A DNA stretch of 38,908 bases from Candidatus Doudnabacteria bacterium (GTDB taxonomy: Bacteria > Patescibacteriota > JABMPQ01 > JAGQLO01): contig JAGQLO010000010.1 of the NCBI GenBank assembly GCA_020429185.1, forward strand, positions 1 through 38,908, read 5' to 3'. Position numbers and translations under genes: made by a program. This document shows positions 1 through 38,908 of this stretch, piece by piece. Numbering within the stretch: position 1 is the first letter of the stretch; each line of letters opens with the position of its first letter. The notes below the pieces were generated by a model. It had not been told where the DNA came from and searched no databases. It saw nothing but the letters and a program-made list of their open reading frames with translations.

Positions 1-389
1 AAACGTGGATCCTCGCCAAACCAACCACATTCATGAATCTCTCAGGCGAAGCAGCTCGCGCCCTGGTTGATTTTTACGATGTAGACGTCGCAACAGAATT
101 CCTGGTGATGTACGACGATATCGATATACCCCTGGGAGAGATTCGTACCACCGGAACCTCGTCTGGAGGTCACAACGGCATGAAGTCCCTCTTTCAACAC
201 CTCGGAACACAAGAACTAAAGCGCGTTCGCATAGGAATCGATTCTAAAACACGTCCCGAGCAAATGGATACGGCAGACTACGTCCTGCAACGCTTCACAG
301 AAGAAGAGCTCAACACACTGCACCCAGCACTCACCGCCGCACACGAAAGTGCCTTCAAACAACTCTACACAGATCGACTCAGCAGTTAG
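1..389 (+). CDS. pth: Peptidyl-tRNA hydrolase, C-terminal part (5' end outside window)
   Basis: Peptidyl-tRNA hydrolase frees tRNA from peptidyl-tRNAs that drop off the ribosome. The reading frame is open from the left edge (codons start at position 3) and reads KPTTFMNLSGEA before the internal Met at 33, so the gene begins outside the window. Family motifs are intact: the MNLSG substrate loop, the DDIDIPLG segment with its conserved Asp pair, the SGGHNG loop and the RVRIGID strand. The catalytic His region near residue 20 of the full protein is not visible. A perfect 10-bp hairpin follows the stop. The product is certain; only the N-terminus is missing. Confidence 0.95.
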   Translation, partial: TWILAKPTTFMNLSGEAARALVDFYDVDVATEFLVMYDDIDIPLGEIRTTGTSSGGHNGMKSLFQHLGTQELKRVRIGIDSKTRPEQMDTADYVLQRFTEEELNTLHPALTAAHESAFKQLYTDRLSS

Positions 390-420
390 GAGTTGTGCAC
401 CATTGGAGCTATTGCGAACC

Positions 421-444
421 AAGAGCGTACAGGAGTACGCTCTT
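421..444 (+). terminator. Hairpin after pth, weak intrinsic terminator
   Basis: A perfect 10-bp stem with an AGGA loop sits about 30 bp after the pth stop. The following bases (GTTGAATTT) are only moderately T-rich, so termination is likely but not proven. It separates pth from the CBS gene. Confidence 0.5.
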
Positions 445-468
445 GTTGAATTTAGATAGACGAACACC

Positions 469-939
469 ATGCTGATCAAGGATTACATGCGCACGAACGT
501 TGCGACGATTCCTGTAGACGTGACATTTCGTGAAGCACTCGAACGCCTACTCGACGACCAAACAAACGGAATGATCGTGACAAAAAGCGAGACAGACCTC
601 GAACCTGTTGGAGTATTAACGTCCTTTCATTTAGTGAAAGCTGTTGTACCTGCCCACCTACACGCAAAAGCAGATCTTGCACAGTTTGCGGGCGGAAACC
701 AGTTTGAAGAATGGGTCCAAGACGCGGAGCACACCCCGCTCAAAGACATCATGCAACCCCTGCCACACGAGCGATGGCTGCACGAAGATGACACGATGGA
801 AAAGGCGGTCGCATTCTCCGCACAAGATAATCTTCTCTATATCCCTGTCGTCAATCGACCTGACCATAAAATGATCGGCCTAATTTCACGCACAGACATC
901 AAAAAGGCAATGGCCCACATTATTGGGCGTGAGTTTTAA
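469..939 (+). CDS. Two-CBS-domain protein
   Basis: This 156-residue protein consists almost entirely of a CBS pair (Bateman module). The first CBS covers about residues 1-60 (starting LIKDYMRTNVATIP, then GVLTSFHLVKAV). The second covers about 90-150 (LKDIMQPLP, then IPVVNRPDHKMIGLISRTDIKKA). CBS pairs usually bind adenosyl ligands such as AMP, ATP or SAM and control a partner protein. No effector domain is fused. The next gene, 29 bp downstream on the same strand, encodes an ion transporter, so this may be its regulatory subunit; that is inference. No Shine-Dalgarno sequence precedes the ATG. The ligand cannot be deduced from the sequence. Confidence 0.88.
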   Translation: MLIKDYMRTNVATIPVDVTFREALERLLDDQTNGMIVTKSETDLEPVGVLTSFHLVKAVVPAHLHAKADLAQFAGGNQFEEWVQDAEHTPLKDIMQPLPHERWLHEDDTMEKAVAFSAQDNLLYIPVVNRPDHKMIGLISRTDIKKAMAHIIGREF

Positions 940-968
940 TACCAACATCAACGTTTGAACTTGTCTTT

Positions 969-2237
969 ATGCTCCTCTTTCTTGCCCTGACGATTTTCTT
1001 GGTGAGCTACGCCGTCATCATCTCAGAAAAAGTACACCGAACCTCTGTTGCACTGTTTGGAGGAATTCTCATGGTTGTCGCAGGGATCGTGTCGTTTGAC
1101 GAAGCATTGCACGCAATCGATTTCAACACCATTGGCCTCCTTATCGGAATGATGATCCTTGTGATCCTCATGACAAAAACAGGAGTATTCGAATTCCTTG
1201 CGTTTTCTCTCGCTCGCATCTCTAAAGGAAAACCAATCGTCATTTTGGCGTGGTTTTGTATTCTCACCGCTCTTTCTTCTGCCATTCTCGACAACGTCAC
1301 GACCATTCTGTTGATCGTTCCAATTACGCTAGTGATAACCGGAAACCTGCGACTCAACCCTCTCCACTTTATTCTTCCGGAGGTATTGTTCTCAAATATT
1401 GGAGGAGCTGCCACGCTTATCGGAGACCCGCCAAACATCTTGATCGGAAGTGCCGTTGGCCTATCGTTCGTCGACTTCCTTGTCGTGATGGGACCTCCCA
1501 TTTTACTCATCATAGCGATTTTGCTTCCACTGTATCTGTTTGTATTTCGCAAAAAGCTCCAATGTGACGCAAAAGACTGCAAGCGTCTTCTTTCATTCGA
1601 CCCAAAGAAAAGCCTGAAAGAAACGCCACTCCTTGTTAAGAGCCTGATCGTCCTCACACTCGTACTAGCAGGCTTCTTCCTGCACGGACAGCTTCATGTG
1701 GAACCAGCTATCATTGCGATTGCTGGCGCAGCTCTCCTGCTCGTAATTTCAGGAAAGCACCCCGAACACATTCTCGAGAAAGTTGAATGGACAACGATCA
1801 TCTTCTTTGTGGGATTGTTCGTACTCGTTGAAGGGATTGCCGCCGTGGGAGTTCTTGAATGGGTCGCGCATGCCATCTTCGACCTTACCGATGGGGAAAT
1901 TATTCCAACCTTCTTCCTCATCATTGGTGGATCGGCCATTCTCTCAAGTTTCGTCGACAACATTCCATTTGTAGCAACCATGATCCCGGTCTTGAAGGAC
2001 TTCGAAACAATTGCCGGAACCGACATAACTCCCCTCTGGTGGGCACTCGCTGCAGGGGCTGCACTCGGAGGAAACGGAGCGATCGTTGGCGCATCTGCCA
2101 ATCTCGTAGCCGCGGGCATCGCCGAGAAGTCAGGCCATCCTATTTCGTTCATGCAGTTTCTCAAAATCGGCTTCCCAATGATGCTTGTGTCAGTTGTCAT
2201 TGCCTCCGGAGTCTTAGCCGTGACCTTCTTCGTCTAG
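969..2237 (+). CDS. ArsB/NhaD-type (ion transporter superfamily) membrane transporter
   Basis: This 422-residue polytopic membrane protein has roughly 11-12 hydrophobic segments and belongs to the ArsB/NhaD/SLC13-like ion transporter superfamily. The first half carries LDNVTTILLIVPITL and the signature SNIGGAATLIGDPPN. The second half repeats the architecture with SSFVDNIPFVATMIPVL and GGNGAIVGASANLVAAG. This two-fold repeat with paired D-N motifs is typical of the family, which moves arsenite, Na+/H+ or organic anions. The substrate is not decidable here; no arsR or arsA lies nearby, so an arsenite role has no local support. It is probably cotranscribed with the CBS protein and ends at a strong bidirectional terminator. 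Confidence 0.87.
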   Translation: MLLFLALTIFLVSYAVIISEKVHRTSVALFGGILMVVAGIVSFDEALHAIDFNTIGLLIGMMILVILMTKTGVFEFLAFSLARISKGKPIVILAWFCILTALSSAILDNVTTILLIVPITLVITGNLRLNPLHFILPEVLFSNIGGAATLIGDPPNILIGSAVGLSFVDFLVVMGPPILLIIAILLPLYLFVFRKKLQCDAKDCKRLLSFDPKKSLKETPLLVKSLIVLTLVLAGFFLHGQLHVEPAIIAIAGAALLLVISGKHPEHILEKVEWTTIIFFVGLFVLVEGIAAVGVLEWVAHAIFDLTDGEIIPTFFLIIGGSAILSSFVDNIPFVATMIPVLKDFETIAGTDITPLWWALAAGAALGGNGAIVGASANLVAAGIAEKSGHPISFMQFLKIGFPMMLVSVVIASGVLAVTFFV

Positions 2238-2244
2238 CAACAAA

Positions 2245-2276
2245 AAAAAGCAGGAGCACTAGAGCTCCTGCTTTTT
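2245..2276. terminator. Bidirectional intrinsic terminator
   Basis: An 8-bp GC-rich stem (GCAGGAGC/GCTCCTGC) with a 6-nt loop is flanked by A5 on the left and T5 on the right. It can terminate the transporter gene on the plus strand and the superoxide dismutase gene on the minus strand, which ends 10 bp away. Confidence 0.9.
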
Positions 2277-2285
2277 AGTTCACCA

Positions 2286-2852
2286 TTACGCGAGTCGACT
2301 TCCTGCTTCGTTCCAGTCGATTGCGTTCATGAATGCGTCGATGTACTCACCGCGCTTCATACCATAGTCGAACGCAAACGCGTGCTCAAAGACATCCATG
2401 ATCAGTACAGGAGTTGCCCCGGAAAGGTGACCACCATCATGCTCGTTGATCCAAGTGTTCATGAGTTTTCCGCCAGCAACAGGGTCTGCATACAGCACTG
2501 CCCATCCAATACCACGCGCAGCACCTGTCGCCTTAAAGTCTTCTTCCCATGCAGACACAGATCCAAAGTCGCGCTCAATCGCCTTCAACAAGTCTCCTTC
2601 TGGACCATCTTGCGATTCGGAAGTCATATTGCCGAAGTAGAGTTCATGCAAGCGCATCCCATTAAACTCCCAGCCAAATCGGCGACGCACCTCGGCTGCC
2701 TCATACGACCCTTTCTCCAACGAAGAAAGAAGTTCGAGCACCTTATTCGTGTTCTTTACATACCCTTCATACAATCCAAAGTGTGTTTGAAGAGCCTCGT
2801 CAGAAAACCCAGTCGTTCCCAACAGGGAGGAAAAATCTTGTGCTTCGTACAT
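2286..2852 (-). CDS. Superoxide dismutase, Fe/Mn family
   Basis: This 188-residue protein converts superoxide to oxygen and hydrogen peroxide in the cytoplasm. The start is placed at MYEAQDFSSLLG because upstream in-frame codons run into the neighbouring terminator and encode nothing family-like. Metal ligands are visible: His24 (LQTHFGLYEGY), His69 (MRLHELYF), Asp153 and His157 (MDVFEHAFAFDYG). The C-terminus matches the family (GEYIDAFMNAIDW). At the outer-sphere position where Mn enzymes carry Gln (NQD), this protein reads NEHDGG, so His138 probably occupies that site. His at this position is known in some archaeal-type enzymes of the family; metal choice cannot be read from sequence. No signal peptide is present. 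Confidence 0.93.
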   Translation of the reverse strand: MYEAQDFSSLLGTTGFSDEALQTHFGLYEGYVKNTNKVLELLSSLEKGSYEAAEVRRRFGWEFNGMRLHELYFGNMTSESQDGPEGDLLKAIERDFGSVSAWEEDFKATGAARGIGWAVLYADPVAGGKLMNTWINEHDGGHLSGATPVLIMDVFEHAFAFDYGMKRGEYIDAFMNAIDWNEAGSRLA

Positions 2853-2871
2853 ACAAATAGGTAAATCAGTG

Positions 2872-2899
2872 TAGATACACGGTAGCGAAGCGTAGCAAA
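2872..2899 (-). promoter_or_regulatory. Possible promoter of the superoxide dismutase gene
   Basis: Minus strand: TTTGCT, 16 bp, TATCTA, about 20 bp before the ATG. Its -35 box overlaps the T-run of the upstream gene's terminator. An alternative -10 (TACACT) lies a few bases downstream, so the assignment is tentative. Confidence 0.35.
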
Positions 2900-2944
2900 A
2901 AAAAGAAGTCCTTCTCAATCGAGTTTCACCGATCGAAGAAGGAC
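2897..2944 (-). terminator. Intrinsic terminator spanning the stop codon of the phosphatase-fold gene
   Basis: On the minus strand, GTCCTTCT pairs with AGAAGGAC, extended by an inner ATCG/CGAT pairing, and is followed by T8. The last sense codons form the rising arm and the TGA stop (2926-2928) lies in the apical loop. Confidence 0.85.
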
Positions 2945-4017
2945 ACAACAACATCTGCTTCCGTGCGACCCGCCGCAAGGAAGAGCACAGGAAGACAGAT
3001 GTCTTGAATCTCGCCATCTACCCGGCGATACTGCGCGAACTTGAGAACGAGGTGATCGTCAAAGAAGTGCGAAGAAAGCCCAGCACTCCCGAACGAGGTC
3101 CACAGGTAGGGCATGCATCCGCCGGCGCGTTCCAGCAGCAACCAGGCAACCGCCAGCTCAAGATTGCCCTTGCGCGTACCCGTGCAGGAAAACAGCCTGC
3201 TCCCATGATCCAAGAACAAGCGTGCCAGATTGGTCACGCACGCCTCGTGGTCCACAGGCTGCAGCGGACAATCGAGCGCTTCCAGCCGATCCCAGAACAC
3301 GCGCCGCATCGGCTCGCGACCCACGAACCCGGGCAGGATCCCGAAGATCTGAGCAACACCATCGATGCCAAGATCGACGCTGATCTCGCTCGATCGATGC
3401 AAACGCTCAGATATGACGTCCGAGCGCCCGAGCACGATGTCGTTCAGATCCTCCCAAACGTCCTGTGGACCAGCGGAACCCACCCGATCCGCAAGGGTTC
3501 GCAAGAACGACTCACGAAGCGGCAACTTGTAGGTGCGCCGCCCGGCCACCGCAAACAGCGCCGTCTGAATGCCAGGCTCAACCACAGCAGCAAGCAACGC
3601 GTCCTTGTAGCGCGCTTGCACACCCTTGGCAAAGACGGCGAACATGGGACCGCCACGAAGTCCCTCGAGACTTCCGTGCTGCTTGAAATGCGCGAGACGA
3701 TGCGAACTCCCATCCCACCCGTCAAGCACGAGCAGAAATTCCGCGTGCGTCTCAGCATCACAATTCAGGCACATCCGCCCGTGCTCTTCGGACGTCACCA
3801 CAAAGGTGAAATTCGTCGCCTTCAGCGCTGCTAACACAGCAGCCTCGGTCTCAACGTCGAACCGATAAGGCATGTCGCCCATCGGATTGACCCGTTCCGA
3901 GGCCCTCCCATGAGCGTACGCGAGATCCCGCGCGTGCGTCTGATACAGGCGGGCGCACGCATCGATCGCGCGAACAAACCCAGCCATGAGATCCGGATGC
4001 ACCAACTGAGTTCCCAT
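2926..4017 (-). CDS. Divergent inositol monophosphatase/FBPase-fold protein
   Basis: This 363-residue protein shows the ordered metal-site motifs of Li+-sensitive sugar phosphatases in altered form. They are FDVETE (residues 53-58), the Glu pair in TSEEHG (about 77-78), LDGWDGSSH (about 98-106, matching DPLDGTxN) and GNLELAVAWLLLERAGG (about 284-300, matching WDxAAGxLIxxEAGG). The family removes phosphate from inositol phosphates, fructose-1,6-bisphosphate or PAP; the substrate here is unknown. It is about 100 residues longer than a typical inositol monophosphatase. The ATG at 4017 is chosen over an upstream GTG because GGGAG lies 6 nt before it. G+C is high (41 of 60 bases in 3301-3360), unlike its neighbours. 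It is a single-gene unit with its own promoter and terminator, possibly acquired. Confidence 0.7.
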   Translation of the reverse strand: MGTQLVHPDLMAGFVRAIDACARLYQTHARDLAYAHGRASERVNPMGDMPYRFDVETEAAVLAALKATNFTFVVTSEEHGRMCLNCDAETHAEFLLVLDGWDGSSHRLAHFKQHGSLEGLRGGPMFAVFAKGVQARYKDALLAAVVEPGIQTALFAVAGRRTYKLPLRESFLRTLADRVGSAGPQDVWEDLNDIVLGRSDVISERLHRSSEISVDLGIDGVAQIFGILPGFVGREPMRRVFWDRLEALDCPLQPVDHEACVTNLARLFLDHGSRLFSCTGTRKGNLELAVAWLLLERAGGCMPYLWTSFGSAGLSSHFFDDHLVLKFAQYRRVDGEIQDICLPVLFLAAGRTEADVVVSFFDR

Positions 4018-4089
4018 CGCCGTCTCCCAAGCGTTCCCCTCGGAACGCGCGTATAGAAAGAACACCCCAAAAAAAACTTCCGTAGCTAG

Positions 4090-4119
4090 TATCTAGAAGG
4101 AATTCAGAAGGCGTGTCAA
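4090..4119 (-). promoter_or_regulatory. Promoter of the phosphatase-fold gene
   Basis: Minus strand: consensus TTGACA, 18 bp, TAGATA. It predicts a leader of about 65 nt before the Shine-Dalgarno-preceded ATG at 4017, unlike the leaderless units nearby. Confidence 0.65.
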
Positions 4120-4122
4120 TGC

Positions 4123-4830
4123 CTAAACGTTCTTCAGAAGATCATCGTCATGCCCCTCCTCAAACCAGTCATCAAACGAAACTTTAGGCCCGTCGCCAGA
4201 TTCGATATCAGAATGCGTTCCATCACAGATCGGCATCGTACTGGACTTCCCGCATACACATTCGCGCCCAGCCTGAATCACTTCGCCTCCTTCCGGAACA
4301 CGATTCCGTTCAATGTAACTCTCGTACGCACGGTTCGCGCGCTCTAACGGTGTTTCTGTCAGATCAAGTTCGGCCAATTTCTGACGCATCTGCTCACGCA
4401 CACTCTCTGCTTCTTCTGGCGTGGCATCCTGAGAAAACTCCAGTACTTTTTCGTAGTCACGCGTATCATCGAGCGTCACATGTAAGTCATTCCAACGATA
4501 CGTCTTACGCTTCCGGAACCACGCGACATCAATTGGCCGTCCAACCAACTCCATAATACGGATCGCTTCCTGAAACGACTCTCGCGGAAACGGCACTTCA
4601 ACACGTTGCCGAGCAGGATCATGTACACGACCATCTTTTAAGACGAGTCGCGCACCATGCAACCCCTGTTGCAACCGAAGATCTTCCTTTCCTTTCAGGT
4701 ACAGCGTTTTTTGCTCGTCTTCATACAACAACTCAGCGTTCTCAGAAAAGAACCCCTCAAGTCGCGAGTACTCTGCATCTGTGAGAAAAACACGTACCTC
4801 TACCTCCTCTGTGTGTGATGACTGAGACAT
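4123..4830 (-). CDS. CYTH-domain protein fused to a CDGSH iron-sulfur motif
   Basis: This 235-residue protein has two parts. Residues 8-175 form a CYTH (CyaB/thiamine-triphosphatase-like) domain: the N-terminal signature EVEVRVF is an ExExR variant of ExExK, followed by alternating charged strands (YLKGKEDLRLQ, ARLVLKDGR, RKRKTYRWNDLHVTLDD) typical of the triphosphate tunnel. Residues 191-206 are a perfect CDGSH signature, CVCGKSSTMPICDGTH, whose Cys191, Cys193, Cys202 and His206 would bind one [2Fe-2S] cluster. A short acidic tail follows. CYTH enzymes act on triphosphates or cyclise ATP; CDGSH clusters are redox-active. Redox control of the CYTH domain is inference. The ATG lies 1 nt after the stop of the DNPH1-like gene, so the two are cotranscribed. 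The start at 4830 is preferred because upstream codons overlap that gene. Confidence 0.85.
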   Translation of the reverse strand: MSQSSHTEEVEVRVFLTDAEYSRLEGFFSENAELLYEDEQKTLYLKGKEDLRLQQGLHGARLVLKDGRVHDPARQRVEVPFPRESFQEAIRIMELVGRPIDVAWFRKRKTYRWNDLHVTLDDTRDYEKVLEFSQDATPEEAESVREQMRQKLAELDLTETPLERANRAYESYIERNRVPEGGEVIQAGRECVCGKSSTMPICDGTHSDIESGDGPKVSFDDWFEEGHDDDLLKNV

Positions 4831-4831
4831 G

Positions 4832-5272
4832 CTACTTCGTAAATTTCGCAAAAAAGGTATTAAAGATGGCCGGAATTTCGGAAAGGTCTTCGTAATCCGT
4901 CGTTTGAATCGCACGACTTCCCACAATCATCGAAGAAGGCTTTCCTCGCTCACCAGAAGCGCTCGGACGATACAACGCAAGAACGGGCACGTCACCACGC
5001 TCTGCAACACGCCCGAGTTCATACCCCACTCCCATACTCGTAACGGTCACCTCTGCCACAACGGCATCTGCCGAGAGGAGCCAGTCGACATCCCGATCGT
5101 GAATCTGTTTGTCGGTCATGCCTTTTCCAAGTTCACCGTACGTCGATAGCTCAGAATTACCGATATGTTCCGTAAGTACCTCGCCATAGTCAGCAAGCTG
5201 TTCAACAATCTGTACATACAGCGCTTGGTCAGAACGACCTCCCGCAATTGAACCAGCAAAGTATATTTTCAT
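4832..5272 (-). CDS. DNPH1/Rcl-like 2'-deoxynucleoside 5'-phosphate N-hydrolase
   Basis: This 146-residue protein resembles eukaryotic DNPH1 (Rcl) over its full length: KIYFAGSIAGGRSDQALY, YGEVLTEH, HDRDVDWLLSADAVVAEVT and SMGVGYELGR. Asp69 and Glu85 fall at the catalytic Asp and nucleophilic Glu of the nucleoside deoxyribosyltransferase superfamily. DNPH1 hydrolyses the glycosidic bond of deoxynucleoside monophosphates, including modified ones such as hydroxymethyl-dUMP, and so cleans the nucleotide pool. A deoxyribosyltransferase activity is the alternative. It is the first gene of a two-gene operon with the CYTH-CDGSH protein and is divergent from the DNA-repair gene mfd, with an inverted repeat between them. 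Confidence 0.85.
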   Translation of the reverse strand: MKIYFAGSIAGGRSDQALYVQIVEQLADYGEVLTEHIGNSELSTYGELGKGMTDKQIHDRDVDWLLSADAVVAEVTVTSMGVGYELGRVAERGDVPVLALYRPSASGERGKPSSMIVGSRAIQTTDYEDLSEIPAIFNTFFAKFTK

Positions 5273-5279
5273 AGAATCT

Positions 5280-5302
5280 TGTGTCAGACGGTACCTGACA
5301 CA
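5280..5302. repeat. Operator-like inverted repeat between DNPH1-like gene and mfd
   Basis: TGTGTCAG and CTGACACA are perfect 8-bp inverted arms around a 7-bp spacer. The repeat lies 7 bp upstream of the DNPH1-like ATG and about 20 bp upstream of the mfd -35 box. No T-run follows on either strand, so it looks like a protein-binding site rather than a terminator. Confidence 0.5.
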
Positions 5303-5321
5303 CCAGAAAAAGAAAGAGGTC

Positions 5322-5350
5322 TTTGCACGTCCACAAACTTCGCCTACACT
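5322..5350 (+). promoter_or_regulatory. mfd promoter, predicted leaderless
   Basis: TTTGCA, 17 bp, TACACT, then 6 nt (GCGCCC) and the ATG at 5357. Transcription normally starts about 7 nt after the -10 box, which is the A of this ATG. Confidence 0.7.
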
Positions 5351-5356
5351 GCGCCC

Positions 5357-8300
5357 ATGCCCACAGGGCCCACCGACAATGACAACACCTACCCCTCCCT
5401 GCCAACTTCTGCGCAGGCGTTTTTAGTGTCCGAAGCGCTCACGACAACAGAATCTGCCGCATGGATTGTGAATGAGCCACGCGATCTGCGACACATTCAC
5501 AACGCCCTACGCGCGTTTGCAACACAACACACAGAAGCACCCACACTCAGAACCCTTCCGACGCCACACGAAGACGGAACCATTCTGGATCAAGAGGATC
5601 GAGCAGATCTTCTACAAGCGATTCTCCCAACCCTGTACGAACACCCAGGACTCTTACTTCTCACAACAGAAGATCTGAACCGACCAGTGCCATCTGTCTC
5701 GTTCCTTGAGCGAGAATCAGTACTCTTTGAAGTTGGAGCAATCTTGCCACTTGCACATGCGGAAGAGCAGCTTGCACAAGCCGGATACGAAAAGGCAAAG
5801 TCAATTGAAGACAACGGAACCTTCGCCCGACGCGGCGAGCAACTTACCGTGCTCGATCCACTTCATGGCGCGCACGTCATCGAATGGGAATTCGACCGCA
5901 TTGGAAAAATCGCCTCACTCGCAGAAGGAACGCCTGCCAAGCAACTCAGTATTACGCCTATTAGCAACTGGGGAAAGGACACGATGGCGCTTGGCCAGCT
6001 TCTTTCTGTCTCTCCTATCTCCTTCCTTGCCCTCGACGACATAGAACAGCTTGCAGCCATGACAGACGGGCGAGCAGAACAATGGGTGAAACAACTTCAA
6101 ACCACAGCAACAACAACATTCCTCTTTCCAGCATTTGGGAATGAAGCGCATACACAAGCGGTTCGACTTGCACCCCAATCGCAACTACGCGAACACCTTC
6201 TTCAGTCAACACAGCTCAAGACACAAATCTGGACGCATCATGTCGAGCAAGCCCAACGTCTCTTTCCAGAACACGAAGTGCTTCAGCTTCCAACAACTAC
6301 CCCACCATTCCCTGGATTCCGTTCAGAAGCCTGGAATCTTCAAGTCATTACAGACTTCGATCTTCCAGAACTTGCTGGACCCACCCAACAATTCAAGCCG
6401 CGTGCAAAGTTGGATACAGCATTTATTCAGTCACTCTCTCCAGGAGACTTTGTCGTACACATCGATCACGGAGTTGCACAGTTCACCGGAACAGAGACAA
6501 ATATCATTGACGAAGGCGAACGAGAGTTCTTGGTCTTGGAGTATGCAAAGCAGGACCGGCTTCTTGTTCCTGTGTTGTATTCCGACAAGGTATCGAAGTA
6601 CCTCGGATCAGGTGTTCCAACCGTACACCGGCTTCACGGCGCTTCATGGCACCACGTAAAAGAACGTGTAAAGGAAGATGCAGAACGACTTGCACAAGAA
6701 CTCCTCTCTGCCGCCGCCTCTCGAGAGGCACACAGAGGTACAGCGCTCCCTCAAGACTCAGAAGCGGTTCAAGCACTCATTGCCGCATTTCCATACGAAG
6801 AAACACCCGACCAGGCGAAGGCATGGGAAGAGATTCGCAACGAACTTGAAGGACTCCCAGACCCAGAACACAAACAGCCTATGGATCGGCTTCTTGCGGG
6901 TGATGTCGGATTCGGAAAAACAGAGCTCGCCATTCGAGCCGCGTTTAAAGTCGTGGATGCAGATAAGCAAGTCATGGTCCTGGCACCAACCACAATTCTT
7001 GCCCAACAACATTTCGACCGCTTCTCAGAGCGACTTACCAATACTGGAACAGAGCTTGGGCTCCTTACACGTTTTGAAAGTGCAAAAGAGCAACGCGAAA
7101 CAACCAAGCGCTTCCGCGATGGCAAGATTGATCTTCTCATTGGAACGCATCGTCTTCTTTCTAAAGACATTCAACCTAAAAACCTTGGGCTCATTGTGAT
7201 TGATGAAGAGCAAAAGTTTGGGGTAAAACAAAAAGAGCACCTGAAGCGCTTCCGGGCAGACACAGACATTCTCTCACTCTCTGCGACACCCATCCCACGC
7301 ACGCTACATGCGGCAATTGGAGGCTTGCGCACCATGTCCACCATCACAACCCCTCCAAAAGGCCGTAAAGAAGTTGAAACAACAATCAGCGCCTACAGCG
7401 ACGATTTGGTCGACAAAGCCATTCACACAGAAATCGAGCGCGAAGGCCAAGTGTTCTACCTACACAATCGGGTAGCCACGATTGATGCTCAAGCAAAACG
7501 TCTTCGTACACGCTACCCAGACCTCACGATTGAAGTCGCACACGGACAAATGAGCGAGGGACAACTGCAGAAAGTAATGGAGGCATTCGACCGTGGCGAC
7601 ATTCAGGTGCTCGTTTGCACCACGATCGTAGAAAATGGAATCGACCTCCCCAACGTGAACACACTTATTGTACACGATGCAACACGCCTAGGACTCTCAC
7701 AACTCTACCAGCTCCGTGGGCGTATCGGTCGTGGCGAACGAGGAGCGCATGCGCTCTTCCTATATCACCGTGAAGAACTGACAGGCGTAGCAAAAGATCG
7801 ACTCCAAGCTCTTCAAGAAGCCCAACGCCTTGGCTCCGGACTAGAGCTGGCTCTGCGCGACATGGAAATTCGAGGCGCCGGGAACCTCCTCGGGAAAGAA
7901 CAATCGGGACGCATTAATGCCATCGGAATCGCTCTCTATGCACGACTCCTCCAACAATCAGTAGAAGAACTAAAAACCGGAAAGCACGCACCAGAGCTAC
8001 TGAACGTCTCTGTCGATCTTCCTGTGGATGCGTTTCTCCCGAAAACCTACATCACTGACAATGGTGAGCGACTCGAAACGTATCAACGCCTCACAACTGC
8101 TGCGACACACGGATCAGAGACACTTCAAGAAGAGGTCACGCGCATACAACAGCTACACGGCCCCCTCCCACAGGAAGCAACAGAATTTGTACGTGTCACA
8201 CGACTCAAGGCCATTGCCCAAGAAGCAGGCATTCTGAGCATCGATTTCCAAGCCGCACGCGGACCACGCCAACAAGAAGGATCATTTCTCATCACCTTCC

Positions 8301-8467
8301 AGCGTGCCCCTCATCCGCGAACTCTCTATGGATTCATCGCAACCCATTCAGACTGGGAGGCGCTAGACGAACGCACGCTCCGCGTCACAGCACCCACCCT
8401 CGGGAAGGATCCCCACACCCAAGTACAAACACTCGAAGTACATCTCAACGACTGGAAAACCAATTGA
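5357..8467 (+). CDS. mfd: Transcription-repair coupling factor Mfd
   Basis: Mfd releases RNA polymerase stalled at DNA lesions and recruits UvrA. The protein is about 1036 residues, shorter than the E. coli enzyme (1148). Order of parts: a divergent UvrB-like N-terminal region; the RNA polymerase-interacting domain starting near residue 362 (GDFVVHIDHGVAQFTG); Walker A LLAGDVGFGKTE near 519; the DEEQ box near 615; SATPIPRTLH; TTIVENGIDLPNVNTLIV; QLRGRIGRGERGAHALF; and the C-terminal TRCF domain. The start at MPTGPTDNDN is chosen because a complete promoter ends 6 nt before it; an upstream in-frame GTG at 5279 would fall inside the inverted repeat. The stop TGA overlaps the -35 box of dprA. 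Confidence 0.96.
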   Translation: MPTGPTDNDNTYPSLPTSAQAFLVSEALTTTESAAWIVNEPRDLRHIHNALRAFATQHTEAPTLRTLPTPHEDGTILDQEDRADLLQAILPTLYEHPGLLLLTTEDLNRPVPSVSFLERESVLFEVGAILPLAHAEEQLAQAGYEKAKSIEDNGTFARRGEQLTVLDPLHGAHVIEWEFDRIGKIASLAEGTPAKQLSITPISNWGKDTMALGQLLSVSPISFLALDDIEQLAAMTDGRAEQWVKQLQTTATTTFLFPAFGNEAHTQAVRLAPQSQLREHLLQSTQLKTQIWTHHVEQAQRLFPEHEVLQLPTTTPPFPGFRSEAWNLQVITDFDLPELAGPTQQFKPRAKLDTAFIQSLSPGDFVVHIDHGVAQFTGTETNIIDEGEREFLVLEYAKQDRLLVPVLYSDKVSKYLGSGVPTVHRLHGASWHHVKERVKEDAERLAQELLSAAASREAHRGTALPQDSEAVQALIAAFPYEETPDQAKAWEEIRNELEGLPDPEHKQPMDRLLAGDVGFGKTELAIRAAFKVVDADKQVMVLAPTTILAQQHFDRFSERLTNTGTELGLLTRFESAKEQRETTKRFRDGKIDLLIGTHRLLSKDIQPKNLGLIVIDEEQKFGVKQKEHLKRFRADTDILSLSATPIPRTLHAAIGGLRTMSTITTPPKGRKEVETTISAYSDDLVDKAIHTEIEREGQVFYLHNRVATIDAQAKRLRTRYPDLTIEVAHGQMSEGQLQKVMEAFDRGDIQVLVCTTIVENGIDLPNVNTLIVHDATRLGLSQLYQLRGRIGRGERGAHALFLYHREELTGVAKDRLQALQEAQRLGSGLELALRDMEIRGAGNLLGKEQSGRINAIGIALYARLLQQSVEELKTGKHAPELLNVSVDLPVDAFLPKTYITDNGERLETYQRLTTAATHGSETLQEEVTRIQQLHGPLPQEATEFVRVTRLKAIAQEAGILSIDFQAARGPRQQEGSFLITFQRAPHPRTLYGFIATHSDWEALDERTLRVTAPTLGKDPHTQVQTLEVHLNDWKTN

Positions 8468-8491
8468 CAGAACGGGTACACACGCTACCCG
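8464..8491 (+). promoter_or_regulatory. dprA promoter, predicted leaderless
   Basis: Consensus TTGACA overlaps the mfd stop codon. After 16 bp comes TACCCG, then 6 nt and the dprA ATG at 8498. The geometry is the same as at mfd. Confidence 0.6.
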
Positions 8492-8497
8492 TGAAGC

Positions 8498-9331
8498 ATG
8501 CAAGCAACACAACTCACGGACATCCCAGAACACCTTCAGAAACTTCACGACCCACCAAGACAACTTTGGCGTAAGGGAGTGCTGCCTTCATCAGAACGTC
8601 CACACATCGCGATCGTCGGTACACGCCATCCTTCAGATGCGGGAAAGCGCATCACAAGACGCCTCGCTGGAGAACTTGCGAGTGCAGGATGCGTCATCGT
8701 CTCCGGACTCGCGTTCGGCATTGACGCCGAAGCACACACGGCCGCACTCGATGCGGGCGGACAAACGATTGCCGTGCTTGCATCAGGAGTCGATCAGCCA
8801 GGACCACCTTCAAGCATACCCATCGCAACACGCATTCTTGAACACAAGCAAGGATGCCTACTCTCTGAATATGCTCCAAGCACTCCAGCACTGAAACATC
8901 AGTTTATCGCCCGCAATCGTATCGTTTCTGGACTTGCACAGCTCACGCTTGTGATAGAGGGAGGAGAAACATCTGGTACCCGTTCAACAGCAGAATTTGC
9001 ACTGCAACAAGGGCGCGAAGTAGGTGCCATTCCTGGCTCGCCACTTCATCCGATGAGCGCAACACCAAATGCTCTCTTGAAAGATGGAGCACATGTGATC
9101 ACCTGCACACAAGATGTACTCGACATCCTCCAAATCACATCAACACATATCAGTTCCAACACCACACCCTCACCCATCGAACGATTTCTCCAATACGGAC
9201 CGCAGACGTTCGAGGAGATTCAAAACGCATTACAACAAGGCCACGAAGAATGTATGTCAGCCCTTACAGAATTAGAGCTCGCGCAACGCATCACAAGAGA
9301 TGTATTTGGCAGATACTGTCGGAAGACATAA
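8498..9331 (+). CDS. dprA: DNA-processing protein DprA
   Basis: DprA binds incoming single-stranded DNA and loads RecA during natural transformation. The 277-residue protein contains the Rossmann-like DprA core: AIVGTRHPSDAGKR, IVSGLAFGIDAEAH, HQFIARNRIVSGL, GTRSTAEFALQQGREVGAIPG and NALLKDGAHVI. A short C-terminal winged-helix-like part follows (TFEEIQNALQQGHEECMSALTELELAQRI). The N-terminal SAM-like domain of many homologues is absent. Presence of DprA fits competence, which is common in small-genome candidate phyla. In many bacteria dprA lies directly before topA; here a secreted-protein gene on the opposite strand separates them. Confidence 0.95.
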   Translation: MQATQLTDIPEHLQKLHDPPRQLWRKGVLPSSERPHIAIVGTRHPSDAGKRITRRLAGELASAGCVIVSGLAFGIDAEAHTAALDAGGQTIAVLASGVDQPGPPSSIPIATRILEHKQGCLLSEYAPSTPALKHQFIARNRIVSGLAQLTLVIEGGETSGTRSTAEFALQQGREVGAIPGSPLHPMSATPNALLKDGAHVITCTQDVLDILQITSTHISSNTTPSPIERFLQYGPQTFEEIQNALQQGHEECMSALTELELAQRITRDVFGRYCRKT

Positions 9332-9361
9332 AAAAAGAGCCGAATCCCTTCAGAGATTCGG
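9330..9361 (-). terminator. Intrinsic terminator overlapping the stop of the secreted-protein gene
   Basis: Minus strand: CCGAATC pairs with GATTCGG around an 8-nt loop, followed shortly by T7. The TGA stop of the secreted-protein gene (9350-9352) lies in the loop. The hairpin also sits at the 3' end of dprA. Confidence 0.8.
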
Positions 9362-9790
9362 AATTGGGACGTCAGAAAGCGGACAAAACACCGCCACATC
9401 TGACACACCGTCGGCCAACCCATCCTCTGAGTCGGACAGGTCATCACGCACCACGCACACACCTTCATCAGGAGCCTGCGGATACTTGGTCCACCACGTC
9501 ATCAAGCGAAGAACGTGCCCGTTCCCGAACCGGTCCTGCCCCGTCGAGAACGTACGAATCGCGAAACAGAATCCACGCCCTCCCTCGTTGATCGAGCACA
9601 GTCCCGTAAGACGTTGAATCACACACGGTTCTCCACGTGGAAGAAAGTAGCCATCAGAGGGCTCTTCACACGCAGGAAACGGCAACCGAGTCATCTCGAC
9701 CCGCACCATCGCCGGCCCACGCGTCATGACACCCAACATCACAACGGCGAAAGCGAGCGACAACACACCCAAAGAACAAACGGATCGCAT
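9350..9790 (-). CDS. Small secreted Cys-rich protein of unknown function
   Basis: This 146-residue protein has an N-terminal hydrophobic segment (about residues 5-22, SLGVLSLAFAVVMLGV) that reads as a signal peptide or membrane anchor. The remainder is polar with six Cys (41, 56, 65, 75, 112, 136), enough for three disulfides, and a WW pair at 99-100. I recognise no family. A purine-rich Shine-Dalgarno region (GGGGGAGAGGACAGG) precedes the ATG. It lies antisense between dprA and topA, a pair usually adjacent, with its own terminator, and shares a short divergent promoter region with topA (TTGACA at 9846-9851, minus strand; no clear -10). Its G+C is somewhat above its neighbours' (34 of 60 in 9541-9600). 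Confidence 0.65.
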   Translation of the reverse strand: MRSVCSLGVLSLAFAVVMLGVMTRGPAMVRVEMTRLPFPACEEPSDGYFLPRGEPCVIQRLTGLCSINEGGRGFCFAIRTFSTGQDRFGNGHVLRLMTWWTKYPQAPDEGVCVVRDDLSDSEDGLADGVSDVAVFCPLSDVPIPNL

Positions 9791-9870
9791 CCTGTCCTCT
9801 CCCCCTTGCGAATCCAGCCAATGAAAATGACAGATTTTGTATGAATGTCAACACTCCTATACACAGAAAG

Positions 9871-9900
9871 TTGACAACCTTTAAGTGTGTCATGTACTAC
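9871..9900 (+). promoter_or_regulatory. topA promoter
   Basis: Consensus TTGACA at 9871, then TGTACT after 16 bp or TACTAC after 18 bp. The leader would be about 20-25 nt and contains AGAAG before the ATG at 9929. A second TTGACA in the opposite direction lies 19 bp upstream. Confidence 0.6.
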
Positions 9901-9928
9901 TGCGCGGGATTTCACTAGAAGAAACGAC

Positions 9929-12214
9929 ATGTCCAAGTCTCTCGTTATTGTTGAGTCGCCAACCAAGGCAAAAACTATCACGCGCTTCCTCGACAAGAAG
10001 AAGTTCATCGTGAAGTCTTCATATGGGCACATTCGAGATCTTCCAAAATCAAAGCTTGGTGTAGACGTCGAAAAGGACTTCGAGCCCACCTACGTCATCC
10101 CACAAAAGGCAAAGAAACCACTTGCAGAACTCAAAAAAGCAGCGGAAAAGGTAGATGACGTCATTCTCGCAACCGATGAAGACCGTGAAGGAGAAGCGAT
10201 CGCATGGCACCTTACGGAAGCACTCAAAGTAGATGCAAAAAAGGCAAAACGTATTGTGTTTCACGAGATCACTGAAAGCGCGATTAAAGAGGCGCTCGAA
10301 AAGCCGCGCACGCTCGACATGTCTACCGTCGATGCTCAACAGGCACGTCGTATTCTTGACCGTCTTGTGGGATACAACCTCTCCCCCTTCTTGTGGCACA
10401 AGATCCGCTACGGACTCTCTGCAGGGCGCGTACAGTCAGTTGCCGTACGGCTCATTGTGGAGCGCGAACGTGAAATTCAAGCGTTCAAGCCCCAGGAATA
10501 CTGGAGCATCGTTGTAGAACTTCAGAAACGAGACGGAAAAAAAGAACTGTTCGAAGCAAAGCTTGCAAAGAAAGACGGCACGCGCCTCGACAAATTCGCG
10601 ATCGAAAACGAAGAACAAGCGCAGACTATTCTGAAAGAACTGACAGAGGCAACGTATAAGGTGGAGTCGGTCACCCAAAAGGAGCGAAAGCGAACGCCGC
10701 CGGCACCATTCACAACATCAACATTGCAACAGGAGGCAAGTCGCAAGCTTGGATTCTCTGCCAAGCAAACCATGATGATCGCACAGCAACTCTACGAAGG
10801 TATTGAAGTAGGCGGTGAATCAACAGGGTTGATCACCTACATGCGTACCGACTCAAAAAACCTCTCAAAGCAGGCTCTCGAAGAGGCACAAGTCGTGATC
10901 AAAGACCACTACGGCGAAGAATACGGACTAACGGAGCCGCGCGTCTTCACGAAAAAAAGTAAAGGTGCACAGGAAGCACACGAAGCGATCCGTCCGACAA
11001 AACTCGACCGCCTTCCAGGATCCCTACAACCGTTCTTAGATGCGCGCCAGTTCAAGCTCTATGAACTAATTTGGAAACGGACGCTTGCCTGCCAAATGGA
11101 ACAGGCGACTCTAAATGCCACCTCTGTCGACATTGATGCAGGAAACGGCGCCTACACCTTCCGAGCCACAGGCCAAACCGTACAATTCGACGGCTATCTT
11201 GCTGTGTACTTTGAAAGCACGGAAGAAGATGATCTACATGAGGGAACCGCAAAAAAGAACGGAGATTCCCCTCTCACTGAAACGATTCTGCCAGAACTCA
11301 CAGAGAGCGAAGAGCTTGATGAACGTGAGATCAAGTCCAACCAACACTTCACGGAACCACCTCCACGCTATTCAGAGGCGAGTCTCGTGAAGACATTAGA
11401 AGAATATGGAATTGGTCGTCCTTCGACGTATGCTCCAACCATCAGCACAATCGTGGCTCGTGGCTACGTAAAGAAGGAACAACGTCGTCTTTACCCAGAA
11501 GACATTGGCTTTACGGTGAACGACCTTCTTGTAGAACACTTCCCCGACATTGTAGATTACGAGTTCACAGCAGGCATGGAAGCACAGCTCGATGCCATTG
11601 CAGAAGGCGAGGTGGAATGGAAACCATTCCTGAAAGACTTCTTCAACCCGCTCGTCGATCGCATCGCCGAAAAAGAAAAATCTGTCGATAAGGTTGTCGA
11701 AGAAACCGACGAAATCTGTCCAGAGTGTAAGCAGCCGATCATCATTAAATACGGACGCTTCGGGCGCTTCAAAGCCTGCACCGGCTACCCAGACTGTAAG
11801 TACACGGAGCCAATGGACGAAGAAAAGAAGCTCCGCGAAGAGTACAAAGGTGAGATCTGTGATGAATGCGGTAAGCCGATGGAAGTGAAGCAAGGACGCT
11901 TCGGTATCTTCTTAGGCTGCACCGGATACCCCGACTGCACAGGCACAAAGAAGGTTGAAAAGCGTATGGGTGTTACCTGTCCGAAGTGTAACGAGGGCGA
12001 CATTGTCGAAAAGAAAACGAAAAAGGGAGGACGCGTGTTCTACTCCTGTTCTCGCTATCCCGACTGTGAACACAGTTACTGGCAAAAGCCGACAGGAAAA
12101 GTCTGTCCGCAATGCGAGAAAGAAATTCTTGTCCTCAACAAAGACAAACGCGCTGAGTGCGCCGACAAAGAATGTGGCTACGAAGAAGAGGTCAACGAAC
12201 TCGGAGACGAATAG
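9929..12214 (+). CDS. topA: DNA topoisomerase I
   Basis: Type IA topoisomerase relaxing negative supercoils. The 761-residue protein starts with the Toprim domain (SKSLVIVESPTKAKTI; acidic motif ATDEDREGEAIAWHL near residue 83). It continues through RILDRLVGYNLSPFLW and SAGRVQSVAVRLI to the active-site Tyr near 304 in GLITYMRTDS. ARPT-like EAIRPT and YGIGRPSTYAPTI follow. From about residue 596 there are four zinc-ribbon repeats (CPECKQP, CDECGKP, CPKCNEG and CPQCEKE, each with a distal Cys pair). The start at MSKSLVIVE matches the family; upstream in-frame codons overlap the promoter. It reads towards rel, with only a weak hairpin (AGAGG/CCTCT, 12225-12240) between the two. Confidence 0.97.
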   Translation: MSKSLVIVESPTKAKTITRFLDKKKFIVKSSYGHIRDLPKSKLGVDVEKDFEPTYVIPQKAKKPLAELKKAAEKVDDVILATDEDREGEAIAWHLTEALKVDAKKAKRIVFHEITESAIKEALEKPRTLDMSTVDAQQARRILDRLVGYNLSPFLWHKIRYGLSAGRVQSVAVRLIVEREREIQAFKPQEYWSIVVELQKRDGKKELFEAKLAKKDGTRLDKFAIENEEQAQTILKELTEATYKVESVTQKERKRTPPAPFTTSTLQQEASRKLGFSAKQTMMIAQQLYEGIEVGGESTGLITYMRTDSKNLSKQALEEAQVVIKDHYGEEYGLTEPRVFTKKSKGAQEAHEAIRPTKLDRLPGSLQPFLDARQFKLYELIWKRTLACQMEQATLNATSVDIDAGNGAYTFRATGQTVQFDGYLAVYFESTEEDDLHEGTAKKNGDSPLTETILPELTESEELDEREIKSNQHFTEPPPRYSEASLVKTLEEYGIGRPSTYAPTISTIVARGYVKKEQRRLYPEDIGFTVNDLLVEHFPDIVDYEFTAGMEAQLDAIAEGEVEWKPFLKDFFNPLVDRIAEKEKSVDKVVEETDEICPECKQPIIIKYGRFGRFKACTGYPDCKYTEPMDEEKKLREEYKGEICDECGKPMEVKQGRFGIFLGCTGYPDCTGTKKVEKRMGVTCPKCNEGDIVEKKTKKGGRVFYSCSRYPDCEHSYWQKPTGKVCPQCEKEILVLNKDKRAECADKECGYEEEVNELGDE

Positions 12215-12254
12215 CCAAATAGGCAGAGGTCTTCCCCTCTTTCTCAAGCGTGGC

Positions 12255-12260
12255 TACACT
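12255..12260 (+). promoter_or_regulatory. -10 element of rel, predicted leaderless
   Basis: TACACT lies 7 nt before the ATG at 12268, matching the mfd pattern. The -35 region (around 12232) is poorly conserved. Confidence 0.5.
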
Positions 12261-12267
12261 GCGAGAG

Positions 12268-14472
12268 ATGACTATCGACTCCCTCATCGACAGTATTGAA
12301 GCGATCCCAGACAGCCGGATTGACACGGACGTGGTACGCAAAGCCTACGAAGTAGCAGAGCGCGCGCACGACGGCCAAACACGTACATCTGGAGAACCGT
12401 ACATTCAACATCCTCTTCATGTTGCCCAAACACTGGCACAACTGAAGCTCGACACATCCACCATTGCAGCGGCCATTTTGCACGACACACTCGAAGACAC
12501 AGCCGTCACAAAAGACGACATTCGTGAACAATTTGGCCCCTCTGTCCTTCGTCTTGTTGAGGGCGTGACAAAACTGAACAAGGTTCAGTTCAAGCAAAGT
12601 GAGGGTCGTGAATACATGCTCGAAAATCTTCGCAAGATGTTCCTCGCGATGGCGGCGGACATTCGCGTGGTACTGATCAAGCTGGCAGACCGTTACCACA
12701 ACATGCTCACGCTCGACGCACTTCCACAGGCAAAGCAGCGTCGTATTGCGCAGGAAACACTGAATATTTACGCCCCACTCGCAAACCGCCTTGGTATTGG
12801 GGAGCTTCGCAGTAAACTCGAAGACCTTTCCTTCCCCATTCTCTTTCCAAAAGAATCTGCATGGACGCAAAAGATCTTCGAAGAAGAAATCTCGAAAAAG
12901 CGTGACGTCCTCGAACTGGTACAACATGAGTTGCGAGAACTCTTAGAAGCAGAAGGAATTGAAGTAGAAGGAATTCACGGTCGCATCAAAGGACTCTACA
13001 GCCTCTATAGAAAGCTGTTGCGCTACAACAAGAACATCAACAAGATCTACGATCTCGCAGCGCTCCGCATTATCCTGCCGGACATTCCTTCGTGTTACAC
13101 AGCCCTCGGCCTGATTCACAAGCGCTACAAACCACTTGTAGGACGTATTAAGGACTACATCTCCATTCCAAAGTCGAACGGCTACCAATCACTGCACACC
13201 ACCGTTATCACTCCAAAGGGAGGGATCGTTGAACTACAGCTCCGTACACAAGAAATGCACCAGAAAGCAGAATACGGAGTCATCGCAAACTGGTATTACA
13301 GCGAACAAGGAAAACCCTCAGAAGGCGTTGCTCCGATGGGAGGCCACATGAAATGGGTTCAACAGTTGGCAGAATGGCAACGCGAAATCCAAAGTAGTGA
13401 AGAATTTGAAGAAAATCTTCGCATCGATGTCTTCAAAAACCGCATCTTCGTCTTCACTCCGCAAGGAGAAGTACTCGACCTTCCAGACGGTGCAACCGCC
13501 ATCGACTTTGCGTACGCCATCCATACGAGCCTCGGGCACTCTGCAAGAAGCTGTAAGATCAACCGAAAAGAGCGACCACTCGAAGCAACACTCCAAAACG
13601 GTGATGTCGTGGACATCATTACTAATGAACATAACAAGGAGGCGCCGCAACGCACGTGGCTGAGTGTGGTGAAAACAAGCTTCGCGAGACGCTCCATTAA
13701 AGAATGGCTAAGAAAAGTAGACCGCAAAGAAAAGATCTCAGAAGGACACCAACTTCTTGACCATCACATCAAACGACTAAAAGACCTCACGTTCGACGAA
13801 ATTCCAAACGCCCGACGCAAAACACTCTTAAAGACGCTGAACCTCAAAACAGAAGATGATCTGTTTCTTGCTCTCGGCCAAGGCGATCTTTCACCACGCG
13901 CCGTCATGAACAACATCTTCAAGAAAGAAGACATTATTCGGCCCCGCAAGCGACAAAGCGGCGCCTTTGGATTCCCATTTGGAAAGGAAAAAGCAGCTCC
14001 TCGCGCCTGGATCGACGGACACAATAGCTTGATCACGCACCTTGCCAAAAACTGTAAGCCAAGTGTCGGCCATGACATCAAAGTCATTATCAATCGAGGT
14101 GAACATAAGAGTGCCGTGATTCACAGCGCGACGTGCAAAAAAATTGTTCAGAAAGAACTCCACCCAGGCGAAGAAATTGTTGATGCAGAATGGGATAACA
14201 CTGCAGAAACCATTGGAGATATTTCGATCGAACTTGCCGCAATCGACCGCGTCGGCATGTTATTTGAGATCACAAATCTGATCCGAAAAACCCAGCACAA
14301 CATTGCTCTCATGCACGCAGACGGAAGCAAAACACGAGAAGGAACGGTGCGCGTCTATTTGCGTGTAGAACTCCATTCACTCGAAGAAGCCGACGAACTT
14401 CTCCAAAAACTCAGCCGCGTACAAGGAATTCTTTCAGTAAAACGCATCGAAAAGATTCCACCTCTTCAGTAA
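12268..14472 (+). CDS. rel: Bifunctional (p)ppGpp synthetase/hydrolase (long RelA/SpoT homologue)
   Basis: This enzyme makes and degrades the stringent-response alarmone ppGpp. The 734-residue protein has the full long-RSH order. The HD hydrolase domain shows HPLHVAQTLAQL, HDTLEDTA near residue 72 and KLADRYHNMLTLDAL. The synthetase domain shows GRIKGLYSLYRK, YDLAALRIILPD, RIKDYISIPKSNGYQSLHTTVI and VELQLRTQEMHQKAEYG. A TGS domain begins near 390 (FVFTPQGEVLDLPDGATAIDFAYAIHT), and a C-terminal ACT domain starts near 650 (AIDRVGMLFEITNLI). The His-Asp pair is present, so hydrolase activity is expected. Start at MTIDSLIDS follows from the -10 box 7 nt upstream; a GTG at 12250 is the alternative. 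It is convergent with parB across a palindromic terminator. Confidence 0.95.
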   Translation: MTIDSLIDSIEAIPDSRIDTDVVRKAYEVAERAHDGQTRTSGEPYIQHPLHVAQTLAQLKLDTSTIAAAILHDTLEDTAVTKDDIREQFGPSVLRLVEGVTKLNKVQFKQSEGREYMLENLRKMFLAMAADIRVVLIKLADRYHNMLTLDALPQAKQRRIAQETLNIYAPLANRLGIGELRSKLEDLSFPILFPKESAWTQKIFEEEISKKRDVLELVQHELRELLEAEGIEVEGIHGRIKGLYSLYRKLLRYNKNINKIYDLAALRIILPDIPSCYTALGLIHKRYKPLVGRIKDYISIPKSNGYQSLHTTVITPKGGIVELQLRTQEMHQKAEYGVIANWYYSEQGKPSEGVAPMGGHMKWVQQLAEWQREIQSSEEFEENLRIDVFKNRIFVFTPQGEVLDLPDGATAIDFAYAIHTSLGHSARSCKINRKERPLEATLQNGDVVDIITNEHNKEAPQRTWLSVVKTSFARRSIKEWLRKVDRKEKISEGHQLLDHHIKRLKDLTFDEIPNARRKTLLKTLNLKTEDDLFLALGQGDLSPRAVMNNIFKKEDIIRPRKRQSGAFGFPFGKEKAAPRAWIDGHNSLITHLAKNCKPSVGHDIKVIINRGEHKSAVIHSATCKKIVQKELHPGEEIVDAEWDNTAETIGDISIELAAIDRVGMLFEITNLIRKTQHNIALMHADGSKTREGTVRVYLRVELHSLEEADELLQKLSRVQGILSVKRIEKIPPLQ

Positions 14473-14478
14473 TACGAG

Positions 14479-14516
14479 AGAATAAAACACCCCGTGATCA
14501 CGGGGTGTTTTATTCT
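14479..14516. terminator. Perfect 38-bp palindrome, bidirectional terminator
   Basis: The 38 bases are a perfect palindrome centred on GTGATCAC, with a GC-rich core (CACCCCGTG) and A/T-rich outer arms ending in GTTTTATTCT on each strand. It separates convergent rel and parB. It does not match the parS consensus. Confidence 0.85.
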
Positions 14517-14525
14517 ATCTGAATA

Positions 14526-15404
14526 CTAAATCAATCGTTCAAACAACCGTTCAAACTCTTCATCAGAGAAGTACGAAAGCTCAATCTTTCCACCTTTCTT
14601 GGATGGCTTAATGCGCACAGGAGTTCCAAGTGCCTGACGAGCGGCATCTTCTGCCTGCTGCATCGCCGGTGAAAGCGAAGCCGCGGCCTTTGCATCACCC
14701 TTCACTGCCTTTGCAAGAGTTCCTTCCTGGCCCTTCACAATACGCTCTAGAGCACGAACCGAAAGTCCCTCTTCAATAATACGATCAAATAACACTGTTC
14801 GCAGCTTCTCATCTTGTACAGAGAGCAATACCTTTGCATGCCCCTCAGAAATACGTCGATCTTCAAGAGCGTGCTGCATGTCTTCAGACAGCAACAGTAA
14901 TCGCAATGTGTTCGCCACGCTCGCCCGTCCCTTTCCAACACGCTTCGCAACACGATCCTGCGTCAGGCTAAACTCGTCCATCAATCGCTTGTAGGCAATC
15001 GCCTCTTCAATCGGCGTCAGGTCGTGACGCTGCACGTTTTCCAAAATCGCAATTTCCAGCTTTTCCTGTTCGTTGGCAGTGCGAACAATTACCGGAACCG
15101 TCTTCAATCCGACCATCTTTGAAGCACGCAAACGACGCTCACCAGCGAGCAGTTCGTACCCGCCCACCTGCTCCGTCACAATCAGCGGCTGCACAATGCC
15201 GTGCTCCCGAATAGACGCCGCCAAAGCGTCGAGCGCATTTGGATCAAAATGATGACGCGGCTGTCGTGGATTCGCCGTAATATCTTCAATCGGGATCTCT
15301 AAGACCCCATCGCGCGGAGTCACCGAAATCGGTTGATTCTCTAACGTTGTTTTTTCTGGAATAAGGGAGTTTAACCCTTTTCCTAATCCTCGTGGTCGAG
15401 CCAT
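14526..15404 (-). CDS. parB: Chromosome-partitioning protein ParB
   Basis: ParB binds parS sites, spreads as a CTP-dependent clamp and works with ParA to segregate the chromosome. The 292-residue protein starts RPRGLGKGLNSLIPE. It has the N-terminal CTP-binding domain (NPRQPRHHFD, IREHGIVQPLIV, GYELLAGERRLRASKMVG), then AILENVQRHDLTPIEEA, the helix-turn-helix region (LTQDRVAKRVGKGRASVANTLRLL) and a C-terminal dimerisation segment. The ATG is 2 nt after the parA stop, so parA-parB is an operon. No parS match (TGTTTCACGTGAAACA) was seen in the window. Confidence 0.96.
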   Translation of the reverse strand: MARPRGLGKGLNSLIPEKTTLENQPISVTPRDGVLEIPIEDITANPRQPRHHFDPNALDALAASIREHGIVQPLIVTEQVGGYELLAGERRLRASKMVGLKTVPVIVRTANEQEKLEIAILENVQRHDLTPIEEAIAYKRLMDEFSLTQDRVAKRVGKGRASVANTLRLLLLSEDMQHALEDRRISEGHAKVLLSVQDEKLRTVLFDRIIEEGLSVRALERIVKGQEGTLAKAVKGDAKAAASLSPAMQQAEDAARQALGTPVRIKPSKKGGKIELSYFSDEEFERLFERLI

Positions 15405-15406
15405 AG

Positions 15407-16165
15407 CTACGGGAGAAGTGCAGTAAATTCCTCTGCCAATTTTTTATAGGACTTTGCCCCCTTTGACCAGGGAGCCGTTTCATACACAGATTTTCCAAAA
15501 CTTGGAGATTCAGCGAGTCGCACATTGCGCGGTACGATCGTTTCGAACACGCGATACGGAAAATTCTGCTGCACTTCCCGTACGACATCCTGCGAAAGCT
15601 TCAAACGACGATCGTGCATCACCATCACAGCCCCAAGAATCTCCAGGGACGGCTGCAAACGCGTCTTCACCAGATCAATGGTGCGAAGCAACTGTCCTAA
15701 TCCCTCAAGTGCGTAATATTCACACTGCACCGGAATTAAAACGTTATCGGCCGCCACAAGCGCATTCAGGGTAAGCAACCCAAGGGTCGGCGGACAGTCG
15801 ATCAGGATCACATCGTAGTTTGCCCGAATCTCAGAAAGAGCTTGTCGCAATCGAAATTCTCGTTGTGGCTGGTCAACCAACTCAATCGAAGCGCCAGACA
15901 ACTCCGGACCAGCAGAAAGTATGTCCAAACACGGAACGGACGTCTGACGAATAAGCGTTTTTGTTTCTACTCCAGACAACGCAGCGTATACCCCCTGCTC
16001 TTCTTCGTGTGTCACGCCCAATCCACTTGTAATGTTCCCCTGCGGGTCCATATCGACAACCAACACGAACTTTCCTTGCTCACAAAGAGCAGCAGCAAGC
16101 GTAAGAGCCGTGGTTGTCTTCCCCGTTCCTCCCTTCTGGTTTGCGATTGCAGTAATCATTGCCAT
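15407..16165 (-). CDS. parA: Chromosome-partitioning ATPase ParA
   Basis: ParA is the nucleoid-bound ATPase of the partition system. The 252-residue protein has the deviant Walker A motif KGGTGKTTT (about residues 11-19), VDMDPQGN, the Walker B-like region VILIDCPPTLGLLTLNAL, and the C-terminal RNVRLAESPSFGKSV. The start at 16165 (MAMITAIANQ) aligns with the usual MAKxIAIANQ opening; ATG 16159 is the alternative. A TACACT box lies 11 nt upstream, so the leader would be only a few nucleotides. It is the first gene of parA-parB, next to and divergent from the tRNA-Leu pair. Confidence 0.96.
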   Translation of the reverse strand: MAMITAIANQKGGTGKTTTALTLAAALCEQGKFVLVVDMDPQGNITSGLGVTHEEEQGVYAALSGVETKTLIRQTSVPCLDILSAGPELSGASIELVDQPQREFRLRQALSEIRANYDVILIDCPPTLGLLTLNALVAADNVLIPVQCEYYALEGLGQLLRTIDLVKTRLQPSLEILGAVMVMHDRRLKLSQDVVREVQQNFPYRVFETIVPRNVRLAESPSFGKSVYETAPWSKGAKSYKKLAEEFTALLP

Positions 16166-16176
16166 AAGCACGACCA

Positions 16177-16182
16177 AGTGTA
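16177..16182 (-). promoter_or_regulatory. -10 element of parA
   Basis: TACACT on the minus strand, 11 nt before the parA ATG at 16165. No convincing -35 box precedes it. Confidence 0.4.
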
Positions 16183-16229
16183 GCGGAGCTGCAGCAGAAG
16201 GAAAAGGCACAGAAAACCAACACAATGCG

Positions 16230-16257
16230 TTGACGAAACACGCTCATTCGCTACACT
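16230..16257 (+). promoter_or_regulatory. Promoter of the tRNA-Leu pair
   Basis: TTGACG, 16 bp, TACACT, ending 9 nt before the first tRNA. It shares the TACACT -10 seen at mfd and rel. Confidence 0.75.
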
Positions 16258-16266
16258 TCGGCTCGC

Positions 16267-16353
16267 GCCGAGGTGGCGGAACTGGTAGACGCGCGGGACT
16301 CAAAATCCCGTGGTGGCAACACCGTGAGGGTTCAAGTCCCTCCCTCGGTACCA
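16267..16353 (+). tRNA. tRNA-Leu (anticodon CAA)
   Basis: An 87-nt class II tRNA with acceptor GCCGAGG/CCTCGGT (one G-U pair), D-loop GGTAGAC, anticodon stem CGGGA/TCCCG with loop CTCAAAA giving anticodon CAA (reads UUG), a long variable arm, the T-arm GGTTCAAGTCC and an encoded CCA at 16351-16353. Confidence 0.95.
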
Positions 16354-16369
16354 ACTTGAAGATCGGGAT

Positions 16370-16456
16370 GGGGATGTGGCGGAATTGGTAGACGCGCATG
16401 GTTCAGGGCCATGTGGTGGCAACACCATGAGAGTTCGAGTCTCTCCATCCCCACCA
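16370..16456 (+). tRNA. tRNA-Leu (anticodon CAG)
   Basis: An 87-nt class II tRNA with a perfect acceptor GGGGATG/CATCCCC, anticodon stem CATGG/CCATG with loop TTCAGGG giving anticodon CAG (reads CUG), a long variable arm, the T-arm GAGTTCGAGTCTC and an encoded CCA at 16454-16456. It lies 16 bp after the first tRNA-Leu in the same transcript. Confidence 0.95.
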
Positions 16457-16464
16457 GAAAACAG

Positions 16465-16488
16465 AACGCGCCGTAAGGCGTTGTTTTT
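16465..16488 (+). terminator. Terminator of the tRNA-Leu transcript
   Basis: AACGC pairs with GCGTT around GCCGTAAG (inner CC/GG pairing possible), followed by TTGTTTTTATT. It begins 8 bp after the second tRNA. Confidence 0.7.
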
Positions 16489-16493
16489 ATTCC

Positions 16494-16520
16494 AAAAAGA
16501 AAAGAGACGCACAAGGCGTC
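16494..16520 (-). terminator. Terminator of the receiver-like gene
   Basis: Minus strand: GACGC pairs with GCGTC around a 5-nt loop, then TCTTTTCTTTTT. The hairpin starts 4 bp after the TAG stop of the receiver-like gene. Confidence 0.65.
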
Positions 16521-16524
16521 GTCA

Positions 16525-17001
16525 CTAAAGATCAAAGGCGGCATCGAGCGTGAAAATGGCACTAAAGGCGAAACTCGTCGTTCCCCTGCGCTGCAACGCG
16601 GCCCACGAAAAGCGACCGGCAGCAACGTCAGAAACGTACACTTCATCTTCACGACTCAGAACGCAATCCGTCACCACCACAATAGGCGTATCCCGAAGCG
16701 TTCGTTCCGCCACTAACCTCCGAAGCAGGATGAGTCCCCAAAACGGATCGCCATTACCCTGCAGATCCGGATCGAATAAGACGAAGCAGGGATAGCTCTC
16801 AACGGTCATCACGCCGGACGAACAGATTTGCCATAGATCCCCGTCCCCCACAGCATCCGCAGTCACACCCGAAATCACACGATACTGCGGAAAGAACTGT
16901 ACAAGACTATGGATCAACTGTTCGTGCGCCCGACCGTCTGCCAACCAGCGAGCATCGAACACCAAGACCGATTGTGTGGCGTCGCCACGAAGCGAGGGCA
17001 T
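16525..17001 (-). CDS. Receiver-like (CheY-fold) single-domain protein, divergent
   Basis: This 158-residue protein has no clear family. The stretch CFVLFDPDLQGNGDPFWGLILLRRLVAE, then DTPIVVVTDC, follows the strand 3, phospho-Asp loop, helix 3, strand 4 pattern of response-regulator receivers (compare LDxxLPGxxGxxLLRRL and TPxIxxTA). A Lys-Pro pair expected after strand 5 is not seen, so it may be a pseudo-receiver. The ATG at 17001 (MPSLRGDATQ) is preceded by AGGAAGGA at good spacing; upstream in-frame codons are less likely. It is divergent from the Nudix gene across 234 bp and ends at its own terminator. The assignment is structural guesswork from one motif region. Confidence 0.55.
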   Translation of the reverse strand: MPSLRGDATQSVLVFDARWLADGRAHEQLIHSLVQFFPQYRVISGVTADAVGDGDLWQICSSGVMTVESYPCFVLFDPDLQGNGDPFWGLILLRRLVAERTLRDTPIVVVTDCVLSREDEVYVSDVAAGRFSWAALQRRGTTSFAFSAIFTLDAAFDL

Positions 17002-17063
17002 GATCTTTCCTTCCTGCCCGAAAGGATGTAGATGTGAAAGTAAAGGACAATCGATACCAAGGT

Positions 17064-17091
17064 GTTGTAACACGCACCCCCAAAAGCGCAA
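17064..17091 (-). promoter_or_regulatory. Possible promoter of the receiver-like gene
   Basis: Minus strand: TTGCGC, 16 bp, TACAAC, giving a leader of about 55 nt to the Shine-Dalgarno-preceded ATG at 17001. Confidence 0.4.
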
Positions 17092-17104
17092 GACGTATCG
17101 CGCA

Positions 17105-17133
17105 TTGCCACAATGCACTACACGCCATAAGAT
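17105..17133 (+). promoter_or_regulatory. Promoter of the Nudix gene
   Basis: TTGCCA, 17 bp, TAAGAT. Transcription would start near 17140, leaving a leader of about 95 nt that contains alternative hairpins. Confidence 0.55.
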
Positions 17134-17166
17134 AGGCAGTCGTCAATTCTGGCGATCGCCTCGCAG

Positions 17167-17193
17167 CGAGGTGCTGCACCTTACAACACCTCG
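17167..17193 (+). repeat. Alternative hairpins in the Nudix gene leader
   Basis: CGAGGTG (17167-17173) can pair with CACCTCG (17187-17193), or its GGTG can instead pair with CACC at 17177-17180. The two pairings exclude each other. They lie between the promoter and the Shine-Dalgarno sequence. Confidence 0.4.
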
Positions 17194-17235
17194 AAGCGAT
17201 ACATCGCATCAGCTCTGGAGAGCAGGGGGAGAATC

Positions 17236-17937
17236 ATGGCAAGCGCAAGAACGCCGTTGCCGCCGGAAGCAGCTTCGATTCAACTCGTTGGGCGTCCAAC
17301 GCGGGTCATGGCGTCACATGGGCGCATTGGCCTCGAAACCTGCTGGGCACAGGTTGTTGGTCAAGACGGCAGACCAGTGGAAGGTGTCGAAATGCGGCCG
17401 TACAGCTGGGCATCGTTCCCAGCAAATGTCGTATTTGTCGTGGTGCTCGGCAACGGCAAGGTCGAACTCGTGGAAGAGCTTCATGCACACTCCGTGCCCG
17501 GAGAGCAGTTCTTGCTCAACCTGGCCGGCGGAAGTGTCGAAGAAGGCCAAACGCCGGAAGAAGCGGCCAAGGCGGAAATGCGTGAAGAGTTGGGACGCAT
17601 GCTGAGCCGAACCGGCAAGCTCGAACCACTCGAGACCGCACATCTCATGAGCCCCTGGTTCCGTTGGCGTGATCCTGGTTTCCACGCATTCCTCGTTCAC
17701 GGAAGCGTCGAAGTAGAACGCGAAGCCCGCCACGAACCCGAGTGGTGCCGCCACGTCGTGTGGAACCTCGACGAGCTCGCCGAAGCCCTTCTGGACGGCC
17801 GCGCCTCGATCGCGCATCCGCTCGGCGCGCAGATCATCTTGGGCTTGTGGCAGGACGTGCAGAAGGGTCGACGTGACCCGAACACGCTGCAGCGAGTCAA
17901 GAGTGCCGAACCGCAAAACGCCGATCCTCACGACTGA
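17236..17937 (+). CDS. Nudix hydrolase, ADP-ribose pyrophosphatase-like
   Basis: This 233-residue protein hydrolyses a nucleoside diphosphate linked to another group; the substrate is unknown. The Nudix box reads GGSVEEGQTPEEAAKAEMREELG. The metal-binding Glu residues of the ExxEE core are kept, but the consensus Arg is Ala and the earlier Glu is Gln. N-terminal strands (VVFVVVLGNGKVELVEELHAHSVPGEQFLLNLAGG) resemble ADP-ribose pyrophosphatases. AGGGGGAG lies 4 nt before the ATG. G+C is high (42 of 60 in 17761-17820) with many GCC, GGC and CTG codons, unlike glyA next door. It is a single-gene unit with its own promoter; its stop sits inside the terminator hairpin. Confidence 0.88.
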   Translation: MASARTPLPPEAASIQLVGRPTRVMASHGRIGLETCWAQVVGQDGRPVEGVEMRPYSWASFPANVVFVVVLGNGKVELVEELHAHSVPGEQFLLNLAGGSVEEGQTPEEAAKAEMREELGRMLSRTGKLEPLETAHLMSPWFRWRDPGFHAFLVHGSVEVEREARHEPEWCRHVVWNLDELAEALLDGRASIAHPLGAQIILGLWQDVQKGRRDPNTLQRVKSAEPQNADPHD

Positions 17938-17956
17938 GGACCGGCGATTTTCTTTT
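17919..17956 (+). terminator. Terminator containing the Nudix stop codon
   Basis: A 12-position stem with one A/C mismatch (CGCCG-A-TCCTCA against TGAGGA-C-CGGCG), loop CGAC, then ATTTTCTTTT. The TGA stop (17935-17937) is the first triplet of the descending arm. It may also act weakly on convergent glyA. Confidence 0.85.
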
Positions 17957-17966
17957 GCGCTACTAC

Positions 17967-19232
17967 TTACGCAGCCTGAGAAACTTCCTCTACGAACGAT
18001 TCAGGAATCGGAAACGCTTCGGCAAGCTCATCAACCACCTTCTTTCCCGCAGCAATGACCGCCTCGTCTTCTGGAGCATCGACAATATCTGCCATCACAC
18101 TCGCAAGGATTCGCATCTGCTCTTCCTTCATACCACGTGTCGTCAACCCAGGAGTTCCCAAGCGAATACCAGAAGGCTTAAACGGCGGAGCTGGGTCATA
18201 TGGAATCGAATTTGCGTTCACAACAATACCCGCACGTTCTAATGCAACAGCAGCGTCTTTTCCAGAAAGGTTCTTGTTCTGCATATCTACAAGAATCAAG
18301 TGGTTATCAGTTCCACCTGAAATCAGATTCCAATCACGCGCCATCAACCCTTCGGCAAGCACAGCGGCATTCGTAATAATCTGCGCCGCATACTCCTTAA
18401 ACGAAGGAGCAGCCGCCTCCTTCAATGCAACAGCAATTCCGGCTGTTGTGTGATTGTGTGGACCCCCTTGCAAAAATGGGAAAACAGCACGGTCAATCGC
18501 CTTCGCGTACTCTTCTTTACAGAGAATCATGCCCCCACGAGGACCACGCAACGTTTTGTGCGTCGTTGTCGTGACAACGCCGGCATGTGGCACAGGATCA
18601 GGATGAACATCCGCAGCAATGAGGCCAGCCACATGTGCAATATCTGCCACACACACCGCTCCAACCTCATCGGCAATCTCCTTAAAGGCAGCATAGTCAA
18701 AGAAGCGCGGATACGCTGTCGCTCCAGACACGATCACCTTTGGCTTATGCTTCTTCGCTAGATCACGCACCACATCGAAATCAATCAGATGTGTCTTTGG
18801 GTCTACAGGATACTGCACCGCGTTGTAGAACTTAGAGGTCTGAGAAGCCTTCCACCCATGTGTAAGATGACCGCCCATATCGAGCGCCATCCCCATAATG
18901 GTGTCACCCACCTCTGCAAGCGCCACATACATCGCCAAGTTGGCCGGTGAACCAGAATACGGCTGCACATTGGCATGATCCGCACCAAACAACGACGTAG
19001 CACGCGAGATCGCCAACGCTTCAATTTCATCAATATTCGCCTGGCCCTGGTAATACCGCTTCCCGGCATACCCTTCCGAATATTTGTTCGTAAGCGAAGA
19101 GCCAGTCGCTTCCATCACCGCCTTCGACACATAGTTTTCAGAAGGGATCATACGCAGCGTCTCGCGCTGACGCACGTCTTCCTGCTGAATCAACTTCGCA
19201 ATTTCTGGATCGGTCTTGGTGAGCACATTCAT
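17967..19232 (-). CDS. glyA: Serine hydroxymethyltransferase
   Basis: PLP enzyme converting serine and tetrahydrofolate to glycine and methylene-tetrahydrofolate. The 421-residue protein is of normal length. Visible motifs: RMIPSENYVS, NKYSEGYAGKRYYQG, NVQPYSGSPANLAMY, DIAHVAGLIAADVHP and the PLP-binding Lys226 in TTTTHKTLRGPRGG, then FPFLQGGPHNH and IRLGTPGLTTRGM. The start is MNVLTKTDPEIAKLI; no Shine-Dalgarno sequence precedes it. An 8-bp inverted repeat and a duplicated TTGAAC lie in the upstream region. It is convergent with the Nudix gene. Confidence 0.97.
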   Translation of the reverse strand: MNVLTKTDPEIAKLIQQEDVRQRETLRMIPSENYVSKAVMEATGSSLTNKYSEGYAGKRYYQGQANIDEIEALAISRATSLFGADHANVQPYSGSPANLAMYVALAEVGDTIMGMALDMGGHLTHGWKASQTSKFYNAVQYPVDPKTHLIDFDVVRDLAKKHKPKVIVSGATAYPRFFDYAAFKEIADEVGAVCVADIAHVAGLIAADVHPDPVPHAGVVTTTTHKTLRGPRGGMILCKEEYAKAIDRAVFPFLQGGPHNHTTAGIAVALKEAAAPSFKEYAAQIITNAAVLAEGLMARDWNLISGGTDNHLILVDMQNKNLSGKDAAVALERAGIVVNANSIPYDPAPPFKPSGIRLGTPGLTTRGMKEEQMRILASVMADIVDAPEDEAVIAAGKKVVDELAEAFPIPESFVEEVSQAA

Positions 19233-19244
19233 ACAATTGAACTA

Positions 19245-19283
19245 CTTGAACACAACTAACTTCTTTCACGCGACATGTTCAAG
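19245..19283. repeat. Inverted repeat upstream of glyA
   Basis: CTTGAACA (19245-19252) and TGTTCAAG (19276-19283) are perfect 8-bp inverted arms 23 bp apart, inside the 66-bp gap between glyA and the MFS gene. An extra TTGAAC lies at 19238-19243. A regulator-binding site is possible; the downstream arm also resembles a -35 box for glyA. Confidence 0.4.
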
Positions 19284-19298
19284 ATCAGTAGGTCATAT

Positions 19299-20474
19299 CT
19301 AAAGAAGGAGGAGAAGAAGTGACAAGAGCGCTGCAGGAATAAACGCAGCAGCTAGGTTTTCCGCAAATACGAATAACAGAATAGCAGCTACGGTACCCGC
19401 GAGAAACTTTCCAAAGGCAACCCACTGGTTCCACAGAATGACAAGCGCAATACGATCCGCTCGGTCCGTTTTATCATACGCCTTCGTTGCATTCATGATC
19501 GACACAAACGAACGCGCCCATTTAGAACCAGTGTCTAACATAAACACCTGCGTCGCACTCGAAGCAAACGAACGCAGCACCCAAACACCAGACATCACAA
19601 TCGTACTCACACGCTGAAGACCTTTCCCTTTTCGTTTTCCTTTTTTCGTACGGCGATCTGCAAGCATTCCCGCAAAGAACGTCAGTAATCCTGTTACCAA
19701 CGTTGCCGACCCAGCAATCCATCCAAACACGACATAATCCTGCACAACCAAGAACACAAAAATTGGCCACAAAAAGACGAGCACAATCTCCTCTCCCCAT
19801 CCCATCAGCCCAACCGCAAACCGACGAATATCCTTCTTTCGTAATAACCGAAACGGAGCAAAATATGAAAACTTGTACGGACGCACGTTCTCACGTGTCG
19901 TAAACAAAGGAATCAGCGACGCGCCTTGTACAAGACCCGTAATCACCAACAACACAACAAATGAAGCGCGATCCACAATGAAGCCTCCTGCAATAGGTGC
20001 CACAGACGCAGCTACCAGCGTAAGCAATACAATCAAACTAAAGTCACGTCCCCGAGCGTCCTTACGTGCATTCGCGGCCATGTCGGCATGAAAGCCCGTC
20101 CAGTAAAACGACAGGTAGATCTGATAAAACACCACAGAAATCACGAATGCAGGCGCCCACATCGGAGCCCATGCCAACATCACATAGTTCATCACAGCAA
20201 ACGGAATAGCGGCCGCGATCGTGCGTTCATAGCCATACTGGGCCGTAAACTTTCCAAACAGCGGGTTTATAAAGAAGCGCAACAAATACCCACCCGCGTG
20301 CCCAGCCATAATCTGCCAAGGCTCGAATCCAATCTGATACAGATAGATCGCAGAAAAGAGCGCGAACATCGCACTCCCAAACACATTCAAAAAACGTGAC
20401 AACGCCAACTCCGCTACTTCACGTCGCGGATTGAAATGAACTGCAAAGAAATCTCCAATGGGATGAGAAGGCAT
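19299..20474 (-). CDS. Major facilitator superfamily transporter
   Basis: This 391-residue inner-membrane protein has about 12 hydrophobic segments in two halves, separated by a basic cytoplasmic loop (YFAPFRLLRKKDIRRF). A second basic loop, ADRRTKKGKRKGKG, matches the loop between helices in the C-terminal half of MFS proteins. RGRDFSLIVLLTLVAASVAPIAGGFIVD is typical of helices 5-6. The C-terminus is unusually Leu-rich (AALLSLLLLLL). The substrate is unknown. It lies 42 bp after tsaC with no obvious terminator between, so cotranscription is likely. Confidence 0.82.
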   Translation of the reverse strand: MPSHPIGDFFAVHFNPRREVAELALSRFLNVFGSAMFALFSAIYLYQIGFEPWQIMAGHAGGYLLRFFINPLFGKFTAQYGYERTIAAAIPFAVMNYVMLAWAPMWAPAFVISVVFYQIYLSFYWTGFHADMAANARKDARGRDFSLIVLLTLVAASVAPIAGGFIVDRASFVVLLVITGLVQGASLIPLFTTRENVRPYKFSYFAPFRLLRKKDIRRFAVGLMGWGEEIVLVFLWPIFVFLVVQDYVVFGWIAGSATLVTGLLTFFAGMLADRRTKKGKRKGKGLQRVSTIVMSGVWVLRSFASSATQVFMLDTGSKWARSFVSIMNATKAYDKTDRADRIALVILWNQWVAFGKFLAGTVAAILLFVFAENLAAAFIPAALLSLLLLLL

Positions 20475-20516
20475 GTCTGTAACCGTTGCTCAAGAGCCGA
20501 ATACAGACACAGCCTA

Positions 20517-21152
20517 TCAGGCTCGCATCACGACAGAAAGCGGGACAACTCCCTCGCGAATCAGCTCAATGTCACTGTCTTTTTCTCCAGCAATGCGAAC
20601 CACCGTGGAAATACGATCTTTCTTCAGCGTTCCACCATCAACCAACAAATCAACATCCGCTCGAACCTCAGGCTGCAAGTCTTCAAGTGCGTATGTAGTT
20701 GTTCCACCCGAACGATTTGCACTGGTTGCAATCAAAGGAACGCCCATTTCTCGAGTGACCTCACGAATAAACGGATGCGAAGAAATTCGGATGCTGATCT
20801 CGCCTTCTTCATCAACGATATTCGGAGCAAGTTCCAGGCCAGGTTGTGCCAACACGCGCAGCGTCAACGGTCCCGGCAAGGTAGCGTCTGCAATCGCACG
20901 AACGCGTTCAAATGGCACCGCATATTCAGCCAACTGCGTGTGATCTGCCAAGAACACAGGAAATGGCACACCGGGGTCACGACGCTTCGCTGCGCGCACA
21001 GCCTCTACCGCCTTCGACTGTGTCGCATCTGCCAAAATGCCATACGCCGTTTCCGTTGGAGCCACCACAATACCGCCTGAACGGAGAACCGTAAGCGTAC
21101 GCTCAAGCGCATCGGACGCTGTTACTTCAACAGATGGAGTTTCAGATGTCAT
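20517..21152 (-). CDS. tsaC: L-threonylcarbamoyladenylate synthase (Sua5/YciO/YrdC family)
   Basis: It makes threonylcarbamoyl-AMP from Thr, bicarbonate and ATP for t6A37 modification of ANN-decoding tRNAs. The 211-residue single-domain protein shows GGIVVAPTETAYGILADA, KRRDPGVPFPVFL, LPGPLTLRV, ISIRISSHPFIREVT, VPLIATSANRSGG and VDGGTLKKDRISTVV, all in YrdC order. There is no Sua5 C-terminal extension. The ATG is 17 bp after the GlmU-like gene and no Shine-Dalgarno sequence is seen, so it is probably the middle gene of a three-gene unit. Confidence 0.93.
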   Translation of the reverse strand: MTSETPSVEVTASDALERTLTVLRSGGIVVAPTETAYGILADATQSKAVEAVRAAKRRDPGVPFPVFLADHTQLAEYAVPFERVRAIADATLPGPLTLRVLAQPGLELAPNIVDEEGEISIRISSHPFIREVTREMGVPLIATSANRSGGTTTYALEDLQPEVRADVDLLVDGGTLKKDRISTVVRIAGEKDSDIELIREGVVPLSVVMRA

Positions 21153-21169
21153 AAATACGATACAAACAA

Positions 21170-21937
21170 CTAGGCATTCTGTTCATCACCCAAGCCCTTG
21201 TGAACATGAAGTTCACGCGCTTCCTCAAGCTGCTCTGGAGCATTAATTCCAACCACGTGGTCAACATCATCTGTAAGCACACGCACGACTTTCTTCCCTT
21301 CTTCCACAAAAATCTTCACGATGTCAGTAAGATAGTATTCTTCCTGAGCATTGTTGTTTTCAATCTTGCTAAGCACATTGAACAAATCTTGTGCACGAAC
21401 TGCGTACACACTCGCATTCAACTCACGGATCAATTTTTGTTCGTCAGTAGCGTCCTTATCTTCCACAATACCCGCTAACGATCCATCTTCTGCCTGCAAA
21501 AACCGACCCCAGGCTGGCAATTCACGATCTTCTGGCCAATTTGCCCCGAGAGCAACACAGGTAACATCATCTTGCATCGCATCCAGAACCGAACGGAGCA
21601 TCTCTTCTGTCAAAAACGGCATGTCTCCCATGGTAATAAGAACAGCGCCGTTCCAATCACGTAACAACGTCTCTGCCTGCTGCGCTGCATGACCCGTTCC
21701 CAATTGTTCTGCCTGCTGAACGTATTCAACACGATCTCCGAGCGTTTCACGCACCAATTCACCTTTATATCCGGTCACGACAATAACGCGCTCTGCACCA
21801 ACCAATTCATGCGTTTCTACCGCATACTCAATCAGCGTCTTCCCGTGGATATCAGCCAACACCTTCGGATACGGCACGTTCATGCGCGTCCCTTTCCCGC
21901 CAGCCAAAATAATCGAAACAAATGGTGTGTTCGTCAT
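21170..21937 (-). CDS. GlmU-like nucleotidyltransferase (uridylyltransferase domain only)
   Basis: This 255-residue protein matches the N-terminal pyrophosphorylase half of GlmU, which makes UDP-GlcNAc from UTP and GlcNAc-1-phosphate. Motifs: ILAGGKGTRM, PKVLADIHGKTLIEY, QQAEQLGTGHAAQ, ITMGDMPFL, GRFLQAEDGSLAGIVEDKDA, ELNASVYAV and NNAQEEYYLTDIV. The left-handed beta-helix acetyltransferase domain is absent, and no separate acetyltransferase is in the window. Start at MTNTPFV (ATG); an in-frame TTG three codons upstream is less likely. A TAAGAT box 9 nt before the ATG suggests a very short leader. Another NTP-transferase specificity remains possible. Confidence 0.88.
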   Translation of the reverse strand: MTNTPFVSIILAGGKGTRMNVPYPKVLADIHGKTLIEYAVETHELVGAERVIVVTGYKGELVRETLGDRVEYVQQAEQLGTGHAAQQAETLLRDWNGAVLITMGDMPFLTEEMLRSVLDAMQDDVTCVALGANWPEDRELPAWGRFLQAEDGSLAGIVEDKDATDEQKLIRELNASVYAVRAQDLFNVLSKIENNNAQEEYYLTDIVKIFVEEGKKVVRVLTDDVDHVVGINAPEQLEEARELHVHKGLGDEQNA

Positions 21938-21980
21938 ATGACACAAATCTTACACAGCACTCAACAAATTGACCATAGAT

Positions 21981-22736
21981 CTATAGGGCATCATGTGTGT
22001 GTCCATGATCTTCATGAGAATGATCATCATGGTCCCCTTGTGCACACGAAAGGCAGGAAGCAAGCAAATACGGAAGATTCTGGAACGACGTAATAATGTT
22101 GTCAGCCAAACGCGTTTCCGTATGTTCGTACGTTGTACCAGGACGAGCAATCTTCATCGCAATCATGTCTGGAAATGCCCGCTTCGCACGATCGATCAGA
22201 TCGCCACGGTCATCAATATACGCAAACCGAGCCTCTGGATAGTCTGCAACAGCCTTCGCAATCATCTCATCCTTGATATCACCATCTTGCTCGAAGAAAC
22301 GGACATCAGGCAAAAACGCTTCCAGCCCAGATCCATGCAACTTCAAATGCTGAAATTCAATATCTCCAAACGACACAATCACAGGAATGGCATCCCAGGT
22401 TCTCATTGTACGAACGAACTGAACAACATCTGCATACACAAAACGCGACGTATCTCTCGTCAGATCCTCTAAAACTCCTCGGTACATCTGCTGCTGTACT
22501 TCATCAAGCTCAGCGCCCTCGAGTGCCATTGCCTCAAAAAAAGCACCAGCAGAAAACCCACGAAACATCTCTCCTCGGATCCGCGCGTACGCAGATTCAT
22601 ACACACGTGGATCTAGCCCCAGAACCGCACAGGAAGTCACCTGCAGCAGATCTTTAAATCCCACTGCATCGAAGAGTGTATGGTCGAAATCTGTAAGCAC
22701 AACCGTTTGTGCGTGCTCATGGGAGGCAGTTAGCAT
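21981..22736 (-). CDS. HAD-superfamily hydrolase with CxxC/His-rich tail
   Basis: This 251-residue protein has all four HAD motifs: DFDHT (nucleophile Asp16, acid Asp18), the Ser of VIVSFGD, the Lys of DIKDEMIAKA and the Asp pair of FAYIDDRGDL. A helical cap lies between motifs I and II. The family mostly dephosphorylates small metabolites; the substrate is unknown. The last 24 residues form a CLSC pair followed by a run rich in His and Asp (HDDHSHEDHGHTH), probably a metal-binding tail. The ATG at 22736 is preceded by a full promoter with 6-nt spacing, so a leaderless mRNA is predicted; an upstream in-frame start would precede that promoter. Confidence 0.83.
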   Translation of the reverse strand: MLTASHEHAQTVVLTDFDHTLFDAVGFKDLLQVTSCAVLGLDPRVYESAYARIRGEMFRGFSAGAFFEAMALEGAELDEVQQQMYRGVLEDLTRDTSRFVYADVVQFVRTMRTWDAIPVIVSFGDIEFQHLKLHGSGLEAFLPDVRFFEQDGDIKDEMIAKAVADYPEARFAYIDDRGDLIDRAKRAFPDMIAMKIARPGTTYEHTETRLADNIITSFQNLPYLLASCLSCAQGDHDDHSHEDHGHTHDAL

Positions 22737-22742
22737 ACAGAG

Positions 22743-22771
22743 ACGGTACTGAAACAAACGAAAAAGGTCGA
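22743..22771 (-). promoter_or_regulatory. Promoter of the HAD gene, predicted leaderless
   Basis: Minus strand: TCGACC, 17 bp, TACCGT, then 6 nt and the ATG at 22736. Confidence 0.55.
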
Positions 22772-22809
22772 GACATGATATCGTAGATACACAACAGAAC
22801 ACTCACGCC

Positions 22810-24273
22810 ATGCCTTTTTTTAGAAGCCGAAGAGAAGAACGAAAACGGAGACCGAGTCCCGAGCCAACACCAGCACCAAAACCAGAAGCCAACTTTGGCT
22901 ATACAAGATGGGCAGAAGGAGACCTCGAACGCAACGGAAACCTGCGAGGAGAATACGAAGAACCAGATGGCCCAGAACTGAAGGGATACTACCAGGGCCG
23001 ACGCATTATCAGTCGAGACACACGCATTGATGGAGGTGCCTACTTTATTACAGGCTGGAAAGGCATCAATGGTGAAATCTGTGTCGTAGACGACCGGGAA
23101 ATCCCCGGATACAGCACAGATGAACGCGCACGACTCACTCCCCGAGAAGAAGAGCAGCTTCGAGCTGAACGCCCAAACCGACTCGAACAAAGCTACCAGA
23201 ACCTTCAGGCGCAAATTGGTCAAGCCCTTGATGCAAGTCCCTCAAGAGGCGCCATTGATATGCGTGAATTGCTACAAATAGTCCACCAACACGCACGAAC
23301 AGAACTGCGATACGACCTTCAAAAAACAGAGCAAATTGCAGACGAATTCGAAGGACAAAAGATTGGACTCAACAGATTCCTAGCGGAAGGCGTAGGCGTT
23401 TGTAGACACCAAGCCCTGCTCGACGGATACATTATCGAACGCATGATCGACGAAGGAAAAATGAATGGCCAGGTCTCAGTCGACCGAAGTCAGATCGAAG
23501 GCATAGGAGGACACGCCTGGGTCCGCTATACAGATTTTCGAAACGAACCATGGATCATCGACCCCGCAGGCAACTTTGTGGGAACACTCGAAGAAGCAAA
23601 GCGTAACGCGAACCTCGCAAAATTCTACGAACGTCCAACAGACAAGCAGCAACAAGACTACGCGCCTCAGCCTAAAAACGCGCGCACATCAGGAAATCTA
23701 TCATTTGGTGAACGGCGCTACGGACGTCCACAAGAAATACGTCCGCGAGACCAGCGAGCACGCATTGATGGCAATAGATACACGACAGCAGCCCAAGAGC
23801 GTATCGAGGTACGGATTGGGGAATCTGAACACTTACGAACAATCACGGAAGAGTATCTCAAACACGTGAATCAAGGGGCGCCCCCACTCGACAATTTGCA
23901 GCAACTTGTTGACTACTACCTTCCAGAACAGACCCGCAGCGCTGAACGAGATGTCTACCCAACCGCAGACTCAACGGGCCGCATCAAACTCAGTGAATTC
24001 GTCGAGCGAGGCGTTGGGACGCCAGGCGCGAGACTTATGCTCGCTGCATCACTCCTTGAACAACTCCACGCACGAGGACTCGTTCGTGGAAGAGCTACAA
24101 TTGAATCAAACGAACCTAAGTCCGGGGAATCACGCCAGGAATGGCTTCGCTATGTAAACGGTGACGGCGAATCCGTCATTTTCGACTACCAAAACCGATT
24201 CATAGGAAATGAAAACAGAATTCAGCCCGAATGGCGCCAGTTCTACGACTATTGGAAGGCTCCTCAGCCTTAA
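22810..24273 (+). CDS. Transglutaminase-fold protein with a degenerate second copy
   Basis: This 487-residue protein starts with a basic, Pro-rich segment (1-30) and lacks a signal peptide. Residues about 150-262 are a transglutaminase-like domain: Cys198 in EGVGVCRHQALLDGY, His235 in GGHAWVRY and Asp251 in WIIDPAGNFVG form a likely Cys-His-Asp triad. Residues about 360-466 repeat the layout: RGVGTPGARLMLAASLL, SRQEWLRYVNGDG and VIFDYQNRFIG. There the Cys is replaced by Pro405 and the His by Gln443; only Asp459 remains, so the second copy is probably not catalytic. The family includes proteases, deamidases and crosslinkers; the activity is unknown. It is divergent from the HAD gene, and its stop overlaps that of convergent leuS. 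Confidence 0.75.
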   Translation: MPFFRSRREERKRRPSPEPTPAPKPEANFGYTRWAEGDLERNGNLRGEYEEPDGPELKGYYQGRRIISRDTRIDGGAYFITGWKGINGEICVVDDREIPGYSTDERARLTPREEEQLRAERPNRLEQSYQNLQAQIGQALDASPSRGAIDMRELLQIVHQHARTELRYDLQKTEQIADEFEGQKIGLNRFLAEGVGVCRHQALLDGYIIERMIDEGKMNGQVSVDRSQIEGIGGHAWVRYTDFRNEPWIIDPAGNFVGTLEEAKRNANLAKFYERPTDKQQQDYAPQPKNARTSGNLSFGERRYGRPQEIRPRDQRARIDGNRYTTAAQERIEVRIGESEHLRTITEEYLKHVNQGAPPLDNLQQLVDYYLPEQTRSAERDVYPTADSTGRIKLSEFVERGVGTPGARLMLAASLLEQLHARGLVRGRATIESNEPKSGESRQEWLRYVNGDGESVIFDYQNRFIGNENRIQPEWRQFYDYWKAPQP

Positions 24274-26711
24274 ACAATCACATTCAAAATACGGCGTGGC
24301 ACGTAGATGACTTTCTTGAGCTCAGCGTTGCCTACATGCTGCGCGTACCCAGGAAGTTGCGCCGCAATAGCGAGTGCCTCTTCTTCTGTTGCATCTGGAG
24401 CAACTTGGAACGTTCCACGCGTCTTTCCAAGAACCTGAAACGCAATGGTCACCGTTTCATCCTGCAACGCAGACTCGTCTAATTGTGGCCACTCCATCAT
24501 GGCCACCAACCCCCCGCCCCCAATCGCCTCATAGCAGGATTCCGCCAAATGTGGCGCGAACGGAGAAACGACCTTCAAAAAGACGTCGGCAACTTCCTGC
24601 GTCACGCGTACAGTTGGGTCCTCCGACAAATGATTCGCCAAAATCATCATCGCCGACACGGACGTGTTAAAGGAGAAGCCCTCAATATCTTCCTGAACCT
24701 TCTTTAAGGTCTTGTGCAACAACGTTCGAGTCTCAGAAGGTGTTTCGCCTGCTGCAAGCGATCCAGACGCAAACAGCCCCCAAACTTTATCGACAAAACG
24801 ACGCACGCCAAGCACACCACTCTGGCTCCACGGCTTTGAATCTTCAATCGGTCCAACAAACATCTCATACATACGCAGCGTGTCAGCACCGTGCTGCGCA
24901 ATCACGTCATCAGGGTTCACCACATTCCCCCACCGCTTCGACATTTTGCGGTTGTCTTCTGCCAAAATAATTCCCGGATTGCGCAATGCTTGAAACGGCT
25001 CATCGAACTCAACATACCCAAGATCGTGCAACACCATCGTGAAGAACCGCGCATACAACAAGTGAAGCACAGCATGTTCTGCCCCACCCACATACAGATC
25101 GACAGGCATCATACGAGAAAGTGCCTCTTTGCCCGCAAAGGCGTCGGCATTGTGCGGATCTGTGAAGCGGAACATATACCAACTCGAACACGCAAACCCA
25201 TCCATCGTGTCTGACTCACGACGCACGATTGTTCGATCGCTCGACAACGTACCAGCATCGTGAAGTTTCTTGGTAATGCGCTCCATGTCTTCTTTGGCGT
25301 GGAATGTCTCAGAATCTACGAGCGGCGATTCACCCGTTGGCTTAAAGTCGACATCTTCTGGCAGCAACACAGGCAATTCATCTTCTGGCAACGCATAGAC
25401 ATCCCCCTGATCGTCATACACCATCGGAATCGGCGCGCCCCAATACCGCTGACGAGAAATCAACCAGTCACGCAGCTTGTACGTTGTTTCACGAACACCT
25501 GCATTGTTCGACTCGATCCACTCAATTGCTGTTTGAATCCCAGACTTCACATCAAGACCATTCAAAAAATCTGAATGCTCCAGAAGGCCGCCTTCTTTCG
25601 CATACGGATCTTCGAGTCCCCCGATGACGTTCACAATTGGCAGATCGTACTTGTTCGCAAAGACATTGTCGCGCTCATCATGTGCTGGCACTGCCATAAT
25701 CGCTCCAGTGCCGTAGCCCATCAGAACATAGTCTGCGATCCACACCGGAACCTGCTCACCGTTTACCGGATTCATTACGAATCCACCCGTAAACACACCC
25801 GTTTTTTCATCGCTTGCCTGACGCTCCAACTCAGACTTCTTCGTTGTTGCCTCAATATACGCCTCTACTTCCGCCTGCTGCTCCGACGTGGTGAACTGCT
25901 TCACCATTGGATGCTCTGGAGCCAGCGCCATGAACGTCACGCCGAACAACGTATCTGGCCGAGTCGTAAAGACCTCTAAGACATCAGAACTATCCGCCAC
26001 AGCAAAACGAATACGAGCACCCTCACTACGACCAACCCAGTTCTCTTGCATTGCCTTAATGCCGTCTGGCCAATCAATAGTATCCAGACTCGAGATCAAT
26101 CGATCTGCATACTCAGTAATCTTAAAGAACCACTGCTCTTGTTCCTTCTGAACAACTTCCGTGTCACAACGTTCACAGCGACCATCCAACACCTGTTCGT
26201 TTGCTAACACGGTCTTGCAGGACTCACACCAATTCACCTTCGAAAGCTTTCGCTCTGCTAACTCACGCCCATGCAACAACAGGAAGAACCACTGAGTCCA
26301 TTTGTAATACTCAGGACTCGACGTATCAATTTCACGCTCCCAGTCATACGAAAGACCCGCCTTCTGAATCTGAGATCGAAAGTTATCTGTGTTCTGCTTC
26401 GTCGTCTCCTTTGGATGAACACCTGTTTTGATCGCATAATTCTCTGCCGGCAATCCAAATGCATCCCACCCCATCGGATGCAATACATTCTCCCCTTTCA
26501 TGCGCCAGTAGCGCGACACGATATCGGTTGCCGTGTATCCCTCAAGATGTCCCACATGAAGACCTGCCCCAGATGGGTACGGAAACATGTCCAGAATGTA
26601 GCGCTTTGGACGCGCATCCAAAGGATCATCAGATGTCGTAAAGGCACCAGCTTCGCGCCAGCGTTCTTGCCAAACAGCATCTTTCGATGTGTGGTCGTAA
26701 GGAGTAGCCAT
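24270..26711 (-). CDS. leuS: Leucyl-tRNA synthetase
   Basis: Class I synthetase charging tRNA-Leu, two of whose substrates are encoded in this window. The 813-residue protein has the HIGH motif as HVGH (52-55), a zinc-knuckle region (CESCKTVLANEQVLDGRCERC), the CP1 editing domain (TTRPDTLFGVTFMALAPEHP, GYGTGAIMAVPAHDERD), and the KMSKS loop as KMSKRWGN near residue 588 with Arg replacing the second Ser. The anticodon-binding and C-terminal domains follow (ending YVPRRILNVIV). Start MATPYDHTSK; the promoter is 28 bp upstream. The stop overlaps the stop of the convergent transglutaminase-fold gene and no terminator is visible. Confidence 0.97.
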   Translation of the reverse strand: MATPYDHTSKDAVWQERWREAGAFTTSDDPLDARPKRYILDMFPYPSGAGLHVGHLEGYTATDIVSRYWRMKGENVLHPMGWDAFGLPAENYAIKTGVHPKETTKQNTDNFRSQIQKAGLSYDWEREIDTSSPEYYKWTQWFFLLLHGRELAERKLSKVNWCESCKTVLANEQVLDGRCERCDTEVVQKEQEQWFFKITEYADRLISSLDTIDWPDGIKAMQENWVGRSEGARIRFAVADSSDVLEVFTTRPDTLFGVTFMALAPEHPMVKQFTTSEQQAEVEAYIEATTKKSELERQASDEKTGVFTGGFVMNPVNGEQVPVWIADYVLMGYGTGAIMAVPAHDERDNVFANKYDLPIVNVIGGLEDPYAKEGGLLEHSDFLNGLDVKSGIQTAIEWIESNNAGVRETTYKLRDWLISRQRYWGAPIPMVYDDQGDVYALPEDELPVLLPEDVDFKPTGESPLVDSETFHAKEDMERITKKLHDAGTLSSDRTIVRRESDTMDGFACSSWYMFRFTDPHNADAFAGKEALSRMMPVDLYVGGAEHAVLHLLYARFFTMVLHDLGYVEFDEPFQALRNPGIILAEDNRKMSKRWGNVVNPDDVIAQHGADTLRMYEMFVGPIEDSKPWSQSGVLGVRRFVDKVWGLFASGSLAAGETPSETRTLLHKTLKKVQEDIEGFSFNTSVSAMMILANHLSEDPTVRVTQEVADVFLKVVSPFAPHLAESCYEAIGGGGLVAMMEWPQLDESALQDETVTIAFQVLGKTRGTFQVAPDATEEEALAIAAQLPGYAQHVGNAELKKVIYVPRRILNVIV

Positions 26712-26739
26712 AACAGGTCGTAATCAATGCAATACAACA

Positions 26740-26768
26740 AGTGTAGAGATCGGACTCTACATCAGCAA
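26740..26768 (-). promoter_or_regulatory. leuS promoter
   Basis: Minus strand: TTGCTG, 17 bp, TACACT. It lies 28 bp before the ATG, so the leader is about 20 nt. The -35 box is a few bases after the tatD stop. Confidence 0.65.
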
Positions 26769-26771
26769 GAT

Positions 26772-27584
26772 CTAAAAGAGTTGAGGTTCCGGAAGCGAAA
26801 ACAGTGCACGCGTATTCTCAGTCGTTGCAAGAGCAACCTCCTCAACAGAAAGTCCCTTCAGTTCAGCCACTTTCTCAGCAACATGAATAACATGTGCCGG
26901 TTCGTTCGGACGTTTGCCCCGATGTGGAACGGGAGTCAAAAACGGAGCATCTGTTTCAAGCAGAATACGATCAAGAGGAAGCTCTTGAACCACCTCATCG
27001 AGCGACGCATCGCCAAACGTATGAATGCCATTCAGGCCAATCGACCAGCCTTGTTCAAGAACCTGCTTTGCCTCAAACAGATCTCCTGTAAACGAATGCA
27101 CAACACCACGTAGCTCATCCGCATAGTCCGCCAATATCGGCAGCGCGTCATCAAATGCCTCACGAATATGAAACACAACGGGCAAACCAAGCTCTCTCGC
27201 TAATTCTAACTGTGCACGCAGCAATGGCTTCTGCTGTTCTGCCGTCGCCGCATGTTCAGGTCGATGATAATCAAGTCCGCATTCCCCAATCGCCTTCACA
27301 CGATCAGTGGATTGAGCCAATTCGCGCAATCGAACAACCGCCTGATCTGGATCAACTAGATCGGGACCTTCTTGCCCATCTCCCCCGTAGGTTTCCGGGT
27401 GTACCCCAATCGCCGCGAATACTTGTTCATGTTGTTGAGCAATCTGAATAGCCGCCTCCGCACGCGAAAGCGAACACCCAATCGTGAGCATCTGAACAAC
27501 ACCCACAGCAGAAGCGCGCGCAAGAACCTCATCGACCTGCCCGACAAAATCGTCGAATTCAAGATGGCAATGTGAATCAATCAT
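26772..27584 (-). CDS. tatD: TatD-family metal-dependent DNase
   Basis: TIM-barrel hydrolase of the TatD family (3'-5' exonuclease; also D-aminoacyl-tRNA deacylase activity in some members). The 270-residue protein opens MIDSHCHLEFDD (HxH metal motif). It continues with AIGVHPE, AIGECGLDYH, FHIREAFDDALPIL, GVVHSFTGD, IGLNGIHTF and LLETDAPFLTPVPHRGKRNEP-like residues (PHRGKRPNEPAHV). All expected metal ligands are visible. The ATG overlaps the TGA of metG by one base, so translation is probably coupled. metG-tatD neighbours are common in bacteria. Confidence 0.95.
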   Translation of the reverse strand: MIDSHCHLEFDDFVGQVDEVLARASAVGVVQMLTIGCSLSRAEAAIQIAQQHEQVFAAIGVHPETYGGDGQEGPDLVDPDQAVVRLRELAQSTDRVKAIGECGLDYHRPEHAATAEQQKPLLRAQLELARELGLPVVFHIREAFDDALPILADYADELRGVVHSFTGDLFEAKQVLEQGWSIGLNGIHTFGDASLDEVVQELPLDRILLETDAPFLTPVPHRGKRPNEPAHVIHVAEKVAELKGLSVEEVALATTENTRALFSLPEPQLF

Positions 27585-29092
27585 CACTCAGACTCAATAC
27601 GTGGAAACAATGGCTCTTCGGTACGTACTGTAAAGACCGCCGAAGCAGACGTCTCACCCTGCTCACTCAATCCAAGACCAATACGATCAGCAATCTTTGC
27701 GGAAGCTTCTGGGAAGAACGGGTAGCTAAACACTGCCAACGCCTGAAGTCCACCAAGTAAATCAGCGAACAATGCTTCGAGCGCCTGGCGGTTTGCCTCA
27801 TCCTTTGCCAACTTCCAAGGCTCACGCTCTTCAATCAACGCATTCGCACGTTCAACAAGCGCAAAGACAGATTCAAGTGCCAAGTCTGGCCGAAACGCAG
27901 TAAACGCATCCTCAATCTTGGCGTCGAGTTCTTTCACGAGTGGTAACAGAATAGCGTCGCCCACCAGCGCATCTGCACGAACAGAACCCTCAAGATATTT
28001 TTCAGCCATCGAGGTCACTCGATGCACCAAGTTTCCAAGATCATTCGCAAGCGCCGCATTGTACTGCTCATCAAACTGCCCCGCCTTCACATCTCCATCT
28101 TGCCCAAATGGGAACTGGCTCAAAATCAGGTACCGCGCACCATCAGAGCCATAGCGATCCACCAGCTCATTTGGGTCGACTACATTTCCAATCGTCTTCG
28201 ACATCTTTTGTCCGTCCACGGTAAAGAAGCCGTGAGCAAACACCTGCCGTGGTGGATCAATCCCAAGTGCCAACAACAGTGCTGGCCAGTAGACAGCGTG
28301 GAACTTAATGATGTCCTTTCCCACTACGTTCACCCCAGGCCAATACTTCGTAAATGCCTCGTCGTTGTTAGAGCCATAACCAAGACCGGTGATGTAGTTG
28401 AAGAGCGCTTCTACCCACACGTACGACACCTGATCCTCGGCAAACGGCAGCGGAACGCCCCACGTAACACGCTGACGAGATACAGAAAAGTCATCCATTC
28501 CCTGCTTAAAGAGTCCAAGAACCTCGGACTTCATATGTGCAGGTCGAACAAGAAGTTCGTCGCTCTCGATTAATGCCTGTACCCGAGGCAAAAAATCAGA
28601 CAACTTGAAGAACCAGTTCTTCTCAGACAATTCCTCTGGCTTCTTCTTGTGGTCTGGACAGTTCCCTTCTTCGTCTAGCTCCTTCTCAGTAATAAACTTC
28701 TCACACCCCGTGCAGTAGAGACCTGTGTATTCGTCTTCGTATAGAAATCCCCCGTCATACAGTTGCTGAAAAATCGCACGGGCACGATCTTTGTGCTCCT
28801 TAGAACTCGTACGCCAAAACGTATCATTCGTAATGCTCAACCGGTCCCACGCCAATCGGAACGTGGCAGACATTTCATCTACAAACTCTTGCGGAGTCTG
28901 ACCAGCCTCTTCTGCCTTTTCAGCATTCTTCGCTCCATGCTCGTCGGTTCCAACCTGGAAATACACATCTTTCCCACGAGAACGCCAATAGCGCGCCACG
29001 GCATCAGTAGCAACAGTCGTGTAGGCGTGCCCCAAATGAGGCTTGCCATTCACGTAATAGATTGGATTAAACAGAGAAACGCGCTCAGACAT
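27584..29092 (-). CDS. metG: Methionyl-tRNA synthetase
   Basis: Class I synthetase charging initiator and elongator tRNA-Met. The 502-residue protein has the HIGH motif as HLGH (19-22) within YVNGKPHLGHAYTT, GTDEHG, a single zinc-knuckle type insert (CTGCEKFITEKELDEEGNCPDH) and the KMSKS loop KMSKTIGN near residue 295. The C-terminal dimerising EMAP-like domain of longer MetRS forms is absent. Start MSERVSLFNPIYYVNGK; a TTGCGA-18-TATACT promoter lies upstream. It is the first gene of metG-tatD. Confidence 0.97.
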   Translation of the reverse strand: MSERVSLFNPIYYVNGKPHLGHAYTTVATDAVARYWRSRGKDVYFQVGTDEHGAKNAEKAEEAGQTPQEFVDEMSATFRLAWDRLSITNDTFWRTSSKEHKDRARAIFQQLYDGGFLYEDEYTGLYCTGCEKFITEKELDEEGNCPDHKKKPEELSEKNWFFKLSDFLPRVQALIESDELLVRPAHMKSEVLGLFKQGMDDFSVSRQRVTWGVPLPFAEDQVSYVWVEALFNYITGLGYGSNNDEAFTKYWPGVNVVGKDIIKFHAVYWPALLLALGIDPPRQVFAHGFFTVDGQKMSKTIGNVVDPNELVDRYGSDGARYLILSQFPFGQDGDVKAGQFDEQYNAALANDLGNLVHRVTSMAEKYLEGSVRADALVGDAILLPLVKELDAKIEDAFTAFRPDLALESVFALVERANALIEEREPWKLAKDEANRQALEALFADLLGGLQALAVFSYPFFPEASAKIADRIGLGLSEQGETSASAVFTVRTEEPLFPRIESE

Positions 29093-29123
29093 AGACAAAA
29101 ACAAAGAATAGCGTGCAACACGC

Positions 29124-29153
29124 AGTATAGACCTCGATCAATCGAAGTCGCAA
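29124..29153 (-). promoter_or_regulatory. metG promoter
   Basis: Minus strand: TTGCGA, 18 bp, TATACT, giving a leader of about 25 nt without a Shine-Dalgarno sequence. Confidence 0.6.
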
Positions 29154-29174
29154 CTGCAAACTACTCAACTACCC

Positions 29175-29909
29175 TTAGGAATGCGGACGATCAACAATGA
29201 CCACAAACTCTCCTCGCGCCTTTTCTGGAAGCTGCTCAAGTAATTCTACCGGCGTTCCCCGTAAGACCTCCTCGTGTAACTTCGTAAGCTCACGCGCCAA
29301 CACAACCAAACGATCCCCAACCTGCTCAGCCAACGCTTCAACTGTTTTACGAATACGATGCGGCGATTCATACAACACGACAACTTCCTTGCGTTCTGCA
29401 AGCGCAGAAAAGAATGTCTGACGTCCCTTTTTCACAGGAGGAAATCCCAAGAACGTATAGGTCGTGCAATTGAGACCTGCTACAGACAATGCTGCCGTGA
29501 CAGCGGAAGGACCTGCCACAACTTCAACAGGAAGATTCGCCTCTCGAACAGCATCCACAAGCCTCCATCCCGGATCCGAGATGCAGGGCGTACCCGCATC
29601 AGTCACCAACACACACGAACGCCCCTCTTGGATTGAGCGAACGATACGATCCACTTCTTGATCGAGCGAGTGCTGGTGAAATTGCTGTAACCGATAGTCT
29701 CCCGTCGCATTCTCAACCGGCAACACATACCGATCAAACACCTTCCGGGTTACACGCGTATCTTCGCACAAAACAACATCCACATCACGCAACAGTCGCA
29801 ACAGTCGCAACGTAACATCTTCGAGATTACCAATTGGTGTTGCCGCAACAAATAACCGGCCCTGTAGCGAGGACGGATCGGAAACTGGCAGTGAAAGCGA
29901 GTCAGACAT
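29175..29909 (-). CDS. rsmI: 16S rRNA 2'-O-ribose C1402 methyltransferase RsmI
   Basis: SAM-dependent methyltransferase acting on C1402 of 16S rRNA. The 244-residue protein has the family opening GRLFVAATPIGNLEDVTLR, DVDVVLCEDTRVTRKV, VTDAGTPCISDPGWRLV, VVAGPSAVTAALSVAGL, FLGFPPVKKGRQTF, YESPHRI and VVLARELTKLHEEVLRG. The start at 29909 (MSDSLSLPV) directly follows the stop of the AI-2E-family gene with one base between. Longer in-frame starts would overlap that gene. It is therefore the second gene of an operon. Confidence 0.95.
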   Translation of the reverse strand: MSDSLSLPVSDPSSLQGRLFVAATPIGNLEDVTLRLLRLLRDVDVVLCEDTRVTRKVFDRYVLPVENATGDYRLQQFHQHSLDQEVDRIVRSIQEGRSCVLVTDAGTPCISDPGWRLVDAVREANLPVEVVAGPSAVTAALSVAGLNCTTYTFLGFPPVKKGRQTFFSALAERKEVVVLYESPHRIRKTVEALAEQVGDRLVVLARELTKLHEEVLRGTPVELLEQLPEKARGEFVVIVDRPHS

Positions 29910-29910
29910 A

Positions 29911-31074
29911 CTAGGTTTCATCTCCCTCTTTTTCGGACGGCTTTCCCTTCTTAGAGCCATCACGGCCGAACGAAGAAAACATCCCCTTTCCATCTTCAGA
30001 AGGCTTGAAGAAGCGTACTTCTCGAGCGCCGCGCGACTTCAATCGATCCTCAAGTCGCTCGGTTTCATGAAACAAGTCACCCAAAAACACCGTTGCCGCT
30101 GTCACAAGCGGCACAGCCAGAATCGCACCCAACACACCAGCCAACTGAGCACCAATCAAAATCGCCAAAATCACAATCAATGGATTGAGCCCAAGAACTT
30201 TCCCCATGATACGAGGCTGCAACACATGGTTCTCCAGTTGCTGGATGATTACGTACGCCACCACAACAAGTGCAGCTGTGAGTGGAGATACCGTAAAGGC
30301 AATCAGCGTTGCCGGAACGGCAGACAGGATAGGACCAATGTAGGGCACTACTTCGAATAATCCGGCGAGCATGGCAAGCACCAGTGCGTTTGGTACATGC
30401 AGCGCAGAAAGCACCACAAACGTCAGCACAAAGATCACAAGTGCCAGGATCAGCTGCCCACGCAGCCACAATCCCATCTGCTTTTGCATGCGCCCTGTAA
30501 GATCCGAGACATACAATCGATGTCGCGACGGAACAATAGAACGAATAAATCCCTTGAAACTGTCTTCCTGAACAGAAAAGTAGAATGCGAGTACCAACAC
30601 AATCAGGAACGAAAAGAATCCACGGATCGTACTCGAAAGTGCATCCGTCACACCCGCAAGCGAGTCGCTTACCGTACCCGTCAGCGACCCAACGATGTCG
30701 CCGTTCACCAAATCCTGAGGAGAAACACTCAACAAGCCACCCAACCAAATCGCAAGCTTATCAAGATACTCAGGCGCCAACGTCAGCAACTCCTGGATCT
30801 GCTCCGCGACAGCCGGTGCCAACACACTCACAATCACAACCAAGATTCCAATCAACACGATATACACGAACAACACCGTAAGCGCTCGAGGAATCTTGCG
30901 ACGATGCAACCAATCGACGAGCGGATCAAGTGCCGACGCAATCACGATGGCAATAAAAATCAACAACAAGAGCTCACGCACCAAAAACAAGAAGCCGGCC
31001 GCAATCGCGAGAATTGCAAGCTTCAAAAACGTCCCGTAGGAAACATCAATGTGAACACTTTTTGGCTTCGCCAT
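29911..31074 (-). CDS. AI-2E/PerM-family membrane protein
   Basis: This 387-residue integral membrane protein has about eight transmembrane segments: a pair near 15-45, one near 65-90, then a cytoplasmic or periplasmic amphipathic region, then five or so from about 150 to 330. LSALHVPNALVLAMLAGLFEVVPYIGPILSAVPA and ENHVLQPRIMGKVLGLNPLIVI are hallmarks of the AI-2E transporter-like family. Members include exporters and Na+/H+ antiporter-like proteins; the substrate is unknown. The charged tail ends KKGKPSEKEGDET. It is the first gene before rsmI. The promoter ends 6 nt before the ATG, predicting a leaderless mRNA although GGAGG sits right next to the ATG. Confidence 0.9.
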   Translation of the reverse strand: MAKPKSVHIDVSYGTFLKLAILAIAAGFLFLVRELLLLIFIAIVIASALDPLVDWLHRRKIPRALTVLFVYIVLIGILVVIVSVLAPAVAEQIQELLTLAPEYLDKLAIWLGGLLSVSPQDLVNGDIVGSLTGTVSDSLAGVTDALSSTIRGFFSFLIVLVLAFYFSVQEDSFKGFIRSIVPSRHRLYVSDLTGRMQKQMGLWLRGQLILALVIFVLTFVVLSALHVPNALVLAMLAGLFEVVPYIGPILSAVPATLIAFTVSPLTAALVVVAYVIIQQLENHVLQPRIMGKVLGLNPLIVILAILIGAQLAGVLGAILAVPLVTAATVFLGDLFHETERLEDRLKSRGAREVRFFKPSEDGKGMFSSFGRDGSKKGKPSEKEGDET

Positions 31075-31080
31075 GCCTCC

Positions 31081-31108
31081 AGACTAGCGCAGGCCCAAAA
31101 GACCGCAA
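31081..31108 (-). promoter_or_regulatory. Promoter of AI-2E-family gene, predicted leaderless
   Basis: Minus strand: TTGCGG, 16 bp, TAGTCT, 6 nt, ATG. GGAGG lies within the 6 nt but is too close to the ATG to act as a normal Shine-Dalgarno sequence. Confidence 0.55.
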
Positions 31109-31153
31109 CCTCTACAGAATACACGTCAGACGACCGAGCTGTATTCGCCCAAA

Positions 31154-32425
31154 CTAGAACGTCAAAACATCCATGACAGGAGCTGGATCTCGATACGGTC
31201 CAATCACAGCTAAGTTCATTTTTTCGTTCACGAATACGTCCTTTGCAACGCGCTGTACATCAGCTGCCGTGACAGCATCAATCTTGGCAAACTTCTCTTC
31301 AAGAAGCTCAACTTCATGTTCCAGAATTTCCTGCTCACCAACAAAGAAGGCAATTTCATCAGACTTTTCGAGACCAAGCTGCGAACGTCCCTTAATATAC
31401 TCCTTCGCCTTTTTCAGCTCTTTCGCGGGCACTTCTTCAGCAACAAGGCCTTCACACTCTTTCAAAATAGCGATCAACGCATCCTGCAACTTCGTCACTT
31501 CCACTCCGGCACTCACCTCTATGTATCCTGTTTCGGTCATCGATTCCGCTTCCGCTCGAATGTAATACGCCAATCCCATCTGTTCACGCACCGTTCCAAA
31601 GAGTCGTGAGCTCATGCCTCCACCAAGAATCGCCGAGAGCACGACATGCGCAGCACGATCCTTGTGCTTTCGTGCTACACCTCGAAACGCCAACGCCAAA
31701 TGCGCCTGATCCGTTTCTTTGTAGTGCAACAACAGACCAGGCTCTGTCTGCGTTTCCGTGGCAGGCATCATGGCAATCTGTGCCTCACCCTCTGGCATAT
31801 CGGCAAAATGCTCGTCGACCAACGCCTCCACACGTTCTTTCGTAATGTTTCCAACGAGTACAACAACCATGTTCTTGCTCACGTATTGCTTCGCAAGATA
31901 GTCACGGAAATCTTCTGCCTTCACAGACATAATGGTCTCTTCCGATCCAATAATCAGTCGTCCTGCCGGCTGATTTGGATACAGTTCATTTTCAAGCAGT
32001 TCAGGAACATAGCGCATTGGAGAGTCTTGATACATACGCATCTCCTCAATGATCACTCCACGCTCTCGATTGATCTCTCGTGGGTCTAAATTCGAGTGCA
32101 ACAAAATGTCACCGATCACATCAACTGCTAGCTCTGCATGTCGATCAGCCACCTTTGCGTAGTACCCAGTGTATTCCTTTCCTGTGAACGCATTAAACTC
32201 ACCTCCCACTTCATCAAGCGCTTCCGCCACATGTTGTGCCGTCGGTCGCTTTTCCGTCCCTTTAAAGAACATGTGTTCAAGAAAGTGAGAAATACCAGCG
32301 ATCTCGTCCGTTTCATATTTTGAACCTGTCTTGCAGAGCGAAAGGACAGTCACAGTGTCCATATCCGGATAGGGCACATGCACTACACGAAGTCCGTCTT
32401 TGCGTGTCCAGGAATCGATGTTCAT
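31154..32425 (-). CDS. M16-family zinc peptidase
   Basis: This 423-residue protein is an M16 (processing-peptidase-like) metalloprotease. The inverted zinc motif HFLEH (47-51) lies in AGISHFLEHMFFKGT, with the downstream Glu in RERGVIIEEMRMY. The C-terminal half has the substrate-binding signature SSRLFGTVREQMGLAYYIRAE. Both halves of the 45-kDa form are present. No signal peptide is seen, so it is probably cytoplasmic. The family degrades peptides or processes proteins; the substrate is unknown. The start MNIDSWTRKDGLRVV is conserved in type. No clear terminator precedes the AI-2E gene, though a 7-bp hairpin (GAATACA/TGTATTC) lies after the stop. Confidence 0.93.
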   Translation of the reverse strand: MNIDSWTRKDGLRVVHVPYPDMDTVTVLSLCKTGSKYETDEIAGISHFLEHMFFKGTEKRPTAQHVAEALDEVGGEFNAFTGKEYTGYYAKVADRHAELAVDVIGDILLHSNLDPREINRERGVIIEEMRMYQDSPMRYVPELLENELYPNQPAGRLIIGSEETIMSVKAEDFRDYLAKQYVSKNMVVVLVGNITKERVEALVDEHFADMPEGEAQIAMMPATETQTEPGLLLHYKETDQAHLALAFRGVARKHKDRAAHVVLSAILGGGMSSRLFGTVREQMGLAYYIRAEAESMTETGYIEVSAGVEVTKLQDALIAILKECEGLVAEEVPAKELKKAKEYIKGRSQLGLEKSDEIAFFVGEQEILEHEVELLEEKFAKIDAVTAADVQRVAKDVFVNEKMNLAVIGPYRDPAPVMDVLTF

Positions 32426-32537
32426 ATCGTCGTCTAAAATCGCTAAATCATCCGCGTGACAGACAGTACCGTGAGATCATCCCCAAATCAAGGCAAGAAA
32501 AAAGCCCTCAAGACGCTTACAGAAGCAATCAAGAAGA

Positions 32538-33602
32538 CTAGGAGTCTGTGCGTTCGGCAGCAACGTCGGAGTCCGACTCAGGGCCTGGGAGCTCGTGCTC
32601 GAGTTGCAGCGGATCAGCTGAGTGATCCTCGTCTTCGATGGCAGGAATATCCTCCTCGAGCTGCGCCGACTCAGGACCATGTGCGAACGCCCAGAGCTCC
32701 TGAAGACGCTCGTGCAACTCCCACGCCAGATAGGTCGCACAGCTCTCTTGAACCCGAGACGGATCGATCTCCCCCGAATCAACCAGGCGATTGAAGGCAT
32801 CGGCATCTCGAAACGGGTTCTCGCCTCGAGTCAGATTGAGCAGCGAGAACGCAACCTTGGCCAGCGAGCCCGCCAGCCGAAGCGCCTCAGCCGAGCGCGA
32901 AATTGCCACATTGCGCTGCTGCTCAGCGTCGTGCTGGCGATCAAGTGCCCTACGAGCCAACAACTCCAGCTCCGTACACTCTTCACGCAACGACCGACCT
33001 TCATCCAACATCGCGAGGAGGAATCCCTCAACGCTATCTGGAAAATACTCGGCAAGCACCGACACGATGCCCGCCTCTTCCACGACTCCTTCCGGAGCCC
33101 GGATCAATAGGTCGAGTCGTTCAGCCACATCCGACGGTCCGCTTCGAGACGGAACGTGAGCAGAAGTGGTACGCACAGCAAGCGGTTGATCGACTTGAAC
33201 ATTGGCCGAAGAGACAGCTGGAACGACCCCCTGTTCCTGAGTCTCCAACGGCGGAAATGTCTCATCTGCCGACAGTCCTCTCTGCCAACGACCCTGCCAA
33301 CTCCGAAGCATCAACAGCCCCAAGAGCAACAACGTCGCCACATACATTACCAACGCAACCGACCTCACGTTGAACGCATGCAGAATCAGGCCAGCGAGCA
33401 GCAAGCACAAGCCCAGCAACACCGGCGTAGCCGGGTGACGACGCAGAGCGCGCCACAACCGCACGTCAACCGGCGGCTCGGATTCTCGCAAACTGGGCTG
33501 TGCCAGCACAAACGCGTCGACTCCCCTCGGGGCTCGCGACCCCGCTTGCCCCGACGAAACCGCCGGGGGCTCGTTTAACGGATCCCATTCATACCCGGGC
33601 AT
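32538..33602 (-). CDS. Membrane-anchored coiled-coil protein of unknown function
   Basis: This 354-residue protein has about 60 polar residues, then two hydrophobic segments (TPVLLGLCLLLAGLILHAF and VALVMYVATLLLLGLLML) separated by a few residues. A long cytoplasmic part follows, rich in Glu, Arg and Leu with likely coiled-coil stretches (LREECTELELLARRALDRQHDAEQQRN), and then a very acidic tail. I recognise no family. AGGAG lies 6 nt before the ATG at 33602; in-frame ATGs upstream have poorer spacing. G+C is high (44 of 60 in 33421-33480) compared with the flanking genes. It is a single-gene unit; a small AGACT/AGTCT hairpin spans its TAG stop and a T6 run lies about 45 bp further on. Confidence 0.72.
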   Translation of the reverse strand: MPGYEWDPLNEPPAVSSGQAGSRAPRGVDAFVLAQPSLRESEPPVDVRLWRALRRHPATPVLLGLCLLLAGLILHAFNVRSVALVMYVATLLLLGLLMLRSWQGRWQRGLSADETFPPLETQEQGVVPAVSSANVQVDQPLAVRTTSAHVPSRSGPSDVAERLDLLIRAPEGVVEEAGIVSVLAEYFPDSVEGFLLAMLDEGRSLREECTELELLARRALDRQHDAEQQRNVAISRSAEALRLAGSLAKVAFSLLNLTRGENPFRDADAFNRLVDSGEIDPSRVQESCATYLAWELHERLQELWAFAHGPESAQLEEDIPAIEDEDHSADPLQLEHELPGPESDSDVAAERTDS

Positions 33603-33729
33603 CCCCATCTCCTTGCCAAAGCGGCGCACACGTTCAAAAACTGGAACAAGTTCCCTCCTCGCAAAGCCGCGAAGAGCACTCTAAAACACGCACAATGAGA
33701 TAAAGAACAAACACTCACACGAACGTGCA

Positions 33730-33758
33730 AGCGTAGACGGATGCAGCAAATTTGTCAC
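33730..33758 (-). promoter_or_regulatory. Promoter of the coiled-coil protein gene
   Basis: Minus strand: GTGACA, 17 bp, TACGCT, in the 195-bp gap between this gene and the polytopic membrane gene. The leader would be about 120 nt. The rest of the gap shows no gene. Confidence 0.5.
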
Positions 33759-33797
33759 GCTCCTCGCAAGTGGTTCGCACCACTCAAGCGTACGCGC

Positions 33798-34571
33798 CTA
33801 AAGGTTGTTGCCAAGAATCATCACAGCCAACGCCCCCACAACTGAAAGCAACAATGCTCCAACAGTCGCATTTCCCCAAGCATCCCATGCCCGTTCAACC
33901 TCCTGCTGTCCCGAGTCAGATGCACGACGTCTGAGTGTGAAATACCACGTGAGAGCTCCGTACAATACCTGAACCACAATCGCCACGAACGGCCACAACA
34001 ACGAAGTACCAGAGCGTACCTCAGCCAGCTGGACAAAGAACGGCACACTCGCCGTCCATGCAAACCCAATCAAGACAAGTGCAAACACAAGCCCACCAAG
34101 AAATGCTTTCCATGATCGAGAAGGAATGCCAAACAGGCTCGGACGCACCAGCACCAGCACAAGCGTCCCTAGCCAAAACAGCACAAGCGAAAGAAGTGAG
34201 GCATGAAAAAGAGCGTATACTCCTGTAAGAAGCGAGTCCCTCCCCGTGATAACCACCGCAAGAAGCGGGAGCAAGAAAGAAACAAGAGCGAGCAATCCGT
34301 TCCAAAATCTCGTTGGAAACAAATACACTCCCAATCCAACAAAGAAGATCACAAACAGCGGACCCAAGAAATACAAACTCACGAAAAAGAACGTACTTGT
34401 TCCCTCCGATCCGGCGATCAACGGTTCATGTTGCACCACGTACACAGCAACCGGCAACACAAGTGTTGCCGCCATCAAATAGAGCCCCTTCACAATTCCA
34501 TGCGAGATCATTGCCAACGTAGTTGTGGGCACACGTAACTCTCGTGTGTTCGATGTAGTCGTGTCACGCAT
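33798..34571 (-). CDS. Polytopic membrane protein of unknown function
   Basis: This 257-residue protein has about seven or eight hydrophobic segments spread over nearly its whole length (for example GLYLMAATLVLPVAVYVV, FFVSLYFLGPLFVIFFVGLG, LLALVSFLLPLLAVVI and a C-terminal TVGALLLSVVGALAVMIL) and a basic loop (TLRRRASDSGQQE). No conserved catalytic or transport motif is recognised. The ATG at 34571 is 11 nt after the stop of the M24 peptidase gene, so it is cotranscribed with it and probably with glyS. An in-frame GTG two codons upstream is the alternative start. Confidence 0.75.
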   Translation of the reverse strand: MRDTTTSNTRELRVPTTTLAMISHGIVKGLYLMAATLVLPVAVYVVQHEPLIAGSEGTSTFFFVSLYFLGPLFVIFFVGLGVYLFPTRFWNGLLALVSFLLPLLAVVITGRDSLLTGVYALFHASLLSLVLFWLGTLVLVLVRPSLFGIPSRSWKAFLGGLVFALVLIGFAWTASVPFFVQLAEVRSGTSLLWPFVAIVVQVLYGALTWYFTLRRRASDSGQQEVERAWDAWGNATVGALLLSVVGALAVMILGNNL

Positions 34572-34582
34572 AGACACACAGG

Positions 34583-35662
34583 TTAGCGTAGTAGAAACGG
34601 CTCTGGACGAATCGGTGTACGTGTCAGCACACGACTTCCTGATGCTGTGACAAGCAACATATCTTCTATCCGCACCCCAAACTTCTTCGGTACATAGACA
34701 CCCGGTTCAACCGTCACAATCATACCGCGCTGCAATACATGTGGAGAGTCATTCGACACAGTTGGGTACTCATGGATTTCCAGTCCAACCCCATGCCCTG
34801 TTGCATGCGTAAACAAGTCTTCAAGATCTCTCTCTCGCAACACACGACGACACACCTCATCCACTTGCCCAGCTTCAATACCTGCGGAAACAGTCTTCAC
34901 TCCCGCAGCCTGAGATTGCACTACAGCCTCCCAAGCCGCGCGCTGCTCTTGTGTGGCACGATCTGGCAAGAAGGTGCGACTCATATCGGAATGAGCACCA
35001 TTGTACACCGCTCCCATATCAACCAATACAAGATCAGTTTTTCGCAGCGTCCGCGCACGAGACACAACATGGTGTGGTGTCGCTGCCTGCTCAGAAAAGG
35101 CCACGATCGTATCAAATGCAGGACGCTCGGCTCCTCGCTCGTACATTTCGTTATCGATCAACCGCGCCACCTGCGCCTCCGTCATTCCAACAGCTGCCTT
35201 GCGCCGAGCCACAGCCAACGCTTCGTCCGCAATCGTTGCCGCTCGTTCATGATCACGTATTTCGGCTTCGGATTTCAGCGCACGTGAATCACGCAACAAT
35301 GCTGCAATAGGACGCACGCGAGTGCCCGTTCCACGAAATAGGGAACGTACCGCCTCCAATTGCACAATTGTTGTGGTCTCACTGGCGATGGCAACGACCA
35401 TTCCCTTCGTCAGTTTCGATCGCAAATAGGTTGCAAAGTTCTGAAGAGGCTGAACAGCAAGATCTGGATCCCGCACCGGAACACCACGTGCATCCTCAAA
35501 CCACACGACTCGTTTCCGCGTAATCAACACACGATCCGCCTCCGCCTCTCGCCCAAGTACATGGCGAATAGCAAGCGGTTCCAACAATAACACCGCGTCC
35601 ACACCCTCCTCTTTGAGTCGCAAACGCAACGCTCGAAGGCGTTCGTGAAAGACAATCTTCAT
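34583..35662 (-). CDS. M24-family aminopeptidase (Xaa-Pro peptidase-like)
   Basis: This 359-residue protein has the two-domain build of aminopeptidase P/prolidase: an N-terminal creatinase-like domain (about 1-125) and the pita-bread catalytic domain. The five metal ligands are visible in order: Asp in LVLVDMGAVYNG, Asp in AHSDMSRTF, His in HATGHGVGLEIHEYP, Glu in VTVEPGVYVP and Glu in VRIEDMLLV. It removes N-terminal residues before Pro, or cleaves X-Pro dipeptides. There is no signal peptide. It starts 11 nt after glyS in the same direction, so glyS, this gene and the membrane gene probably form one unit. Confidence 0.93.
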   Translation of the reverse strand: MKIVFHERLRALRLRLKEEGVDAVLLLEPLAIRHVLGREAEADRVLITRKRVVWFEDARGVPVRDPDLAVQPLQNFATYLRSKLTKGMVVAIASETTTIVQLEAVRSLFRGTGTRVRPIAALLRDSRALKSEAEIRDHERAATIADEALAVARRKAAVGMTEAQVARLIDNEMYERGAERPAFDTIVAFSEQAATPHHVVSRARTLRKTDLVLVDMGAVYNGAHSDMSRTFLPDRATQEQRAAWEAVVQSQAAGVKTVSAGIEAGQVDEVCRRVLRERDLEDLFTHATGHGVGLEIHEYPTVSNDSPHVLQRGMIVTVEPGVYVPKKFGVRIEDMLLVTASGSRVLTRTPIRPEPFLLR

Positions 35663-35673
35663 ACTGCCATCAA

Positions 35674-37053
35674 CTACTCAAACTTCGCAGAAAGATACGC
35701 TGCAAGCTCTTCAATCTTCACGCGTTCTTGCTGCATCGTGTCGCGGTCTCGAACCGTCACCGCATCATCTTCAAGCGAATCAAAGTCGATTGTCACACAG
35801 AACGGCGTTCCAATCTCGTCTTGGCGACGATAGCGCTTACCAATCGACTGTGTTTCGTCGAACTGTACACGCAACGAGGTACCCTTGAGCAATCCCTCAA
35901 AGACTTCCATGGATTTCTCTGTAATTGGATCTTTCTTACTCAATGGCAACACAGCTACCTGCACTGGAGCGATTGCTGGTTTAAATCGCGCCACCAATCG
36001 CGTCTCACCACCTTCGAGTGTTTCTTCATCGAGTGCCTCCGACATCACAGCAAGAGTGAGACGACCTACACCACCAGATGTTTCGACAATGCGTGGAATG
36101 TAGTGCTCGTTTGCTTCTTGATCGAAAAATGTCTGCTTGTTTCCAGAGTACTCAGAGTGACGCGACAGATCCCAGTCGCCACGATTGTGAATACCCTCAA
36201 GCTCCTTCCATCCAAATGGAAACTGGAACTGCACATCCTCAGCAGCGGTTGCGTAGTGCGCGCGTTCTTCTGGAGAATGTTCGTGATAGCGCGTGTTCTC
36301 TTCCGAAAGACCGATCACTTCACGTAGCCACTGCATGCGGCGCTCTCGCCAGAACGCGTACTGTTCGTCAGCCATCTTCTCATCGCGCACAAAGAACTGC
36401 ATTTCCATCTGCTCAAACTCCCGCACACGGAACAAGAAGTTGCGTGGCGTAATCTCATTTCGGAACGCCTTTCCAATTTGCGCAATCCCGAATGGTGGCT
36501 GCAGGCGCATCGCCTCAGCTGTACGAAGCGCATTCACGTAAATACCCTGTGCTGTTTCACCACGAAGCCACACCGTTTCTTTCTCTCCTTCAATAACACC
36601 CATCTCTGCACCCACAAGAAGATTAAAGGTGCGCGGTTCACCCATCGCATCCTTACCACAGTTCGGACACTTCACACCGGCTTCTTTCAGCGCAGCTCCA
36701 AGCTGCTCCATGTCCATATCGTCTGCGTTCTTGTCGGTCGCATCTTCATAGAGATGGTCTGCACGGAATCGCTTCTTACACGCACCACAATCAACAAGCG
36801 GATCAGTGAATGCTTCTGTATGACCAGACGCGTCCCACACCTTTGGATGCATTAAAATCTGCGCATCAAGCCCCACAATGTTTGGTCGTGTGTCGACCAT
36901 TTCACGCCACCACAAGCGCTTGATCGCATTCTGTAATTCAACGCCAAGCGGTCCCATGTCATACACAGCCGCAAATCCGTCATAGATTTCGGACGAAGGG
37001 AACACAAAGCCGCGTCGCAACGCCCAGTTCGTGATTGTTTCTAAAGATTGCAT
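35674..37053 (-). CDS. glyS: Glycyl-tRNA synthetase (single-chain type)
   Basis: Class II synthetase of the eukaryote/archaeal-like dimeric type rather than the alpha2beta2 form. The 459-residue protein starts MQSLETITNWALRRGFVFPSSEIYDG. Zinc-type Cys pairs are present (CGACKKRFRADH, CPNCGKDAMGEPRTFNL), then motif 2 and motif 3 regions (LRGETAQGIYVN, AFRNEITPRNFLFRVREFEQMEMQFF, SGGVGRLTLAVMSEAL) and the anticodon-binding domain (VAVLPLSKKD). The ATG at 37053 is preceded by a full promoter with 6-nt spacing; in-frame codons further upstream lie inside the promoter and a terminator. It heads a likely glyS-peptidase-membrane protein operon. Confidence 0.96.
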   Translation of the reverse strand: MQSLETITNWALRRGFVFPSSEIYDGFAAVYDMGPLGVELQNAIKRLWWREMVDTRPNIVGLDAQILMHPKVWDASGHTEAFTDPLVDCGACKKRFRADHLYEDATDKNADDMDMEQLGAALKEAGVKCPNCGKDAMGEPRTFNLLVGAEMGVIEGEKETVWLRGETAQGIYVNALRTAEAMRLQPPFGIAQIGKAFRNEITPRNFLFRVREFEQMEMQFFVRDEKMADEQYAFWRERRMQWLREVIGLSEENTRYHEHSPEERAHYATAAEDVQFQFPFGWKELEGIHNRGDWDLSRHSEYSGNKQTFFDQEANEHYIPRIVETSGGVGRLTLAVMSEALDEETLEGGETRLVARFKPAIAPVQVAVLPLSKKDPITEKSMEVFEGLLKGTSLRVQFDETQSIGKRYRRQDEIGTPFCVTIDFDSLEDDAVTVRDRDTMQQERVKIEELAAYLSAKFE

Positions 37054-37059
37054 ACACAG

Positions 37060-37088
37060 AGAGTACGAAACCACGCATACAGAAGCAA
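37060..37088 (-). promoter_or_regulatory. glyS promoter, predicted leaderless
   Basis: Minus strand: TTGCTT, 17 bp, TACTCT, then 6 nt and the ATG at 37053. It starts directly after the terminator of the upstream RNA. Confidence 0.65.
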
Positions 37089-37090
37089 GT

Positions 37091-37117
37091 AAAAGGCCGT
37101 CCCCTGTGGGACGGCCT
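37091..37117 (-). terminator. Terminator of the candidate RNA upstream of glyS
   Basis: Minus strand: a 10-bp stem (AGGCCGTCCC class, loop of 4) followed by TTTTACTT. A second hairpin (CACCTC/GAGGTG, 37120-37136) lies immediately upstream of it. Confidence 0.8.
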
Positions 37118-37197
37118 GGCACCTCGGGCTGAGGTGAAGATGGTTTATGGGTCAAATTCGAGACCCTCAGTCTAATTGGAATGAAGAGTAATTTGGG

Positions 37198-37380
37198 CTA
37201 CGCCCGTAAGAAAACGGTACCTGTGCGACAATGAACCGCACGAATCGGGAAGCCGGAGCGAACAATCGTTCTATCTCGCAACATAGGCGTTCCGTAAAGT
37301 AGTAACAGAGCAACCTTTTGTCCTGCGCCCGACCAAGGCGTTGAAGGAAGAAAAGGGCTCTCCGTAAACAGCGAGGACAT
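37198..37380 (-). CDS. Possible small protein, 60 residues (doubtful)
   Basis: An ATG-started frame begins MSSLFTESPFLPSTPWSGAG and ends at a TAG inside a small hairpin. GAGAGG precedes the ATG by only 3 nt, and both lie within the long hairpin at 37356-37404, the ATG in its loop. No family is recognised and there is no membrane segment beyond a short VALLLLYG. It may be a shadow of a structured RNA, or a real small protein whose start is masked. Confidence 0.2.
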   Translation of the reverse strand: MSSLFTESPFLPSTPWSGAGQKVALLLLYGTPMLRDRTIVRSGFPIRAVHCRTGTVFLRA

Positions 37381-37404
37381 GTTCCTCTCGGTTTACGAAG
37401 AGCC
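37356..37404. repeat. Long hairpin with a start codon in its loop
   Basis: GGCTCT/AGAGCC, CGTAAAC/GTTTACG and GCGAGGA/TCCTCTC stack into a stem of about 19-20 pairs with three mismatches and a 5-nt loop. On the minus strand the loop reads ACATG and is followed by CTTTTCTTCC, so it could also act as an early terminator. Confidence 0.6.
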
Positions 37405-37473
37405 TTCTTCGTTCTCTTTCATTCTTCCGTTTCTACCGTTCGGTGGACCGAGGAGAAAACCTTTTCTACACGA

Positions 37474-37502
37474 AGAATAGCACAAGCAGGCAACTCATCC
37501 AA
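37474..37502 (-). promoter_or_regulatory. Promoter of the candidate RNA
   Basis: Minus strand: TTGGAT, 17 bp, TATTCT. No gene start lies within the following 80 nt, which supports an RNA or a leader. Confidence 0.55.
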
Positions 37503-37520
37503 ATGGCTCAATGAAGCGAA

Positions 37521-37563
37521 ATAAACACAAAACGCGAGTGAGAGTGGATAACTCACTCGCGTT
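37521..37563 (-). terminator. Terminator of the surface-protein gene
   Basis: Minus strand: a perfect 12-bp stem (AACGCGAGTGAG/CTCACTCGCGTT) with a 9-nt loop, followed by TTGTGTTTATTT. It starts about 25 bp after the stop of the surface-protein gene. Confidence 0.85.
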
Positions 37564-37588
37564 ACTGAGTCTCTTCTCTCTTCGACTG

Positions 37589-38908
37589 TTACTCAGCAGC
37601 AATTACTTTTCCTTTTCCAGATCCGAAGGAGTCTTCGGGCAACGAAGAGTCAAGTGCAGCAGCTTCGGCAACAACATCGATAGATGCATGCGTATCACTT
37701 CCAGAAAGTGCTGCCCCACTTATGATCGGCACAAACGTTCCAACCTGTGCACGGCGTGGACGAACTTCTACATCAAATGTTGCTTCCTGCTGCGGCAACG
37801 CGGAGCCCACTTCGGCAGGCAAGAGTCCTACATTCCACACGACAGCTCCAGATGTCTGTTCCAACTCACCCGCTGTAGGTTCACCCAACGCAACAACCTT
37901 TGCACCACTAGCCAAGGTAATCTCAACCTCTGTTGCCTGAACAGCACTTGTTGTATTTGAAAGCACCACACGTACCTGGAACGTCGTCTTTTCATCTTCC
38001 ACGGGAGGAAGCGGACCAGCCCCTAACTGACGCCCTTCTTCATCGTAGTAAAAGACGGCAGCGCCCAATGTGACTTGCGTGCCAATCGGGAACGCAAGTG
38101 TTGCCCCTTCTACCTCCACATCACCTGAGACCGTTGGATCGGAAGCAGCCTGCAGTCGAGGCTTCATCGAAAGCATCAGGTCTGTTTCTCCTGCATCAAC
38201 ATCAGGACGATCTGCAATCGTAAACGAGAACGATAGCTGAGATCCTTTTGTAGGATCTACCTGCTGCAGAGCTTCAAGCGTTTCGGGGGTGAATCGAATC
38301 GTTGTTCCGTTCACAACTTCACCACGCTCTACATGGATCGAAGCCGTATTCAGAGCAGCCACAGAACCCTCTAGCGGAACTTCGATCGTCACATCGTGTA
38401 ACGCTTCAGATCCCGTGTTCTCGAACAACAATTCCATTTCAACAACATCCCCAGGAAGCACTGGAAGAGCGTCTCCGCCATTCATTGTCAGCTCAAGGCG
38501 TGCTCCAACCTCAACAACGGTCACAACATCTTCGCGCGTTTCCTGAATGGCAAACGACCCAGAAGTGCCATTGAACCCAACAGAGGTTACAAACGTCACG
38601 TCTGTTCCAGTATCTCCGTCGAGTGTTCCGACTAATTCAAACTCAGCCGTCTCTCCTGGCTCGAGAACGTCTATCGTCCATCCATCCCGCGGACGCGCAG
38701 GATCGGAAGAAGTTTCGGTAAATCCAGAAGGTGTTTCAACGCGCACCGTGACACGCGTAAGGGCATGAGACTCCTGGTTTGTGACTTTCGCGGTATAAGT
38801 AACGTCGCCCCCCTTAGAAACAGACCCGGGAAGGGAAGTTACAAGTCCAACATTGGAAGAAGCGAGCGCCACGATCACCGACGATTCCTCTCGGAAACTC
38901 GAACTCAC
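37589..38908 (-). CDS. Large repeat-type cell-surface protein, C-terminal part (5' end outside window)
   Basis: At least 439 residues are open to the right edge, so the gene starts outside the window; the GTG at the edge is probably internal. The sequence consists of beta-rich repeats of about 120-150 residues resembling DUF11/CARDB-type extracellular beta-sandwiches: GGDVTYTAKVTNQESHALTRVTVRVETP, GDVVEMELLFENTGSEALHDVTIEVPL and TFQVRVVLSNTTSAVQATEVEITL share a common 'N(T/Q)(G/E)S.AL..V.(I/V).(V/T)' pattern. There are no Cys residues. The C-terminus (GSGKGKVIAAE) has no hydrophobic anchor or sorting motif, so any membrane anchor must be N-terminal. The likely role is a surface or adhesion protein; the ligand is unknown. 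Confidence 0.75.
   Translation of the reverse strand: MSSSFREESSVIVALASSNVGLVTSLPGSVSKGGDVTYTAKVTNQESHALTRVTVRVETPSGFTETSSDPARPRDGWTIDVLEPGETAEFELVGTLDGDTGTDVTFVTSVGFNGTSGSFAIQETREDVVTVVEVGARLELTMNGGDALPVLPGDVVEMELLFENTGSEALHDVTIEVPLEGSVAALNTASIHVERGEVVNGTTIRFTPETLEALQQVDPTKGSQLSFSFTIADRPDVDAGETDLMLSMKPRLQAASDPTVSGDVEVEGATLAFPIGTQVTLGAAVFYYDEEGRQLGAGPLPPVEDEKTTFQVRVVLSNTTSAVQATEVEITLASGAKVVALGEPTAGELEQTSGAVVWNVGLLPAEVGSALPQQEATFDVEVRPRRAQVGTFVPIISGAALSGSDTHASIDVVAEAAALDSSLPEDSFGSGKGKVIAAE

Follow-up and report, generated by a model that had tools for sequence, protein, structure and literature searches.

A CYTH protein with a CDGSH-type tail, encoded next to a DNPH1-type gene in a Candidatus Doudnabacteria genome

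A CYTH barrel is followed by a complete CDGSH motif in P0001, a 235-aa protein of a Candidatus Doudnabacteria bacterium (GCA_020429185.1, contig JAGQLO010000010.1). The families are known ones, but their combination in this fusion is new and comes from one genome. By its sequence, P0001 is a member of a CYTH subfamily common to DPANN archaea and Patescibacteria, and it is probably a fast-evolving CYTH-CISD protein that serves as a phosphate- or nucleotide-binding partner of the neighbouring DNPH1-type glycosidase (P0002) rather than as a normal triphosphatase. The source genome is a 908-kb MAG with a contamination of 0.07%, whose genus and family contain no second genome. All coordinates refer to the window, i.e., the whole stretch of 38,908 nt that was analyzed, in which the following features are discussed.

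2286..3017, minus strand: Fe/Mn superoxide dismutase gene, downstream of P0001 (PF02777, E 3.5e-26); membership in the unit uncertain
2926..4065, minus strand: FBPase/IMPase-like gene, downstream of P0001 (PF00316, E 1.7e-5, under cut-off); membership in the unit uncertain
4123..4830, minus strand: P0001, CYTH-CDGSH fusion, 235 aa, beginning 1 nt past the DNPH1 stop
4213..4260, minus strand: CDGSH motif of P0001, C191-H206 (PF09360; residue set according to PMC3174974)
4300..4809, minus strand: CYTH barrel, P0001 residues 8-177 (TIGR00318, homolog alignments, AF2, Foldseek)
4432..4440, minus strand: ExE motif of strand beta 8 of P0001, E131-F-S133 (alignments, motif list; role according to PMC8233210)
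4832..5272, minus strand: P0002, predicted DNPH1-type 2'-deoxynucleoside 5'-monophosphate N-glycosidase, 146 aa (PF05014, E 2.5e-11; PDB phmmer, E 2e-31)
5280..5302, no strand: perfect inverted repeat in the divergent DNPH1/mfd gap, TGTGTCAG-n7-CTGACACA

The sequence-only reading had placed a CYTH domain and a complete CDGSH motif in one protein, and this proved correct: P0001 is one open frame with an ATG start and zero internal stops, and the CYTH assignment is borne out by homologs, structural model and fold search. By codon usage, one frame scores best all the way from the ATG (4830) to the stop codon, continuously across the junction between the CYTH part and the tail, and the GC content is continuous there as well. 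A frameshift within the gene was rejected, since codon usage keeps the same frame through the junction, and no assembly error was detected. A 267-aa ORF starting at TTG 4926 overlaps the DNPH1 gene; translation of P0001 likely begins at the 4830 ATG. That an assembly artefact or frameshift fused two genes is very improbable; the fusion is known from a single MAG, in a genus and family with no second genome, but the unbroken codon-usage frame and GC content, the low contamination and the lack of any other CDGSH gene in the source genome all speak against such an origin.

The Pfam CYTH family (PF01928) gives P0001 no score, and the NCBIfam model TIGR00318 matches residues 9-163 under its cut-off (E 9e-6). 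The homolog L003, from the same order, is 33% identical to P0001 (E 9e-29) and itself matches PF01928 with 57 bits; homologs align with P0001 over residues 9-177. In an AF2 model built with 37 relatives, the barrel reached a pLDDT of ~90-98, and the best Foldseek matches of this model were the solved TTM/CYTH structures 1yem, 2dc4 and SaTTM (E 1e-8 to 1e-7; individually 4e-8 for 1yem and 1e-7 for SaTTM 7nsd). As modelled, the N-terminal part is confirmed as a genuine but divergent CYTH barrel with the TTM fold. The fold, the ExEx(K/R) start, the basic tunnel residues and the first Glu of ExE are common to P0001 and the CYTH/TTM enzymes (PF01928; 1yem, 2dc4, 2een, SaTTM 7ns8-7nsf). The differences comprise the subfamily traits ExExR and DLRIQ and, in P0001 alone, a Ser in place of the metal-2 Glu, together with the CDGSH tail. 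Similarly, CYTH-CHAD fusions of the YgiF type join a CYTH domain to a C-terminal partner, but the partner in P0001 is a predicted metal-cluster motif rather than CHAD.

An alignment of the closest relatives, scanned against one genome per species (84,980 species), yielded 62 loci, which by their titles derive mostly from Woese-, Nano-, Pace- and Aenigmarchaeota and from Patescibacteria; a broader alignment was too variable for use in scans. The short CYTH subfamily as analyzed here consists of 66 loci (L141-L202 plus L095, L102, L106 and L114) and carries the signature ExExR - DLRIQ - GYGYIIELE. P0001 shares signature motifs and barrel with this subfamily, is 30-40% identical to its members across the entire barrel, and lies inside a 59-row clade (SH-aLRT 99), where its branch of 2.28 is among the longest, consistent with a changed function. 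In contrast to P0001, the subfamily members finish after the last helix (most at residue 172-188) with no CDGSH tail, and nearly all possess ExE and GYG. That DPANN archaea and Patescibacteria, both ultra-small, have this subfamily in common suggests that genes were exchanged between them.

Tunnel residues retained in P0001 include E9, E11, R13, R52, K65, E78, W104, R106, R108, D121 and E131. The ExExK site reads E9-V-E11-V-R13, with the Lys-to-Arg exchange typical of the whole subfamily. In TTM triphosphatases, the two Arg of xRxR serve the beta and gamma phosphates (PMC8233210); P0001 lacks this motif and reads D50-L-R52-L-Q54, with Gln for the second Arg as in the subfamily. R13 and Q54 were considered as signs of degeneration and rejected, both being normal within the subfamily. 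The ExE site differs: it reads E131-F-S133, and the second Glu, a metal-2 ligand on which the triphosphatase mechanism depends (PMC8233210), is replaced by Ser133. Glu is at least 90% conserved at this position in a 38-row alignment, and the sole other deviant among the members read through the region is L200 (EMK). The subfamily segment GYGYIIELE appears as DYEKVLEFS in P0001, so that the GYG turn is lost too. The original description of P0001 as triphosphate-acting thus conflicts with Ser133, at a position where its relatives keep Glu. Class IV adenylyl cyclase (CyaB) was tested by its signature (HFxxxxExExK, a small residue in place of the first Arg, and ExA) and rejected, as P0001 has Q3-S4 in the HF position, retains R52 and carries ExS rather than ExA. 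Thiamine triphosphatase (W/YxRxR) was likewise rejected in view of D50-L-R-L-Q.

The tail of P0001 reads C191-V-C-G-K-S-S-T-M-P-I-C-D-G-T-H206, a complete C-x-C-x2-S-x3-P-x-C-D-G-T-H motif. PF09360 matches no other protein of the 908-kb genome; its match to P0001 covers residues 191-207 and model positions 32-48 only (E 6.5e-6, 26.7 bits, cut-off 29.5). The strict motif is not due to chance: it arose in 0 of 200,000 shuffles of P0001, and a six-frame translation of 1.6 Mb of loci (those fetched for CDGSH set aside) contained it nowhere else. The residue set of CISD domains is C2, C4, S/T7, P11, C13, D14, G15, S/T/A16 and H17 (PMC3174974), and all nine are present (C191, C193, S196, P200, C202, D203, G204, T205 and H206); C191, C193, C202 and H206 are the predicted [2Fe-2S] ligands. 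Of the two hydrophobic CISD positions, position 12 is occupied by Ile201, and position 1 by Glu190, which is not hydrophobic. In a check for the P motif (GP-phi-x-phi) and the N-strand of CISD domains, the tail offered only the non-canonical VPEGG upstream and GPKVS downstream. In comparison with CISD types 1-7, including mitoNEET and Miner1/2 (PMC3174974), the tail thus shares the nine motif residues and the hydrophobic position 12, but is fused to CYTH, has Glu at position 1 and carries no canonical P motif on either side. It matches none of the seven described types; the fusions among these have DUF1271 as partner in type 7 and a domain of glutamate synthase in type 5 (PMC3174974). AF2 gave a pLDDT of 43 for the tail alone, modelled with stand-alone CDGSH proteins, and low confidence for the tail in the full protein. 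We infer that the tail holds a [2Fe-2S] cluster, with the caution imposed by the missing position-1 hydrophobic residue and canonical P motif. The source genome encodes two SufB/D-family proteins, which would serve to assemble clusters.

The gene next to P0001 had been called DNPH1-like and 1 nt away, and both points stand: P0002 and P0001 lie on the minus strand with an intergenic gap of 1 nt, and phmmer against the PDB matched P0002, a protein of the nucleoside deoxyribosyltransferase fold, to Rcl/DNPH1 over nearly its full length. When mapped onto human DNPH1 (PMC10603095), P0002 retains Y24, D80, E104, E55 and H56, in common with DNPH1/Rcl structures (4fyh, 9da1), so glycosidase chemistry is likely; P0002 is a true DNPH1 homolog. 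Unlike these proteins, P0002 has Ala at R30, a residue which in human DNPH1 helps base recognition (PMC10603095) and which is also Arg in the closest Patescibacteria homologs (L121-L123). The preferred base of P0002 may consequently not be hydroxymethyluracil. A second DNPH1-like paralog of the genome (L120; G000 C22) has Leu at the position of the E104 nucleophile and Phe at that of Y24, and by its sequence it probably lacks this kind of glycosidase activity.

The mfd gene is divergent from the DNPH1 gene, as initially reported, on the plus strand with a likely ATG at ~5357. The inverted repeat in the gap has no second exact copy in the genome; it is a possible operator or hairpin, and its assignment to the P0002-P0001 unit is a guess. 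Downstream of P0001, the superoxide dismutase gene is the second gene, after the intervening FBPase/IMPase-like gene, and a terminator-like hairpin (2276-2245) follows immediately. The FBPase/IMPase-like gene is a compositional outlier (GC 0.60; GC3 0.69, versus 0.42-0.55 in its neighbours), which makes a single oxidative-stress operon uncertain; with such composition, the gene was perhaps acquired laterally.

Neither the fusion nor the gene pair recurred in the searches. Within the short CYTH subfamily, none of the 66 loci encodes a fusion, although some (including those of Gracilibacteria) run into in-frame stops under table 11 and were covered by a six-frame motif search only, which misses a TGA-coded glycine. 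The fusion was also not found among 96 relatives, in the 7-genome order and 380 genomes of the phylum (PF09360 plus CYTH alignment), in 13 genomes of the nearest homolog's class, in two scans of genome contigs, or in two viral scans, phages and plasmids. The L203/L196 alignment seemed to continue beyond the stop of the CYTH gene and to reach the CDGSH part, but this extension was rejected, as it crosses three stops and overlaps another ORF. As for the pair, no CYTH lies within ~5 kb in any of 12 other DNPH1-family loci, and no DNPH1 accompanies any of the 66 CYTH subfamily loci; one of the latter (L102) has an NDT-like neighbour, a weak match only. The combination of CYTH and CDGSH is not described in the literature searched, in agreement with the earlier statement that no such enzyme was known. 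The proposed module, in contrast, is not shared by any other genome available for the search, in its fusion or in its neighbourhood, an outcome that the sequence-only reading had itself named as speaking against it. The domains, the undescribed fusion, the DNPH1 homolog and the downstream superoxide dismutase of the sequence-only reading are therefore retained, and its triphosphatase and conserved module are not.

Taken as a whole, the explanation preferred here, and held tentatively, is that of a subfamily CYTH protein with a CDGSH tail in which two-metal hydrolysis has been silenced and which binds a ligand and tunes DNPH1. In the P0001 lineage only, the tail was gained and the metal-2 Glu (now Ser133) and the GYG turn were lost, and translation of the protein would have become coupled to that of the dNMP N-glycosidase of DNPH1 type. 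The tunnel would still bind (poly)phosphate or a nucleotide, with no hydrolysis by normal two-metal TTM chemistry; ligand binding without normal turnover is thought likelier because the sole tailed copy is the one missing this Glu. CISD motifs come in pairs (PMC3174974), so that single-tailed P0001, if cluster-bearing, would dimerise, and its paired tails would hold [2Fe-2S] clusters in the manner of structurally known CISDs. P0001 would then assist or tune P0002, with the state of the cluster as input. The subfamily placement, the retained tunnel residues with Ser in place of E133, the long branch, nine of nine CISD residues, the two SufB/D-family proteins, the 1-nt gap and the conserved catalytic residues of DNPH1 support this explanation. 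The restriction of the fusion to one genome, the incomplete CISD features around the motif and the unfolded tail in AF2 weigh against it, and another carboxylate could compensate for the loss of E133. A more specific version, in which the silenced tunnel senses (deoxy)nucleotides or polyphosphate and a redox- or pH-labile [2Fe-2S] tail controls bound DNPH1, making a redox-gated sanitiser of the nucleotide pool, is a long shot.

The clean-up module proposed at the outset would require P0001 to be an active, cluster-gated (d)NTP triphosphatase supplying DNPH1 with oxidised deoxynucleotides, which the latter would destroy. Removal of the gamma-phosphate by a TTM enzyme yields an NDP, and the substrate of DNPH1 is an NMP, so that, with an active P0001 too, one step of a direct hand-over would be missing. 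With Ser133 in place of the metal-2 Glu and the pair missing from all other genomes searched, such a system is quite unlikely, despite the 1-nt coupling, the downstream superoxide dismutase gene, the retention of most tunnel residues and the thymidylate/dNTP genes adjoining CYTH relatives. The idea is plausible, yet not conserved in any other genome searched. The long branch, the lost catalytic Glu, the incomplete CISD features outside the motif and the non-conserved pairing would also befit a decaying paralog, whose CYTH function was lost under relaxed selection, with a transient tail and with DNPH1 co-transcribed incidentally in a compact genome. This appears unlikely, since the ORF is intact with normal codon usage throughout, and survival of all nine CISD residues and most tunnel residues is improbable by neutral drift.

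Alternatively, the tail could be a cluster carrier or dimerisation device for Fe-S or electron transfer, the CYTH part acting on polyphosphate or tripolyphosphate and DNPH1 being a mere operon neighbour. CISD proteins are redox active (PMC3174974), polyphosphatases occur among the characterised CYTH enzymes (PMC8233210), and the subfamily relatives L100 and L101 adjoin ferredoxin or NifU genes. The tight coupling to DNPH1 and the recurrence of deoxynucleotide genes beside CYTH relatives nevertheless make this, too, an unlikely account. If the tail carries a cluster, P0001 would combine CYTH with a redox cofactor in an architecture absent from the literature searched, and would give a first hint of redox input to nucleotide sanitation in a minimal genome.

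Broader leads than the fusion to a role of CYTH in deoxynucleotide metabolism come from the short subfamily and from a separate long-form clade linked to thyA, neither of which was described in a limited, targeted literature search. A looser form of the sequence-only reading holds, in that related CYTH genes of these small-genome lineages often adjoin thymidylate/dNTP genes: L095, of the same order as the source, has thyX-CYTH-tmk, and L104/L163 have dCMP deaminase-kinase-CYTH-dUTPase-thyA-DHFR-tmk, while dUTPase adjoins CYTH in L178, L190 and L194 (convergent). As the deoxynucleotide and replication settings are minorities of the 66 loci, they constitute a lead and not a test. CYTH as the missing dUTPase of dTMP operons is unsupported for the short subfamily, given the separate dUTPase of L104. 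In the source genome, thyA is on a different contig and thyX was not found.

The long-form clade, from Patescibacteria, consists of proteins of ~225 aa with ExExK/xR.../ExE largely intact. All 19 loci of the clade (L081-L094, L096, L097, L099, L103 and L107) have thyA next to the CYTH gene, usually with dcd, tmk and DHFR; near other CYTH genes thyA occurs in 1 of 29 (Fisher p 1.7e-12, overstated since related genomes are not independent). A possible function is that of an unrecognised triphosphatase of dTTP synthesis.

Other neighbours were also observed. Clamp-loader (RFC-like) genes lie near short CYTH genes in 11 loci, mostly archaeal (L159, L165, L166, L175, L176, L180, L181, L182, L201 and two more); some of these also have endonuclease III-like or FEN1-like genes farther away. 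Iron-sulfur or redox genes adjoin short CYTH in L100 (ferredoxin-thioredoxin protein), L101 (NifU and ferredoxin) and L144 (superoxide dismutase), few cases that could be due to chance. By sequence inspection, the second CYTH protein of the source genome (L119; G000 C40; 198 aa) is encoded between grpE-like and dnaK-like genes.
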